The notes under the pieces: generated by a model | What the model saw: only the letters and a program-made list of their open reading frames with translations | Database searches by the model: none | What the model was told of the DNA's origin: nothing | DNA from: Kovacikia minuta CCNUW1 | GTDB lineage: Bacteria > Cyanobacteriota > Cyanobacteriia > Leptolyngbyales > Leptolyngbyaceae | Length of the DNA: 58,514 nt | NCBI RefSeq assembly: GCF_020091585.1 | Contig: NZ_CP083584.1 | Location: forward strand, 1 to 58,514 | Reading direction: 5' to 3' | Shown here: positions 1-58,514 of the stretch, in pieces | Layout: each line of letters begins with the position of its first letter | How positions within the stretch are numbered: the stretch's first letter is position 1 | Program-made: the position numbers and the translations under genes

Positions 1-233
1 GCTTGCAGTGCTCGGTTACTGCGACGACATGCCTTATCCGAATAGTAGAGACCGAGCCCACCTAAGACCGTGCCCGCCATCCAGTTCCCGCTCAGACCCC
101 AAACGACAACTCCGACCAGAATCCCAGAGATGGCCGTCTTGTTGAACTCCTTACTGGCTTCGGTCAGGAAAGCCTCTTCCAGCCACTCGTCATGGGAGCG
201 GAACACATCAGGCTGCTGTACAGGCTCACGCAT
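1..233 (-). CDS. Small membrane protein, C-terminus cut by window edge
   Basis: An ATG at 233 opens a minus-strand frame that runs to the window edge (at least 77 codons). Its first bases overlap the stop codon of the preceding gene, as expected for translational coupling. The visible protein begins MREPVQQPDVF, has an acidic stretch, then one hydrophobic segment rich in G, V and L (about residues 40-62) and a basic tail. It is probably a small single- or double-pass membrane protein. It is the third gene of an operon with the next two entries. I do not recognise the family; a role in a plasmid membrane complex is only a guess from context. Confidence 0.6.
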   Translation of the reverse strand, partial: MREPVQQPDVFRSHDEWLEEAFLTEASKEFNKTAISGILVGVVVWGLSGNWMAGTVLGGLGLYYSDKACRRSNRALQ

Positions 234-1047
234 GGGATTCGGCCTCCTCGGTCTCTTTGGAATAGTGGCGGAACTGGTTGATCCAGAACAGCAACTTGAC
301 GCAGAGTTCCACCACAAACACCGTTGAGACCATTAACACGACGTTCAGCCAATCAATCTTCGTCCACTGGGCCGTCAGGAGATAGAACAGGAACTTGAAG
401 ATGCCGACGATTGGACCACCCTCAGCCGGGGGGTAAGCGATCGCACAAACGAAGAGGTCAATGACATAGATAAGAGTCGCCATTCGACGGGCACCGGCAT
501 AGGTTTGCAGGGGCAGCAGGTTGTAGTAGCGCTTGAGGGCGCGGGCAATCGGAGGATCGTTGGGGTGGAACTGGAACTTAGGATGACGATCGTGCCGGTA
601 GAGGATAGTGCGGATGAATTTGCGATCGTTGCGCATGATGATTGGCAACAGTTCGATGGTTTGAAAGAAGGCCCAGATGGCGAAGGCAATCAGCCAGACC
701 AGTGAGCTGCCCAGGAACTGGATGATCCAACTGAGGACGGGTAGTTTGTTGAGCAGCTCGATGAAGCCGGAGTTGATGAACTTCTGTCCGACAATCTGAA
801 CCACGACTTCGTAGGGACTGACATTCCAGAGGCAGACAATGAGCAGAACGAGCAGCCCCAGAAAGTGGATCAGAGTCATGTAGCTGCCCAGGCGGTGCTT
901 CCACTGGCCGGAGTCAGGGTCGTAGCTGTAGCCAACGCGTTCTAGGGGTCCTTTGCCTTTGCTGCCACCATCATTGGCAGATTGAGGTTCGGAGGCAGGG
1001 GCAGCCTTTTTGCGGCGGCGGGGTTTGATGATGACGTTTCGAGTCAT
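226..1047 (-). CDS. Multi-pass membrane protein of unknown function
   Basis: The frame encodes a basic N-terminal region (VIIKPRRRKK) followed by at least four hydrophobic segments: about residues 68-90, 118-145, 190-210 and 225-265 counted from the ATG at 1047. I take this ATG because it lies just past the stop of the upstream gene. A GTG at 1128 would add 27 residues but overlap that gene by 44 nt. The loop between the second and third segments is charged (RNDRKF, RHDRHP). It sits in an operon with two other membrane-anchored proteins. No catalytic motif is visible. It could belong to a transfer or partition-associated membrane assembly, but that is inference. Confidence 0.65.
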   Translation of the reverse strand: MTRNVIIKPRRRKKAAPASEPQSANDGGSKGKGPLERVGYSYDPDSGQWKHRLGSYMTLIHFLGLLVLLIVCLWNVSPYEVVVQIVGQKFINSGFIELLNKLPVLSWIIQFLGSSLVWLIAFAIWAFFQTIELLPIIMRNDRKFIRTILYRHDRHPKFQFHPNDPPIARALKRYYNLLPLQTYAGARRMATLIYVIDLFVCAIAYPPAEGGPIVGIFKFLFYLLTAQWTKIDWLNVVLMVSTVFVVELCVKLLFWINQFRHYSKETEEAESHA

Positions 1048-1084
1048 GGTGATGCTTGCGATCAAGGGAATGGTTGCGGCTTCG

Positions 1085-1609
1085 TTACTTACCTTCGTGT
1101 TGGCCGTCGGGGTACTGAGTTCTGCCACCGGTGATGCGGAGGCCCTGTTTGCGCAGGGCGGTCATGACAACGGCGTGATTGCCAGTGGCCGCCACATCAG
1201 ACATGACGGCCGTTTTGGTATCGGGTTGGAGTTTCAGAACAGCGGTGATGCCATAGACATCGCAAATGGTGGTGCCAGCGGGCAGGGGATTACCGGTGGT
1301 GACATCGGTGACGGGGCGTCCTTCTGAGATCGAGACGTAGCGAGGGTCGCCTTTCTGGAAGCCGGAGAAGATGAAGACGCAGCCCCGTTGGTAGCGACTG
1401 ACGGCAATCTTGTCGAGTTCAACCAGGCTCTCTTCCGAGGACTGCATGCGCATCGCCTGCTGGTTTTGGGACTGGATCTGCTCAGTCAGGGCCGCCATCT
1501 GAGAGCTGGTCTTGAGCATGGAGGGGAGGGAAGTGAGGACGAGTCCAATAGCCGTAGCAAGGACGGCGGCTTCAAAGGGGTTGCGGCGAACCCAACGTTG
1601 GATGTTCAT
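1085..1609 (-). CDS. Membrane-anchored protein with N-terminal TM helix
   Basis: This 174-aa protein has a short basic start (MNIQRWVRRNPFE), one transmembrane helix at about residues 13-33, then a Gln/Ser-rich helical linker and a soluble domain of about 110 residues with two cysteines (GCVFIF, TTICDV). The layout is that of a protein anchored in the inner membrane with its main domain outside the cytoplasm. The two cysteines could form a disulfide there. It leads the operon running toward position 1. I do not recognise the family. The minus-strand reading frame is clean and its codon use resembles its neighbours. Confidence 0.65.
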   Translation of the reverse strand: MNIQRWVRRNPFEAAVLATAIGLVLTSLPSMLKTSSQMAALTEQIQSQNQQAMRMQSSEESLVELDKIAVSRYQRGCVFIFSGFQKGDPRYVSISEGRPVTDVTTGNPLPAGTTICDVYGITAVLKLQPDTKTAVMSDVAATGNHAVVMTALRKQGLRITGGRTQYPDGQHEGK

Positions 1610-1731
1610 AGGAAAGTTGGAATGTGGAGAGTATCAACTCGGTGAGGGGATACGGGGTGGTTTTGTCTAAATAAAAAGTGGAAGCTTTATTAGGGCAGTA
1701 AACAGGTCTGCCATTAAGGTTAGTTGTGTTG

Positions 1732-2148
1732 TTAGCGCGCAAATCCTGTCGCCTCTGGAAGCGCTAATCGATCAGCCGCAGCGAGAAACTTGGAGGTCAA
1801 GTCAGGCACTTCAAATTCCTCAGCAAACACTTCAAAATCAGGCGTTTCAACGTTGTGAGTCAGCAGCTCCTCCGCCAGGTAATGTTGGATGCGTGTGGGA
1901 GATTGCCGCAGCCGATTAGCCATAGCGCGAGCCGTATCCCGCTCAAACTTCGTGAGCCTGCCATCAAAGGCAAATACCTGGGCGTTAATGGTATTAAATC
2001 CAGTCTGCGCGAGAGTGCCGATCGCTTTTTGAGTTTCATCCCCCAAATCATCCATTTGTTGCTGCTGGAGATCGGGATTTGGCTTGGGGCGCTTTGGCTT
2101 GGACACCTGATGCTCGTTCAACGCTGCATTATCAAGATTCAGAGGCAT
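1732..2148 (-). CDS. Unknown acidic soluble protein
   Basis: This 138-aa protein starts at an ATG preceded by a strong Shine-Dalgarno sequence (AGGAGAAA, 5 nt spacer), which fixes the start. Its start overlaps the end of the upstream MerR-like gene by 17 nt, so the two are probably translated together. The N-terminus is Lys/Pro/Gln-rich and looks unstructured. The rest is helical and acidic, with a central segment (FDGRLTKFERDTARAMANRL) that could be DNA- or RNA-facing. No signal peptide or membrane segment is seen and the family is not recognised. Pairing with a regulator suggests a role in plasmid copy or maintenance control, but this is only contextual. Confidence 0.6.
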   Translation of the reverse strand: MPLNLDNAALNEHQVSKPKRPKPNPDLQQQQMDDLGDETQKAIGTLAQTGFNTINAQVFAFDGRLTKFERDTARAMANRLRQSPTRIQHYLAEELLTHNVETPDFEVFAEEFEVPDLTSKFLAAADRLALPEATGFAR

Positions 2149-2416
2149 TTACTTTCTCCTGTAATTTCACAAAAAACTGTTTGACGGTGCCCCCACGCCC
2201 AAGCCAGCGAACGAGCTGAATCAGGATGGCAAGGTCTTGCTCTGTGTAAAACCCTTCGGACGTTGGCTCGATGCCAAGCTGATTTCGCCACCACCGCAAA
2301 GTACGATCCGGGACGTTTCGTTGCCGGTAACGGGCAAGGGTCAAACGCAGCTCCCGCGCTGTGTACAGCCCTTGAGGTAAAACCTGTGGTGTTGAAATCT
2401 GGGGGGATGCGCTCAT
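2132..2416 (-). CDS. MerR-like winged-helix regulator
   Basis: From the ATG at 2416 (MSASPQIS) this encodes about 94 residues. The core (YTARELRLTLARYRQRNVP, then RTLRWWRNQLG) has the pattern of a MerR-type winged helix-turn-helix: a helix beginning Y-T/S-A-x-E, a turn, and a recognition helix with R-W-W-R. It is followed by a helical segment (EQDLAILIQLVRWL). The frame is open further upstream to 2506, but that part would overlap the divergent promoter region. It is transcribed away from the ribbon-helix-helix gene at 2552, so the 135-bp gap holds promoters for both directions. It likely binds plasmid DNA. Targets are unknown. Confidence 0.6.
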   Translation of the reverse strand: MSASPQISTPQVLPQGLYTARELRLTLARYRQRNVPDRTLRWWRNQLGIEPTSEGFYTEQDLAILIQLVRWLGRGGTVKQFFVKLQEKVNASES

Positions 2417-2471
2417 TGCCGAGGGGATTGCCGTTTCATTGCCTTTCGAGATGGTAGCACAGAGTATATAA

Positions 2472-2485
2472 AAAGTGTGTACACT
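2472..2485. promoter_or_regulatory. Operator-like motif upstream of RHH gene 1
   Basis: The sequence AAAGTGTGTACACT contains the perfect palindrome GTGTACAC and follows a TATATAAAA run. It lies 67 bp before the ribbon-helix-helix gene at 2552. A near copy (AAAGTGTGTCCACT, 2779-2792) sits before the second ribbon-helix-helix gene, also after an A/T-rich TATAAA-like run. Shared placement before two RHH genes suggests an autoregulatory operator. Confidence 0.5.
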
Positions 2486-2551
2486 AGAGACGCATGGTAG
2501 GCACACCTAAAGCAAATAATGTGCTGTCGAGTAAGCTAAAGGAGAAGCAAA

Positions 2552-2749
2552 ATGCATGAAACCCTAGTGGCAACTAACAAAAGCCGGATTGTCAGCTACG
2601 TCGATCCTGAAATCAAAGAGAAGCTTGAGAGATTGGCTGAGGTGCGTCTAAGAAGCCTCAGTAACCTTATTGAAGCGGCATTAGTTGACGAAGTTGCTAG
2701 AGCAGAAGCGAGCGGGGAATTGCCCAAGAAGACGGGTCAAAAGAATTAG
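2552..2749 (+). CDS. Ribbon-helix-helix DNA-binding protein
   Basis: A 65-aa protein with the RHH (CopG/Arc) layout: a short beta strand (SRIVSYVDPE), helix A (IKEKLERLAEVR), a turn, and helix B (SLSNLIEAALVDEV). RHH proteins bind DNA as dimers through the paired strands, commonly as plasmid copy-number regulators or antitoxins. A clear ribosome site (AAAGGAG) precedes the ATG. No toxin gene follows directly. The next gene is a second, different RHH protein 90 bp on with the same upstream motif. It is probably a plasmid regulator acting on its own promoter. Confidence 0.8.
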   Translation: MHETLVATNKSRIVSYVDPEIKEKLERLAEVRLRSLSNLIEAALVDEVARAEASGELPKKTGQKN

Positions 2750-2778
2750 ACGTGCCAATACTGGGCACAAATATAAAC

Positions 2779-2792
2779 AAAGTGTGTCCACT
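2779..2792. promoter_or_regulatory. Operator-like motif upstream of RHH gene 2
   Basis: AAAGTGTGTCCACT differs at one position from the motif at 2472-2485 and again follows an A/T-rich ATATAAAC run. It lies 48 bp before the RHH gene at 2840. A TATAAG -10-like hexamer and two AGATCT palindromes lie between them. It is read as the binding site of one or both RHH proteins. Confidence 0.5.
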
Positions 2793-2839
2793 TTTGAGAT
2801 CTGGGTATAAGATCACGACATCAGATCTGAGAGGTGAGC

Positions 2840-2995
2840 ATGAAGCGGATTGTTTTGAGCGTCCCTGATGATTTTTATGAGGCTTTGCAAAACTTGGCAG
2901 ACCAAGAAACTCGGTCAGTTCCGAACTTAGTTCTCTGGTTGACTGCTAAAGCTTTGAGGGAAGGACAAGAACAATCAGTTAGAAAAGCTAGTTAG
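2840..2995 (+). CDS. Small ribbon-helix-helix protein
   Basis: A 51-aa protein (MKRIVLSVPDDFYEALQNLA...) with the RHH pattern: strand KRIVLSVPDD, helix A DFYEALQNLADQET, helix B VPNLVLWLTAKALREG. A ribosome site (GAGGTGA) lies just ahead of the ATG. It is distinct in sequence from the RHH protein at 2552 but shares the same upstream motif, so the two may compete for or share an operator. It is the first gene of a tight run of very small genes up to 3512. Confidence 0.75.
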   Translation: MKRIVLSVPDDFYEALQNLADQETRSVPNLVLWLTAKALREGQEQSVRKAS

Positions 2996-3003
2996 AAAAT
3001 ATC

Positions 3004-3171
3004 ATGTTGAAGCCTGTTCACATGGCTGAACTCAAAGCCCTCCTTGACCAAAGATCGAAGTACCTCGAGGGTGGTAACTCTGAGAATGCCCAAAAGGTTC
3101 AAGAACAGATTAATGAACTAAAGGAACGGTTTAAGGAAATGGAAAATAAGGAAAGCAATGGCACTCAGTAG
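3004..3171 (+). CDS. Small coiled-coil-like protein
   Basis: A 55-aa frame beginning MLKPVHMAELKALL, eight bases after the preceding RHH gene. The composition is strongly charged (E, K, Q) with heptad-like leucines (AELKALLDQR, QINELKERFKEM), so a single coiled coil is likely. It overlaps the next small gene by 14 nt. Tight packing with its neighbours argues that it is translated. No family is recognised. Confidence 0.5.
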   Translation: MLKPVHMAELKALLDQRSKYLEGGNSENAQKVQEQINELKERFKEMENKESNGTQ

Positions 3172-3325
3172 CGACCAATCAGACCGCCTTTTGCTCCTTG
3201 TCAAAGGAGTAGAGAACTTGATGGCAGAAACGGATCAGAGCGGAGCAGAGGAGATTCTTGATGAGATGTATATGCTCATCACTAAAATTTTGGAACAGTT
3301 CCCAGAATTGGATGCAGAAGAGTGA
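3158..3325 (+). CDS. Small acidic protein
   Basis: A 55-aa frame starting MALSSDQSDRLLLL and overlapping the previous gene by 14 nt. It is leucine-rich and ends very acidic (PELDAEE). It could be a small helical partner of one of the neighbouring proteins. Support comes from the overlapped, colinear arrangement; the function is unknown. Confidence 0.45.
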   Translation: MALSSDQSDRLLLLVKGVENLMAETDQSGAEEILDEMYMLITKILEQFPELDAEE

Positions 3326-3338
3326 GAATGATTGCGCT

Positions 3339-3512
3339 ATGCCCAAACCAAGCCCAGCGAAAGAACGGCAGTGGAAATTAGAGGATGAGGCGATCTCCAT
3401 GTTCCAAGACATCATCATTGCCAACCAGCAAGGCGAAATGCCCACCCCGGAGCAGATTAAGCGCGGGCAGGAAATCATGGCGGAATTAAACCGACTGAAA
3501 GGAAAGGAGTAG
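3339..3512 (+). CDS. Small charged protein preceding Uma2 gene
   Basis: The likely start is the ATG at 3339 (MPKPSPAKERQWKLE), giving 57 residues, because upstream codons in this frame overlap the previous gene. The protein is helical and charged, with the segment PTPEQIKRGQEIMAELNRL. It ends 5 bp before the Uma2 nuclease gene and the AAAGGAG inside its last codons serves as that gene's ribosome site. The coupling suggests joint expression; an antitoxin-like role is possible but unproven. Confidence 0.5.
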   Translation: MPKPSPAKERQWKLEDEAISMFQDIIIANQQGEMPTPEQIKRGQEIMAELNRLKGKE

Positions 3513-3517
3513 CTTCT

Positions 3518-4135
3518 ATGACAGTCGCAACTCGACCCGTATCGTTTGAGGAATGGCTGACTTATGAGGACGGCACTGATCGGCGGTTTGAACTCGACCG
3601 GGGAGTGCTGGTAGAAATGGGGCAGGCCAAAGGGCGACATGGCGACATCATGGAATTCCTGAGCGATCAATTCAAAGCGGAGATCGCCAGCATGGGTCTA
3701 CCTTGGGTGTCGAAGATGGGCGGACAGGTTGCCATCCGAGTTCCCCAAGTAGGACGGAGAGACACTAGCCGCGTCCCTGACGTTGTGGTCCTACCATCTG
3801 AGCAGTGGCGATCTCTGGCTAACAAAGAAGCTGTGATAGAGCTTTCTGAACCAGCACCACCGCTGGTTGTTGAAGTTGTCAGCACAGGCACTGAAACCAC
3901 CGATCACCGCAAGAAACGAGCGGAGTACAACATCGTTGGAATTCCTTGTTACGTGCTGGTGGATTGGATCGATTTTGACCACAACAAGAAACCTGGGGAT
4001 AAACGCGTTACTGTTTTGACGCTAGTAGAGGGACTTTACGATGAAGCAGTTTACCGAGGGGATGAGGTCGTTTTAATTCCCACATTCCCAGGGTTACAGC
4101 TCACTGCCTCGCAGATCATTCATGCCAGTGTGTAG
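3518..4135 (+). CDS. Uma2 family (DUF820) endonuclease-like protein
   Basis: A 205-aa protein with the Uma2/DUF820 pattern: an N-terminal FEEWLTYEDGTDRRFEL segment, then the PD-(D/E)xK elements PDVVVLP (about residue 88), VVEVVS (about residue 118) and KKRAEYN (about 130), and a final YVLVD strand. These proteins are abundant in cyanobacteria and share the restriction-endonuclease fold, but their biological role is mostly unknown; some may be mobile nucleases. The gene follows a small charged protein by 5 bp and precedes an unknown gene by 12 bp, so the three probably form one transcript. The catalytic residues look intact. Confidence 0.85.
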   Translation: MTVATRPVSFEEWLTYEDGTDRRFELDRGVLVEMGQAKGRHGDIMEFLSDQFKAEIASMGLPWVSKMGGQVAIRVPQVGRRDTSRVPDVVVLPSEQWRSLANKEAVIELSEPAPPLVVEVVSTGTETTDHRKKRAEYNIVGIPCYVLVDWIDFDHNKKPGDKRVTVLTLVEGLYDEAVYRGDEVVLIPTFPGLQLTASQIIHASV

Positions 4136-4147
4136 GACGCAGCAAAG

Positions 4148-4687
4148 ATGGAAAGCAGCATCACTATCGATCGACCCCGCAAATTCAAATGGTTGCCGCT
4201 AACAACCCCGCCTGAAGGGTTCCAATACCAAGCCTTTGGTGTCTTGTCAGGAACACTGATTGAGGATAGCGATGAGGGTCTGATGCTGTTGCACGATGGG
4301 CAACCGTTATCTCTTGCTGGATTCTCCATGCAAACGCTCAAAAAACTGCGTAAGCGTGAGAAGCCTGTAATGGGCTTTTGGAACCTTTACCCACGGCTGA
4401 CCCAAAACGGGCTAAAGCTTTGGGTTGCAGCACTCACTGAGACACCCACGATCGAGCCTGGAAGGTTCATTATCAAAGGTCAGGTGTTGAGTTGGGGGAG
4501 AGGGAATGTTCTCCTCCGGGTTCACCGGAATGAGCCGAGGGAAGGTCAAAAGCCCTTTCCAGTTCAGGTAACGGGCTTCATACCTGGGATTAGGCAGGGA
4601 CAATATTGGGATCTCACCTGCCAGTGGCAGGACGGAGAACTGGTAACGCTTGAAAAGCGGTTGTTTGAGATATCAGCAGTGGCTTAA
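4148..4687 (+). CDS. Unknown beta-rich protein
   Basis: A 179-aa protein that begins MESSITIDRPRKFKWLPL. The second half alternates short hydrophobic strands with turns (GRFIIKGQVLSWGRGNVLLRVHRN, then FPVQVTGFIPGIRQGQYWDL), the pattern of a small beta barrel, possibly OB-like. Such a fold would fit nucleic-acid binding, but no diagnostic motif is visible. It is likely co-transcribed with the Uma2 gene 12 bp upstream. No signal peptide or membrane segment is seen. Confidence 0.65.
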   Translation: MESSITIDRPRKFKWLPLTTPPEGFQYQAFGVLSGTLIEDSDEGLMLLHDGQPLSLAGFSMQTLKKLRKREKPVMGFWNLYPRLTQNGLKLWVAALTETPTIEPGRFIIKGQVLSWGRGNVLLRVHRNEPREGQKPFPVQVTGFIPGIRQGQYWDLTCQWQDGELVTLEKRLFEISAVA

Positions 4688-5171
4688 TGAAGATAGGAAC
4701 AAATCTAACTGCTGCATTTTTCGCGATCTGCGCTTAGATCACTTAAGCTACTCACTACGGTAAATTCCTTAGCTGTTGAGTAAGCCGCAGATAACCTAAC
4801 AAGTTTCCACGATTGGAAGGTACAGGAGGTAACTGGATGACATAAAAGGCCCTAAAAAGTCAGAACCCCCGCTGCGGCCAAACAGAAGGGGTAGAAGACT
4901 TTATTCACTTTTGGATAGGGTTTGGGGACTCTAACTCGACGCTCGGGAAAAGCAAATGTTAGGTCGCCCGATTTCGCTATGCCAATTTTAGTGGGATTTT
5001 GTCAAAAGGTGCAACCTCTTTGGCAAATTGCTCTAGTTTTTGCATGGCTTCCTATCCGCTGTCCTTTCAGCCATAGGGAGTTGCATTGTGCATCTGAAAA
5101 TCTATAAATCCTGGGAGGGCTGCCCATGAAGCGAGCCCCCTCCCCTCAATTTCAATCTGTCCAGGAATGGG
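4688..5171. other. Intergenic region before the primase gene
   Basis: About 480 bp with no convincing gene. An open stretch from the ATG at 5126 (MKRAPSPQFQSVQEWDDSFL) lies in a different frame from the primase and meets it near 5190, so the primase may once have started there. I see no iterons or strong terminator here. Confidence 0.4.
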
Positions 5172-6446
5172 ATGATTCCTTCCTCCCCACTCTTCCCTCA
5201 CCGTTATGACTACCTTTGGGCAGAGCATCCAAATCCTGGCGAACGCCCGGAATGGAAGACCGAGAGCCGCCATCCCCTCTCAGATCGCCTGATCCAGCAG
5301 GGGGCTTACCTCTATGGTGTCCGCTTCGGTCAAATGACCCAGTACTGCATGCTCGACATCGACTACGGCAGTTCTTACCATCCCGTTCGCGATCGCTTCG
5401 CCTGGAGACGCATTAAAGCCGCACTCGAACCGTTGGGGCTGGTTCAGGGTGTCGTTTGCTCATCCAGCTACAGCAAGGGGTTACACCTCTACTTCCCCTT
5501 TACAGAAGCTCATAAGACATGGGCGATCGCCCTGGCGGTAACAACCTTGCTGGAAAATGCTGGCTTCAAACTGGCACCGGGGCAACTGGAGGTCTTCCCC
5601 AACTGCAAGCCCTACTCAGGGAATAGTGAAATCAGCCTCTATCAGGGCCATCGGCTTCCCATGCAAGCGGGCTCCTACCTGCTCAATGAGGAGTTACAAC
5701 CCGTTTGGGCAGACCAAGCTGCCTTTGTCCAGTACTGGCAGTTTGCCCAGAACCGGAACTGTGTCCATGAGAAGGGGATGGAGCGCATTCTCAAGCAAGC
5801 CCGTCGCCGCAAGTTTCGGACCAGCACCAAGGCAGAGAAGTACCTGAATGACCTCAATGCCGAGATTGAACAGGGTTGGACAGGACCAGGGCAAACCAAT
5901 CGCTTACTCGGTCGGATTGCGATGCGTTCTTATGTGTTTGGGCATATCCTCCACACCGATACTCCACTAGAAGGAGAAGCCCTGGTGGCAGATATCGTCG
6001 CAACCGCTCAGGCTCTCCCCGGTTATCAACAGTGGTGTCGGCACCAGCATGAGCTAGAGGAGAAGGCACGCCAATGGGCCCGCTGTGTGGAGAGTAGCCA
6101 TTACTTTCACTATGGCATTGGCAAGCCCAAGGAAGTAGACGAGATCACTCCTCAGAATCCAGTGGAGCAGAGTTGGAACCAGCAACAGAGCCTGGCAGCC
6201 AGAGAGCGGATTCGACAGGCACTAGCAGACTTATTGGAGCAAGGCACCCTCCCATCTGGAATCAAAGAGCGCACCCAAGCCTTAGTCAGCTATGGCATTA
6301 GTGGCGCTACCCTTTATAAGCACCGGGATCTGTGGCATCCCAATCATTTGCAAGCATTATCCAGCGGCGAACCCCCAAGAGGGTCTGGGGCAGGACTGCC
6401 TGGTAACGGCGACCTGCCCCGAGAGCCCCCCAAACTTATTGGGTGA
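5172..6446 (+). CDS. AEP-type primase / plasmid replication protein
   Basis: A 424-aa protein whose N-terminal half carries features of archaeo-eukaryotic primases: the metal-binding hDhD motif (MLDIDYGSSYH, about residues 60-70), a following S-S-Y-S-K-G-L-H-L-Y-F segment (about 97-107) that fits the sxH motif, and a downstream EVFPN strand. The C-terminal half is helical and charged. AEP primases of this size are frequent replication initiators or primases of plasmids and integrative elements, making RNA or DNA primers. It stands alone before the restriction operon. The C-terminal 30 residues are proline/glycine-rich and look like read-out after a frameshift; see the next entry. Confidence 0.7.
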   Translation: MIPSSPLFPHRYDYLWAEHPNPGERPEWKTESRHPLSDRLIQQGAYLYGVRFGQMTQYCMLDIDYGSSYHPVRDRFAWRRIKAALEPLGLVQGVVCSSSYSKGLHLYFPFTEAHKTWAIALAVTTLLENAGFKLAPGQLEVFPNCKPYSGNSEISLYQGHRLPMQAGSYLLNEELQPVWADQAAFVQYWQFAQNRNCVHEKGMERILKQARRRKFRTSTKAEKYLNDLNAEIEQGWTGPGQTNRLLGRIAMRSYVFGHILHTDTPLEGEALVADIVATAQALPGYQQWCRHQHELEEKARQWARCVESSHYFHYGIGKPKEVDEITPQNPVEQSWNQQQSLAARERIRQALADLLEQGTLPSGIKERTQALVSYGISGATLYKHRDLWHPNHLQALSSGEPPRGSGAGLPGNGDLPREPPKLIG

Positions 6447-6451
6447 AATAG

Positions 6452-6742
6452 GGTGTATCCCTTTACCTAATAGGGGTTCTAGCCACCAGGAAGGAGGGGG
6501 GACAACTCACCATAGGGTGTAACCTGACGCCGGAAGCGCGTTTGAGAGGTTTTCAAGCGTTCCAGTTGGCACAGCAGCAACGGCAGCAGGTCAAGCGGCA
6601 GGTATCCAGGCAGAGGCAGATGACTCGGATGCAAGGGTATTTGGATTCCGGTGATCCAATTCTGGTAGCTGAAGCGATGGCTTGGGCAAAGGCACATCCG
6701 GGGGTGCTCGATTTTCAGCAGCTTCAGTTGCCGATCAAGTAG
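6452..6742 (+). pseudogene. Possible displaced C-terminal segment of the primase
   Basis: Frame 2 is open from 6452 to 6742 with no ATG before internal codons; only a TTG at 6542 could start it. The translated segment (LTPEARLRGFQAFQLAQQQR, then RMQGYLDSGDPILVAEAMAW) looks like genuine coding sequence: helical, Gln/Arg-rich, ending cleanly. It begins where the primase frame stops (6446), so it is probably the original C-terminus put out of frame by an indel. A separate small gene with a TTG start is the alternative. Confidence 0.4.
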
Positions 6743-6913
6743 TTACAACTTAATGAAGAGCTTATGTCAATCAGCTCGGTAGCAGGCTGCTTTGTTTAAG
6801 CCTATGTAAGGGAGGATGCTATTCCGAGAATATGACGGATAATACTGAGAAACTGAGTATTTATCTAGCGAATCTGACGCTGATATAGATAGTCATATTG
6901 TCGCGAGATCATC

Positions 6914-6967
6914 TGTTCGTGCTTGGGAAACTCTAGTATGATGCCCCAACACAATACTCCGTTGGGG
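6914..6967 (+). promoter_or_regulatory. Candidate hsd promoter with leader hairpin
   Basis: An extended -10-like element (TAGTATGAT, hexamer at 6937-6942) is followed at once by a 7-bp perfect hairpin (CCCCAAC, 10-nt loop, GTTGGGG; 6944-6967), which would lie at the 5' end of the hsdR transcript. The -35 region 17 bp upstream (TGTTCG) is weak, suggesting activator dependence or low expression. hsdR starts 55 bp later. Confidence 0.35.
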
Positions 6968-7021
6968 CAAACCCTACCACCAATCATAGGGCGGTGGAGC
7001 TGAACCGAACCGCCGTTATGA

Positions 7022-9841
7022 ATGCTAGAGCGGATGAAGAGCGAAAAGCAGACACGCATTGAGCTAATTGATCAACTGCTGGCGCAATCGGGTTGGAACG
7101 TCAAAGACCCCACGCAGGTCGTAGAGGAATTTGACATTCTGACCGCTCAGTCTGCAAGAGTTGCTGAACCGCCAGTTTCTTACAAGGGTCACCAATTCAG
7201 CGATTATGTGTTACTTGGCAAAGATGGCAAGCCCCTAGCCGTTGTCGAAGCCAAAAAATCCAGTAAAGATGCCGCGATCGGTCGCGAACAAGCCAAGCAA
7301 TATTGCTACAACATTCAGCAACAACTGGGCGGCGATCTACCGTTTTGCTTTTACACCAACGGTCATGATATCTACTTTTGGGATTTGGACAACTATCCGC
7401 CTCGTAAGGTTCTTGGCTTTCCCACTCGTGATGATCTGGAACGGTTCCAATACATCCGCCGGAATAAGAAGCCCCTCACCCAGGAGCTTATCAATACAGA
7501 CATTGCAGGTCGCGACTACCAGATTCGGGCTATCCGTTCAGTACTGGAAAGTATTGACCAGAAGAAACGCGATTTCCTGCTAGTGATGGCTACGGGCACT
7601 GGGAAGACCCGTACCTGCATTGCTCTGGTCGATGCATTGATGCGCGCTGGTCATGCCGAAAAGGTGCTGTTTCTGGTCGATCGCATTGCGTTGCGGGAGC
7701 AAGCCCTAGCTGCTTTTAAGGAACATCTGCCCCATGAACCGCGCTGGCCCAAAGTAGGGGAAAAGCTGATCGCCAAAGACCGTCGCATCTATATTTCGAC
7801 CTATCCCACCATGCTCAACATCATTCGGGATGAGTTACAGCCGCTTTCATCCCATTTTTTTGATCTCATTGTGGTGGATGAAAGCCATCGCTCTATCTAC
7901 AACACTTATAAGGAAGTCCTCGACTATTTCAAAACCATTACCCTCGGATTGACAGCTACCCCGACCGATGTCATTGACCACAACACTTTCCAGCTATTCC
8001 ATTGCGAAGATGGGCTCCCCACCTTTGCCTACACCTTTGAGCAGGCGATCAATCATGTGCCGCCTTACCTGTGTAATTTTCAGGTGATGAAGATTCAGAC
8101 CCGGTTCCAAATGGAGGGAATTAGCAAGCGCACGATCTCACTGGAAGACCAGAAAAAGCTGCTGTTGGAAGGAAAAGATGTCGAAGAGATCAATTTTGAA
8201 GGTTCCCAACTGGAAAAGCAGGTGATCAACAAAGGCACCAACACCCTGATCGTCAAAGAATTTATGGAGGAGTGCATCAAGGACCCCAATGGTGTGCTGC
8301 CCGGCAAGACCATCTTTTTCTGCTCCTCCAAAGCCCATGCTCGACGCATCGAAGAGATCTTTAACCAGCTCTATCCTCAGTACAAAGGCGAATTGGCCAA
8401 GGTGATGGTCTCTGAAGACCCTCGGGTCTACGGTAAAGGTGGTCTGCTGGACCAGTTCACTAACAACGATATGCCCCGCATTGCCATCAGTGTGGACATG
8501 CTCGATACAGGCATCGACGTGCGCGAAATCGTCAATCTGGTGTTTGCCAAGCCAGTCTACTCCTACACCAAGTTCTGGCAGATGATCGGGCGTGGCACCC
8601 GTTTGCTGGAGACCCGCAAACCCAAGCCCTGGTGTCCTGATAAAGATGTCTTCCTGATCCTGGATTGTTGGGACAATTTTGAATATTTCAAGCTCCAGCC
8701 CAAAGGGAAGGAGTTGCAGCCCCAGTTGCCCTTGCCAGTTCAGTTGGTGGGGCTGCGCCTCGATAAGCTCGAAAAGGCGATCGACTTGGGCCGTGACTCA
8801 ATCGTCGAGCGGGAAATCACCAAGTTGCGCCAGCAGATTGCCGAACTGCCCAATAGCTCGGTCGTCATCAAGGAAGCCGCTGCTGCCCTAGCCTGTCTCG
8901 ACGAGGAAAACTTCTGGATCACGCTGAATCACCAGAAGCTGGAGTTTCTGCGTACTGAAATCAAGCCACTCTTTCGCACAGTGTCTGAAGCTGATTTCAA
9001 GGCTATGCGCTTTGAGCGAGACCTGTTGGAATACTCCCTGTCCCAACTCAGCGATGAAACGGCAAAGGCGGAAACCCTGAAGGAAGGCATTATCGAGCAG
9101 ATTAGCGAACTGCCACTTTCGGTCAACTTCGTTCAAGCCGAGGAAGAGTTAATCCGGGCAGTCCAAACCAATCGCTACTGGGCTAAGAGCGATGAAAGCG
9201 AGCTGGAAAACGCCCTCGATGAGTTGAATACGCGCCTTGGTCCGCTAATGAAGTTTCGTGAACAGACAGCGGCTTCTGGTCCGGTCTACCTGGATCTGAC
9301 CGATACGCTGTACAACAAGGAAAGGGTGGAATTTGGTCCCCAACATGAATCAGTCAGCATTAGCCGCTACCGGGAGATGGTAGAAGCCCTGATTGCCGAG
9401 CTGACTGAGCACAACCCGGTACTGATCAAGATCAAGAATGGTGAAGCGATCGCCCCGGAGGAAGCCGAGGCGCTGGCTGAGCAGCTCCACGCCGAACACC
9501 CGCACATCACCGAAGACTTGTTGCGCCAGGTGTATAAGAACCGCAAGGCGCAGTTCATTCAGTTTATCCGCCACATCCTTGGCATCGCAATCCTGAAGAG
9601 CTTCCCGGAAACGGTCAGCGAAGCTTTCGATCAGTTTATCCAGCAGCACAGTAACCTGAGCAGCCGTCAACTGGAGTTTCTCAACCTGCTGAGGGGTTTT
9701 ATCATCGATCGCGAGAAAGTAGAGAAGAAGGACCTGATCAACGCTCCGTTTACGGTAATTCATCCCCAGGGCATCCGAGGTGTCTTCAGCCCCGCAGAGA
9801 TTAACGAAATTCTACAGCTCACCGAACGGCTGGCGGCTTGA
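7022..9841 (+). CDS. hsdR: Type I restriction enzyme, R (motor/nuclease) subunit
   Basis: A 939-aa HsdR. It translocates DNA using ATP and cuts when the complex stalls. The N-terminal nuclease domain shows a PD-(D/E)xK core (DYVLLGKDGKPLAVVEAKKS, D61, E76, K78). The SF2 helicase follows: Walker A ATGTGKT (about 189-195), DESH box (about 285), LGLTATP (about 309), and the second RecA lobe with DTGIDVREIV and QMIGRGTRL (about 490-525). The C-terminal third is helical and matches the EcoEI-type HsdR tail that docks to the methylase. An ATG 4 bp earlier is out of frame. It leads an operon with hsdM, hsdS, an AAA ATPase and an HNH nuclease. All key residues are present. Confidence 0.95.
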   Translation: MLERMKSEKQTRIELIDQLLAQSGWNVKDPTQVVEEFDILTAQSARVAEPPVSYKGHQFSDYVLLGKDGKPLAVVEAKKSSKDAAIGREQAKQYCYNIQQQLGGDLPFCFYTNGHDIYFWDLDNYPPRKVLGFPTRDDLERFQYIRRNKKPLTQELINTDIAGRDYQIRAIRSVLESIDQKKRDFLLVMATGTGKTRTCIALVDALMRAGHAEKVLFLVDRIALREQALAAFKEHLPHEPRWPKVGEKLIAKDRRIYISTYPTMLNIIRDELQPLSSHFFDLIVVDESHRSIYNTYKEVLDYFKTITLGLTATPTDVIDHNTFQLFHCEDGLPTFAYTFEQAINHVPPYLCNFQVMKIQTRFQMEGISKRTISLEDQKKLLLEGKDVEEINFEGSQLEKQVINKGTNTLIVKEFMEECIKDPNGVLPGKTIFFCSSKAHARRIEEIFNQLYPQYKGELAKVMVSEDPRVYGKGGLLDQFTNNDMPRIAISVDMLDTGIDVREIVNLVFAKPVYSYTKFWQMIGRGTRLLETRKPKPWCPDKDVFLILDCWDNFEYFKLQPKGKELQPQLPLPVQLVGLRLDKLEKAIDLGRDSIVEREITKLRQQIAELPNSSVVIKEAAAALACLDEENFWITLNHQKLEFLRTEIKPLFRTVSEADFKAMRFERDLLEYSLSQLSDETAKAETLKEGIIEQISELPLSVNFVQAEEELIRAVQTNRYWAKSDESELENALDELNTRLGPLMKFREQTAASGPVYLDLTDTLYNKERVEFGPQHESVSISRYREMVEALIAELTEHNPVLIKIKNGEAIAPEEAEALAEQLHAEHPHITEDLLRQVYKNRKAQFIQFIRHILGIAILKSFPETVSEAFDQFIQQHSNLSSRQLEFLNLLRGFIIDREKVEKKDLINAPFTVIHPQGIRGVFSPAEINEILQLTERLAA

Positions 9842-9874
9842 CGACGAGTACCCCAACACCTCAAAATTCAAGCC

Positions 9875-11554
9875 ATGCTGCAAAATAACCCCGAACTTAA
9901 AAGCAAAATCGACCAACTCTGGGACAAGTTTTGGTCAGGTGGAATTTCCAACCCGCTCACGGCGATCGAGCAGATCACCTACCTTCTCTTTATGAAGCGG
10001 GTGGATGAGCTGGATCAGAAAAAGCAGGCCGATGCCGAGTGGACTGGCGAACCCTACACCTCCAAATTTGAAGGCACCTGGATCCCACCCGAATACCGAA
10101 ATCAAGAGAATCCTGAGAAATACGCTATAGGTAAGGGTTCTCTGCGCTGGAGCGAGTTCAGGCGGATGCAGGCTGAAGAAATGCTCCAGCATGTCCAGGG
10201 TAGGGTTTTCCCGTTCCTCAAGGATCTGAATGGGGCTGAGTCCAACTTCTCCCACCACATGAAGAACGCGGTGTTCATCATCCCTAAACCCGGTCTCTTG
10301 GTAGAGGCGGTAAAGACGATCGACGAGATCTTCGAGATCATGGAGCGAGACTCCCAGGAAAAGGGGCAGGCATTTCAGGATATTCAGGGGGATGTTTATG
10401 AAGTGCTGCTCTCGGAGATTGCTACGGCGGGCAAGAATGGACAGTTTCGCACACCCCGCCACATTATCAAGCTGATGGCGGAACTGGTGCAGCCGCAACT
10501 GGGGCACCGCATCGCTGACCCAGCCTGTGGCACGGGGGGCTTTTTGCTGGGCGTTTATCAGTACATTGTTACGCAGCTTGCCATCAGAGCTGGGAAAACT
10601 GATTTACAACCTGATGAGGATGGATTTGTCCGTACCTCAGTGGCAGTGGCACTCACCGAAGATGCTCAGACGATTCTGCAAAATTCTCTCTACGGCTACG
10701 ACATCGACGGCACGATGGTGCGTCTGGGTCTGATGAACCTGATGATGCACGGCATTGATGAGCCCAACATCGACTACAAAGACACCCTGAGCAAGAGCTA
10801 CACCCAAGAGGCTGAGTATGACATCGTCATGGCCAACCCGCCCTTTACTGGCAGCATTGACAAGGGCGACATCAACGAACACCTCTCTATCTCTACCACC
10901 AAGACTGAGTTGCTGTTTGTGGAGAATATCTATCGCCTGCTGAGAAAGGGCGGTACGGCCTGCGTGATTGTGCCGCAAGGGGTGTTGTTTGGTTCTGGTA
11001 AGGCATTCAAGGATCTCCGCAAGCTGCTGGTGGAGCGCTGCGACCTGAAGGCGGTAATCAGCATGCCCAGCGGCGTCTTCAAACCCTACGCCGGGGTTAG
11101 CACGGCTATTCTACTCTTTACTAAGGTCTGGGGGCCAAAAGAGAAGGTCACTCAACCCGCGACTGAACACGTTTGGTTCTACGAAATGAAAAGCGATGGT
11201 TACTCGCTCGATGACAAGCGTGAGAAGCCAAAGGACAAGAAGGACTATGGCGATTTGCAGGATATCGTTGTCAGATATCATGCTCGCAATCCAAAAACGG
11301 ACACTGACCGGATCATTACGGATAGAAACAAATGTTTTATGGTGCCTCTTGCTGATATTGAAGCTGAGGGCTATGACCTCTCTTTAAGCCGGTACAAGGA
11401 GGATGTGTTTGAAGAGGTGCAGTACGAACCACCGGGCATGATTTTGGACAGGCTACTTAAGGCAGAAGTAGGCGAAGCTGATGAAGTAGTCCTCGCTAAA
11501 GTACAAAACGGGATTGTGCAGGAACTCCTAGAGTTGCGGGGGATGATTGGATGA
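9875..11554 (+). CDS. hsdM: Type I DNA methyltransferase, M subunit
   Basis: A 559-aa N6-adenine methyltransferase. The helical HsdM N-domain (about residues 1-150) is followed by the SAM-binding motif I DPACGTGGFLLGVY (about 215) and the catalytic motif IV MANPPFTG (about 320; NPPF). With HsdS it methylates the host's recognition sites; with HsdR added it restricts unmodified DNA. The gene starts 33 bp after hsdR and its TGA overlaps the hsdS ATG (ATGA), so M and S are translationally coupled. The length and motifs are normal, so methylation capacity depends on whether the broken hsdS still works. Confidence 0.95.
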   Translation: MLQNNPELKSKIDQLWDKFWSGGISNPLTAIEQITYLLFMKRVDELDQKKQADAEWTGEPYTSKFEGTWIPPEYRNQENPEKYAIGKGSLRWSEFRRMQAEEMLQHVQGRVFPFLKDLNGAESNFSHHMKNAVFIIPKPGLLVEAVKTIDEIFEIMERDSQEKGQAFQDIQGDVYEVLLSEIATAGKNGQFRTPRHIIKLMAELVQPQLGHRIADPACGTGGFLLGVYQYIVTQLAIRAGKTDLQPDEDGFVRTSVAVALTEDAQTILQNSLYGYDIDGTMVRLGLMNLMMHGIDEPNIDYKDTLSKSYTQEAEYDIVMANPPFTGSIDKGDINEHLSISTTKTELLFVENIYRLLRKGGTACVIVPQGVLFGSGKAFKDLRKLLVERCDLKAVISMPSGVFKPYAGVSTAILLFTKVWGPKEKVTQPATEHVWFYEMKSDGYSLDDKREKPKDKKDYGDLQDIVVRYHARNPKTDTDRIITDRNKCFMVPLADIEAEGYDLSLSRYKEDVFEEVQYEPPGMILDRLLKAEVGEADEVVLAKVQNGIVQELLELRGMIG

Positions 11555-12393
11555 CAACCTCTGATAAAAAAACACTAGGCTCTGTTATCTCCATAACGAA
11601 AGGGAAAAAGCATTCCATTGTTGATTCTGCATCGCCCACCTCAAAAAGATTAATTGGGATCGATGACCTTAGGAACGATAATCTTATTCGTTTTACGGAT
11701 GATAGATCCGGCACCGAAGCTGTTCCCGATGATGTTCTGATTGCGTGGGATGGTGCCAATGCAGGTACCGTAGGATTTGGCAAATCCGGTTACATAGGTA
11801 GTACTATTGCGCGACTGAGACCGAAAGAAAAAGGTAAGTTTTACACCCCGTTTTTAGGGCTGCTGCTTCAATCCAAATTTAGTTACCTGAGACAAACTGC
11901 AACTGGCGCAACCATTCCGCATATTAATCGAAAAGCCTTAGAGGGCATCATTTTGCCGGACATTGATATTAACGACCAAAAGCGGATTGCCTATCTGCTC
12001 GGCAAAGTGGAAGGGACGATCGCCCAGCGCAAAGAACACCTGCAACAACTCGACGACCTGCTCAAAAGCGTCTTTCTGGAGATGTTCGGCGATCCCGTAC
12101 GGAATCCTAAAAATCACAAGATTTCAATTCTGGCTCCTTACATAACACATTTAACAAGTGGTGGTCGTGGGTGGGCTAAATATTATGCTCCTTCGGGAAA
12201 GCGCTTCATTCGTTCTCTAGACGTTCAGATGAATAATATTGGCTCGGATGATGTTGTGTATGTTGATCCGCCGGATAACAAAGAGGCAGAAAGAACAAGA
12301 GTAAAACCAGATGATGTGTTGCTGACGATTACAGGTTCAAAAATTGGAAGAGTTTGCTATGTTCCGAAGAACTTTGAAGAGGCATATAAGTAG
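11551..12393 (+). pseudogene. hsdS: Type I specificity subunit, N-terminal part (interrupted hsdS)
   Basis: HsdS chooses the DNA target through two target-recognition domains joined by conserved helices. This 280-aa piece contains TRD1 (about residues 1-145), the central conserved helix (DQKRIAYLLGKVEGTIAQRK through SVFLEMFGDP, about 145-190) and the first part of TRD2, ending FEEAYK at a stop. The stop lies inside a 120-bp palindromic insertion (12388-12507). Taking the insertion out restores one frame, FEEAY-ISQHVAIIRTR, running into the next entry. The product therefore lacks most of TRD2 and the second conserved helix. A half-HsdS can sometimes dimerise in known systems, but here the break is inside TRD2. 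Confidence 0.85.
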
Positions 12394-12507
12394 CTGGGTG
12401 GAATCAAACGTAGGATGGGTTAGCGGTAGCGTAACCCATGCAGGTGCTGGGTTTCGTGCCTCAACCCAACCTACGCAAGTTTTATATTTAATTAGTCCCA
12501 CCTACTT
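12388..12507. mobile_element. 120-bp MITE-like palindromic element inserted in hsdS
   Basis: The insert begins AAGTAGCTGGGTGG and ends TCCCACCTACTT, imperfect terminal inverted repeats. Inside lies a 67-bp palindrome (CGTAGGATGGGTT at 12409 to AACCCAACCTACG at 12475) and a smaller GGGTTA...TAACCC hairpin. The join sites imply no target-site duplication: exact removal of 120 bp rebuilds the codons ...TAT ATT AGT..., whereas removing one copy of any flanking duplicate would leave a TAG stop. A related palindrome is at 39571-39650. Lack of duplication and the hairpin form recall IS200/IS605-type or REP-type passengers; no transposase for it is in the window. Confidence 0.8.
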
Positions 12508-13251
12508 ATTAGTCAGCATGTAGCAATTATTAGAACTAGGAATATCAACTCAATTTATCTTTCTTTCTATCTATCAATGCCAAATTGTGGTCAGCGTATA
12601 ATTGAAAAACAACAATATGGGCAGGCAAAACCGGGTTTAAATCTTACTCAAATTGGAAATTTTGAGATCCTTGACCCAGACATCAACTTCCAACATCACT
12701 TCGCTGCTATCGTCGAGAAGGTTGAAGGCATCAAATCCCGCTATCAAGAAAGCCTTGCCGATCTGGAAACTCTTTATGGTGCACTGAGCCAAAAAGCCTT
12801 CAAAGGTGAACTGGATCTATCGCGGGTTCCGTTAAGCTCGGAAAGCACGGAAGTAATGGAAGAAGAAAATCACGATACAAGCGAGCAGCAACAAACGACG
12901 AATACGTCGAATCTGCCTGCACCATCAGACCTTGCGGCATTAAAATCAGCCGAGGGGCGCAATGCCATACTCGACCAATGGTTGGCAATTTGGCATGAGC
13001 AACTGAATAACGAGCCTATCCCCGTCCAGCTATTCATGGAAGCAGCTCAGCAACGCCTGTGGGAAATAGCTGATGACGGTGCCCAGCAGCGCTTATGGGA
13101 ACTGACAGAGGACGATACTCTAGAATTGGGTGCAGCAGAGTACGATTACGTCCGAGCATGGATATTTGAGTCGTTGGGTAGGGGGCGCTTGGCACAAACC
13201 TACGATGACGACAAGAATCGCGTTCAACTGAAGGCGGTGAGCAACCGATGA
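12508..13251 (+). pseudogene. hsdS: Type I specificity subunit, C-terminal part with extra domain
   Basis: This segment continues hsdS in frame after the palindromic insertion: ISQHVAIIRTR, the rest of TRD2 (GQAKPGLNLTQIGNFEI), then the second conserved helix (VEGIKSRYQESLADLETLYG...LSQKAFKGELDLSRV). Only an internal ATG at 12577 could start it alone, giving 224 residues. After the normal HsdS end there is an unusual extension of about 130 residues, Gln/Glu-rich and then helical, with a duplicated QQRLWE unit and a winged-helix-like tail (LGRGRLAQTYDDDKNRVQL). This extension may contact the ATPase/HNH pair downstream; that is inference. Confidence 0.8.
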
Positions 13252-13294
13252 CGCGAGGCATCTCTTATTTCACAGCCTTCGGTGTTCTGCATCC

Positions 13295-15181
13295 ATGAAA
13301 CTCCTGCGCCTAAAAATCACTGACCCAAAAGGATTTCGCAGCCTACAATCGGAATTTGAGTATTTCTTTCGCACCGAATGGGAATTGCAGGAAGAGCAGG
13401 ACTTTGCGCCCTTTGTATGCGCCGGACGCAACGGCAGCGGCAAGTCAAACCTGCTGGAGGTGCTGGCCGGGATCTTCTACCATCTGGAGTGTATAGATCT
13501 CGATAAAAAACCGGATAGCTTTGACTATGAGGGGCAAACGAACCCCGATGGATTTCGCAGCGACAAAGCAATCCCAGACGGCTTTGAGATTGAGTATCTT
13601 ACTCAGCTCACGGAAGGCGTCAAAAGCCACTTCGCCACTGAAGATGAACAAGTTCGCATAAAGATTGCTAAATTTCCTGAGCAAGCACCTGAGTGGTTTT
13701 GGTGGAGACCCAATCTTAATGACTGGGACAACTTACCAGAAGTATCTGTACCTCGTGACCTGCGGAAAGAGTTGTTGCCAGAATTTATCCTGGGGTACTC
13801 CTCCGGCGAAAATGAAATTCTCAGCCTGCCATTTTTCAAAATGCGCTTTGTCCAATTTGACGAATATTGGGAAACGTTGAAAAAGCAGACAGATTATCCT
13901 GGCAGACCAGAATCCCGTATGGTCTATCTCGATAGCGGTTTCAGTCAGGCAATTCTACTCTGCAACCTACTATTTCAAGATGAAGCGACTCTAAGACGAT
14001 TCTGGGAAGATATCGGTATCGAGGGCTTGCGCGAGTTTCGCATCGTCATCAAGCGCAGCTTTGAATTAGACATCACCCAAATACCCGCCTTTGGGGGCCA
14101 GAACGAAGGCCTACAGCAGTCGATTGAGGAAATTGTCCGAAACCATCCGGCTCTTGATCCGGTTGAGGATGAAGTTGGCGGCGATTGCTACCGGGTCAAC
14201 GTGGTGCAACTACTCGACGGTGATGATTCTGACGGTGATGATTCCGACGGCAATGACCTTGGCAGCGAGAACTCTGACAGCAAGAAATCTAAGAAATCTG
14301 ACAAAATTATTGCCCGTTTCAAACGCTGCGCCACCTGCTGGTTTCTCGATCCAGCCACCGATACTCTCTACCTGGACTACTACGTCAACGAAGCCACCCG
14401 GCAAGCCTTCCGAGAAAACTTCAGTTTTGAGGTCAATCGCTCCCCCATTGAGTTATTCCAGGCATTTCAGGTTCTGTTGACGCTCAACCTCTACGCGGTC
14501 AGTGACTCGTTGAAGGCCGACCTCTATCAATCCGATAGTCTCTATGTCAGTGATAACGTCCCCACCCTTGCCGCCGATGACCGCATCATCCGCTTCAAAA
14601 ATTTCTGGCTCACTAAGACAGATGTGCCAGAGCCAGTGCTGCTGAAATCCTTCTCCGATGGTGAACATCAGCTATTGCACACCCTGGGGCTTTGCCTGCT
14701 GTTCAAGAACACCAACAGCCTGTTTCTGCTGGATGAGCCGGAAACCCACTTTAACCCAGACTGGCGTGCCAACTTCATCACTCGCTTATACCAGAGTTTC
14801 GAGGGTGTAGATAGCCAGGAAGATAACCAGAAAAATAACCAGGAAATGCTCATCACTACCCATACGCCTTTTCTAATCTCCGACAGCAAGCCGGAAAAAG
14901 TGCTGGTGTTTCAAAAGGATGATGGCGTTGTGTCAGTCAGTCACCCTGAATACAACACGTTTGGCGCTTCCATCAACAAGATCACGATGAACACCTTCGA
15001 TAAGCGTGAAACGATCGGTGGTCATGCTCAGGACATCCTGGAACGCTTTAGAGAGAGAGCAAATAATGCCAACGGGAACAAAGAACAGCTTATTGCTGAG
15101 ATCAACCAGCAACTGGGCGATTCAGTTGAGAAGATGCTGCTTATTAAGACCATCCTCGACAGCATGGAGGCTCAGGGTTGA
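13295..15181 (+). CDS. Restriction-system-associated AAA/ABC-type ATPase (PtuA-like)
   Basis: A 628-aa SMC/ABC-type ATPase: Walker A CAGRNGSGKSN (about residues 42-52), signature-like SFSDGEHQLLHTLGL (about 452-466), Walker B FLLDEPETHFNPDW (about 476-489) and the H-switch LITTHTPFLIS (about 518-528). An Asp/Ser/Lys-rich low-complexity insert (GDDSDGDDSDGNDLG region, about 308-332) interrupts the middle. It begins 43 bp after hsdS and its stop overlaps the ATG of an HNH nuclease gene (TGATG). An ATPase paired with an HNH protein is the Septu (PtuA-PtuB) layout, and ATPases of this class are known as companions of type I restriction operons. It probably senses invader DNA and gates the nuclease. 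Confidence 0.85.
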   Translation: MKLLRLKITDPKGFRSLQSEFEYFFRTEWELQEEQDFAPFVCAGRNGSGKSNLLEVLAGIFYHLECIDLDKKPDSFDYEGQTNPDGFRSDKAIPDGFEIEYLTQLTEGVKSHFATEDEQVRIKIAKFPEQAPEWFWWRPNLNDWDNLPEVSVPRDLRKELLPEFILGYSSGENEILSLPFFKMRFVQFDEYWETLKKQTDYPGRPESRMVYLDSGFSQAILLCNLLFQDEATLRRFWEDIGIEGLREFRIVIKRSFELDITQIPAFGGQNEGLQQSIEEIVRNHPALDPVEDEVGGDCYRVNVVQLLDGDDSDGDDSDGNDLGSENSDSKKSKKSDKIIARFKRCATCWFLDPATDTLYLDYYVNEATRQAFRENFSFEVNRSPIELFQAFQVLLTLNLYAVSDSLKADLYQSDSLYVSDNVPTLAADDRIIRFKNFWLTKTDVPEPVLLKSFSDGEHQLLHTLGLCLLFKNTNSLFLLDEPETHFNPDWRANFITRLYQSFEGVDSQEDNQKNNQEMLITTHTPFLISDSKPEKVLVFQKDDGVVSVSHPEYNTFGASINKITMNTFDKRETIGGHAQDILERFRERANNANGNKEQLIAEINQQLGDSVEKMLLIKTILDSMEAQG

Positions 15182-16263
15182 TGCTGTTCTCGTATCAATA
15201 TGTGCCCCACCAAATGGAGAAGATGCAGGAATTTATTGACTTCATCTTCTTTGACGTATGGTGCAAGGCACCTGAAGGTTTACCTTTCAGCCTTGACCTT
15301 TTCAATGGCAATGCCGAACTAAAAGAAGTGATGGAAGCCTTTCATTACTCTGATGCAAAAGGAGCGGACTTCTTTAACGGTCATGTCGAATGCATTTATG
15401 GCTTATTTGCCCCATTGACACCTATTGAGATCGACAAGTTCCAACAGTGGTACAAAGCTAATAATGACATTGAAAAAGTCTGTGGCAATGATCCAGCCGT
15501 TCATATCGCACGCTATGCCGATATTGAAGCTACTTACCCAGATTTGAGCGAACAGCTTGCTTTATTCTTCAAAGGGCTTTATTCCGATAAACTTTTGGGA
15601 CTCAAAGCACTACGAGAAAAAATCGGTCAAATCGATGATCACTACGATCAATTTATGGGAACCAACAAGGAGGGGAAATGCCCATTTTGCGGCATTTCTG
15701 ATATGCTCGGGGTCTATCACACCAAACGGGAAGCCTATGACCACTACCTACCCAAAGGACTTTACCCGTTTAACTCAATCAACTTCCGTAATCTTGTCCC
15801 AGCTTGTCACCACTGCAACAGTAGCTACAAATTAGAAAAAGATCCATCTTTCACGCCCAAAGACCGACTTAGAAAGATCCGCCGCCGAAAAGCCCTCTAC
15901 CCCTACTCTTCTCCTACCCACAAAATTGAGATTTCAATCGATCTAAGGGGGGCGAATGTTGACCATCTTACTCCCTCAGACATCCAACTCATCTTTGGGC
16001 CAAGTGCCCTCGCTGAGGAGATTGAAACTTGGAAGGATGTTTACGGCATTGAGGAACGCTTCAAGGCAAAATGCTGTCACAATGACGCAAAGGACTGGCT
16101 GGAACAGATTAGAATTTTGCATGATTTGGGCAAGCTACCGGAAGAATCACTCGCGATGGTACGACAGCAGTCCGAAAAAGATCCAATTGCGAATAGCAAC
16201 TTCTTGAAAATTGCCTTTCTTGAGGGATGTTATCGTACTGGAATATGGAATAGTGCGAAGTAG
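15178..16263 (+). CDS. HNH endonuclease (PtuB-like)
   Basis: A 361-aa protein with a treble-clef HNH core: zinc ligands CPFC (about residue 168) and CHHC (about 209), with the catalytic YDHYLPKG between them (D-H, about 186-187) and N-x-x-x-K after (NSSYKLEKDP). The flanking helical regions have no recognised motif. Its start codon overlaps the stop of the ATPase gene, so the two are translationally coupled and very likely act as a complex. In Septu systems the HNH partner is the DNA-cutting effector. It is the last gene of the hsd operon and converges on parB. All metal-binding residues are intact. Confidence 0.85.
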   Translation: MMLFSYQYVPHQMEKMQEFIDFIFFDVWCKAPEGLPFSLDLFNGNAELKEVMEAFHYSDAKGADFFNGHVECIYGLFAPLTPIEIDKFQQWYKANNDIEKVCGNDPAVHIARYADIEATYPDLSEQLALFFKGLYSDKLLGLKALREKIGQIDDHYDQFMGTNKEGKCPFCGISDMLGVYHTKREAYDHYLPKGLYPFNSINFRNLVPACHHCNSSYKLEKDPSFTPKDRLRKIRRRKALYPYSSPTHKIEISIDLRGANVDHLTPSDIQLIFGPSALAEEIETWKDVYGIEERFKAKCCHNDAKDWLEQIRILHDLGKLPEESLAMVRQQSEKDPIANSNFLKIAFLEGCYRTGIWNSAK

Positions 16264-16337
16264 CGGAATACGTGCCTCCAAAGAATTTAGAAGTGACAGA
16301 AGCTGCGTCTTCATCCTGGAATTTCCTTCCATTTGAA

Positions 16338-17258
16338 TCAAATCTCAGTCGTTAGCTTATCTAATTCATCCAGTAGTTTGGTAATACGATCGCGCTTCTT
16401 GCGATCTCCCCAAGCTTCATCCTTCTGCAACCGCTTGCCGATTTCATTGAGACGTTGAGCTACTATCTTGCCAGGTTTTGGTTCTGCTTCAGGTTTCAGT
16501 TCCTGGATTTTAATCTTGATTTCATTGAGGGACAAATTTTTAGAAACGGCTTGCTTCAACAGCTTAGACCGCTGTTCCTCGTCTTTAAGTTGTGCGATCG
16601 CCCTCGCCTTAGTGAATTCAATCTTGCCTTGTCTTAGTGCTTCCAGCACATTGTCCGGCAGATTAAGTAGAGGAAGACGATTGACCCGGAAGGATTCTGC
16701 ACTAAATCGACCAACTGTAGAAAGCAGAGATTCAATCACTTCAAGTTGACGGATAACGTTATCCGTCAAATCCTGTCCTCGTTTTTTGGCGTTAGCCGCC
16801 TGGTTCAGGACCGATACAACTTCTTCAGTGGAAGCATCTAAGTCAATCGCCAACAGTTGTAAAACTCCCTCAGTTTCCTCCACCGGGTTCAAATCATCCC
16901 GCTGGAGGTTCTCGATTAATGCAACTTGAAGTGCCTGTCGGTCATCAAACTCCCGAATGACAACTGGAATCTCTTTTAATCCAACTTCCTGGGCAGCCCG
17001 GTAACGTCTTTCTCCGGCAACCAATTCATAATTGGCTCCTAATGGGCGAACTAAAAGAGGCTCTAGAATGCCATGCTCCTTAACTGACTGAGAGAGCTGG
17101 GCAAGTTTTTCTGGATCAAAGTAGCGCCGGGGCTGATGTTTAGGCAGCAAGATTTTGCTGATAGGGACGGTGCTGGTTGATTGATCCCCTTCAACTTCCA
17201 TGCTAAATAAATCGGTCACTCCCCGCATTTTGGGGACTTGAGGACGCTTAATAGGCAC
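16338..17258 (-). CDS. parB: ParB-type partition protein
   Basis: A 306-aa ParB. The N-terminal ParB/Srx domain shows ISKILLPKHQPRRYFDPE, then ELVAGERRYRAAQEVG (the GERRxRA box that binds CTP in this family, about residue 82) and ALIENLQRDDLNPVEE. The HTH region after about residue 115 is unusual and shorter in obvious motif than in chromosomal ParB; the C-terminal half is a charged coil ending in a likely dimerisation segment. It overlaps parA by one base in an operon, parA first. ParB binds parS centromere sites and stimulates ParA. No classical parS was found; candidate sites are discussed elsewhere. Confidence 0.9.
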   Translation of the reverse strand: MPIKRPQVPKMRGVTDLFSMEVEGDQSTSTVPISKILLPKHQPRRYFDPEKLAQLSQSVKEHGILEPLLVRPLGANYELVAGERRYRAAQEVGLKEIPVVIREFDDRQALQVALIENLQRDDLNPVEETEGVLQLLAIDLDASTEEVVSVLNQAANAKKRGQDLTDNVIRQLEVIESLLSTVGRFSAESFRVNRLPLLNLPDNVLEALRQGKIEFTKARAIAQLKDEEQRSKLLKQAVSKNLSLNEIKIKIQELKPEAEPKPGKIVAQRLNEIGKRLQKDEAWGDRKKRDRITKLLDELDKLTTEI

Positions 17259-18010
17259 TATAAATCCTCCATCCCTTTCGCAATTTCATCTAGGATCGCC
17301 ACTGATGGATGCTTCGGCATGTAGACTGCTAAGGGCTGACGAGCCATAGCAGCATCCGCAAACGCCGTCGCTCGGGGAATCGGTGAATAAATAGTGGTCA
17401 TTGGAGACAGTTGTTCTCGGATCGCCTCTAAAATTGCCTTATCTTGGCTGGCATTATTAAAGATCGTAGGGACAATGCCGGCGATCGCCAGCCTGCGGTT
17501 CAAGTGCTTTCTCACTTTTTTAATCGTATCTAATAGAAGCTCAGTGCCCTTGAATGCCTTAAAGTGCGTCTGAATTGGGATTAAGACGTGGGTAGCCGCT
17601 GTTAGAGAGAGGATACTTAGAACCCCTAAACTTGGCGGGCAATCAATCAAGATGAAGTCGTAATTTGAGGTCTCTGACTCCAAAGCTTCCTTTAGCCGCA
17701 ATTCTCTCGCCATGATAGATGCAAGTTGGATCTCCGCTGCACTTAGGGTAATGTTGGCGGGCGCAAGACTCATCTGATGCAGGTCATGCTGGATAGGTAG
17801 CGTCGCTTCTTCTTCCAAAATCGCGTTAGCAACGGTCTGCTCCAACTCATGAGGTTCTAGTCCCATAAAAGTAGTCAGCGATGCCTGAGGGTCCGCATCT
17901 ACGAGAAGGACTCGATGACCGCGCAGAGCCAGATGGTAGCCCAAGTTCATTGCCAGCGTTGTTTTACAGACACCACCTGCTTGGTTAAAAATAGCGATGA
18001 CTTTATGCAC
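17258..18010 (-). CDS. parA: ParA-type partition ATPase
   Basis: A 250-aa Walker-type ATPase that moves plasmids together with ParB. The deviant Walker A reads NQAGGVCKTTLAMN: the signature lysine-poor first half and Cys where most ParA proteins have Gly (GGVGKTT). The essential KTT is kept. Switch motifs VDADPQAS (Walker A') and DCPPSLG (Walker B) are normal. It lacks an N-terminal HTH, as in small type Ib-like ParA proteins. It is the first gene of parAB and its stop shares a base with the parB start. The variant P-loop position is also found as Ala in cyanobacterial relatives as I recall, so it is likely functional. Confidence 0.92.
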   Translation of the reverse strand: MHKVIAIFNQAGGVCKTTLAMNLGYHLALRGHRVLLVDADPQASLTTFMGLEPHELEQTVANAILEEEATLPIQHDLHQMSLAPANITLSAAEIQLASIMARELRLKEALESETSNYDFILIDCPPSLGVLSILSLTAATHVLIPIQTHFKAFKGTELLLDTIKKVRKHLNRRLAIAGIVPTIFNNASQDKAILEAIREQLSPMTTIYSPIPRATAFADAAMARQPLAVYMPKHPSVAILDEIAKGMEDL

Positions 18011-18134
18011 AACTTAGCCTGTAGCAACAAGCCTAGTTTATCCGTTGAGTTCAACTTCTGAACGAATTTAATGAATGATTATTTCAGCCCAGGAGATGAA
18101 GGGGGGGTTGCAAAGCCGCTCACCTAATTGTGAA

Positions 18135-19028
18135 TTACTCAGGCGTACCAGAGGATTTGCGCTTGGTAGCTTTGCCAGCCTTCCTGGGGCTGCTTGTCTT
18201 CTTCTGCTTAATGGGAGAGGATGTCTGCTGTGCAACCTCCGTAACCGCCGTGATATCTAAACCCAGTCGAGTTGCAATTTGCTCAACAGTTAAGCCTGCT
18301 TCCATTAACACAGGTACCGCTTCAAGCTTGCCCTCAAGCTTTGCTTCCTGGTAAACCTTTGTTTGCTTCAGTTCACTTAACCCCAGCATTGATTCAATTT
18401 CCTCTCGGCTTAGGTTCCCAAACTTATAGACGAAGATAGTACTGATTAATTCTAGAACGTCATGTAGGGCTTTGGCATCCGTAATGCTAACTCTGGCTCG
18501 TTCAACCAGTGCTCTGCCTTTCTCTGGGGCGATCGCCTCTTTTACCCCAATCAACTGAATGGCAGAAACCTCTAAAGAATGTCCTTCCCAGTCCTCAGGT
18601 GTCTCATCTAGGTAAATCCGTTGCAGCCTTGCTCCAGGGGCATACTCACGAAAGTGTTCCGTCAGACCTGGGTCAAATCGTTTCTCAGTGAAGATTACCA
18701 CCCCTTTCCAATCGTTTTGAGGACGGTAGTCATTCAGGTACAAAAAGACCTCGCTGAAGAACCCGTAGTAGAAGTTCTCCCCTTTCCGCCGATCTCGGTA
18801 GCCCTGCACTTCAATGAAATAGATAGGCAGGTCCGCACGACGATGGTGAGGCAAAAGAATGCCGTCAATCTGAAACCGGGTCTGCTTAACCTCTTGGCTG
18901 ACAAAGCTGTAGTTCCCTCCTTGGGCAGGAGGCAGACCAATCAACTCTAGCAAGACTCCCGGCGAGGATTGAAATAATTCGTAGAACAGACTGTCAGTCT
19001 TCACAGCTCTCAGACAGGCCTTGAACAT
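18135..19028 (-). CDS. Rpn/DUF2887 family nuclease-like protein
   Basis: A 297-aa protein of the cyanobacterial DUF2887/Rpn kind, recognised by KTDSLFYELFQSSPGVLLELIG near the start and the PD-(D/E)xK core (FQIDGILLPHH, D54; YFIEVQGYRD, E71, Q73). Members of the wider Rpn family are DNA nucleases that raise recombination. The C-terminal part is helical and ends in a basic, Ser/Lys/Thr-rich tail with an HTH-like VEQIATRLGLDITAV segment. The first residues before VKTDS may be an over-extended start. It is not clearly in an operon; parA follows 124 bp downstream in the same direction. Confidence 0.8.
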   Translation of the reverse strand: MFKACLRAVKTDSLFYELFQSSPGVLLELIGLPPAQGGNYSFVSQEVKQTRFQIDGILLPHHRRADLPIYFIEVQGYRDRRKGENFYYGFFSEVFLYLNDYRPQNDWKGVVIFTEKRFDPGLTEHFREYAPGARLQRIYLDETPEDWEGHSLEVSAIQLIGVKEAIAPEKGRALVERARVSITDAKALHDVLELISTIFVYKFGNLSREEIESMLGLSELKQTKVYQEAKLEGKLEAVPVLMEAGLTVEQIATRLGLDITAVTEVAQQTSSPIKQKKTSSPRKAGKATKRKSSGTPE

Positions 19029-19375
19029 CCTTCACATCTTAATGTTCATTGTCTCCTTCTTACATCTAGCCTGTCTAAACTCTCCAGGATCGACTGTTGC
19101 CCTTCTCAAAAATGGCGATTAAATTTACAGTCTCAAAGTTCGGCAGTTAAGACTGTCTCAGAAACGTCGGATATCGAGACATTAAAGTACGGAATTGTGC
19201 ACGAACAGCAGAATCAGACGTTGAGTCTCTCAAAACTCATCTCACAATCAAAGTTTCAAAACTGCTTTATTCTCACGCGTTTTGAGACAGTTTCTAAATC
19301 TTCTGCGTATATCTCTCTACGCCAGCTCCTTGCTCAACGCCTATAGTTGAAATGCTTTGCAGAAGGGAAGAAGGG
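19029..19375. other. Gap upstream of nucA with transposon-like ends
   Basis: No gene is seen. Two oppositely facing blocks share ACTGTCTCA(G/A)AA: one at about 19152-19167 (GACTGTCTCAGAAACG), the other at about 19280-19297 on the minus strand (ACTGTCTCAAAACGCG). The second continues AATAAAGCAG, resembling Tn3-family terminal repeats. They may be remnants of a Tn3-type end or MITE. Promoters for nucA (plus) and the Rpn gene (minus) must also lie here. Confidence 0.35.
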
Positions 19376-20248
19376 ATGCAGGGATTCATGAACAGGCTGT
19401 TATGGAAAGGTAGAAGATTCTGCAATAGTCTGCTAGGCGGAATGGTTATTGCACTGACGATCTTCTTTGGAGTCGTCGCGCTTGCAGATCTCAACTATGG
19501 CAGTGTTCATCTAATTATGGGCAACCCTAGCCAGGCAACTGCCACCAGTACAAACTCCAGTAATTACTTGATGCTTAAGCCTGAGTACGCACTTTCCTAT
19601 AACCGGGAACGAAACATTCCTAATTGGGTTAGCTGGCAACTGAACGCTGCCTGGTTAGGTGATGCTCCTCGGCAAGATAACTTCCGCCCAGATCTTACCC
19701 TCCCCTCCGGCTGGTATCGAGTTACTCCAGCTAACTACACTAATAGTGGTTTTGATCGGGGGCACTTGATGTCATCAGAGGATAGAGGAGTGAGCGTTGC
19801 GGCCAATTCAGCCACCTTCTTAATGACAAATATTATTCCGCAAGCGCCTGACAATAACCGGGGACCGTGGGTGCAATTCGAGACCTACTGTCGAGAACTA
19901 GTGAAAGACGGGAAAGAACTCTATATCATTGCTGGAGGTGCTGGCTTTGGTGGCACGGGTGAAAAAGGTCTACTAGAGACTTTAACCAATAGCAAAGTAA
20001 CTGTGCCTGCTTCAACCTGGAAAGTGGTGTTGGTTTTAGATAAGCCAGGATTGAGACTCCAGGGAGTCACCGAAAAAACACGCGCGATCGCAGTTGTGAT
20101 TCCAAATAAGCAGGGTATCCGACATCAAGAGTGGCGATCGTTTAGAGCCTCAGTTGATTCAGTTGAGGCTTTAACCGGATACGACTTTTTCTCCAACGTA
20201 CCCCAACCCGTTCAGTCTGTGATAGAAGCTGGTCTAGACAACCTATAG
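19376..20248 (+). CDS. nucA: Secreted DNA/RNA non-specific endonuclease NucA
   Basis: A beta-beta-alpha-metal nuclease close in pattern to Anabaena NucA. Visible landmarks are NYLMLKPEYALSYNRERNIPN, WQLNAAWLG, RQDNFRPDLTLPSGW, the catalytic DRGH box (FDRGHLMSSEDRG), the metal/active-site helix (NIIPQAPDNNRGPWVQFE, then TYCREL) and the end motif LTGYDFFSNV. It degrades DNA and RNA without sequence preference. An N-terminal basic stretch and hydrophobic helix (LLGGMVIALTIFFGVVALA) export or anchor it. I favour the ATG at 19376 with a purine-rich ribosome site; an ATG at 19352 is possible. Its inhibitor gene nuiA faces it 9 bp downstream. Confidence 0.93.
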   Translation: MQGFMNRLLWKGRRFCNSLLGGMVIALTIFFGVVALADLNYGSVHLIMGNPSQATATSTNSSNYLMLKPEYALSYNRERNIPNWVSWQLNAAWLGDAPRQDNFRPDLTLPSGWYRVTPANYTNSGFDRGHLMSSEDRGVSVAANSATFLMTNIIPQAPDNNRGPWVQFETYCRELVKDGKELYIIAGGAGFGGTGEKGLLETLTNSKVTVPASTWKVVLVLDKPGLRLQGVTEKTRAIAVVIPNKQGIRHQEWRSFRASVDSVEALTGYDFFSNVPQPVQSVIEAGLDNL

Positions 20249-20257
20249 CCCTTGCAT

Positions 20258-20674
20258 TTAAGTTTCTACTAATCGAGTGTGCAGTCCTATCAGTTTGGTT
20301 GAGGTGACCTTGCCAAGAATGTAGATGTCTACCTCAATCGTTCCTATGCGATAGACCTGTATTTCACTCAGTCGTTCTTGCAGCAATTGATAGAGAGACT
20401 GAAACCGTTGAGCCCTCTGATGTTCTTCAGGTCCGAACCAATCTTGCTCTTGCATCAACGGTTCAAACAGCGCCTCGATCGTGAGTTGTTGGATGGGACC
20501 GTCAGGTGAGTGTTGGGTGGCTTGAAGTAAGGTTTCAACGGTGAAAGGATGTTCCTCTGAAACGTTCCACTCCAAGATATCGATTGGGTACTCAGACTCA
20601 CTCATCCACAAAAGGTCATTCACTGCTTGCCTTAGTATAGAAATGACCTTTATATCAGTTTTGAAGTCACTCAT
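20258..20674 (-). CDS. nuiA: NuiA-type nuclease A inhibitor
   Basis: A 138-aa acidic protein matching the NuiA pattern: DLLWMSESEYPIDILEW near residue 20, the middle LLQATQHSPDGPIQQLTIEA, the DWFGPEE helix, and the C-terminal VYRIGTIEVDIYILG strand pair ending in RLVET. NuiA binds and blocks NucA in the cell, with its C-terminal residues entering the active site, so it protects the producer. The gene converges tail-to-tail with nucA 9 bp apart. An inverted repeat lies just upstream of its start. The pairing makes the function assignment strong. Confidence 0.92.
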   Translation of the reverse strand: MSDFKTDIKVISILRQAVNDLLWMSESEYPIDILEWNVSEEHPFTVETLLQATQHSPDGPIQQLTIEALFEPLMQEQDWFGPEEHQRAQRFQSLYQLLQERLSEIQVYRIGTIEVDIYILGKVTSTKLIGLHTRLVET

Positions 20675-20706
20675 TTCAGAATGCTAAAATTCTGTATCTT
20701 CAAATT

Positions 20707-20741
20707 TTAAGTCCCTCCTTGAAGCGCAAGAAGGGACTTAA
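20707..20741. repeat. Inverted repeat upstream of nuiA
   Basis: TTAAGTCCCT (20707-20716) pairs perfectly with AGGGACTTAA (20732-20741) across a 15-nt spacer that itself extends the stem (CCTT/AAGA). It lies 33 bp before the nuiA ATG. It could be a regulator site or an attenuator for nuiA; no T-run follows on either strand, so it is not a standard terminator. Confidence 0.5.
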
Positions 20742-21260
20742 TAAATCTGGAACAGGCTCGTCATTAATTTCCTTACATTGGATGAAGCTATTTAGAGTTG
20801 TCCTGTGTAGAAACCCTTATTTGTAAGAAGTTTTAGACTTAATTCAGTGACAGATGCTCTCAAAATCAAAAACAAGGAAACGTACAAGCACAATGTTCAC
20901 AATCAACCAAATTAAACACGATTAATTCACGCAAGGACTAATTATTTCCTCCTAATAATCATGAACTGGATATTCAATTTGTCTGAGAAGATGATCAACT
21001 TCTTATTCTCAGAATACCCCTGCTTTTCTAAGGAACTATCTAAGTGACAATAAAGTTTACGATTACAAGTGAACGTCGATTGCTATAGAGGAAAAGATAT
21101 CGCTTCCTCAGCTAAACAAGCGCGACTACTTCAGTAAAGAGTGGCTCAGAAAACAACGAATCGTCGAGCCGCACCCTAACCAAGTAGTAGCCTTTCTTCT
21201 AGTCGAAGTCCTCTGGAGAAGCAGTTTTAACCATTAGCCATTATTGCTTTTGAGGCAGTA
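20742..21260. other. Gene-free AT-rich stretch
   Basis: About 520 bp with stops in every frame. I see no tRNA, hairpin or repeat worth naming. It separates nuiA from the small membrane genes at 21261 and 21653. Confidence 0.4.
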
Positions 21261-21548
21261 ATGGCTGACAAGGGGAAATGCTTGTCTAAGCAAGTGCTTG
21301 GGCACTTTAACAATATGGTTCCATTGATTTTTGTATTAGCCGCCCTTACAGGCTTGGCTTACTGGTTCTTTCGATTGCAAAGAGGTCAGTCCCGTCCCCC
21401 TAGACCAGCAGGGCGGTTTAATTACTCCGAGAGGCGCTATCGCAGAAGGCTGCTCGCTCAATCTCGACGTGATTATCCTGGACAATCCGAGTCCTGGCAC
21501 CTAAGGCAGGTTGAGCGGTTGCTTCAGCAGAAGCAGAGCCAGTGGTAA
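21261..21548 (+). CDS. Small single-pass membrane protein
   Basis: A 95-aa protein with one hydrophobic helix (MVPLIFVLAALTGLAYWFF, about residues 19-37) and a very basic, Arg/Gln-rich cytoplasmic tail (RRYRRRLLAQSRRDY). The polarity predicts the tail inside the cell, possibly touching nucleic acid or lipid. No family is recognised. It is followed after about 100 bp by a larger membrane gene on the same strand. Confidence 0.5.
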   Translation: MADKGKCLSKQVLGHFNNMVPLIFVLAALTGLAYWFFRLQRGQSRPPRPAGRFNYSERRYRRRLLAQSRRDYPGQSESWHLRQVERLLQQKQSQW

Positions 21549-21652
21549 CTACCAGAGGGTTCTACCCTCAGCACTTTTCCTGGCCCACTACAGAACCATC
21601 ATCTAGTAACGAGGTTGAGTTAAACTCAATGCCGGAGAAAACTTGAGGACAG

Positions 21653-22087
21653 ATGGAACAAAAGTGCTTCTGGGTCGGCTGGCTCGTGACGCTGGCAACA
21701 ACTGGCTTATTACTCCTGTGGTCATTGCCACTAGCTCCGTTTGCAACACCTGGGATGCTAGCCAATGAAGCGGTCATTGTCTTCTTCCCAGTCATGCTCC
21801 TCCGCTGGATTGCCCTGGCAACTCTGCTTTACTGGAGCACTTTACAGTGGTGTACCCGGTTATCCTTCAGCACGCAGTGGTGTGTGGTCAGCATCATCGC
21901 TGTACTACTTCTGCATCTGGTTCTGGGGGTCATCAACCTGGGGATTTTGAACCTGTGGCTCTCAGTCTTGGCGAGCAAAACCCGCACGACCGAGATTGTC
22001 TGCGTTGTGATTTACTTCGGACTCCCCCTAGCCGTATTGGGGATCTGCACAGTGGGACGATTTTTGTCCCTGCCTCAGTCCCGGTAA
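21653..22087 (+). CDS. Four-TM membrane protein, unknown
   Basis: A 144-aa hydrophobic protein with four likely transmembrane helices (about residues 7-30, 40-62, 78-100 and 114-136) and short loops. No catalytic or transport motif is visible. It is convergent with the tyrosine recombinase gene, whose end lies 14 bp away. It may be a passenger gene brought in with that recombinase. Confidence 0.55.
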   Translation: MEQKCFWVGWLVTLATTGLLLLWSLPLAPFATPGMLANEAVIVFFPVMLLRWIALATLLYWSTLQWCTRLSFSTQWCVVSIIAVLLLHLVLGVINLGILNLWLSVLASKTRTTEIVCVVIYFGLPLAVLGICTVGRFLSLPQSR

Positions 22088-22101
22088 AACAACACAGTAA
22101 T

Positions 22102-22701
22102 TCAAAGTTCCAACTCATAGATAGCGGCAATCTCATTGGACTGAATGCCGAGATAGGCCAATGTTTGTTGCTGCGTGGCATGCCCAAACGCTTCCATCAG
22201 CAGCGGAATCGCCGTCCCCCGCTCCATGCGCTGCCAATAGCCCCAAGTCTTCCTCAGGGTATGACTGCCATAATTCCCCTTCAGCCCCACATCCTGGCAC
22301 CAGGTTTTCACTCGCGTACTCATCGTCTCCACCGTCAAGCAACCCCGTTGTCCCGTGAAGAGGTAATCCTCCGCCTGCAAGTCCCCGATCGCCAACCAGT
22401 TTTGGATTGCTGAGATCGCCGTTCCATTCAGCGTCACCGGACGATACTTGTGGGTCTTGCGCTGCTTCAGGTCCAGGACATCTCCCGCTCTCAAATTCTT
22501 CACCTGACCCACCTTAATCGAGAGCAACTCATTCGCCCGGTAAGCCGTGTTAATCCCCAGCGTAAACAGGCAGAGATCGCGCGGTCGGTCGGCCAAGATT
22601 TTTTTAATTCGCGCGATCGCCTTTTTATCCCGAATCGGTTCCACCTTGATGGTCGATCCCGCTGCGGGATGATTCGGATTTTGCCCCTTCGGGAACGGCA
22701 T
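22102..22701 (-). CDS. Short tyrosine recombinase (catalytic domain only)
   Basis: A 199-aa site-specific recombinase without the usual N-terminal core-binding domain. The catalytic residues are visible: Arg I in NTAYRANELLSIKV (about residue 54), the HxxR box SHTLRKTWGYW (about 147-150), a later GH in AFGHATQQQT and the nucleophile Tyr in TLAYLGI (about 183). Several bacterial elements carry recombinases this short. Many catalyse integration of small elements or act in tandem. No attachment-site duplication could be identified. It lies 2 kb from the distal end of the integron array but is unrelated to IntI. Confidence 0.85.
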   Translation of the reverse strand: MPFPKGQNPNHPAAGSTIKVEPIRDKKAIARIKKILADRPRDLCLFTLGINTAYRANELLSIKVGQVKNLRAGDVLDLKQRKTHKYRPVTLNGTAISAIQNWLAIGDLQAEDYLFTGQRGCLTVETMSTRVKTWCQDVGLKGNYGSHTLRKTWGYWQRMERGTAIPLLMEAFGHATQQQTLAYLGIQSNEIAAIYELEL

Positions 22702-23090
22702 GGCGATCGCCCAAATACTTGACTAAGTTATACCTATTATTTCACAAAAACTTAATGAGTTGATATACCCTCAATTTAAGACCCTCTCAGCCGCACCCCC
22801 GTCAGTTCCAATCCCAGCAGCACTTTGCAACCCCTCCTCAACTGACTAACTTCTCATCAATAGTTAATGAGTAGGAATGAGCGGATCGGGTCTCTTGAGG
22901 GTTTAGTCAAACAAAGGCAAGCTGAGCGTTTAGCCTTTGCAAAGTTGGAGACAATACCCCTCCAAGTAGGTTAAGACTGACAGGAAGCTTCTCGTTTGAC
23001 TTTCTGTAAAGATGTCGTGTTTGAAGCTTTCCCTCTGCGTAATTCCATTCGTCCCTATTGTTTTCTACTCAATCGTTTCTCAAACCCTTA
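22702..23090. other. Gap between recombinase and HNH-like protein genes
   Basis: About 390 bp with no supported gene. The promoter of the recombinase should be at the left end and that of the next gene at the right. I see no inverted repeat or att-type duplication. Confidence 0.35.
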
Positions 23091-24125
23091 ATGGATCTCT
23101 TTCAGGAAGCTCAAAAGCTAACCAATGCGGCAGAAAACTTGGTTCAGGCAGGTACAAACCAGCTCAATGAGTCTGTTGCAGCGGTTAAAAACGCGGCAGC
23201 AGGCTTAGGTGCGACTGTAGACGAATTTAATCAGCAGTCTGGTCAGTTAGCCCAACAAGGCTTTAAGGCAGTGAGCGGAACCTTTGATGCGGTCACGCAA
23301 GCTGCTTTCGAGTTGGGGGTGACTGGCGGGGCGATCGCCGAGGCATTGAAAGATCTGCCGCATACGGCGGAAGCGTTAGCCAGGGAAATGCCGAAGATTG
23401 CCTATCGGTTAAGAAATCGAGCTGGGTTGCGGGTCGGGGATGCGCCGCGCTCGGATGCGGATGTGATGAAGCAGTTCGAGAAGATCCCCGGCACTTCCAA
23501 GCTGGGTGCCAGCGAGACCAGGATTCGAGAGTTTTTGGCAGATAAGCATGGCAGCCACGTCATCTCCCGCCAACAAGGTGGTTCCAACGCCGCAAACAAC
23601 ATCCTCTGGGAAATCGGAACGGACAACCTCCAACGGGGAGCCAGGGTGATGACAGGTGGCGAGCAGGTCTATATTCGCTTCTACAATGCAGTTGACTCGA
23701 TTGTGAAAAACTCTGGCACGATCGCGAAGTTAGGACTGACCGCAACGGGAACCGCAGTTCTGACGCAAGCGGTTGTCACGGCTGTCTCCTATGCGCTTGA
23801 TCTTTATCGAGGAGACATTACTGTGGAAGAGTTCCGTGACCGCATTGTGGAAGCTGCTGTGAGTGCTGGAATTGCAACTCCTATCTTCTTCTTAATCTTC
23901 ATTGCGGTGATTGCGCTCTTTCCTGAAGTCGCGGTACTGCTGTCCGCTCCAGCGGTGGTTGCAGGATTTAATGCACTGTTTGGTCTAGGAATTGCAATTC
24001 CAATTATTCAGTCTCTTGTGCGTCATGTTGAAGTGGGTGGATTTAGGGAAGAGGTGGCAGAAGGTTATCAAAGTTTGATGGGCAATGCTCAGCAGTTTAT
24101 GGAATCCACCGCAGGCGAAATTTAA
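23091..24125 (+). CDS. HNH-motif protein with hydrophobic C-terminal region
   Basis: From the ATG at 23091 this gives 344 residues; a TTG at 23058 is an alternative. The N-terminal 90 residues are a long amphipathic helix rich in A, Q and N. The centre has an HNH-like treble-clef pattern: SHVISRQQGGSNAANNILWE, then DNLQRGAR (H-x5-GGS-N-x3-N...N-x-x-R). The C-terminal part carries two or three strongly hydrophobic segments (about 245-310). Nuclease core plus membrane-active helices recalls a toxin or effector, but the role is inferred. A 96-aa gene follows after 27 bp on the same strand and could be its partner or immunity protein. Confidence 0.55.
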   Translation: MDLFQEAQKLTNAAENLVQAGTNQLNESVAAVKNAAAGLGATVDEFNQQSGQLAQQGFKAVSGTFDAVTQAAFELGVTGGAIAEALKDLPHTAEALAREMPKIAYRLRNRAGLRVGDAPRSDADVMKQFEKIPGTSKLGASETRIREFLADKHGSHVISRQQGGSNAANNILWEIGTDNLQRGARVMTGGEQVYIRFYNAVDSIVKNSGTIAKLGLTATGTAVLTQAVVTAVSYALDLYRGDITVEEFRDRIVEAAVSAGIATPIFFLIFIAVIALFPEVAVLLSAPAVVAGFNALFGLGIAIPIIQSLVRHVEVGGFREEVAEGYQSLMGNAQQFMESTAGEI

Positions 24126-24152
24126 GGGTCATCACTGCGCTAGCATCGTGCC

Positions 24153-24443
24153 ATGCGACCCTTGCGATTACTGTTTGAAACCCAGGAGGCTGCCCGTGAG
24201 GTTGCCTTTATGCTGCGATGCGAGTACGACGGATGCAACATGATTACGCTGCCTCCGGTCCATGACATCCTGTCATTGAGAACTGCGATCGAGCTGACCG
24301 GATCTGATTTCTGCTTCGATGGGGACCATTACCCGCTAGTCCTACCGTTATCGAATGAGGAGTTGAGCCCGTTGAGTGAAGAGCAACTGGTTGAACGGAT
24401 TAGCCGCAAAGCGGAACTGTGGTGCTCTGAGGTTCCATTCTGA
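24153..24443 (+). CDS. Small unknown protein, possible immunity partner
   Basis: A 96-aa acidic protein (MRPLRLLFETQEAAREVAFM...). It follows the HNH-motif gene by 27 bp on the same strand. Small acidic proteins directly behind a nuclease-type toxin are often its immunity proteins, which is the only reason for the suggestion. No motif is recognised. It is the last gene before the distal end of the integron array. Confidence 0.5.
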   Translation: MRPLRLLFETQEAAREVAFMLRCEYDGCNMITLPPVHDILSLRTAIELTGSDFCFDGDHYPLVLPLSNEELSPLSEEQLVERISRKAELWCSEVPF

Positions 24444-24457
24444 TGGAAGGAAGCACC

Positions 24458-24562
24458 ATTGCCGAAAATGATGGTTGGGCTGTAGCTTGTAGTACGCTTA
24501 AAAGCCTTATCAGAAAGGAGCTTAAGGGGAAGATATTGCCGTAATGAAGCATTTTCGGCAAT
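24458..24562. repeat. 13-bp perfect inverted repeat at distal array end
   Basis: ATTGCCGAAAATG (24458-24470) and CATTTTCGGCAAT (24550-24562) are exact reverse complements separated by 79 bp. The right arm ends 8 bp before the last attC. It may be a two-way terminator-like structure, the relic of a lost cassette, or the border between the array and older plasmid sequence. Confidence 0.55.
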
Positions 24563-24570
24563 GATACAAA

Positions 24571-24656
24571 CATTAACGACCAAGATAAGCGGTGATAGCT
24601 CCCATCGGCAACCTAATCAAAATCTTTCAACCATACGCTTCATCGCCTTGTTAGCT
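24571..24656 (-). repeat. attC site of cassette 5
   Basis: The plus-strand left core is CATTAAC (R' as GTTAATG on the cassette strand) and the right core is GTTAGCT. Inner arms GACCAAGATAAGCG and CGCTTCATCGCCTTG pair with one extra C on the plus strand, that is, an unpaired G in L''. It ends the array. Confidence 0.65.
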
Positions 24657-24702
24657 TGCGACGCATACTATTGAATGAACTAAGCAACACTGCCTATCCC
24701 CT

Positions 24703-25077
24703 CTAAACCTGAGTAAACCGAAGGAGCCAACCCATTCCCATTCCTGAAAGAGAGACGCTTATCAAGATGAACAAAGTATACAACCAAGAAACTTGACATG
24801 TTCTGATTAGTTCTTGCCCCGCGAGGGCAGTGGTAAAAGCCCCACTATTTCCGAAGATCATGCCACCCAAAATTAGCAGTAGTGCAAAGATCCTTAGGAC
24901 ACTATTATTACCTCCTATACAGCCAGCCGCCGCCCCTGCCATCACCCCCAAACATAACAAAGTTAAATTAAATAGGTTAACAGGGAAGAATAATATGACG
25001 ACCACACACCAACTAAAGCTAAAAAGTAACAGTATCCCAATCTTTAGCTTTATGAGAATCGGATTGGATGTCTCCAT
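24703..25077 (-). CDS. Cassette 5: small four-TM membrane protein
   Basis: A 124-aa, strongly hydrophobic protein with four predicted membrane helices (about residues 10-30, 34-54, 62-84 and 97-119), rich in L, I, G and with a few cysteines. No conserved motif is recognised. It is the last cassette gene and reads away from attI, with about 90 bp of leader between the preceding attC and its ATG, room for its own promoter. Many distal cassettes are silent unless they carry a promoter. A membrane-acting defence or stress role is possible but not shown. Confidence 0.65.
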   Translation of the reverse strand: METSNPILIKLKIGILLLFSFSWCVVVILFFPVNLFNLTLLCLGVMAGAAAGCIGGNNSVLRIFALLLILGGMIFGNSGAFTTALAGQELIRTCQVSWLYTLFILISVSLSGMGMGWLLRFTQV

Positions 25078-25161
25078 AATAAAAATAGCTCGAAGGAAAC
25101 TTTAAACTGAACAATGCTAACGGCAAATCTTTCAACTGCTAGTTCACTGACAATTGAAGCC

Positions 25162-25244
25162 AGCTAACGTTGCTGTTCAGCAGTTATCGAAAACATTAAA
25201 CACTCAGCTAACTTTACCAGTCCGCTGCAACAGCGTTGTTGTGC
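25162..25244 (-). repeat. attC site of cassette 4
   Basis: AGCTAAC (25162-25168) is the left core and GTTGTGC (25238-25244) the right core on the plus strand. The arms AACGTTGCTGTTCAGCAG and CCGCTGCAACAGCGTTG pair with one unpaired C (G on the cassette strand). The sequence after the R' core (GTTAGCTGGCTTCA) equals that at attI, supporting an integrase-made junction. Confidence 0.75.
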
Positions 25245-25252
25245 TGCGCCTA

Positions 25253-25837
25253 TTACGGTTGCGAAGTTCTCTTCCATTTTGGCTTATGGCTGAACCGCGT
25301 CATTGATAGAAGAGCAGCAAGAGAACCTAAGGCAACTAGACTCGTAATCCAGACCACATATAAACTTGGCTTGAAATGGTTTGGATAAACTTTGTAGAAA
25401 ACACCTAATGCAATCACATTGCACGCACAAACCAATACTGCACAGGTAAAGTCATGAAAGCGACGTGCTTTATTTGCTGTTGTTGTCCATCGAGTCTCGG
25501 TGTTATAACTCGGCAACTCCAAACTCGTGTTATTTAACTGCTCTAACTCTGATAGGTATTGTCGAAGATTTGTGAGTATTTGTTCGTATTTATAATTGAG
25601 AAGAACTAAACACACAGAAGCAATTGAGAAGCCATAGATGAGCCATTCAATCAATAATGTACTCGGTTCTTCAACTCGCTTCGATGCAACAAGTGCTGCA
25701 ATCAACCCCACAACAAGCGTAATGTAAAGCGATAGAGCATGTTGCCTTTGCCCGATTCGTGCATTCAATTCGTTATATGCAGCAATGTAACGATAATTTG
25801 CTGAAACATGATCGGTAGTGGATACGGATTGCTTCAT
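25253..25837 (-). CDS. Cassette 4: four-TM protein, SLATT-like layout
   Basis: The start at 25837 (MKQSVSTTDHVSANYRYIAA) is favoured by a GGAG ribosome site 9 nt ahead; the frame is open further to 25873. The 194-aa protein has an amphipathic N-terminal helix, a first pair of membrane helices (about residues 34-54 and 62-82), a helical cytoplasmic segment with leucine repeats (ILTNLRQYLSELEQLNN), and a second pair (about 125-145 and 155-177). A helix before two TM segments followed by a coiled region recalls SLATT-type membrane effectors of defence systems, but this is only a layout similarity. It fills one cassette alone, so it must act by itself or with host factors. Confidence 0.65.
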   Translation of the reverse strand: MKQSVSTTDHVSANYRYIAAYNELNARIGQRQHALSLYITLVVGLIAALVASKRVEEPSTLLIEWLIYGFSIASVCLVLLNYKYEQILTNLRQYLSELEQLNNTSLELPSYNTETRWTTTANKARRFHDFTCAVLVCACNVIALGVFYKVYPNHFKPSLYVVWITSLVALGSLAALLSMTRFSHKPKWKRTSQP

Positions 25838-25981
25838 CTTTAATCGCTCCAGGAGATTGGCTTTGCAGCACAAGGAACGTTCAAATTCTAACTCAGTAAA
25901 TCGTCACTCATCAGCCTTGAATTTTGTACTGAACTCAAACAGATAAGGCTGAAATCACTGCCTTCACACACAATCTAAGCC

Positions 25982-26070
25982 GCACAACGTTCGCGCTCAC
26001 CGGACGCAGAAAACCTTTGCAACTCAACCGACTATAATTGGGGCGTTCCGGTGCAGCGCGGTTGTTAGAC
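25982..26070 (-). repeat. attC site of cassette 3
   Basis: The plus-strand cores are GCACAAC (25982-25988) and GTTAGAC (26064-26070). The arms CGTTCGCGCTCACCGGA and TTCCGGTGCAGCGCGGTTG are complementary except for one extra C on the plus strand. This is the clearest fold of the five. Confidence 0.8.
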
Positions 26071-26090
26071 CGTCTAGTATTTCACGATGC

Positions 26091-28187
26091 TCAATCTCGA
26101 ACGATTTTCTCGATTACGAATTTCATTCCATCCGGCTTATAGTTTAACTCCGCCATACGTGTGACAATCAAATTTCTGAAAACTTCATAGCCTGTTGTTA
26201 TCCCCTCTAGATCTACAAGTCTCTTCAGAATGTCTCTTCCAGGCAGTTTATTTTTCCACGAGCCGTCCGCAAAGCACCTTTCATATTCAGTTCTGAAAGA
26301 TTGTTCCTGTTCAACCAGCGAAGCTTCCGACAGCGTGTTGCCAATGAGCGCATTAATCTTGATTGCAGAGCGATTGGCTGCATCATGCAGTTCTTTGCCA
26401 ATTGTTAGCGTCTCAGGTGGAAATCCTAAAGATATCGCTCCCACAATTTTTGAGTTTACGTGTCCACGCATTTTATGAATAAGCATACTTGGTACAACCT
26501 GTCTGGCAGCAGTGTTTAGCTTAGACTCAATATCCACTGCGGTATTTTTATTCGTTAGCTTCAACGAATTCAGAACATCCGCAATTATTTGACTGTGAAG
26601 AAGGTAGTTCTCAATGTGATACACATCCCACTCAAATCTGTTAACGCCTTTGGTGTTGTCTATTCCTTCTTCGCTATCGCTATCTACGATTGCGTAAAAC
26701 TTTGTTGGCAGATCGCCGTTTGCATGTGCACGCTCCAATATTTCATGCAGCACTTTTACTCTCATTTTATTGGAGCCAGAAAGTAGGTTAATTCCTCGAA
26801 GCTCATCTCTGAACAGGGTGCTGGCGATCGTTTTATCAAAGTCAGAGTCACCGCCACCCTCAAAAATTATCGCCTTTCCTCCAGGGCGGTATGCAGCAAG
26901 ATCGCCAACCAAATCAGCCATCACCATTTCGAGGTCTTGGTTTACAGTCAATGGTCGCAATTGAGACACACCAGGGGTCTCCGATCCACACGGAATCATG
27001 TGGAACACATTAAATCCTGGTTTGCCTACAGCTTCTCGAATCAATGCGTCAGAGTGTGTTACCAGCCAGAGTTGGTTTTGTAATGCTTCACCCAAGTGCT
27101 TCCTATAGAATTCTGGGAGTCCTCGGATCAGTCTTGGATTTAGGTGAAGCTCTGGTTCATCAAGCAAAATTATTGAATCTCTCGGAGCGGAGCTTCTAAT
27201 GCGTAAATATCCATACAAAATCTCTTTCTCGCCAGAACTTAACTCATCCAGATCATGTTCAGTGCCAGATGGGGTGATTACTGGGAAAGCAAGACTTCCA
27301 TCAGGCGTAGGCTGAGGACCAAGAAACTGTTTTTCTGGGAAAAATGATTGAAACAGTTCCTTGAGTGTTTCCGATAGAGAAGAGGATGGAGGACTTGTAT
27401 CGGTTGAGGCTTTCTCTGCAAGAAGCTCCTTGATAAAGTTACCTGCCATCTCGCTTTTTACGTTATTGTACTTATTATTGTAGTTATATAGAGTGTGTTG
27501 ACTATATTGCTGGTTTGCTTGATCCAAGCTTAAATTAATACCTTGAACGGTCTCGCGCCCATAGTGGCGCTGTGCCCCATGAAAGTCGATAACGCCAATT
27601 TGTCGCGGTTTGTAGTTCGTAAAAATTACTGAAAGTAAGTCCGATCCGTTGATATTTATTTGTCCATTTGGCGAGATCTCAACTCTTCCAACAACACTCG
27701 TTGCAGTCAGTTCAGACAAAAGATTAGGCAATCCAGCTTCTACACGCGCAGTCACTTCCGGTTGGCGCTCTCGAAATTGATGAGCAAAAAGTGCCTTTTG
27801 GTAGCCGCCATACTGGAACGCTTCAGGAAGGAGCATTTGCCAAATTGCCTCCTCAAGCAAAGAGGCTGCATTCTCATGTATGTAAGATTTCTCATTGTCT
27901 CGGAGTTGGAAAATGCATTCTATTACCGCAGACTTTGTCGAATCATTGAACAAGCCTCTCAGATTTTTTGAGCCTCCATGCAGTTGGATTGCAAATTCGC
28001 TGAAGAAATGTTGCCATTCATTTTGCTGATATCCGCCATAAGTGCTTTTCAAGAGGCGTATTGCATCGAAAATGCAGGACTTTCCTGAACCGTTCTGACC
28101 AGCAATAATAATCGTGTCTCCAAGAGACCTTGCTTCAAGCTTTTGAACGCCACGAAAATTTTCGATAAGAAGCGAGTCAATTTTCAT
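26091..28187 (-). CDS. Cassette 3: OLD-like AAA ATPase with TOPRIM/DUF4435-like region
   Basis: A 698-aa protein. The ABC-type ATPase has Walker A AGQNGSGKSCIFDA (about residues 29-42), signature-like LDELSSGEKEILYGY (about 310-324), Walker B IILLDEPELHLNPR (about 336-349) and switch WLVTHSD (about 370). The C-terminal part has AIIFEGGGDSDFDK (about 440) and FYAIVDSDSE (about 495), the spacing of TOPRIM or DUF4435-type metal-binding acids (E...D-x-D). OLD-family proteins with this build are DNA nucleases used in phage defence. It occupies a single cassette with its own attC. It may be a stand-alone defence gene. All ATPase motifs look intact. Confidence 0.8.
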   Translation of the reverse strand: MKIDSLLIENFRGVQKLEARSLGDTIIIAGQNGSGKSCIFDAIRLLKSTYGGYQQNEWQHFFSEFAIQLHGGSKNLRGLFNDSTKSAVIECIFQLRDNEKSYIHENAASLLEEAIWQMLLPEAFQYGGYQKALFAHQFRERQPEVTARVEAGLPNLLSELTATSVVGRVEISPNGQININGSDLLSVIFTNYKPRQIGVIDFHGAQRHYGRETVQGINLSLDQANQQYSQHTLYNYNNKYNNVKSEMAGNFIKELLAEKASTDTSPPSSSLSETLKELFQSFFPEKQFLGPQPTPDGSLAFPVITPSGTEHDLDELSSGEKEILYGYLRIRSSAPRDSIILLDEPELHLNPRLIRGLPEFYRKHLGEALQNQLWLVTHSDALIREAVGKPGFNVFHMIPCGSETPGVSQLRPLTVNQDLEMVMADLVGDLAAYRPGGKAIIFEGGGDSDFDKTIASTLFRDELRGINLLSGSNKMRVKVLHEILERAHANGDLPTKFYAIVDSDSEEGIDNTKGVNRFEWDVYHIENYLLHSQIIADVLNSLKLTNKNTAVDIESKLNTAARQVVPSMLIHKMRGHVNSKIVGAISLGFPPETLTIGKELHDAANRSAIKINALIGNTLSEASLVEQEQSFRTEYERCFADGSWKNKLPGRDILKRLVDLEGITTGYEVFRNLIVTRMAELNYKPDGMKFVIEKIVRD

Positions 28188-28477
28188 TTTTCTAGCTGTG
28201 AGCTGTTTTTTATGGTCGGTCTAAATATCTAATGTTTAAGATGTACGACCACTGTAAGAGTAGATTTACTACTTTCGTGATATTCACCTATAGTTAAATA
28301 TCACAGCTAGTGTGGATCACCCAACCTTTTTGAATAGATACCTCAAATATAGTGCCTTGCACCTAATTTAAGGCTTTTTATTTCTTTTACTCAATCGCTG
28401 CTGCACTCAATCAATGCAGAAAAGCAGACTTGGTATTAGTAGACAAGTATGCAGCTACGCCCTACTGATAATTTGAG

Positions 28478-28566
28478 GTCTAACGTTGCCCATCACCCGC
28501 CGCTAATAATCTCTCGAACTTAACCAATACCCTTGATGCGTTCGGTGTGCATGGGCGTTGTTAGCT
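28478..28566 (-). repeat. attC site of cassette 2
   Basis: GTCTAAC (28478-28484), a consensus R' core, pairs with GTTAGCT (28560-28566). The arms AACGTTGCCCATCACCC and CGGTGTGCATGGGCGTTG are complementary with extra bases on the plus-strand right arm. The cassette-strand L'' begins AGCTAACAACGCCC, similar to the other sites. Confidence 0.8.
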
Positions 28567-28573
28567 GGTGTTT

Positions 28574-28843
28574 CTACAATTGATCAAGAAGCAGATCGTA
28601 TTCTGCGTGAGAACCGACCCAAAACCAGATCACCGTGTCATTTTCTAATTGACCAACAGCACGATAGTCTTTGTTGATGCGTGCAGAATAAATGGGCAAC
28701 TTTGGATGAACTTTCTTGAATCGCAAGCTTGGGTAGCTTGGGTCTTGTTTGAATTGCCGATACGCTTTACGAGTCTGCTCTTGAATTAATTCTGGAAGAT
28801 CAGCAAATAGTTCCCGGAACCGAGCAGTGGTGCGAGACTTCAC
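28574..28843 (-). CDS. Cassette 2: RelE/ParE-superfamily toxin
   Basis: An 89-aa protein with the RelE/ParE fold pattern: N-terminal helical hairpin (RFRELFADLPELIQEQTRKA, YRQFKQDPSYPSLRFKKV) then strands (IYSARINKDYRAVGQL, DTVIWFWVGSHAEYDLLL). Charged residues R and H in the strands fit the ribosome-dependent mRNA interferase branch, though the exact branch is uncertain. Its ATG overlaps the antitoxin stop (ATGA), the usual order with antitoxin first. Its end lies only 8 bp from the attC, as is typical for cassette genes. Toxin-antitoxin cassettes are known to stabilise integron arrays by punishing loss. Confidence 0.85.
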   Translation of the reverse strand: MKSRTTARFRELFADLPELIQEQTRKAYRQFKQDPSYPSLRFKKVHPKLPIYSARINKDYRAVGQLENDTVIWFWVGSHAEYDLLLDQL

Positions 28844-29058
28844 AATGTTTCTGGGTCTAATTCTTGAGTTTTACCTGCCCGATATTCTGCCATTGCCTCG
28901 GCTGCCAACTGAGCCAGCAAATCTGGAGAGCGGGCAAAGGATTCGTCCCACCGTTGCTCCTCTTCGATTTCTTCCAGAATTAAGGTTGCGATCGCATCCT
29001 GCTTGTCGATCGGCAAAGTCTTCAGTCGGGCGATCGCTGCTTCGAGTAATTCAGTCAC
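28840..29058 (-). CDS. Cassette 2: antitoxin of the RelE/ParE pair
   Basis: A 72-aa acidic helical protein (MTELLEAAIARLKTLPIDKQDAIATLILEE...) of a kind common in front of RelE/ParE toxins in cyanobacteria. The N-terminal segment (LKTLPIDKQDAIA) is the conserved part; the C-terminal tail would wrap the toxin. The gene overlaps the toxin start by 4 nt. It has no recognisable RHH or HTH, so autoregulation may need the complex. About 200 bp separate it from the upstream 151-aa gene, enough for its own promoter. Confidence 0.8.
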   Translation of the reverse strand: MTELLEAAIARLKTLPIDKQDAIATLILEEIEEEQRWDESFARSPDLLAQLAAEAMAEYRAGKTQELDPETL

Positions 29059-29261
29059 AGCTTATAAATTCCCAAGAGCGCAACATTATTCTATTATCAC
29101 TTAACTCAGCAAGAGGCAGTTAAAGTGTAGAACCATTGCTTGCTGCAAGAGTTAATGGCTAGCCGCCTGAGCGAGTCCAATGCTGCTTGTTGTATTGCCG
29201 TTGGTCAGTGATGCACAACATTTAGCTAATCAGTTGCCTAATTTAGCAGTGTACTAATGTT

Positions 29262-29717
29262 TTACGAGGGAAGTATTTGCTCCCACGGAGAATCGCTGAA
29301 TGACAACAATCGGTTTCCGTCGACAAGAGGCACTCCGTCGGTTAAGCCTACAATGATTTTAGCAATATCAAAGATGAGCTCCGCAGTTTCGGGGACAGGA
29401 TCGGGGTCCTCTTTGAAGTCCCAGTTAATTTCAAAACGAGCGTTAGTCTGACGAATTTTTAGAATTTCAGACGCAGGGACTCCAGCCAATTCTAAACTGT
29501 CAGCCATTTCTTGTGCTTCTTCTTGATCAGTCTGTTCTGTGCTTGAATATACGCGCACTGGTGCCCAATCATATAGCCCGACAGTGAAATACGAGCGCCC
29601 GTCTCCCTCTATAAGCCAATTGGGATGGCTAGACCGAATTACGGCTCTTATCTCTTGGCAGCTTACAGATTTAACTGAAGTGTTATACACAATATAAACA
29701 TTAACTTCGCTACTCAT
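29262..29717 (-). CDS. Cassette 2: unknown 151-aa protein
   Basis: A mixed alpha/beta, acidic protein (MSSEVNVYIVYNTSVKS...) with no recognised motif. It starts 29 bp from the preceding attC, so it is the leading gene of cassette 2 and may be driven by the integron promoter. No attC could be found between it and the toxin-antitoxin pair 203 bp further, so the three genes probably travel together. The segment DWAPVRVYSSTEQTDQEEAQ suggests a small substrate-binding or immunity-type fold, but this is not a claim. Confidence 0.6.
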   Translation of the reverse strand: MSSEVNVYIVYNTSVKSVSCQEIRAVIRSSHPNWLIEGDGRSYFTVGLYDWAPVRVYSSTEQTDQEEAQEMADSLELAGVPASEILKIRQTNARFEINWDFKEDPDPVPETAELIFDIAKIIVGLTDGVPLVDGNRLLSFSDSPWEQILPS

Positions 29718-29745
29718 TGATGACCTCTTGATTTGCTGGAAATCC

Positions 29746-29831
29746 AGCTAACGGTGAAGTTGTGCGGCGGCAGACAACCTCGAACTCCCACCAATAACCC
29801 TTGTGCCGTCCGCACCAACGTAGTGTTAGCT
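29746..29831 (-). repeat. attC site of cassette 1
   Basis: AGCTAAC (29746-29752) and GTTAGCT (29825-29831) are the outer cores. The arms GGTGAAGTTGTGCGG and CCGCACCAACGTAGTG pair with a single unpaired C on the plus strand (G on the cassette strand). It separates the restriction-modification cassette from cassette 2. Confidence 0.8.
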
Positions 29832-29849
29832 GGCTGCCGCACACCTCAA

Positions 29850-30713
29850 TTACCAATTATGGGAGCTACTGACCCAATCTACGAGATCTAGAAGATGAAC
29901 TAAATCTCCATTATGGTTTACAACAGTTGTAGCTAAAGGTGCGTGTAAATGTACTAGATAATCAACATCAGCGGATGGTTCTAGTGGTAAAGTTTGAGCT
30001 ACAACTTTTTTTAGGCGTGCAGGGTTCATCTCTGCTGTTATGCCAAAAAAGTGAATATTAGGATTAATCTGTTTGGCAGCACTCATGTAAGCTCTGGCTT
30101 CTTCAAGCAAATCAACTCGATCGTGTCGATAAGCCCATCGAGTCGAACAGAGAGCAACTGGAAGATCATTGCGATATGCAACAATATCTATTCTGGGATT
30201 TTTAGAGCGAAGATTAAATTGATTACCAGGAAGCAGAATATAGGGATTGACTTCTTCTTGTACTGTAATTTGAGGATCACCGTATCGTGCTAAAAGCTCT
30301 GCAATAATGGAGCGGAAAGAGTGTCCTCTAGGGTTATTGGGCTGAATAGATAGTGCTTTCATGAATATGCCAAGCTCATTACATAGATTTTGCCTGGGAA
30401 TATTCAGTTTCTGGGCTATGTAATCACCAACAAGCGTTGATTCTTGTAGAGCTTGATTTGGGCTACCATTAGCTAAAAGCTTGTAGTCATTTCTTTCACG
30501 TAAAACAGGCTGATTATAATACTGAACCCAGGTTTTTCTCAGCTCGTCCCATATTTCGCAAGTCATAAGCTGCCTAGAAATGGCAAGCCATGCTTCATTA
30601 AGTCCCCAACCCTTGCTAGTTAAGTCATTTATGAACGCTTGTACAGCCGCTTCTGCATTTCGATTATTTGTAGGTACTCGTGGCATATCGACTAGATCTA
30701 GAACTAACTGCAA
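29850..30713 (-). CDS. Cassette 1: putative type II restriction endonuclease
   Basis: A 287-aa protein overlapping the end of the methyltransferase gene by 50 nt (22 nt if the inner ATG at 30686 is used), the usual packing of a type II R-M pair. A helical N-terminal domain is followed by a PD-(D/E)xK-like core: LRSKNPRIDIVAYRND (Asp at about residue 173), then PVALCSTRWAYRHDRVD, in which the usual Lys region is replaced by a Ser/Arg/Arg cluster, a variant seen in some type II enzymes. The final part has FFGITAEMNPARL. It would cut the same site that the methylase protects. The target is unknown. It ends 18 bp from its attC. Confidence 0.75.
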   Translation of the reverse strand: MQLVLDLVDMPRVPTNNRNAEAAVQAFINDLTSKGWGLNEAWLAISRQLMTCEIWDELRKTWVQYYNQPVLRERNDYKLLANGSPNQALQESTLVGDYIAQKLNIPRQNLCNELGIFMKALSIQPNNPRGHSFRSIIAELLARYGDPQITVQEEVNPYILLPGNQFNLRSKNPRIDIVAYRNDLPVALCSTRWAYRHDRVDLLEEARAYMSAAKQINPNIHFFGITAEMNPARLKKVVAQTLPLEPSADVDYLVHLHAPLATTVVNHNGDLVHLLDLVDWVSSSHNW

Positions 30714-31695
30714 ACACTTTTTTAGTTGTTGTAAGCACTCTAAATAATTCTCTTCCTACTGATGCCGCAACGGGTGGAGGAAAAGCATTGCCAACTTGTC
30801 TGTATGCAGCCGTTTTCTTCCCTGAGAAAAACCAACTATCAGGAAAACCTTGAAGCCGAGCGCACATTCTCACTGTTAAACATGGATTACCATTAAAGTC
30901 AGGTTGAGGGGCTGACTGGGCTATTAAATGCCCATTAACTCCTAGAGATTCCCATGCTTTCTTTGCTCTCGTTGGACCAAGATCGGGACCGCCGTGTTTC
31001 TTACTCCCTCCAACTAAAGTGGGTGCAATTCTATTGGCTTTTTGTTTCCATTCATCAACTTGCTTCCAACCATTCTCAGCCATTAAATCATAAAGAATTT
31101 CACCTACAGTAGGAGGGGTAATCTCCAGAGGGTGAGACCAAGAAAAATCTGATGCTAAATTTTTCTCAAGTGCGACTAGCACAACACGAGGTCGTAATTG
31201 AGAAACACCGTAGTTGCAAGCATTTAATAGATTCCAAACGGAGGCGTAGCCCATCTTGCGAAGTTGCCCCTGCAACTCAGATCTAAAGTCATTAAATCTA
31301 GGTTCTAGTAAGCCAGGAACATTTTCGATCATTATTCCTCTGGGCTTTACTTCATCTATGATTTCTAGTGCCACAGGGAAAAGATTTCTTTCATCATCAG
31401 AACCGAGTTGCTTACCTGCCTTTGAAAATGGTGGGCAAGGTAAACCCGCTGCTAGTAAATCAACACCTTCAAAAGGTTTTGCATTCCATGTTCTAAGATC
31501 TTCTAAATAAACATTAGCTTCTTTAAAGTTTTCTCTAAGTGTCGCTGCACAGTTTTGATCATCATCAACAAGAGCGAGAGGTTGAAATCCTGCTGAGTGT
31601 AATCCTAATGCTTGTCCACCAGCACCAGCACACAGTTCAACAGCCGTCAAAGATGTAGAGTTGTTCAGGAAGGGAAGAACAAGTTGCTCTGCCAT
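30664..31695 (-). CDS. Cassette 1: DNA cytosine-5 methyltransferase
   Basis: A 343-aa C5 methylase. Motifs in order: I VELCAGAGGQALGL (about residues 19-32, SAM binding), IV GLPCPPFSKAG (about 79-89, catalytic Cys), VI ENVPGL (about 123-128), VIII QLRPRVVLVAL (about 165-175), a short target-recognition region (about 200-280), then IX/X MCARLQGFPDSW and RQVGNAFPPPVAASV. It protects host DNA from the enzyme encoded next to it. It is the first cassette gene, about 110 bp from the attI core, so it is best placed for expression from the integron promoter. A complete R-M pair in one cassette is a large cassette but known in principle. Confidence 0.95.
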   Translation of the reverse strand: MAEQLVLPFLNNSTSLTAVELCAGAGGQALGLHSAGFQPLALVDDDQNCAATLRENFKEANVYLEDLRTWNAKPFEGVDLLAAGLPCPPFSKAGKQLGSDDERNLFPVALEIIDEVKPRGIMIENVPGLLEPRFNDFRSELQGQLRKMGYASVWNLLNACNYGVSQLRPRVVLVALEKNLASDFSWSHPLEITPPTVGEILYDLMAENGWKQVDEWKQKANRIAPTLVGGSKKHGGPDLGPTRAKKAWESLGVNGHLIAQSAPQPDFNGNPCLTVRMCARLQGFPDSWFFSGKKTAAYRQVGNAFPPPVAASVGRELFRVLTTTKKVFAVSSRSSRYATSTYK

Positions 31696-31805
31696 AGCAG
31701 GTTATTCCAGCCACGCCACATATTGCGCCTCATTGTACCACTAGAACAGGTGTACAGGCACGACAGATAGCTTAGAAGCACTATTCCCACAGATAACCTG
31801 AAGCC

Positions 31806-32023
31806 AGCTAACAATTAATAGACAGAATTTTTCAGCCTAAGATCCCAAAATGGGTAGATAGGCAGAACAATTCAGCCTAAGATCCCAAATCACTACTTAT
31901 GCCGATTATTTCCGCATAATACGCCGATTAAGCTGATTAGCGAGAATCTTTCCGCATATTTTCAGATCCCTTATACGGACGAGCAAATGTACTATTGGAT
32001 ACACGGTACATCTACTTGTCTCT
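31806..32023. promoter_or_regulatory. attI candidate and intI/cassette promoter region
   Basis: The core AGCTAAC (31806-31812, GTTAGCT on the cassette strand) marks the attI-cassette junction. To its right, two direct repeats with 40-bp period share TTCAGCCTAAGATCCCAAA (31831-31849 and 31871-31889), placed as accessory IntI-binding repeats are in known attI sites. Nearer intI, GCCGATTA and TTTCCGCATA each occur twice. Promoters for intI and for the cassettes should be here or inside intI. I did not find a LexA-type box. Confidence 0.65.
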
Positions 32024-32986
32024 ATGCAACCACCTCCCAAGAAATTGCTGGATCAGGTGCGGGATGCGATTCGTCTCAAGCACTACGCCTACCGCACAGA
32101 GGAAACCTACGTACAATGGATTCGCCGCTACATCCTGTTCCACAATAAGCGCCATCCCAGGGAGATGGGTAAAGCTGAAATCGAAGCATTTCTGACCCAT
32201 CTAGCCGTCGAGGGGCAGGTCTCCGCTTCAACCCAAAATCAAGCTCTTAGCGCCTTGCTGTTTCTCTATCGGGAAGTGCTCGATCTTGAAGTGGCAGGCA
32301 TCGATGCTGTTCGAGCGAAACGACCTCAGTATGTGCCAACAGTGTTGACCAAACAGGAGGCGATCGCCGTGATTCAGCAGTGTGACGGGGTCTATCAATT
32401 GGTGGTGAAGCTGCTGTACGGGAGTGGCTTGCGCTTGATCGAGGGGTTGCGCTTACGAGTGAAGGATGTTGACTTTGCGCAACAGCAAATTGTGGTCAGA
32501 GATGGCAAAGGTGGCAAGAGTCGTGTGACGATGCTCCCAGCAAGTGTCGCAGCAGAATTACGAGACCACCTGGTGGGTGTCCAACGACAACACCAACGGG
32601 ACTTGAGCCGTGGGTTTGGGGCCGTAAATCTGCCCTTTGCGCTGGAGCGGAAATATCCCAATGCCAATCGGGAATGGCTCTGGCAATACGTGTTTCCATC
32701 CGGTTCAATTGCCAAAGATCCGCGCAGTGGGCTAATGTGTCGGCATCATTTGCATGCAAGTGGAGTACAAAAAGCGGTTAAACAAGCCGCAAGAGCTGTA
32801 AGGCTTACTAAGCGGATTGGCTGTCACACCTTCCGGCACAGCTTTGCCACTCATTTGTTAGAGAACGGGTATGACATCCGCACGATTCAGGAGTTGCTTG
32901 GGCACAAGGACGTTAAGACAACAATGATTTACACTCATGTGTTGAACCGGGGTGGGCGAGGAGTCCAGAGTCCTCTGGATGGGTGA
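32024..32986 (+). CDS. intI: Integron integrase
   Basis: A 320-aa tyrosine recombinase of the IntI group. The N-terminal core-binding domain (residues 1-100: [20 protein letters not shown]) leads to the catalytic domain with Arg in [18 protein letters not shown], the [17 protein letters not shown] box, [10 protein letters not shown] and the nucleophile Y303 in [10 protein letters not shown]. The diagnostic IntI insertion between the second and third catalytic boxes is present ([19 protein letters not shown]), which separates integron integrases from XerC/D. It excises and inserts cassettes by using folded single-stranded attC. It diverges from the array with attI just upstream. Full length and intact, so the array may still be active. 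Confidence 0.95.
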
Positions 32987-34019
32987 CGATGAATTGGGCA
33001 TCAACGAGTTGCCACTCAACGTGAAGGCTACCAGTTCTTATCTTTCAATTGGCGATCGCTTTTGCCCTATTGCTAACCCAGCAGACTCCCGGCATCGCAA
33101 TGAATATCACAGGGTAAATTCGATCGTGGATTGGTTTAACTTGAGGATAAACTCGCCCGCTGCTCCCAGGTTGTCTAAGTAGGTGGGTGCCATCACCATG
33201 AGGACTTCCAAAATTACTTCGACAACAAGTTTCTGACTGCAAAGGTTCATGGCTATTGCCCTTCTAAAGCGGTGCGCCAACCGGGAAAACTGGGACGAGA
33301 CGTGCATTTGAATCAAACTTAGGTTAATAGTAGAAACCTCCAAGATCGGTTTAATGAGCAGGTTTACGGAAATTTTTTGGGGACAGCACAGCCGTATCCG
33401 TAAGAGCACGAGAGTGGTTTTACAGCTGCAAGGACAAGCGGGAAAGAGTCTGTGTAGACCTGCAAGCCCTCGTTGGCGAAGAACTAGCGCAGCTGCAACG
33501 AGGTGCAATTTAGTCGCATTGAACTGATAAATTTCTTGCACTATTGCCCCCAAGAGCAGAAGCGCCACGAGGGAATGCGGGTTTCAGCCATTAAAAACCC
33601 ATCAAAAGAGGCTATGTACTACTGATTTTCCATTAGTACAGCGTCCAAAATTAGTCCAAACCTGTACTAATCAAGCGTTTCGGCGGTACAGGTCAAATCG
33701 ACTGTTCTCTAAAATCCTGACAGAGAAATCGTTCTGAGCCGATGTTGCACTTTTTTGCCCGTACCTCGGCTCAATCCCTTTTACTACTTCAGTAGAACTT
33801 ATCGATCTCTGTCTATGAATATCTAACCTGGTCAATCATGCCTGGATTGCCACTCTTTCTGATGGATTATGGTGTCCTGCCCACGGCTCAAATGTCGTCA
33901 AACCGCTCAATCTGGTGGAAATTTGATTGCTGAAATTGTTTTCTAGCAAAGGTTCTAGCCGATGTGGTACTTAATTGCCAGGAATGGTGCCATACCTCTT
34001 ATACAGCTATTGTTAAGCC
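32987..34019. other. Degenerate region right of intI
   Basis: About 1 kb without a supported gene. A short coding-like relic near 33520-33610 reads LINFLHYCPQEQKRHE followed by GMRVSAIKNPSKEAMYY and a stop. At about 33958-34000 lies a copy of a 40-bp block (GCCGATGTGGTACTTAATTG...) that recurs at 39172-39212. The stretch looks like debris of an old insertion and may mark one edge of the block up to 39.2 kb. Confidence 0.4.
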
Positions 34020-34184
34020 TTACAGAGTGCGGTAACGAAAGCCGAGGTAGTTTATTTGCTTCAGTGCTTTTATTAGGCTCTCAGCTTCTTCCTCTCTACC
34101 CTCTTTAAGTAATACTTCAAGCTTTTCACGTAGCGCCACATCCACGTGTAGCTGTTCTTTTAGTGCCAGATTGAGTCTTACCAT
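34020..34184 (-). CDS. Small helical protein next to the TIR gene
   Basis: A 54-aa frame starting MVRLNLALKEQLHVDVALRE, with a ribosome site (TTAGG) before the ATG. It is a charged, leucine-rich helix-helix protein (LREKLEVLLKEGREEEAESL) ending in LGFRYRTL. It lies 91 bp downstream of the TIR-CHASE2 gene on the same strand and could be co-transcribed. The family is unknown. Codon pattern and ribosome site support translation. Confidence 0.55.
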   Translation of the reverse strand: MVRLNLALKEQLHVDVALREKLEVLLKEGREEEAESLIKALKQINYLGFRYRTL

Positions 34185-34275
34185 GTTTTACCTAACAACG
34201 TAACTGTGTTAGCTCCGTATATTAGCCTATGACGGGTTGGCTTAGTTTAACCCCGACGAGCGACCATCATCTGTT

Positions 34276-37200
34276 TCAACCGTCCTTATTTCCCCTTGGT
34301 CTCCTGATCCAGTGGGTTGCCGCAACTGTCATCCTAGCAGCAGTGACAAATATGATCGCAGATGGCACCAGGGGCAACCAGACCCCGTTTAACACAAACA
34401 TCTCATAACAGACTAGGCAGAGCACTCCAGTCAGCCCCGCACCCACTATGATAAGGAGTCGCGGACGCTGAATCGCCCAGACAATTGCCCCACCCGCCAT
34501 AGCCCAGCCCAAAATCCACAAGCAGTCGCCCCAGAACGGTAACCACCAGATCAACGGTCGTCCGTCCAGCACCGCACTGATTAACTGGCTCACCATTTGT
34601 GCCTGGATTACGACTCCCGGCAACTCACCCACGGCGGTGAGGGAATAGTCATTCACACTGTTGCGGGAAGTGAACCCAACGATCACGATGCGATCGCGGA
34701 TTTTGGCACTTGGTGCCTTGTCTGCCAGTACATCCCGCAAAGACACCCGTTCTAGAAAGTGGTTGGCTTTGCCTTGGTAGAAACGGAAGTTTAAGAGTAT
34801 TTGGTAACCACTCGTATTAATACCCTGATAGCCACCGGAGTAGGGATAGAGGCGTGGGAAAGGAGTATCGCCCAATTTCAGGGTTTGAACCAGGGTACCA
34901 TCGGGCGTAAATGGTTCCCGATAGGATTTTCCCTGGGATTCGAGATACTGGCGGGCGATCATCAGGCTGAAGGAGCGATCGGTTGGACAAAAAGGGGGCG
35001 TGGGTGTATCAACCAGAAGTTGGCGACGCACCACATCTCCTGGCTTGTCAAAGGTCAGATCACTGAAGCCCAATCGTTGATCGAACTGTCCAGGAGATAG
35101 CTCCGGCGGGGGGTTAGTCCCTTCTTGCTGGCCTGTACTGAGTTCGCAGGTAACAATGAAGTTTTGATCCTGCTGAAAGTGCCGGATCAGACCGGGCTGA
35201 TCGGTATTAAAGTCGCGATACATATCCAGAGCAATCACCCGCGGTTGTGCCTGTTGCAATTTATCCAACAGAAGCGTCAGGGAAGGTTCCGGCAGGCTAC
35301 TGCCCCGCACACCTACGGGATGCAGTTTGTTTTGGGTCTTGATATCCGTATCGTCAATGGCTACTAACAGTAGGCGATCGTCCCTCGCCTCATTGGGCTT
35401 GGAGCGCATGAATTGATCATAGACGGCTAATTCTAGGGGTTGCAGCCAGCCCATGAAGCGGGCGGTAATTACCAGAAAACCCATGCCCAGGCTGGTCAGC
35501 ATGGCTATTAAAAGCTTGGGCTTGCGTAGGGGGGCGTAGTAGCTGATGCGAATGTATTGCCGTTGCAGATCGGTTGGTTGGGGTTGTTTGTTTTCTCCCA
35601 GCTTGAGCCATTCCCTGGCATCGATGAGTTCCTTACCCCGCAACAAAAAGCCTGGGTCCTGCCCCTCTTTTTGCCATTCCAGTGATCGCACCAGCAGGCG
35701 CGTGTGCTGCTGTACATGATACTGATCCGTATCTAAGATCCGCACCAGGTTACCGAAATTAATCAGAAAATCTCCATTGTGGCGATTAAAGTCAATCGAA
35801 GAAGTTCCCACCAGACCAGGGGGAGGATCGATCGTCGGAGTGGTGTGATACAGAATGGTGACGATGCGCTTATTCAGCTTGCGGGCATATTGGATCTCTT
35901 CTATACAGGAGGATGAGTTGACTGAACTGGGGGAGAGCACAAACACAAAGTTGTTCGACATCTCAACTCCCTGGAAGACCTCCTGCTGAGAATCCACATC
36001 CGAGGCAATGTTTTCCTGGTCAAACCAGGTGGATTTACCCTGGTTTTGCAAGGCATCGTTGAGGCGACGGGCAAAGTCTGCATCGACGGCGGAATAGGAA
36101 ATAAACACATCCAACGATCGCCCAGGAGGAATCTGGGAACTCATCTGGATGAATTCTCTTTGTAGGGCGGTGGGTAAGTAATTGATGTTTAACTTTGCCA
36201 CCCTAAGCCAGGCTTCGGCAGATTGCAGGTTGTATCCTCGTAGCAGCAAACTGGGGTTGCGGTTCTGTCGCTCCCATTTCAGTGCCTTTGTCAGCAGTAG
36301 TTTATGTTGCTCAAAATAGATAGCGTTGTATCGCAGGGTCCGGATCAACTGATTTTCATCCTGACTGTAGTCTGCTTCGGTCAGGTTGTCCGCCAGGTTG
36401 ATAAACTGTAACCCCTGTAAAGCGGCAGGTAGTTGGGAAGGCTCGGCTCTCTCAATCAGGATGGGAATAATGCGCTTGTTTAGCGATAGAGCATACTCAA
36501 TTTCATGCTGACAGTAGGACGATCGTAGGGAATGGGACGATATTAGGTAAACAATATTATCCGCTTCCTCAATTCCGTGGTCGATCACCTCCTGAAACGT
36601 AGCCGCCGCCTGAATATCGGTTTTATTGGTCCAAACAGTAAATGCCTCCCGGATGAGACTGCGACGAATTTGTTCAAAAACTTTCCGGTCTTCCTCCGCA
36701 TAACAAAGGAAGACTTGGGTCATTAGGTTGTTGGCGTTTTTGATACTTTCTGTGATGTATTCACAGTGCAAATCTGTGGGGAAACAGGGAGACTGTTCAT
36801 CCTTAAACGTTGTTTTTAACCAGTCTTCTGCGACACGGCACTCCTCTTCTGTTGGCAAATAGTGGAACTGTTGCCGCTGCTGCTGCCACTCTAATGCCCG
36901 CACCAAGAAATAGGTATGCTTTTTTACATAATCCTGGTGTCGCTCGAACAAAGCAATCAATTTCGGGAGGGAATCTTCAAAGTCATCCACTCCCTCCCGA
37001 CAAAAGACCCAGTTAATTTTGGCAATATCAGGGTGTATATTAGCAAAGCTAGTATGCAAGCCTTTTGCCTGGTAAGTCTCCCAAGCGACTGTATCTCCCT
37101 GGAGGTTGCGAGTTTGCCAGACCTCCTGGCTGATCTGCTCCACGTGCAAAACGGGAATGATGCGTTTGTTATAGCGGAGCGCTAATTCGATTTCCTTTAA

Positions 37201-37425
37201 GCAGTAGGGAGAGTTGACCGAATGGGGCGAAATGATGAATACAAAGTTGTCTGTCTTGGCAATTCCATCGTCAATCTGGTTCTGGTAGTCTACAGCTAGC
37301 GGGATATCATTCTGATCAAACCAGACCTTGATGCCCTGCTCCAGTAACCGCTGTTGCAGCTTGATGGCAAAGTCTTTGCTATCGACGCGACCATAGGAGA
37401 TGAAAGCATCCTGAAAATCGTGCAT
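34276..37425 (-). CDS. Triple-TIR protein with CHASE2 sensor and membrane anchor
   Basis: A 1,049-aa protein. Three TIR domains follow each other: about residues 5-130 (DAFISYGRVDS...SPHSVNSPYCLKEIELAL), 235-360 (QVFLCYAEEDRK...SSHSLRSSYCQHEIEYAL) and 435-560 (DVFISYSAVDADFA...SPSSVNSSSCIEEIQYAR). Each keeps the C-x2-E of the NAD-cleaving active site. A repeated linker (LLxRxLEWQxxxxDPxxLLRGxxLxxAxxWL) separates them. After one TM helix (about 650-670) comes a CHASE2 sensor domain (VYDQFMRSKPNEARDDRLLL...), then about three C-terminal TM helices. CHASE2 senses signals outside the membrane, so the TIRs may be released or activated inside. TIRs in bacteria serve in NAD depletion or cyclic-ADPR signalling. 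Confidence 0.9.
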   Translation of the reverse strand: MHDFQDAFISYGRVDSKDFAIKLQQRLLEQGIKVWFDQNDIPLAVDYQNQIDDGIAKTDNFVFIISPHSVNSPYCLKEIELALRYNKRIIPVLHVEQISQEVWQTRNLQGDTVAWETYQAKGLHTSFANIHPDIAKINWVFCREGVDDFEDSLPKLIALFERHQDYVKKHTYFLVRALEWQQQRQQFHYLPTEEECRVAEDWLKTTFKDEQSPCFPTDLHCEYITESIKNANNLMTQVFLCYAEEDRKVFEQIRRSLIREAFTVWTNKTDIQAAATFQEVIDHGIEEADNIVYLISSHSLRSSYCQHEIEYALSLNKRIIPILIERAEPSQLPAALQGLQFINLADNLTEADYSQDENQLIRTLRYNAIYFEQHKLLLTKALKWERQNRNPSLLLRGYNLQSAEAWLRVAKLNINYLPTALQREFIQMSSQIPPGRSLDVFISYSAVDADFARRLNDALQNQGKSTWFDQENIASDVDSQQEVFQGVEMSNNFVFVLSPSSVNSSSCIEEIQYARKLNKRIVTILYHTTPTIDPPPGLVGTSSIDFNRHNGDFLINFGNLVRILDTDQYHVQQHTRLLVRSLEWQKEGQDPGFLLRGKELIDAREWLKLGENKQPQPTDLQRQYIRISYYAPLRKPKLLIAMLTSLGMGFLVITARFMGWLQPLELAVYDQFMRSKPNEARDDRLLLVAIDDTDIKTQNKLHPVGVRGSSLPEPSLTLLLDKLQQAQPRVIALDMYRDFNTDQPGLIRHFQQDQNFIVTCELSTGQQEGTNPPPELSPGQFDQRLGFSDLTFDKPGDVVRRQLLVDTPTPPFCPTDRSFSLMIARQYLESQGKSYREPFTPDGTLVQTLKLGDTPFPRLYPYSGGYQGINTSGYQILLNFRFYQGKANHFLERVSLRDVLADKAPSAKIRDRIVIVGFTSRNSVNDYSLTAVGELPGVVIQAQMVSQLISAVLDGRPLIWWLPFWGDCLWILGWAMAGGAIVWAIQRPRLLIIVGAGLTGVLCLVCYEMFVLNGVWLPLVPSAIIFVTAARMTVAATHWIRRPRGNKDG

Positions 37426-37472
37426 GTCTAAGGATGATTTGAAGAATTGTCGAAAAATATATCATTCGATCT

Positions 37473-38321
37473 ATGAGTTCTCGAGAATCAAGAGCCTGGC
37501 AGCGAATAATTTGCTACACGTTGATAGGTGTGTTGACTGGAGCAGTTGTGAATGGAGCGATCTCCCCCGCTCCGGCTCAGGCACAATCTATTCTTGATCG
37601 GCTGCGCCTACTCATCTTCCCCCCAACAGATCGGGGTTCGGCATCGAACCGTCACAGGGCTGCTGGGGCACGGATTCGGGGAAAATGCAGTGCTAACAAT
37701 AGCGAGTCAGGGATGAAAGACATCGTTGCCCTTATTCCCAAGGACAACATCGGCAGGACGATCACCGCCAACCCTACCTTCTGGTTCTACATCCCCACCT
37801 TCTGGTCTCAGGCTTCAGAATCCTCCATATCTGACAAGCCGAGCCAGATTAAAACAGGTGAGTTTATGCTGCTGAATGACCGGGGAGAGGCGGTGCTGAA
37901 ACAACCCATCACGGTAAAGTTGGCAGACCAGGCGGGGTTTTCCCGCTTCACGTTACCCACCGATCCATCGCTGTGGGTGTCTGGCAAGTCGCTGGAGGTG
38001 GGCAAACGGTACAACTGGTTTTTTTCGATCGTGTGTGATGCCAACCAACCCGCCACCAATCCTACGGTCGAAGGGTGGGTAGAACGGCTGGAAGCCCCTG
38101 CCAATTTGAAGACGCAATTGCAACAGGTTGCCCCAGCCAATCGCTATACCGTTTATGTTCAGAATGGGGATTGGTTTGAGAGCATCACCCTGCTAGCTGA
38201 GAACCGCCAAACTGCCAGCGAAAGTTGGTCAGAGGTGCTGAAGGAGTTAGGGCTTACCAAAACTGTGAATGCACCGATTTTTGTCATCGAACCCACCAAA
38301 TCAAAACAATTAATCCCTTAA
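37473..38321 (+). CDS. DUF928 exported protein
   Basis: A 282-aa protein with an N-terminal hydrophobic signal (about residues 12-35, ending near APAQAQ) and the cyanobacterial DUF928 pattern: MKDIVALIPKDNIGRTITANPTFWFYIP, later the strand pair ANRYTVYVQNGDWFESITLL, then ESWSEVLKELGL. It is predicted to act in the periplasm or cell surface. It diverges from the triple-TIR-CHASE2 gene across a 47-bp gap, so the two start regions overlap and may be coregulated. As the CHASE2 part also faces outside, DUF928 may act as the ligand-binding partner; this is inference. Confidence 0.85.
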   Translation: MSSRESRAWQRIICYTLIGVLTGAVVNGAISPAPAQAQSILDRLRLLIFPPTDRGSASNRHRAAGARIRGKCSANNSESGMKDIVALIPKDNIGRTITANPTFWFYIPTFWSQASESSISDKPSQIKTGEFMLLNDRGEAVLKQPITVKLADQAGFSRFTLPTDPSLWVSGKSLEVGKRYNWFFSIVCDANQPATNPTVEGWVERLEAPANLKTQLQQVAPANRYTVYVQNGDWFESITLLAENRQTASESWSEVLKELGLTKTVNAPIFVIEPTKSKQLIP

Positions 38322-38484
38322 GTTATCCAAGGCTACTTTGGTCAGGTAGATGAGGACAGAGCCAATGGCTGAAATGTCGATTATGATAAGCTTCTTAAAC
38401 CGCCCTCACCCCCACCCCTTTCTCAGAGCGGCAGAGCAGCTTTTGAGCCAAAGGTTCTGTTTGAAGTCCCTTAGCCCTTTGTTA

Positions 38485-38552
38485 CCCTTGTACAGCAGTT
38501 AGACTAAGTCAGGCAGTCGCCTGTCCGGCTTAGTCTAACTGCTGTACAAGGG
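38485..38552. repeat. Perfect 24-bp-arm inverted repeat
   Basis: CCCTTGTACAGCAGTTAGAC... (24 nt, 38485-38508) is exactly complementary to 38529-38552. The 20-nt spacer contains its own AGGC...GCCT mini-hairpin. It is too perfect and lacks a T-run, so it is more likely a palindromic mobile repeat than a terminator. It sits between the DUF928 gene and the Tn3 relic. Confidence 0.6.
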
Positions 38553-38749
38553 GTTAAGTTGATGTAACTAAGCAGCAACAATGGCGCGCTTTGCAAATGA
38601 AAGTTGTTTTCTGCCAACACCGAAAACTGCTGCCAATTCAAGCTTTCAGTCTGCTTCAATCGTTAACCTTGAACCATTGACCAAGCGAGCTTAAAGGTTA
38701 GAACGATTTACTGAAGCTGCTTGCATCGTTTGCGCCATTGATTTGCTAA

Positions 38750-39121
38750 TTGCGCCAGTTCATTTGCTCAATCACAGCAACCAATAAAAGTGAGTCCTTC
38801 AATGGATTTTTGAAGTGGTTAGCCTTTGGTGGCGAAGGAGTGATTTCTACTAACAATCGGGATGAACAGCGCAAACTGGTGAAATACAACCACTTGGTCG
38901 CGAACTGTTTGATCTTTTACAACGTTTTTGAGATCAGCCGCATTCTCCATGAACTCATGCAAGAGGGAGTGAAGATCGAACCTGAAACCATCGCAGCGCT
39001 CAGTCCCTATTGGACGCAGCACATTAATCGGTTTGGTCGTTATAGTTTGGACATGGACCGTTGCCCTCCTCCCATTGACTTTGGCATCCCTGTCGTCTCT
39101 CAAAAGTCATCCAAGCAATGA
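38750..39121 (+). pseudogene. Tn3-family transposase, C-terminal fragment
   Basis: About 120 codons match the end of Tn3-family TnpA: FNGFLKWLAFGGEGVISTNN, then DEQRKLVKYNHLVANCLIFYNVFEI and ALSPYWTQHINRFGRYSLDM. Complete TnpA proteins are near 1,000 residues; only the last tenth remains and there is no plausible start, so it is a relic. Sequences with CGTCTCTCAAAAG around 39136, just past its end, resemble a Tn3-type terminal repeat. It shows that a Tn3-type element once reached this point. Confidence 0.8.
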
Positions 39122-39175
39122 TTTTTTGGAAAAACCGTCTCTCAAAAGTGCTGCTTAGTAAGCGTTTCAGCCGAT

Positions 39176-39523
39176 GTGGTACTTAATTGCCAGGAACGGT
39201 GTCATACCCCTGCTACCGCTGCTGTCCTGACACCCAATGACCTGCTTTACAGTGGCGGGCTTCAGGGTTACCTCGATGCTTTTCAAGGCGAAGCGCTCGC
39301 ACCAGCTGAAGGGGTGACAGACCCAACGGTTTTGACCCAGATTTGGCAGCAAGTCTTATCCACTTCCAGCCCATCAGCATGGTTAGGAACCTTGCCAATC
39401 AATGGAACTTTGCTGGCACTAACCGCCCAGGAAGGGGTCATTGAAGCGAAGCTGTCACGAAGTGCAATTAGGCTGAAAACATTACAGGACAAGGGATCGA
39501 GAACAGATCTCTTGTACTATTAA
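39176..39523 (+). CDS. Unrecognised frame in transposon debris
   Basis: A 115-codon open frame starting in the repeated block also found at about 33958. The later part (SGGLQGYLDAFQGEALAPAE..., LSRSAIRLKTLQDKGSRTDL) looks like protein, but the first 15 residues read through the repeat, and no ribosome site is seen. It is either a short gene or the end of a longer gene cut by an insertion. Confidence 0.3.
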   Translation: MVLNCQERCHTPATAAVLTPNDLLYSGGLQGYLDAFQGEALAPAEGVTDPTVLTQIWQQVLSTSSPSAWLGTLPINGTLLALTAQEGVIEAKLSRSAIRLKTLQDKGSRTDLLYY

Positions 39524-39570
39524 CCCGGCAGCTTTTGTTCCTACATATTTTGGAATTGCGCCATGATTGC

Positions 39571-39650
39571 GTAGGGTGCCGTTAGCGACAGCGTAACGCA
39601 CCGAGGCGTGGGTTAGCGGTGCGTTACGGCGATGCCTAACAGCACCCTAC
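39571..39650. repeat. Palindromic repeat, same family as the hsdS insertion
   Basis: The 80-bp element opens GTAGGGTGC and closes GCACCCTAC, with inner blocks GTTAGCGACAGCGTAAC and GGTTAGCGGTGCGTTAC. It aligns with 12409-12475 over CGTAGG(A/G)TG..GTTAGCG..AGCGTAAC. It sits in intergenic DNA between debris and the giant propeller gene, so here it breaks nothing. Confidence 0.7.
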
Positions 39651-39768
39651 AGCTCATGCTAGATCAAATATTGCCAGGTTAATAAAAATTGTGTTACGTC
39701 CTTCAAATTGCCTCTATTGGTTAACGAATTTGCATCGTTTCGGGCTTCGGATTAGCGCTAATTGCATC

Positions 39769-42700
39769 TCATGACAGCAACCCTTCAATCACCCCTATAG
39801 ACGTGGTATCAAGGGTTACGAACATACCGATCGCGCCCACAGCGAAACCTGCGATGCCATCGATGGCAGCAACCAGAAGCGCTGCCTCCTCACCGAAAAG
39901 TTTAAGAGGATTGACCATACCCGGGAATATTCCAATTAGGGCAGCCGCGAAGGAAGCGTCGGAATTTGGATCAAATGAGCCATCGTTGATAAATGTGTAG
40001 ATCGTCGCCGCAAGCGCGACCACGCTCATCAGTGACAAAATGAAAGACAGCATATAGCTATCGTCTGCACTGAGATTAACGACAGGTAGTCCAAACACAC
40101 CGATTAATAAACCCGCTATGCCGATCCCATAGGCAATCCAATCATCCGTACTGGGTGGGTCACTGGGGTCAGTATAGGTGACTTCTGGACCAGTAATAGC
40201 TGCGATCACCATCCCCAGTGCTGTTTGGATATAAGACACAGGTGCTGGCGGGCTTTCTTCACCGAAGGCGTCTGCAAAAGCATTGATCATCCCCGCGATG
40301 ACCGCAGCCATCCCAGCACTGACCCCAAGTACACGCCGAGCGAAAGGTGGGAGAGGAGGGTTGATCCCAACCTGCACCGCAGTCATAGATGCCTTCTCAA
40401 ATCCCTGAGAGGGATACTCGCCTTCCACCACGCGGTAGATGATGGTGACGGGAATCGCTGCCACCAGTGTGACCAGGTTGAGGATCGTCAGATGTTCGCC
40501 GGTGATTTCGTGATATAGCCAACTGAGGACGGGGATATCGATTTCGCTCGTGATCGCACTCATGACGGTGTCAATCACATCGTTGATGATTTCCATAAAC
40601 CCGTCTACAAATGCCTGAGCAACATCCATTGCGGCAAGCACGAGCGTCTCGATCATGTCGAGTAGGGTGATGAGCAGGTTATCAAAGAAGGTGGACACTG
40701 AGCAGGATGAAAAGGTATTAGTGAAATCCGTTTTGAGTTGTGCGAAAGCGCTGCTCAAATCTCCGTCTGAGAGGCGTTGAATGAAAGTATTGATGAAATC
40801 ACTAACGGAGCTATCTGCGACTTGCATGGTGGATGGCGACAGGTTTGTCCCTGGCAAGCCATGTTTCATCTTTTGCAAGCTCCAACTGCAATGCACAGAA
40901 CGAGAACTGCCGCTGCTGTTAGGACCGACTGAGCCAGGTCCAGCCTTGAAAGTTGTGTGAGATGTTGCACCGCTTCCCGGCAATTGCTTTGTGCCCTGGT
41001 TCGGGTTGAGCTTACTTCTAAGCTGGTTGAAGACTTGTTGAATCTCCGTTGTGCTCTGACCGAAGAAGCTGTCGATATTCGGGATCACGTTCTGTTGAAT
41101 GAGTGTCTTCAGGGCAGATACTTGCGTTGTCACTTGCCCCGCTAACCATTTTTGCGTCCACATGATTTCGCCAAAGTGGAACAGAACGCTGAGGGCTTCA
41201 ATGATGTCTTTAATTAGCTTGGCGAGTGCGACAAAGAAGCTGGCGATCGCATGGGCAATGTCTTCAACCACTTTGATGATTGCTTTAAAGACTTTCTTAA
41301 TGTCGTTCCAGACGTATTGCAACCCTACATAAACGTCTTCGGCAATGCTGACAATCACCTGCTTAATTTCTGCCACAACTTTCGTGAGCCAGTTCCAAAA
41401 GTCGGTGAAAATGTTGCCGACGCGGCGACCCTCAAAGGGCAGTCCTCCGTCAGTCGGCGACCAGGGCAGACCTTCTAACTGATCGATCGCCGTGCGGGCA
41501 TCGGCATGATTAATTTCAGTGTGACTGAAGGGGTTGCTGTTGGGGTCGTAGGGCTGACTGGGATCAGCAACCGCCAATTTCAACCCAGTCGCTTGATTGA
41601 TCTGGACGGGGCGAGTGGCGATCGCATTATTGGGCGCATAGTGCATTCCAGTGAGATCTTCATAGGGCACATAGGGCGTGTTGGGGTCAGCCGATTGCAG
41701 TGCCGACAGCACCCTTCCCAGTTGCACCTGAGTCGAGCCACCGGGGTCTACCCCCTGCCGCATTTGCTGTGTGGCTTTTGCTATCTGCTGCGGTTGTCCG
41801 GCAGTCTTTTCATCGTCGGTAAACAACGAGGTGCCGCTGTAGTTAACCACGGAAGACAGGTCAGGATGATCAGGGTCAGTATAGGAGGCATCTGAGGTGC
41901 TGCTAGAGGCGTAGCTGTTGGAGACGCGCCCGTGAAACTCATGGTCGGGGAAGATCAGAATCCGCTCGAAGGAGTTCATGAAGGGTGCCCACACGCGCAG
42001 TATTGAGGTGTTGACGTTGCCAGCAGTGCTAACAATCACCAGCGTGCCGTCCACCCCCGTTTTGACCGAGGCATAGTCACTGTCACTCGGACCGATCGTG
42101 TAGGGCTGATCGTTAATGATGACCTGCGTGTTAGGCTGATCTGCCCAGATCTTGACGGCTTCATGGGGACGAGGTGCCTTCAAGTCATCGACGATCGTCA
42201 GGTGAGTTTGGTAACGAGCCACCGAATGCAGGATGGAATTGTTAAGATCAGTTGCTGGCTTATCCGGGTCTTGCATCAACTGCGATTCGATAATGAAGTC
42301 GCGTAAGCCTTGGACCAGTTCATCAACCCGGATGCCAAACACTTGGTTAGACTCAGATGTTGACATATAGTCAACACTATTACCACCGGCATAAATCACG
42401 CCATTGCTGAGACTGGTTGAGAGCGCCTGAATTTGGGTGCAGCCTGTAGGCAGGCTTCCCTGTGTATCCTTATCTGGAACATAAGCAAAGAGAGAGTTCC
42501 AATCAAAATCTGCACTGGGGCTGCTGATGCCGAAGATGACGATCGGCTTCGTCACTGCGCTGCCGAGGTTTTCCGGATCGGGCACAGTGGTTCTATAGAT
42601 AAAGGGCGTTGATGAAATGTAAGCCTCGCTATCATCACCCCCGGCGGAATGCTGGTGAACCGGTAGGAACTCGTTATTCAATCCCCAAAGTTTGCCATTA

Positions 42701-43135
42701 CTGTCACCAAACCACAGTGTACTATCAGTAACGCCAAGACCAGGATCGTAGGCAAGTCCAGTGGTGATGCGTGTTGCGTCTGGCAAAGCATAAGAATTAA
42801 CGACTTCGGTTAAATCACCCTCTATCGTATAGGGAACGGCAAAGACCTGATCAAAGCAAATAAACGCAAGAGCCGGAAGATATTGCATTGTAGGACTAAA
42901 CTGAAACTCACTCAGAATCGTTGACAAATTGCCGAAATAATCGGGATTAATGGCTCCATTCCATCGATTAATTAGGCGAACGCTCATATTTGCGGGAGCT
43001 TGCACATCGCATTGAACTAAACACAGACCAAGCCCACCACGAGAGGCGATTTGAACTATTAGATTAATCTGTCCATACGGACTTTTCGCAAAGATGGGTG
43101 TAGTGTAACTTGGTATGAACCCACTTTCATTTTGG
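39769..43135 (-). pseudogene. Giant beta-propeller protein, C-terminal part (cut by IS66)
   Basis: The frame is open from the IS66 target site to 39769. It continues the 5' part in frame (QN-ESGFIPSYTTPIFAKSPY...). Removing the IS and one 8-bp duplicate gives a single gene of 1,892 codons. A GTG at 43005 opens 1,078 codons. The N-terminal half of this piece holds propeller-like blades with repeated G-x-x-Y motifs. The middle (about 520-650) has long amphipathic helices (FWNWLTKVVAEIKQVIVSIA). The last 300 residues contain several hydrophobic helices, perhaps membrane-active. Function unknown; the layout recalls large toxin-like or surface proteins. Confidence 0.75.
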
Positions 43136-44722
43136 GTAAGCGTTCAGGGGGTAATAGCAACAGTAGGTAGTAGGGAGGGAGCAGATCGACCCTGCCGAGC
43201 AGCACGACAGGCCTCAACCAGATAATCTAACACTGGACGATTTTGAGATCGTAGTGTCGTGACCACCGTGAGCATTCTTGAGACAAATAAACTGCCCACT
43301 TGACTTTGAGAACCAAAGCTATTTTTGCGCCATAAAACGGCTGGACGCAGTGCCCGTTCTGCTGCATTATTGGTTGGTTCAATCCCTGCTGTTGTCACAA
43401 ACGTCCATAACGCTGTCTCTACTTTCAACAGTTGCTGGCAGGTTCGAACTGTTTTTGCTAACGGTGTTTTTTCTTTTGTTCCAATGACATAAGCAGATCC
43501 CTCACTCAGCAACTCGTGAATGCGTTGCTGAATAGGTGCGACTTCTAAAATAAATTGCGAACGCTCTAAAGTGCCATCTCGAACCCGATACCACAACTCA
43601 AACAACAACTTCTGTTGAGCTAACAGTGCTCGACCTAATTCACCAGAAACTCCAGACCGTTCGGCAATCCGAGTAAAATCTCGTTTGAGATGGGCCCAAC
43701 ACAGTTGTCGGCCTTTGAGTTCAAGCCAAGTATAGGCACTGAAGCGGTCACTGCTGACAATGCCATTAAAGGCCTGGCCCAATAAGTCTTGGCACACGGC
43801 TTGAGAGCGTCCTAGACAGACTGCAAAATAGCTGACTAATGGGGTGACGATTACCCACAACCAACCTTTGCATCGAGTCGGATTGTTGCCATCGCTATTG
43901 CCTTGAGCAAAGCTGGTTTCATCCATATTCACCTGAGCTTGGGCTTGGACATAGCGCTGGGCTTGAACCACAGCCTCTGCAACCGAATCAGAACTCTCCT
44001 GCCGCAGTTGGTTGATACTGCCGACTGAAATCTCCACCCCAAACAATTCCCACAGCAATTCTTGGACCATTCGGTGTGACTGGCGGTACTGTCCGCTCAA
44101 CACGCCAACGTGAGCCACCACTCGCTCTCCATAACCACTCCCGTTGCAAATCTCCTCGTCCCAAGCCCGCGTCACTCCCCCACATCGCCCACACGCCAAG
44201 GCATGAAACCGATGCTCACACACTTGAGGCACAATCGGAGGGATTTCTACAACCTGAATCCGATGCGGGTCGTGGTCTACTCCGTTCAATCTCCCACCAC
44301 AGTGCACGCACGCTTCAGGATAATAGTCTTCAACGTTCTGGCATTGCTCAGTTGGATACAACGAGCGCCCATGCCCTTCGTGTCCAGGTTGTCCACCTCG
44401 CTGCTTGCCACTTTTCGGCTTCTCCTTCACTTTGAACCCTTTGCTCATATCCTGTGACGGAGGTTGAGACGAATTCTGGCTGTTTTGCTTGACCTGTTCC
44501 TTGAGTAATTCGTTCTCTACTTTGAATTCCTCGTATTGTTGCTCTAGCTGTTCGATGCGCCCAACCAAACTGTTCACCAATCGTTTGACACTCTCTGGGG
44601 TCTTTTCCCAATCCGTTTGGCTAATCTCGTTCACTGAGTTGGGCAAGTTCTCGTTCATCCTGTTAGCCTATCAGCACCTTTCATTTTTCTCAATTCCCTG
44701 ATCCAACCGTCTGAACAGTTAC
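43136..44722 (-). mobile_element. IS66-family insertion sequence, 1,587 bp with 8-bp TSD
   Basis: Ends are GTAAGCGTTCAGGGGG (43136) and, on the other strand, GTAACTGTTCAGACGG (from 44722), imperfect inverted repeats of the IS66 type (GTAA start). The 8-bp target duplication CATTTTGG flanks it at 43128-43135 and 44723-44730, which fixes the borders exactly. It carries only the main transposase gene; the small tnpA/tnpB genes of full IS66 elements are absent, as in the shorter branch of the family. It interrupts one large gene. Confidence 0.93.
43144..44658 (-). CDS. IS66-family transposase
   Basis: A 504-aa transposase. An N-terminal leucine-zipper-like coil (VNSLVGRIEQLEQQYEEFK...ENELLKEQVKQNSQNSSQPP), a zinc-binding module (CVHCGGRL; CGRCGG), then the DDE domain: first Asp in QVNMDETSF, second in GIVSSDRFSAY, Glu near the end in IEPTNNAAERALRP (TNNxxE). 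It moves the element by DDE transposition. Its length is that of the stand-alone TnpC type. It fills nearly the whole element and looks intact, so the element may still be mobile. Confidence 0.93.
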   Translation of the reverse strand: MNENLPNSVNEISQTDWEKTPESVKRLVNSLVGRIEQLEQQYEEFKVENELLKEQVKQNSQNSSQPPSQDMSKGFKVKEKPKSGKQRGGQPGHEGHGRSLYPTEQCQNVEDYYPEACVHCGGRLNGVDHDPHRIQVVEIPPIVPQVCEHRFHALACGRCGGVTRAWDEEICNGSGYGERVVAHVGVLSGQYRQSHRMVQELLWELFGVEISVGSINQLRQESSDSVAEAVVQAQRYVQAQAQVNMDETSFAQGNSDGNNPTRCKGWLWVIVTPLVSYFAVCLGRSQAVCQDLLGQAFNGIVSSDRFSAYTWLELKGRQLCWAHLKRDFTRIAERSGVSGELGRALLAQQKLLFELWYRVRDGTLERSQFILEVAPIQQRIHELLSEGSAYVIGTKEKTPLAKTVRTCQQLLKVETALWTFVTTAGIEPTNNAAERALRPAVLWRKNSFGSQSQVGSLFVSRMLTVVTTLRSQNRPVLDYLVEACRAARQGRSAPSLLPTVAITP

Positions 44723-47039
44723 CATTTTGGAAGGGTATTGGTTGTTGCCAGCCTCCGCAATTTTGAGGCTGCAAGTTTGGATTTGAATCCTCAGATGGAT
44801 TTGCTACCTGTAACGCCATAGAGGTGTTGAACAGATAAAGGGTGCCATTGTTGTCGTTAAAACACAGTTGGGTTCCACTCAGCGCTGGGGCACAATCAAT
44901 GGAACTATTGGTAGTGAAATGCCATATCTCCTTCGTCAAGTCTCGTGCATCCAGTGCCTGTAGGATACCTTGATCCCCATCGGTACCAATGCTACTGCTA
45001 ACGTACACCAGCTCATGGATGGGATCGAACACTACAACCGTGTAGGATCCTGGGGGATACGAAACCCCAGAGCGCGACACTTCCTGACCAGTATGCTGAT
45101 CTACAGCAACAATCCAAGATTGCTGCTGCTGTTCGTAACCACTATCGAGAACAACCAGGTAAAGATTACCCAGTCCTTGCGAGATCAGACTGTCGGCAGA
45201 AAGTGGGTATTCCTGGGAAGATTTGAACGCATAGGGCGAGTCATAGCGGTAAAGCTGGGTGCTGTTGTCCTGTTGCACCAGGCAGTGAGTTGCTCCATAG
45301 CCAGTCGTGGTCAGCTTCTGCACATTTGTAATGCCTGCCACTAGCTTGGTGTTCGCTCCAGTCAGAAATCGGTATGCGTTGCCCTGGTTGTCATTGTGCC
45401 ACAGCGTTCCATCCGCAGCGACGGCAGTGGCGGTTGGACTCACGCCCAAATCAACAGCGTTCCAGCTCTCTTGTTGTAAGTCGTACAGGTACACATTGTT
45501 GTCGTTATCACGTATCCAGATTTGCTCCGCATTTCCCACTGAAATCTGAACCGCCTGTCCGTTGAAGGATGGAAGCTGCACTGACTGTCCTGCAACCACT
45601 TGCCACACATCTGTCACTCCGTTTCCATAAACACTCAGGTAAACCGTAGTGCCATCTTGCCCCACCGAAATCGATGTTGCTGACCACCCTGCTATCACAG
45701 ACCAGGCAGTGCCATCGTGATGGTAGACGTTATTTTGTCTATCAACCGACCACAGATTGCCGACCCGACCGCTAGGTGCCTGAACAAGCCGTGGATGCCA
45801 GGCAATGGGCCAGTTAGAGAACAGAAGGAAGGTCGGGATATAAAAGGGAGTAACCGGGCTACTTTCGCTCCCCGTAAGGGTGAGCATGGCTGGCCCTTTG
45901 AACAGGTGGACGCAATGTACATCCGTCCACATGCCTGTATTAATTCCTGACGATTGCCAGTCCGGGGGCAGCCCTTGTCCATAGTAATGAGAGAGTGACG
46001 CTGAGGCTTGAGTGATGGTTTCGTTCACCAGGTCAATTGCTAAACCTTCATTCCCCCGCACAACCAGGATGCCTCCACTCACATACTCGGCGATGACCCC
46101 ATCAATCACGCCAGGACCAAAGGTGGGGTCGTCGGTTGGCCAGTTGGACCAGTCAGCTAGATTGACCGGGGCAGCTGATCCATCCGTGGGGACATAGCGA
46201 CCGCCATTGAACAGGTAGAACTTGCCGTTCGGGGCAAATGTAGCTCCCGTCACACCCAGCGTGAAGGAGTAGGGGAGACTGGGCCAGGTCGTGGCAATTT
46301 CGGTGGGGGAACTGGTTTGATTGTTGTTGGCGAGGTCGATCTTGATGTATTGGCTCCCCCGGAAGCAGTAGAGCACTTGGTTCTTCCAATCGAATGCGAT
46401 CGCATCAATCCCGTCGTCAACCGGATTCCACGCATCCCCAATCGAGTCATAGAGATGATGGGCACCACTGGGATCGATCGCAGACAATGTCCCATCCCAT
46501 CCGGCAGCGATATCGGTGGGGGCACCAAACACCATCTCAGCAGAGAGTTGGTTGAAGGTGGGTTGGGGCAGTCCGCTAATTGGGTCGGTGGGCAGCTTGT
46601 GATGCCTGTGATGCCGCTTGTGGGGTCGGTGGTTGCCAGACTGCTGGGATTCAGGCTGACGGGTCGCATTGACCGAGCCTTTTACGGCTCCAAACCCTCT
46701 TTGCCGTTTGGCTCCCCCAACGCGCTTGATTTTGAGCCGGCGCGATCGTCTGGCTTTCCGATTCCTTGTCGGGGTTTTCTGCGGCTTTGAGTGCAGCGTT
46801 TCCGTTGGCAGCAGGTCAGCCTTTGTCGCTCTTAAGGTGAGGGAAGCGCGATCGCTTAAGTCTCCTTGGGAAGCCTGGGATGAAGTGTATTGAAGTAGCT
46901 CACTCCCGTCGAGACTGTTCAAATTATTGGCTTGCAAGGGTAGGCAGGAGGACATGGGCAGTGTTCTAGGCAGAGATACCAACATCATGCTTAAAAGCTC
47001 CTTAGGGTTTGGGCAAACAAATTCCTGCATCGGCAACAC
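44723..47039 (-). pseudogene. Giant beta-propeller protein, N-terminal part (cut by IS66)
   Basis: The frame from 47039 (GTG; ATG at 47030) reads into the IS and stops at 44655 after about 23 foreign residues. Residues 1-90 are low-complexity; 90-150 are extremely basic (RNRKARRSRRLKIKR, HKRHHRHHK). From about 155 to 780 there are repeating blades with hemopexin- or tectonin-like signatures (FDWKNQVLYCFRGSQYIKID; FAPNGKFYLFNGGRYVPTD). Such propellers bind ligands or surfaces. No signal peptide is obvious. The unbroken protein would have about 1,891 residues. It may be a surface-binding or toxin-type protein; the function is not assigned. Confidence 0.75.
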
Positions 47040-48810
47040 ACCCAGTCTGTTGCAATAGGCTGAGAACAGGGGTGCCTATTGCCATTTAGTGAAAATGGTA
47101 CTTTGCGCTCAGGCAAACTGAGGTTTTTTGCATAACCCCTCGAAAAGGTATATTCCAGAATGAGGCACTTGAATCTTATTCGAGCGGCAACTGCATTAAC
47201 TGTTGAGGAATCGCTTGCATATCAATGAGTTCAGGCTGCCTATTGAACTCATAGCGTCCATAGAAATTGATATGCTGCCAGGCAACTGGTGACACTTGGC
47301 TGAGGTTGCTCCCCCGACCCAGGTCACTAATGCTACCCCGGTGAGTCAGTAGGTCAGACAAGATAAAGGCGTTGTAATAGATATTTTACCCCTAGAAGGC
47401 GTACAGCCCAGGGAACAGACGGACAGGCACCAGGGCAGGGAGACAGGAGACGGACAGAGACACGTCCAGCGAACAGAGGGAAGAGGCCCACATGATGGGG
47501 GATACCGGGGATGGTCTAGGAAGGGGCCGTATGACTGGGAATGCCCTCCGTTTGCATAGCCCCAGTGATTGTAGACGGACGGCGGTATAGGGAAGAGAGA
47601 CCGTCCACCAAGCCCCCAACCAGGACAGCGAGAGGAAGAGATCCCACTGCATGAGGATGGCAGGGAGGGCAAGTATTAGGAGGGGCAGACCGTGAACAAG
47701 CCGCTACGTTCACGCGGTGTGTACGCAGCACGTATCGCAGCTTAGGGTAAAGTACACGGCTGAAACCCTTACTCTATGGGCATTGTGCAATGTTCTCGTT
47801 ACCCTAAACGAGCTGTCATTCAGCGGTGAGCGGACTGGGACTACCCACCGACAGTCCACAACCCACAGCCCACAACCACAACAGAGAGAGGAAGAGAGTC
47901 CCACCGTTTGGGGGAAACTGTGGAAGTCGTGATGAGAGAGATGATCGTGCATTCAGTGACCGTACCGCTCCCAAAACTCCTACTGCATGGGCAGTGTGGA
48001 ATGTTCTCGTTACCCTAAACACACTGCGATTACAGGGGCAATCCCAAGACAGACCACCCACCCAAGCAGCCCACACAACCAAAGCAGCTAGCAGCGCGCA
48101 GAGAGTACCCACCCACCGGGCTGGATAAGGGAGCGTATCTCTGGGCATCCCTGGGCATCGGTGCAGTTCTTGGGGCAGCTCAGGGAGCGGGCACAGAGCG
48201 TCAGGGCTTGTCCTTCCCCTCCCTCCAGTGGGCTGCATCCAGATGGGTCACTTCCCTGGTCTTGGGGGATTGTGGTCGGTCCTCTTCGGGTGGGGTCGGT
48301 CATCCCCAGAGCTATCCAGACAGAGCGGAGCAACCCATCTCATGACAGCCCCTCGGATTGTGGTGGATCAGTCTTCGCAGTCCGTTCGGGTAGTGGGTGG
48401 CTGATTCAAGGGCTCAGCCCCGTTCATGCGGCATGTTCCCCCAAAGTAGGCGTATCCCATCTCCGGTGGTGGATCGGTCTTGTATTGCCGTTCGCTTACG
48501 ATCGCTGGGCCATCTGCAAGTGGGAGGGCATCCCCAATCATGCAGTCGGTTCACAGACTATCTCAACCATCCCCAACCTGGTGGGCCTTCTCCATCTGTC
48601 TGTCCGTGCCTCGTTCCCTTTCCGTCTATTCATGTCCCTCTCCGTCTGTCCGTGCTTCGTTCCCCCTCCGTCTGTTCATGCCTTTGGCGTGTTCTCTTCC
48701 CTCTCCCTGTGCGTGTTCTCCTTCTAGCTGTGGGTGTTCTCTTCCCCCCAACCTCCGCCTAAACTAATGGCAGTGGGATTGTGCCCTCTACTCCTTGAAG
48801 CCCACTCACC
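47040..48810. other. Repeat-rich stretch without convincing genes
   Basis: All open frames here are Pro/Ser/Arg/Cys-rich and lack ribosome sites, so I regard them as non-coding. Two 36-bp direct repeats (47774-47809, 47985-48020; 32 of 36 identical) share AATGTTCTCGTTACCCTAAA. A diverged inverted repeat pairs about 47539-47612 with 48466-48533 (TGCCCTCC...CAGTGATTGTA against its complement). Purine-rich GACGGACAG tracts on the left face CTGTCCGTC tracts on the right. A structured RNA, replication origin or decayed element are all possible. Confidence 0.45.
47774..48020. repeat. Pair of 36-bp direct repeats, 211 bp apart
   Basis: The copies at 47774-47809 and 47985-48020 differ at four positions and share AATGTTCTCGTTACCCTAAA. 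Flanks are partly similar too, suggesting a diverged tandem unit of about 211 bp. The sequence TTAGGGTAA, the complement of part of the repeat, lies at about 47741 and could pair with it. Confidence 0.6.
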
Positions 48811-49590
48811 ATGACCGAATCCCCTCTCCCTGCCACTGCCTCAACCTCTCTGCCCATCCAACTGTTGTGGGACTGGCTAGACTCCCTCGAACAGATGCCC
48901 TTAAGTGCCGATAGAGGGGCAATTGGGCAGGCCATTGCGCACCTGGAATCTGCCATTGGAGATCGCCCTTTGAGTGTACAGATGGGCATCGTAGCGGATG
49001 TATTGTTGCGCCTCAGTGAGCTGGTCTTGCAACGGGCAGAGGAGAGCTTAACGGCCTGGGAACAGAAGCATCGACCAACCGATGTCCTATTGAGTGCCGA
49101 TGACCTGGCGGGCTTGATTATTAGCTCCACTGAGGTTGATGTGAGTGAGTTCCTGATTGAGGCACCCCCTATTCCCCGTTGGCGGTCTCCCTTAAGGGTA
49201 AAAGAAGGGGAGGGGGAAACAGAGGCGTTCTATGAGATGGATGAGGAGAAAGCGGCCTTCCTCAAGGAGCTACCGCCCCCTGAACCCCTGCGGGATGAGG
49301 AGATAGAGCGGCAATTGAAGGCACTGGCTTACGATGAGGATATCTCAGGTTGGAGTGCCACTGTGGGTCAGTACTTGCAACATCGATGGGCGAGCTTGAG
49401 TCGCAGGCAAGGAGTATCAAAAGCGGTGGATAAGGGCGGGATTCCCCTGCTGGAGCTGCCCGCTGCGGTGGGGCTGCCCCTTTCTAAGGTGTGGCTGTCG
49501 TTGCTGTTGGGAGAGGGAGGGGGAAGGCTGGTGCAGGCGTCAGAGGACTTCTATGATGCGGCGGGGGTGAGGATCTTCGCTGCCCCTTAG
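48811..49590 (+). CDS. Unknown plasmid protein
   Basis: A 259-aa acidic protein. The N-terminal half is helical (IQLLWDWLDSLEQMPLSADRGAIGQAIAHLE), the middle has a Glu/Pro-rich linker (KELPPPEPLRDEEIERQLK), and the C-terminal part may form a winged helix (IPLLELPAAVGLPLSKVWLSLLL). It lies directly before the palindrome and iteron cluster at 49.6-50.0 kb. A role in replication control is conceivable from position alone. The family is not recognised. Confidence 0.55.
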   Translation: MTESPLPATASTSLPIQLLWDWLDSLEQMPLSADRGAIGQAIAHLESAIGDRPLSVQMGIVADVLLRLSELVLQRAEESLTAWEQKHRPTDVLLSADDLAGLIISSTEVDVSEFLIEAPPIPRWRSPLRVKEGEGETEAFYEMDEEKAAFLKELPPPEPLRDEEIERQLKALAYDEDISGWSATVGQYLQHRWASLSRRQGVSKAVDKGGIPLLELPAAVGLPLSKVWLSLLLGEGGGRLVQASEDFYDAAGVRIFAAP

Positions 49591-49616
49591 TTCACCCTTC
49601 CTTTACAAACTCCGTT

Positions 49617-49840
49617 TTGAATCGATTCAAGATCAAGGTGGGATAAAGAGACCTCGTTTTGAATCGATTCAAATCAATTCTTCCGACCAGATACGTCAGC
49701 TATGACCGACTGCACTGAACCCCATTTGGTTAGAGCGTTATTCAGCTAGCTTATTGAATGAATTGAGTCAATTGCTCCAGCTTATCGATGAATTGAATCG
49801 TTTCGGTTCGTCCCTAAAGTGTGGTTTTGAATCGATTCAA
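49617..49840. repeat. Three copies of a perfect 14-bp palindrome
   Basis: TTGAATCGATTCAA occurs at 49617-49630, 49659-49672 and 49827-49840, each preceded by TT. A partial copy (TTGAATCG) lies near 49794 and another at the window's last bases. The first two are 42 bp apart, four helical turns. They could be centromere (parS-like) sites for ParB or operator sites near the origin. Confidence 0.75.
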
Positions 49841-49861
49841 AAACCCATTGCCTGTCCAATG

Positions 49862-50020
49862 AGTTACGGCAGAGTTACGGCAAGGTTACGTCAAATCTGC
49901 CGTAAAACTTCGGCAAAATTACCGCAAAACTGCCGTAACAGGGCTAGCGAGACGAGGTTTGGGGTCAATTGCGGCAGATCTACGGCAAAGTTGCGGCAAG
50001 GTTGCGGTAAGACTGCCGTG
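49862..50020. repeat. 11-bp iteron array, candidate replication origin
   Basis: About a dozen copies of TTACGGCAAG or variants (TTGCGGCAAG, TTACGTCAAA), on both strands, spaced 11 bp in two blocks: 49864, 49875, 49886, 49898, 49909, 49919, 49931, then 49969, 49980, 49991, 50002, 50014. One copy per helical turn is the usual arrangement for Rep-binding iterons. The HU gene ends just right of it. An 11-bp period rules out coding as the cause. Confidence 0.75.
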
Positions 50021-50076
50021 TTTGTTTCCTTACTTCTAGCTGAGTCAAACGAGCCAAACGAACTCGACTCAAGCCC

Positions 50077-50403
50077 CTACTTCGACTTTCCTTTCGACTT
50101 AGCTGCTGGAGCCTGCTCCTCTAAAGCAGGAGGTGCCACCTTCTCTTTGAAGAGCTTCCCGGCTGAGAAAGCCGGAACCTTCGTGGCTGGGATTTGAATC
50201 GTTGCCCCCGTTGAGGGATTGCGTCCTTCCCGAGCTGAGCGATCACGCACTTCAAACGTGCCAAAACCGACCAGGGTTACCTTTTCACCTTCTGCCACGG
50301 TGTCTAGAATCGTGTCCAGAAGCGCTGTCAGAACCGTGTCTGCATCCTTCTTGGTGCAATCTGCTTTGGCTGCGATCGCGTCAATTAACTCGCCCTTATT
50401 CAT
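50077..50403 (-). CDS. HU-family DNA-binding protein
   Basis: From the ATG at 50403 (MNKGELIDAIAAKADCTKKD) this gives 108 residues. The fold is complete: helical N-terminus, VTLVGFGTFEVRDRSAREGRNPSTG (about 44-68) and the DNA-arm region with IQIPATKVPAFSAGKLFKE. A Lys/Ala-rich tail of about 18 residues (EEQAPAAKSKGKSK) is longer than in standard HU. The frame is open to 50469 but an AGGTAG site before 50403 marks the start. HU bends DNA and often helps plasmid origins open. Its location next to the iteron array fits that role. Confidence 0.9.
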   Translation of the reverse strand: MNKGELIDAIAAKADCTKKDADTVLTALLDTILDTVAEGEKVTLVGFGTFEVRDRSAREGRNPSTGATIQIPATKVPAFSAGKLFKEKVAPPALEEQAPAAKSKGKSK

Positions 50404-50511
50404 CCCTGCTACCTCTATTTCCAGAAAAGCTGAATGCGATTGTAGTCCAGCTTTCCTTCTCTGGATCACCTATTCCGTGGATAGAAAGCCCCGATTGAGC
50501 ACCGATCCAAG

Positions 50512-50733
50512 CTATAGAGCAATGGGGTTTTCCTTATCCTCCGCATTGAAGGTGACACCCAGGCAGTTATTCCCTACAATGCAACCACATTCTCCTATCG
50601 CCTTCAACCTGCGGATGAATCGTCCTCCAGCCAGCAGCCAGCTTGCTGCACCCAGATTCCCAGCCGGAACAGCCCCCCATCCCATAACACATACCCATAT
50701 ACTCAGTATGGCTTTTTGGAGAGGGTATAACAT
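50512..50733 (-). CDS. Possible small protein
   Basis: A 73-codon frame that could start at the ATG at 50733 or an inner one at 50685. The end looks like protein (AGGRFIRRLKAIGECGCIVG, then VTFNAEDKENPIAL). It has no clear ribosome site and no family match. Retained as a weak candidate because the frame fills the gap between HU and the MobV relaxase. Confidence 0.3.
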   Translation of the reverse strand: MLYPLQKAILSIWVCVMGWGAVPAGNLGAASWLLAGGRFIRRLKAIGECGCIVGNNCLGVTFNAEDKENPIAL

Positions 50734-50795
50734 AAGGCTTCTATCGCCCTTGTAGTCGGCATCCCAGGCGATCTCACTCCTTCAATTAGCGTCCC

Positions 50796-51974
50796 TTATC
50801 GCCGCCGCTTGCGCTGGGAGTCCTGCCCCTCATACGTCTGAGCAATCAACAGCAGGATTCGGTCTCGGTCTCTCCTGACCTTCTCCAAATCACGCAGCTG
50901 GAAGTTTGAGGTCAGAGTCGGCACACCCCCCTGGTCATGCACCAAACGCTTGCCATCCCGGGTGTCAATCTTGGTAAATCCCCGCCGGCGGCTCAGGATA
51001 TACGTTTGCCCTTTCCAATAGTTGCTCTGCGCCAGATTAAGAACCATGTTCGCTGTCGTGATTAACTCCTGAGCGATCGCCTGCTTTTGTTGGTCACTGA
51101 GCGTCTTCAGGTCGGTTTGAGCGCTCAGATACTGCCGCTCTAGCTGCTCCACTTTGTCTGCCAATCGATGGGAGGTTAGACGGCTCTCCCGTTCCTTTCT
51201 AAGGGCAAACTCCTCGTTCTTGGCGTGGGCAACCACGGTGGAGATGGCATCCTGAACCTGAGAGGCGCGTTGGGCTAAGAACTCACTGGCTCGCTGGTGG
51301 TAGTCCTGCACCGATTCCTGCGCCAGGGGCAAAGGCAGTACGAACTCCCGCTCCAGGTCGGGCACCTCAACTTCTCGTTTAATCCGACCGTAGAAGTCTT
51401 GAATGTGCTCATGCTGGGCGATCGTCCCTTTGATGCCCCGCTGCAAGCCCAACGGTTCCATCGCCTCGGCAATCTTGTCCTGCCACTCTTGGAGCTTCTC
51501 CCGGCCCCCAAACCAGTTCTCCCAACTGAGCCAGCCCTTCTCTGGATGAATGGGCACGACATGGGCATGGATGTGGGGAGTGGTCTCATCCAGATGCAGG
51601 ACAGCTGAGAGACAATACGCCCCAAAGGACTGCTGCAAGAACTCGGTGGCCCGGCTGCTAAACACCTCTACCTTCTCAGCGTTGATCGCTCCGGTGGGGT
51701 GATTATCGTGACGAAACCAGGCGGGACTGGCACTCAGAAGGACTTCGCAGACCAGATTCGCATCCGGTCTTGTCTTGCGCTGGGTCGTAGCGGCATTGAG
51801 CATCACTTCCACATGCTCCCATAGGGTCTCGGCACACCCAATCAGCTGACGGTTGCAGGGTGTCTCAGTGGGGTCCGCGTTCCGGGTTTCCTGGCTGCGC
51901 ATACAGTGGTCGCGGGAGGCTTTGACCTGGGCGGGGGATTTCAGTTTGCCGAAGCGGAGGATGGAGTAGGCCAT
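50796..51974 (-). CDS. MobV-type relaxase (Mob/Pre family)
   Basis: From the ATG at 51974 (MAYSILRFGKLKSP) it encodes 392 residues. The Mob/Pre pattern is clear: RFGKLKSPAQVKASRDHCMR near the start (the family's H-x-x-R start block) and the metal-binding histidine box VLHLDETTPHIHAHVVPI, with the H-D-E...H-x-H triad, at about residues 115-130. The C-terminal half is a long charged coil. Relaxases nick oriT and lead transfer or recombination of the plasmid. Codons upstream of 51974 are open but lie across a divergent promoter region. A second, unrelated relaxase lies at 53657. Confidence 0.85.
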   Translation of the reverse strand: MAYSILRFGKLKSPAQVKASRDHCMRSQETRNADPTETPCNRQLIGCAETLWEHVEVMLNAATTQRKTRPDANLVCEVLLSASPAWFRHDNHPTGAINAEKVEVFSSRATEFLQQSFGAYCLSAVLHLDETTPHIHAHVVPIHPEKGWLSWENWFGGREKLQEWQDKIAEAMEPLGLQRGIKGTIAQHEHIQDFYGRIKREVEVPDLEREFVLPLPLAQESVQDYHQRASEFLAQRASQVQDAISTVVAHAKNEEFALRKERESRLTSHRLADKVEQLERQYLSAQTDLKTLSDQQKQAIAQELITTANMVLNLAQSNYWKGQTYILSRRRGFTKIDTRDGKRLVHDQGGVPTLTSNFQLRDLEKVRRDRDRILLLIAQTYEGQDSQRKRRR

Positions 51975-52085
51975 GCCTTTAGGCTTCCCCAAAGAATGAA
52001 CCTGCTTGAAGACAAGGGTGTCAAAATTCAGTGCAATGAATCCTTTAATTGACGCTACATTTGGTCTGGTTTTAGGAAGCATCTT

Positions 52086-52334
52086 ATGGAACAACGGTTT
52101 GTGACCGATTGGCTCAATCAGGAACGGGATAACCACGCCCGCCTACTATCTCAACTCAAGCGCGAACTGGCAGAGGCACGGCGGGAAACTCGCGATCGCT
52201 CTAACCCTGCTTCAAGCGGTCAACCCTTACCCCAGGCTGGTGCTCCAGTGGATAACTCCCCTTCTGATATGACTCGTTCAGAGCGGGTGGCCGGTCAATC
52301 CCCGATTTTGAAGCGGCAGATTCGATACCGCTAG
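52086..52334 (+). CDS. Small charged protein divergent from MobV
   Basis: An 82-aa protein: a coiled-coil-like N-terminus (EQRFVTDWLNQERDNHARLLSQLKREL) and a Pro/Ser-rich tail ending in basic residues (LKRQIRYR). It reads away from the mobV gene across 111 bp. It may be a helper DNA-binding protein for mobilization. A GGAAG ribosome site precedes the ATG. No family is recognised. Confidence 0.5.
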   Translation: MEQRFVTDWLNQERDNHARLLSQLKRELAEARRETRDRSNPASSGQPLPQAGAPVDNSPSDMTRSERVAGQSPILKRQIRYR

Positions 52335-52440
52335 GACTAACACTAGGACTGATCTGACTCCCGGCCTAGCCGTGCCCCAATCCTCATCACAGACCTAAAA
52401 GCGGATGCTCCATTGCCTCATCTTGAAGCTGGCAATCGAC

Positions 52441-52654
52441 AAAGTGTATCGAAAATAACTTTTCTGCTCAGAATTCTGAACAGAATTATCCCCAGACTTC
52501 TGCCCAAACTTCTGCCCGTAATTCTGAGCATCATCATCCCCGAAACTCTGCCCATAAATCTGTCCACACTTCTGTCCCTAATTCTGAGCGGAATGAACCG
52601 CTACAAGTCAGAATTCAGCTTTCTGGAAGCTATAAAGTTTGTCGAAAATAACTT
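52441..52654. repeat. 12-bp tandem array framed by 21-bp direct repeats
   Basis: Eleven 12-bp units (52467-52598) follow the loose consensus CCCAAACTTCTG (for example CCCAGACTTCTG, CCCGTAATTCTG, TCCACACTTCTG). They are framed by two 21-bp near-identical repeats ending TCGAAAATAACTT at 52441-52461 and 52634-52654. Position between the two mobilization clusters suggests a second origin, an oriT accessory region or a regulator array. A four-residue repeat peptide could be read through it but looks non-protein-like. Confidence 0.65.
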
Positions 52655-52677
52655 GGTTGGGTCGAAGGGAACTGTCA

Positions 52678-53751
52678 CTACCCGCCAATGCCACCAAGTC
52701 CTCCTGGGCCATTCCTGCTTTGACCAGAATTAGGGGGTGTCTTGGCTGAGTTTTGCTGTTCTTGCAACGCCCTTAAGGCTGGAAGTTGTTCCTGGAAGTG
52801 ATCATAGTCTGCCTTCGTCAATGGCTCACTGACCTGTATCTGGTCACCCTGGATCCGCATCAGAACACCTCGCCCATCCTTCGCTGCCAGCGTCAATGTT
52901 TGCCCATCATAGGTAATCCGATAGCGTGGCCCATCAGACTCCATTTTGCCTGCAATCTTCTGGGCTAGTTTGATGACTGCTGCCATTTCTCGGCCCCATG
53001 ACTCCCGCTGTAACTTTGCCTCTATCGCTTGCAGTTTCAGAAAGTACTGCTCTTGTCGCTGCAAGTAATACCAATCAGTCTCAGTGAAGGTATCTTTGAG
53101 TTCAACTTTATTACCGCATTGGGTCATCAAGTCACCTCGCCCATCCGTGGCTCTCACAATTAGCGTCTGATCCCTTGGCCGCCATTCCAGATCATAGATG
53201 TGCTCATCATCCAGCAACGTCTGAGCCACTCTGTTGCCATTCTCAGGGTGGGGTTGCCCTGCTACCTGGATCCCCAGGTGGGCAATTCGTGCTATTCCTA
53301 CACGCCATTCCTGGCGTTGCTCCGCTTCCCGTTGTTGCTCTAATTCGAGTTGTTCTAAGTCAGGTGGCTCCTCTGGCATCAACTCCTCCTGTTCACCCTG
53401 GATTGGCATCGAAGTGGGTGATGTTGAGGTGGGAGGTGGGGAGATTCTAGGCCCCTGCTCTGATATCGAAGTGGGTTCCCTTGAGGTCGAGCCTGGGGAA
53501 GCTTCAGCCCTCTGCTCTGATGCGGTTTCTTCTGGCATCGGTAGGGATGATAGTGGCTGGGTTGAGTCAGTTATTGGAGCTGCTGGAACAGGCGGAGCCG
53601 GGCGCTGGGGAGGCAAATCAGTGGACTCGAACTGACTAAGCACAGGAGGTTGTTTGTCATCCCGTTCCCATAGCTGCCAATCCCACTTCAATGGGTTGGG
53701 GAGGAGGTGGTTGAGGGGCATCTGTAACGAGGGGCAACGACTCCAATTCAA
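52678..53751 (-). CDS. Mobilization-associated protein
   Basis: A protein of up to 357 residues. The first 150 residues are Pro/Ser/Gln/Glu-rich and disordered; the start may be the inner ATG at 53721. A folded part follows, with two similar modules: IARIAHLGIQVAGQPHPENG...LIVRATDGRGDLMTQCGNKV and VIKLAQKIAGKMESDGPRY...LTLAAKDGRGVLMRIQGDQI. Each ends in DGRG-x-LM, so it is an internal duplication. The start overlaps the relaxase gene by 95 nt, so the two are read together. It probably acts with the relaxase, perhaps as a relaxosome or primase-like partner. Family unknown. Confidence 0.65.
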   Translation of the reverse strand: MNWSRCPSLQMPLNHLLPNPLKWDWQLWERDDKQPPVLSQFESTDLPPQRPAPPVPAAPITDSTQPLSSLPMPEETASEQRAEASPGSTSREPTSISEQGPRISPPPTSTSPTSMPIQGEQEELMPEEPPDLEQLELEQQREAEQRQEWRVGIARIAHLGIQVAGQPHPENGNRVAQTLLDDEHIYDLEWRPRDQTLIVRATDGRGDLMTQCGNKVELKDTFTETDWYYLQRQEQYFLKLQAIEAKLQRESWGREMAAVIKLAQKIAGKMESDGPRYRITYDGQTLTLAAKDGRGVLMRIQGDQIQVSEPLTKADYDHFQEQLPALRALQEQQNSAKTPPNSGQSRNGPGGLGGIGG

Positions 53752-54928
53752 GGTCTGATTGCCCCTGCTGAGGTGATTCTAAGGGAGCAGTTGAAGGTAT
53801 CTCCATCGCAGCGATCGAGGCACTGTTAGTCTGATCTGATAGGGGTTCTAAGTTGTCCAATAGTGACTGCCCTTCATCATCTTCTTCTGTCTCTTCTGCT
53901 AGCTGCCGCAATGCCAGAGTTTGTAATTCTGGATGGTTCATGATGAGGGAAGGAGCTGGGGCAGGGAAGTCAATTTGGGGTAATGATTCACGCACAACGG
54001 GGCGTTGACAAAGGGCCTGAATTAACGCCCGATCGCGCTCCGGTTCGTAGCTCAAACCCAGATGTTTGACCAGTCCTGGATCACCTTCTCTGAAACTGTA
54101 ACGCGTTCCTAAAGCATGGCCCGTCATCGCAACGCCATCCAGGCTATAGGAGATCCCTTTGCTCTTCTCCGTGCGCGTAAATTGCATCTGCACTTCGACC
54201 CCGTGGGCCTGTGCTTGCTCAATAAATTCGGGCACAGTTTGGCTGCTCGCTGCTGCCTGTTCCAGGATTATTTGTAATTGTTTATGCACACTCATCTGAC
54301 CTGTTTTCAGTTCAGTCTGAGCCTGCTGAGTGGACTCCGCTTTGCGGCCCACTTCCCAGCTATTGGGCTGTACACTTAACCCATACTGACGCTCCAGATA
54401 ACGCAACACAACTTGGGACCGATAGCGGTCATAGGAGGTGGGAATAGCGGTTGTGGTCTCCAGGTTAATCTTGGCAACAACCAGGTGCACATGGGGGTGG
54501 GGTTGATCAGTGTGCCGCACAGCCACATAAAAGTACTTGGGCAACTCTTCCTGGCGAAAGCGTTCAATCGCAGCTGTGAGCTGGGCGTCATTCAATTGGG
54601 GGAGCAATTCCGGTTGTTCAGCACTCAATATCAAGCCCGCTAAATACTGATCAGATAGCTCACTAAAGGCTGCATCATCCAGAGCTTCATGGGGTGGGAG
54701 GGAGAGGGAGATATGGTAAACGGGCTGCTTGATTGGGTTGAGGGCCTGGGCAATTGCAAACCGGGCGGTGGTTTCGGTGAGGAGATCTGTTTGCTCTGCC
54801 TCTGTTAATTCATCCCACTCTACCCAGGCAGCTGCATTGCCACCAATGATGCTCGCACCCGACTTGTTCAGGACGTAACCGAGGGTGGCTCTCGGCGAGG
54901 TATTTTGGTGGATCTTGGCAATCGTCAT
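53657..54928 (-). CDS. MOBP-like relaxase/mobilization nuclease
   Basis: A 423-aa relaxase. The N-terminus has a Tyr in ATLGYVLNKSGA (Y18, the likely nicking tyrosine) and the histidine triad in VRHTDQPHPHVHLVV (H139, H144-H148), which binds the metal. A PVYHISLSLPPHE strand precedes it. The C-terminal third is acidic and Gln/Pro-rich. The start overlaps mobC by 4 nt (ATGA), as in mob operons. It nicks oriT and stays linked to the DNA during transfer. There is no VirB or Tra apparatus in the window, so this plasmid would need a helper. Confidence 0.9.
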   Translation of the reverse strand: MTIAKIHQNTSPRATLGYVLNKSGASIIGGNAAAWVEWDELTEAEQTDLLTETTARFAIAQALNPIKQPVYHISLSLPPHEALDDAAFSELSDQYLAGLILSAEQPELLPQLNDAQLTAAIERFRQEELPKYFYVAVRHTDQPHPHVHLVVAKINLETTTAIPTSYDRYRSQVVLRYLERQYGLSVQPNSWEVGRKAESTQQAQTELKTGQMSVHKQLQIILEQAAASSQTVPEFIEQAQAHGVEVQMQFTRTEKSKGISYSLDGVAMTGHALGTRYSFREGDPGLVKHLGLSYEPERDRALIQALCQRPVVRESLPQIDFPAPAPSLIMNHPELQTLALRQLAEETEEDDEGQSLLDNLEPLSDQTNSASIAAMEIPSTAPLESPQQGQSDLELESLPLVTDAPQPPPPQPIEVGLAAMGTG

Positions 54929-55353
54929 GGGTCTCCTCCACCCCGCAGTTGGGTCTGGATCTCTTTGAGTTGGGTCTGGAGTATCTGGAGGAGTTGGCGG
55001 TCAGATTCAGTTAGCTCGGGGGAGTCCTGTTGGTTGAGTCGGCGCACGGTTTGATTGAGGCTAGTGCTCAGCCCATTGAGGGCAACGATAACCTGCCGAT
55101 CTAGGGATGAAAGACGTTCTTTGGGCTGCCGTCTGGGTAGAGGTCGATCATAGAGTCGTGAGCGGACATAGTCCGATAGCGGGAGGCCCTGCTCCTGACA
55201 CCAGGCTTTCAATGCTTGATGCTCTTTGGCGGGCACTCGACAGGTCAACATTTCGGTCTCAGGCTCCAGCAACGGTGGCAGGATGGGAGCCATCAGTTGC
55301 CTTAATTGAGCCAGGTGGTCCTGACGGTCGCGGGCAATTTCGGGGTCGGTCAT
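54925..55353 (-). CDS. MobC-like relaxosome accessory protein
   Basis: From the ATG at 55353 (MTDPEIARDRQDHL) it encodes 142 residues. The centre carries the RHH/MobC pattern: LTCRVPAKEHQALKAWCQEQG, SDYVRSRLYDRPLP, then the family helix VIVALNGLSTSLNQTVRRLNQQ. MobC melts DNA around the nick site and recruits the relaxase. The frame is open to 55425 but its first residues are probably not used. It is the first gene of the mobC-relaxase operon; oriT should lie to its right. Confidence 0.85.
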   Translation of the reverse strand: MTDPEIARDRQDHLAQLRQLMAPILPPLLEPETEMLTCRVPAKEHQALKAWCQEQGLPLSDYVRSRLYDRPLPRRQPKERLSSLDRQVIVALNGLSTSLNQTVRRLNQQDSPELTESDRQLLQILQTQLKEIQTQLRGGGDP

Positions 55354-55708
55354 CGGGGTCAGGGAAGGGGGGTTCTCCAAGGGGGTTTCCCCTTGGGCGA
55401 GCCGTGGTGGGGTAATACGCCACATAGCTCGCCACCCAGCAGTACGCTCTTAGGGTGCCCATCCCCGACGCTACAATCACAGCCCCCATGTCAATTGTTG
55501 CGGTCTGCTGTCTCAGGGCAGCCAGGAGGGACAGCCAGGGCGGTAAGCCAGCACTGACGGCTACGCTCTCTTTGGCAACTCAGCTGCATCCTGGAAGGCT
55601 TTAAGGGCACAGCTTCATCTATTGGGCGCTACCAGCATTTACCGTAGTGTTTGTTCTGTTCTAATCTCGGGCACTCTAAGGGTAGCTCTCTCACATGGAA
55701 TTAATAAA
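55354..55708. other. Candidate oriT region upstream of mobC
   Basis: This gap lies between divergent mobC and the gene at 55709, the usual place for oriT. A near-perfect inverted repeat (GCTGTCTC...GGGACAGC, about 55508-55534) and the block CTCTTAGGGTGCCCA (about 55446-55460), whose complement loosely resembles nick sites of mobilizable plasmids, are visible. Neither is proof. Confidence 0.35.
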
Positions 55709-56059
55709 ATGACAAAACCGAAAACACCAAAGGCTAATCAACCGCCCTTCCAGAAACCCGATCATGAGGCTGCATCCGCTGCACTCAAATTGATGGCTGA
55801 GACGCCAAGAAATATCCCGCCTGAAGAGTTAGTGCAAAAGGATTATGATGTCCTCTCTAAGTGTTTGAGGAGAGGTTATAACTACACCAACATAGCGAAC
55901 ACCTATGGTGACAACGGTATTAAAGTGACAGCTGCGAAACTGAAGCTAGAGTTCGAGAAACAACGCGACCAGAAGCAGCAGGAGCAGGAACAGCAGGAAA
56001 CACCCTCAGAAGTGCCGACCAGCTCATCGGCTGCATCTAAGCTGGTGAAGCGCTCGTAA
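55709..56059 (+). CDS. Small plasmid protein, possible mobilization helper
   Basis: From the ATG at 55709 (MTKPKTPKANQPPF) it encodes 116 residues. A helical core (ALKLMAETPRNIPPEELVQK) is followed by an HTH-like unit (VLSKCLRRGYNYTNIANTYGDNGIKV) and a long Gln/Glu coil tail. It reads away from mobC, the usual position of a second relaxosome protein such as TraK- or MobB-like helpers. No specific family is recognised. The frame extends upstream without a better start. Confidence 0.6.
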   Translation: MTKPKTPKANQPPFQKPDHEAASAALKLMAETPRNIPPEELVQKDYDVLSKCLRRGYNYTNIANTYGDNGIKVTAAKLKLEFEKQRDQKQQEQEQQETPSEVPTSSSAASKLVKRS

Positions 56060-56089
56060 TGGCTCTAATGGCTCTAATGGCTCTAATGA
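56059..56089. repeat. Three tandem copies of ATGGCTCTA
   Basis: The 9-bp unit ATGGCTCTA repeats three times plus ATG immediately after the stop of the preceding gene. It is likely slippage; a downstream frame starting here is Met-Ala-Leu repeats and is not considered a gene. Confidence 0.6.
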
Positions 56090-56765
56090 TAGTGGGGCGA
56101 CTTCAACAGCTGGTGGCGCTCCCACTTCAACAGAAGCGGCCTGAGAAATGGCTGAGGTTGGTTTCCCGATACCCCTGGAACCTAGCCCCATTCTCCTGTC
56201 CCCAATCAGGGGTGAGATTGGGTTTCTTTGCCGTCCTGTTCTACTTGGTCTTCTGTGGGTAGAAGCGATCGGTTGCCCTACCCTTCGAGTCGCCCCAATG
56301 ATGGCACCGAATTTCCCCCCAAAAAACAACCCAGCTTGCTGGTCGAAACTGGGTCGAACAGCTATCTGTAATGTCGGGGATTAGGACTCTTGCCTGCCTC
56401 AAAGCAGTTCAATCGGTGGGGTAAGTTTGGCGTCAAATGGGCTTAGAATCTTGTGGTCAAAGATGCCCTTTAGACTACACAGGGTGGGCACAAAGCTCTC
56501 GCTTCTTTACCCCTTCCTAATGGGCTAATCAGCGTGCGATCCGAGGTCAATAATGTATCAGATTAGGGTTGGTTGGGCTGGGTGTAGATGATGGGTTGCC
56601 AGCCGCCGCAGGGCGATCGCCTTCCTGACAGAACGGGCTGCTGCTCTGTCTGCTCTCGCTATTAATAACTAACCGTTAAAGTCCCACTTTAATCAGGAAG
56701 AGCGTTCCTTCATGGGGGAGCGCTTTTCTGTATTGGGGGGACTCAGTTTGCCAGCGGGCGGCCAT

Positions 56766-56798
56766 GAAAAAGCCCAGTCCGGTGAGGGAGGACTGAGC
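56766..56798 (-). terminator. Rho-independent terminator, minus strand
   Basis: On the minus strand GCTCAGTCC pairs with GGACTGGGC (9 bp with one G-T) across a 9-nt loop and is followed by TTTTT. It lies about 265 bp past the stop of the P-loop ATPase gene (57061) and would end that transcript. Confidence 0.75.
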
Positions 56799-56884
56799 CA
56801 AAGCAGGGCTGTGGTATTTGAGGGTGAGACCGGCTCTGGGGCTAACTGGTTCAATCAGGTCGAGCTGCCATTTGACGGTTGCGG

Positions 56885-57060
56885 GAACCGCTCCTTACTT
56901 CCTTGAGGAATTCAAGCAAGGAACTCCTGAGGAATTGAGGAAACGGTTATGGGGCAGGGGATTCCTTAAATTGCTCCTTAAGGAGTGAGGAGTACAAACT
57001 TAGCCGTTCCTCGTAAGGAGTGCCATCTTTATCCTTCCTCGTTCCTTAAGGAATAAGGAG
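56885..57060. repeat. Cluster of TCCTTAAGGA-type palindromes
   Basis: Within 180 bp there are at least six variants of (T/C)TCCTTAAGGAG or its halves (CTTGAGGAATTC, CTCCTGAGGAAT, TTCCTTAAATTG, CTCCTTAAGGAG, CCTCGTAAGGAG, TTCCTTAAGGAA). This is a third repeat array in the replicon region, with a different motif from the other two. It could bind a regulator or replication protein. The rest of 56.1-57.0 kb holds no gene I can support. Confidence 0.6.
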
Positions 57061-58514
57061 TTAGAGCACTTTGATATACTCCTTCTGCGTCCCTACGCCA
57101 GGCTGAATCTCAATCAACCGCTTCTGCTGCAACAACGCCAGTAAGGCATCGATCTGCTCCGCCTTCAACTCGTTGCCGTTGACCTTAATTAATTTACGCA
57201 AGCTCTGTTTAGCCTTATAAACTGAAATCCCGTTCTTGTTCCGCAAGTACGTCACCATCCGCTGGCAGATGCTCTCGGTTATCTGAAATGATTCCGCAGG
57301 GATGGGGTGGGATTGGACCTCAAAACGGGACTTGGATGGGAGTGGGAATCGTTCATCCTTTGGTTGGTTGGGGTCTATCACACCGGGTTCATCTACTGGG
57401 CCGATCGCTCCCTCTTCTACCTCCAGTGGTGGTTCATCGTCGATCGCTCCTACTGCCCGCCGAATGCCCTGCCGCACCTCCGCTAACCAGTCCACAATCT
57501 GGTCCCACTGCTGGTTTTCTGGCTGAGTCAGGACCGACGAACTAACCTCAACCGGCTTCTCAAACTGAAATCGAAACTCCGTCCCATCGGGCAGCCTTAA
57601 CGTTCCCTTGCCTGTGGAAATCGTGTGCCCGGTAATGGGGTCAGGGATGCCCTTATCTAAGAGCAGTTTGACCAGCGCGGCATCCTTGCGGTCAGCCCCA
57701 TTCTTTAATCCGTAATCCACCAGCTTATCCCCATGCAATCCGAATACCGGGGGTAGCAATACCTTTCGACTTTCGGTGAGAGAGGACAGGGAGAAGGGTG
57801 TGCAGCTTATCGGGGTTGACATTCCCACACCAGTTGGTTTGTTCGTCGCAAACACAATGTCATCGCCCGCCCCGCTGCTGCCAACCGATCGCGGAACTGG
57901 TCTGCCGTTAAGCCGGATTGAGCTCCTTCACTGTAGCGGCGTTTGATCTCGGTGGGGTACCAATCCAGGAAGGTTTCCACGGCTGCATAATCATGTCCCG
58001 CGCCAATGATCTCAAACCCTTCCCAGTCTTTAGGCATGGCGTGGGGGTTGAGCACCTGCACCTGTTGGCCATCCGCCTGCTTCCACTGGGCAATCAGCTT
58101 TAGGACCGTCGATTTCCCGCTCCCCTGCGCCCCAATCACCGCCACCGGCGCATAACGAAAGTGCTGGAAGAGGGCGTGCAGGGGTTGGGCACCGTCTCCA
58201 ATGACCGGTGTGGTTGAGGTTGGGTCTATTGATGTCGTTGCAGGCTGGATCAGGGTCGGGCAATGCTGCCATCTGGGGGGTGACCAGGTCGGGAGCCAGG
58301 ACGATCGCCGGAGGTTGGTTTGTCTTCAGATCGGCTGGCTTCGGGTTGGGCAGCTTGGTGTGGAGGTATTCATCGGCTTCGCCGCTCAGGGGATGCTCCC
58401 ACTCGTAGGCAAAGCGCGTCTGCCGCAGAACCTCTTCGTCCCCAAACTGCAATCGATAAGCCTTGAAGTCATCGCCCTTGAGAAACGGAGCGGCGATCCG
58501 ATTAGCTTGAATCG
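57061..58514 (-). pseudogene. P-loop ATPase gene with two frameshifts, cut by window edge
   Basis: Three colinear frames make one protein. From the window edge to about 58250 one frame reads APFLKGDDFKAYRLQFGDEE and RFAYEWEHPLSGEADEYL. Next, to about 57875, another frame has LHALFQHFRYAPVAVIGAQG followed by SGKST (Walker A) and FEIIGAGHDYAAVETFLDWY. The first frame then resumes with DDIVFATNKPTGVG to 57061, ending in a winged-helix-like region (LRNKNGISVYKAKQSLRKLI). The two shifts cancel. It resembles plasmid-borne DNA-translocating or segregation ATPases, but the exact family is uncertain. The gene is either decayed or affected by sequence errors. A terminator follows at 56766. Confidence 0.65.

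What the first reader, a model, noticed from the sequence alone, without database searches (positions are those of the whole stretch)
49617..50020. Candidate plasmid origin: 14-bp palindromes plus 11-bp iterons next to HU
Three perfect TTGAATCGATTCAA palindromes precede about twelve 11-bp iterons spaced by one helical turn, next to an HU gene. This is the classic look of an origin with an adjoining centromere or operator. The AEP primase 45 kb away might be the initiator.
Basis: partly seen in the sequence, partly recalled or inferred. Interest (0 to 1): 0.62.

Follow-up and report, generated by a model that had tools for sequence, protein, structure and literature searches.

The report
Plasmid maintenance site with switched iterons
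A cyanobacterial plasmid and the large replicon living beside it carry the same kind of DNA control site, with identical palindromes but differently spelled 11-base repeats, which looks like a site that lets each replicon be kept and inherited without confusing it with the other.

Summary
The window is a whole 58.5-kb contig (C3) of an 8.56-Mb, three-contig genome. Between two convergent genes lie three perfect TTGAATCGATTCAA palindromes and twelve 11-bp iterons in two blocks (7+5). The 14-mer occurs eight times in the genome, all in these two modules. Although the copies are old (mobV dS about 1.2), palindromes are identical (42/42) while other intergenic DNA is 57-61% identical. The iterons keep their 11-bp frame, but their 3-bp core differs: TAC-GGC-AAAAC on C3, TAC-CAG-AAAAC on C2. 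Convergent genes make a promoter operator unlikely. ParB is probably not the palindrome binder: its likely parS is a 24-bp palindrome inside parB. Best reading: a replicon-specific maintenance site, somewhat more likely a centromere/incompatibility array for a ribbon-helix-helix protein than the origin; both stay open. HU showed no general link to such arrays. The 259-aa neighbour is probably a divergent ScpA-like kleisin. No protein-DNA contact was shown.

The parts
48811..49590 (+). 259-aa protein, probably a divergent ScpA-like kleisin; converges on the site
   Evidence: No Pfam match at E 0.1 and no NCBIfam match at E 1; hhalign of 26 relatives against 17 cyanobacterial ScpA P 1.5e-5, probability 79.4, control against ParB P 0.19; AlphaFold2 model (pLDDT 74.6, pTM 0.38) with a C-terminal winged helix; structural second look led by condensin chains, Z 8.3
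49617..49630 (.). Palindrome P1 TTGAATCGATTCAA
   Evidence: identical in C2
49659..49672 (.). Palindrome P2, 42 bp after P1
   Evidence: same 42-bp step in C2
49748..49812 (.). Block partly conserved with C2 (two GCTTAT, TGAGTCAATT), with two weak palindrome-like sites
   Evidence: alignment; sites with 3 mismatches at 49758 and 49793 (where shuffles of the whole window give about 3 matches of that grade)
49827..49840 (.). Palindrome P3, 168 bp after P2
   Evidence: a 169-bp step exists in C2
49865..49941 (.). Iteron block 1: seven 11-bp units (five direct, two inverted), core TACGGCA
49970..50024 (.). Iteron block 2: five 11-bp units (three direct, two inverted)
50077..50403 (-). HU-family DNA-binding protein (108 aa)
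   Evidence: PF00216, E 2.5e-33; paralogue beside the C2 array
50796..51974 (-). MobV relaxase, part of the module shared with C2
   Evidence: PF01076, E 7.2e-34; C2 copy 81% identical
2552..2749 (+). 65-aa ribbon-helix-helix protein, candidate iteron binder (inferred)
   Evidence: RHH_1 21.7 bits against a cut-off of 20.5
2834..2995 (+). 53-aa ribbon-helix-helix protein, second candidate (inferred)
   Evidence: RHH_5 44.9 bits against a cut-off of 26
5172..6446 (+).
   Evidence: LigD_Prim-Pol E 0.045, below cut-off; 60% identical to a C2 protein and to a Leptolyngbya plasmid protein
16746..16769 (.). 24-bp palindrome inside parB, likely parS of the plasmid's ParAB system
16338..18010 (-). parB (16338-17258) and parA (17258-18010)

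Best explanation
The region is a cis-acting replicon-maintenance site shared in design by the plasmid C3 and the 1.2-Mb replicon C2 of the same cell. Shown: identical palindromes at near-whole-turn spacings; 11-bp iterons whose frame is kept while the 3-bp core differs between the replicons; position between convergent genes. Inferred: the iterons are the replicon-specific part, bound cooperatively along one face of the DNA by a small dimeric ribbon-helix-helix protein, as a centromere/incompatibility site that separates sister copies of one replicon and does not pair with the other. The palindromes, alike on both replicons, are bound by a second protein common to both, unknown here.
For: Same module on C2, in pieces of 76.6-85.1% identical DNA, with iteron and palindrome blocks in the same order. 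Palindromes 42/42 and 4-bp 5' flanks 12/12 identical as aligned (one search shows a one-base gap beside the third), against 137/223 and 50/88 in the other intergenic positions. TACGGCA-type sites: 12 in C3, 0 in C2; TACCAGA-type: 14 in C2 (13 in the array), 0 in C3. Direct and inverted units share one register within each C3 block, as expected of a pseudo-symmetric dimer. It is the most regular short-period array seen in C3 outside frames that look coding. On C2 a ParM-like actin and a 110-aa protein that I read as RHH lie 2.7 kb from the array, with no other periodic array near them at the thresholds used. In Oscillatoria pOSCIL6304.02 an 11-bp array (8 units by my reading) abuts a gene with a weak RHH match, E 0.012. 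Passages of PMC9426499: ParR proteins are typically RHH proteins, R1 ParR needs at least two 11-bp repeats, and ParR-parC specificity decides incompatibility.
Against: C3 has no match to the C2 ParM, and its ParA/ParB have a likely parS elsewhere, so a second centromere has no obvious motor. The RHH genes of C3 are about 11 kb away round the circle, and the one searched has no good C2 homologue (31%, E 0.14). parC usually lies upstream of parM (PMC9426499), and three irregular TTCTGCCCA-like motifs do lie upstream of the C2 parM, so its parC may be there. The C2 110-aa protein has no Pfam hit at E 0.1. Iterons as such align no better than other intergenic DNA between replicons (70/128). C3 holds other repeats, among them a CT-rich imperfect one at 48598-48746. 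No binding data exist.
Confidence: 0.4

Rival explanations
1. It is the replication origin of C3 (and an origin on C2). The iterons bind a replicon-specific initiator, most likely the AEP primase, the AT-rich palindrome part melts, and HU assists.
For: Palindrome part 41% GC against 50% for the window; the most regular non-coding iteron array seen on C3; no tblastn match at E 0.01 on C3 to CyRepA1 (no positive control in that set) or to the large pSYSX protein that I took as CyRepX1, primase present; the primase is shared with C2 at 60% identity.
Against: No initiator gene recognised nearby on either replicon (C3 primase about 13.7 kb away round the circle; C2 primase at 335 kb, array at 1,109 kb). 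Repeats within 1 kb upstream of the primase: strong in Leptolyngbya NIES-3755, none in C3 or L. boryana, two weak three-copy words in C2. No site within one mismatch of the four DnaA-box 9-mers tried. No clear GC-skew signal.
Confidence: 0.33
2. Composite site: the conserved palindromes and AT-rich block are the origin or the site of a shared protein, and the iterons are a separate replicon-specific copy-control or partition element.
For: The two motif classes evolve differently: palindromes frozen, iteron core switched.
Against: No protein assigned to either part.
Confidence: 0.16
3. Orphan or regulatory array: a remnant of a mobilisation element (mobV module) or a transcription-factor site, without role in maintenance.
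For: The C2 259-aa gene is frameshifted; the same 14-mer is found three times in a GC-rich viral contig, so this palindrome also arises elsewhere.
Against: Convergent flanking genes; perfect palindromes and regular iterons kept while neighbouring DNA diverged.
Confidence: 0.11

Closest known systems
parC of ParMRC (type II) partition, e.g. plasmid R1
   Same: 11-bp repeats (R1 unit, passage in PMC9426499); ten repeats flanking a promoter in R1 (title in that paper's reference list), here 7 + 5 units in two blocks; specificity can differ between coresident relatives
   Different: Not next to parM; no ParM match on C3; inverted units mixed in; palindromes attached; lies between convergent genes
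Iteron-type plasmid origin (P1, F, RK2; recalled)
   Same: Iteron array beside AT-rich DNA on a plasmid
   Different: 11-bp mixed-orientation units instead of direct 17-22 bp units (recalled sizes); no adjacent rep gene recognised
F plasmid sopC centromere (recalled)
   Same: Short palindromes at about 42-43 bp steps (C2: 42, 42)
   Different: Only 3-5 palindromes; the plasmid's ParB has another likely site
Repeats upstream of the primase in Leptolyngbya sp. NIES-3755 plasmid3
   Same: Cyanobacterial plasmid with a 60% identical primase and a set of repeat motifs
   Different: TGATTACA and GTTCTAGA motifs upstream of the primase gene; a different arrangement

Membership tests
ParMRC parC | Array of repeats with 10-20 bp units | tested here: met
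   12 units of 11 bp, 4 of them inverted
ParMRC parC | parM actin gene on the same replicon, next to the array | tested here: not met
   C3: no match to the C2 ParM; met only loosely on C2 (2.7 kb away)
ParMRC parC | RHH ParR binds the repeats | not testable with these tools
   RHH genes exist on C3; binding unknown
Iteron origin | Initiator gene adjacent to the iterons | tested here: not met
   Flanking genes are a kleisin-like gene and HU
Iteron origin | AT-rich region beside the iterons | tested here: met
   41% GC against 50%; melting not tested
Iteron origin | Fragment supports autonomous replication | not testable with these tools
   needs a cell assay
ParABS parS | Palindrome recognised by the plasmid's ParB | tested here: inconclusive
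   Indirect: a conserved AACGTT palindrome inside parB is the better candidate; no binding tested
SMC_ScpA (259-aa neighbour) | Match to Pfam PF02616 | tested here: not met
   0 of 26 family members match PF02616 at E 1; the chromosomal ScpA does match
SMC_ScpA (259-aa neighbour) | Profile similarity to ScpA | tested here: met
   P 1.5e-5, probability 79.4; control P 0.19
SMC_ScpA (259-aa neighbour) | Kleisin fold | tested here: inconclusive
   Foldseek best E 0.82; second look led by condensin chains at Z 8.3 but rmsd 22.4, C-terminal winged helix matches many families

The most novel reading that the evidence does not exclude
The module is a plasmid-borne condensation-and-segregation cassette: a kleisin related to ScpA, HU and a two-part centromere travel together with a MobV relaxase. 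The palindromes recruit a shared (perhaps SMC-kleisin) machinery, and the 3-bp iteron core acts as a replicon identity code that was switched when two copies came to share one cell.
Probability: 0.1. Interest if true: 0.75.

Novelty: new variant of a known kind. Interest (0 to 1): 0.42.

Why it matters
Two coresident replicons with the same site design but a 3-bp difference in the iteron core are a natural experiment on how maintenance sites avoid cross-talk. The fragment is short and testable. In cyanobacteria information on plasmid replication proteins is limited (so says the abstract of PMC10899382, seen).

Tried and rejected
ParB as palindrome binder: set aside after the parB-internal palindromes were found. 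The 16 parB genes were not a random draw: ten came from the best of 2,123 plasmid records, three from plasmids fetched for their primase-like gene or its neighbourhood (L106, L109, L163), one from L107, and two are C3 and C2.

Second C3 array at 52462-52586 (12 bp): first taken as more iterons. Twelve bp is four codons, three of the six frames are open across it, and the same repeat lies near mobV fragments in a same-family genome (L102), so I read it as a coding repeat; the amino-acid reading was made by eye and the L102 stretch is not open in any frame over its whole 431 bases. Other C3 repeats seen and not pursued: a CT-rich imperfect repeat at 48598-48746 (26 and 21 bp) and a 9-bp repeat at 56052-56088.

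259-aa gene as the marker of the site: 24 of 58 genomes, own included, have matches, but 0 of 28 relatives' loci showed a periodic array at the threshold used within about 1.5 kb. MobV relatives: 0 of 6 loci (4 genomes) hold the palindrome, and none was flagged at lag 11, though one (L101) has a 22-bp periodic stretch about 8 kb from mobV. The 18-mer CGTTTTGAATCGATTCAA in genome contigs: 10 stretches, one copy each, in non-cyanobacterial records, about what chance gives (my estimate about 7). Plasmid collection: the 259-aa gene in 1 record at 25%; DNA of the whole module only as HU-gene matches in 4 records. Viral contigs: one contig with three copies of the palindrome in another context, taken as coincidence or an unrelated operator; a mobV search there found no relative.

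GC skew of C3 and of 24 sampled C2 stretches: no clear origin. Foldseek alone: best E 0.82; in the structural second look other families are not excluded. The HU dN/dS failed through a frame error of mine and is not used; ungapped HU nucleotide identity over 324 bases is 0.80. Paper searches, listings only unless passages are named in the report: cyanobacterial iterons/partition 6 papers; 11-bp repeats/ParR/parC 56, 12 listed; cyanobacterial replication initiators 32, 10 listed; iterons with RHH 5; CyRepA 8 listed; parS in cyanobacterial plasmids 12, 8 listed; kleisin + plasmid + ScpA + cyanobacteri 1; TTGAATCGATTCAA 0; TGAATCGATTCA 3, unrelated by their listing.

Full report
Setting. The window is the complete contig C3 (58,514 bp) of a genome of 8,564,336 bases in three contigs. 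C2 has 1,207,795 bases and C1 7,298,027. Open frames run across the joined contig ends, consistent with a circle. C3 carries ParA, ParB, a MobV relaxase, a second relaxase and a NikA-like protein, so plasmid is the natural reading. The plasmid hits listed for the primase, the C2 ParM and the 259-aa protein are cyanobacterial, so I take the host to be a cyanobacterium.

The site. Between the stop of the 259-aa gene (49590) and the stop of HU (50077) lie three perfect 14-bp palindromes and twelve 11-bp iterons. Neither flanking gene starts here, so an operator for these genes is unlikely. Palindrome steps are 42 and 168 bp. Four of the twelve iterons are inverted but share the register of their block. 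Eleven is not a multiple of three, so this is not a coding repeat.

The second copy. C2 carries the same order of parts, at about 1,106.3-1,110.0 kb: mobV, HU, iterons, five palindromes, 259-aa gene (frameshifted). Palindrome steps there are 31, 169, 42 and 42 bp (2.95, 16.1, 4.0 and 4.0 turns). The exact 14-mer is found nowhere else in the genome; my estimate for chance is about 0.03 sites. mobV dN is 0.12 and dS 1.19, so the copies are old. Against that background palindromes (42/42) and 4-bp 5' flanks (12/12, one beside a one-base gap) are identical; other intergenic positions are 137/223 before the iterons and 50/88 after their start, and iteron DNA is 70/128. Yet each array keeps its own consensus: 12 TACGGCA-type sites on C3 with no TACCAGA-type site, and 13 TACCAGA-type sites in the C2 array (14 in the scanned stretch; 2 of the 13 inverted) with no TACGGCA-type site. 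Written in frame, typical units are TAC-GGC-AAAAC and TAC-CAG-AAAAC. I read this as a specificity switch with a kept binding geometry.

Who binds. ParB: in 9 of 16 parB genes a perfect palindrome of 22-34 bp with an AACGTT centre lies inside the gene, at codon 167-174 in eight of them and in the C2 gene at a place whose codon number is approximate. Four more have an imperfect version at the same place (6 or 7 of 8 arm positions). Of the remaining three, two have no perfect palindrome over 8 bp, and pSYSG has a different 26-bp palindrome. In C3 it is TTGACGGATAACGTTATCCGTCAA (16746-16769). That is the better parS candidate. RHH proteins: two small RHH genes lie at 2552-2995. On C2 a ParM-like actin (ALP_N) and a 110-aa protein, read by me as RHH without a Pfam hit, lie 2.7 kb from the array; no other periodic array was seen near them at the thresholds used, but three irregular TTCTGCCCA-like motifs lie upstream of parM. 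In Oscillatoria pOSCIL6304.02 an 11-bp array lies just upstream of a gene whose product has a weak RHH match (E 0.012, below cut-off). Primase: 60% identical between C2 and C3. Relatives sit on 64 plasmid records, one of them a 13-kb plasmid with seven annotated genes: this protein, ParA, ParB, one hypothetical and three transposition genes, so it may be an initiator. But only 1 of 4 upstream regions examined has a strong repeat set (Leptolyngbya NIES-3755), and C3 has none.

Choice. An origin and a centromere are both compatible with the anatomy. For the centromere: unit size, mixed orientation in one register, two blocks, replicon-specific core, ParM nearby on C2. For the origin: AT-rich palindrome part, the most regular non-coding array on C3, and ParAB already has a likely parS. 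I put the centromere/incompatibility reading at 0.40, the origin at 0.33, a composite at 0.16.

The 259-aa gene. Pfam (E 0.1) and NCBIfam (E 1) do not recognise it; at E 1 in Pfam it has one chance-like match, and none of 26 family members matches PF02616. A profile of 26 relatives aligns to 17 cyanobacterial ScpA proteins with P 1.5e-5 and probability 79.4; the control against ParB gives P 0.19. The model (mean pLDDT 74.6, pTM 0.38) has an N-terminal helical part and a C-terminal winged helix. The structural second look is led by two yeast condensin chains, which I take to be the kleisin Brn1 (Z 8.3, rmsd 22.4 over 149 residues), with a cohesin chain and the ScpA C-terminus (Z 6.1) among many winged helices; the tool warns that Z near 8 can mean only a common arrangement, and Foldseek itself found nothing better than E 0.82. 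So it is a probable distant kleisin on the profile evidence, not a Pfam member. It is common in relatives away from such arrays (24 of 58 genomes; 0 of 28 relatives' loci with an array; no HU or mobV match in 30 of 30 loci).

Literature seen: passages of PMC9426499, PMC9978351 and PMC10899382; the others only as search listings. R1 parC details beyond the passages, F sopC, P1 and RK2 are recalled.

Limits. No binding, replication or stability data. One genome holds both copies; no other genome with the module was found in the searches made, each of which covers only its collection. C2 was read only in part.

Noticed in passing
window 16746-16769; loci L065, L091-L094, L096, L107, L067: Plasmid parB genes of this family carry a long AACGTT-centred palindrome (22-34 bp) inside the gene at nearly the same codon: probable parS embedded in parB (9 of 16 perfect; 4 more imperfect).
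   Followed up: partly
window 48811-49590; L014-L041: Divergent ScpA-like kleisin family without Pfam entry, sometimes several copies per genome, also on plasmids.
   Followed up: partly
window 52462-52586; L102 1419-1720: 12-bp repeat (TTCTGCCCA type) upstream of mobV, shared with a same-family genome; probably an in-frame four-residue coding repeat.
   Followed up: partly
L066 about 40680-40770: Oscillatoria plasmid pOSCIL6304.02: 11-bp repeat array directly upstream of a gene for a protein with a weak RHH match.
   Followed up: no
L109 about 19180-19930: Leptolyngbya NIES-3755 plasmid3: eleven TGATTACA and six GTTCTAGA motifs, counting both strands, within 1 kb upstream of the primase gene, a candidate origin.
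   Followed up: no
L166 380-636: GC-rich viral contig with three TTGAATCGATTCAA palindromes upstream of genes that I read as terminase genes.
   Followed up: partly
L042 8514-12764 and L005 9140-13395: 4.3-kb segmental duplication within C2 (92% identical) that includes part of the 259-aa gene and leaves out the array.
   Followed up: no
window 48598-48746: CT-rich imperfect tandem repeats (26 and 21 bp periods) just before the 259-aa gene.
   Followed up: no
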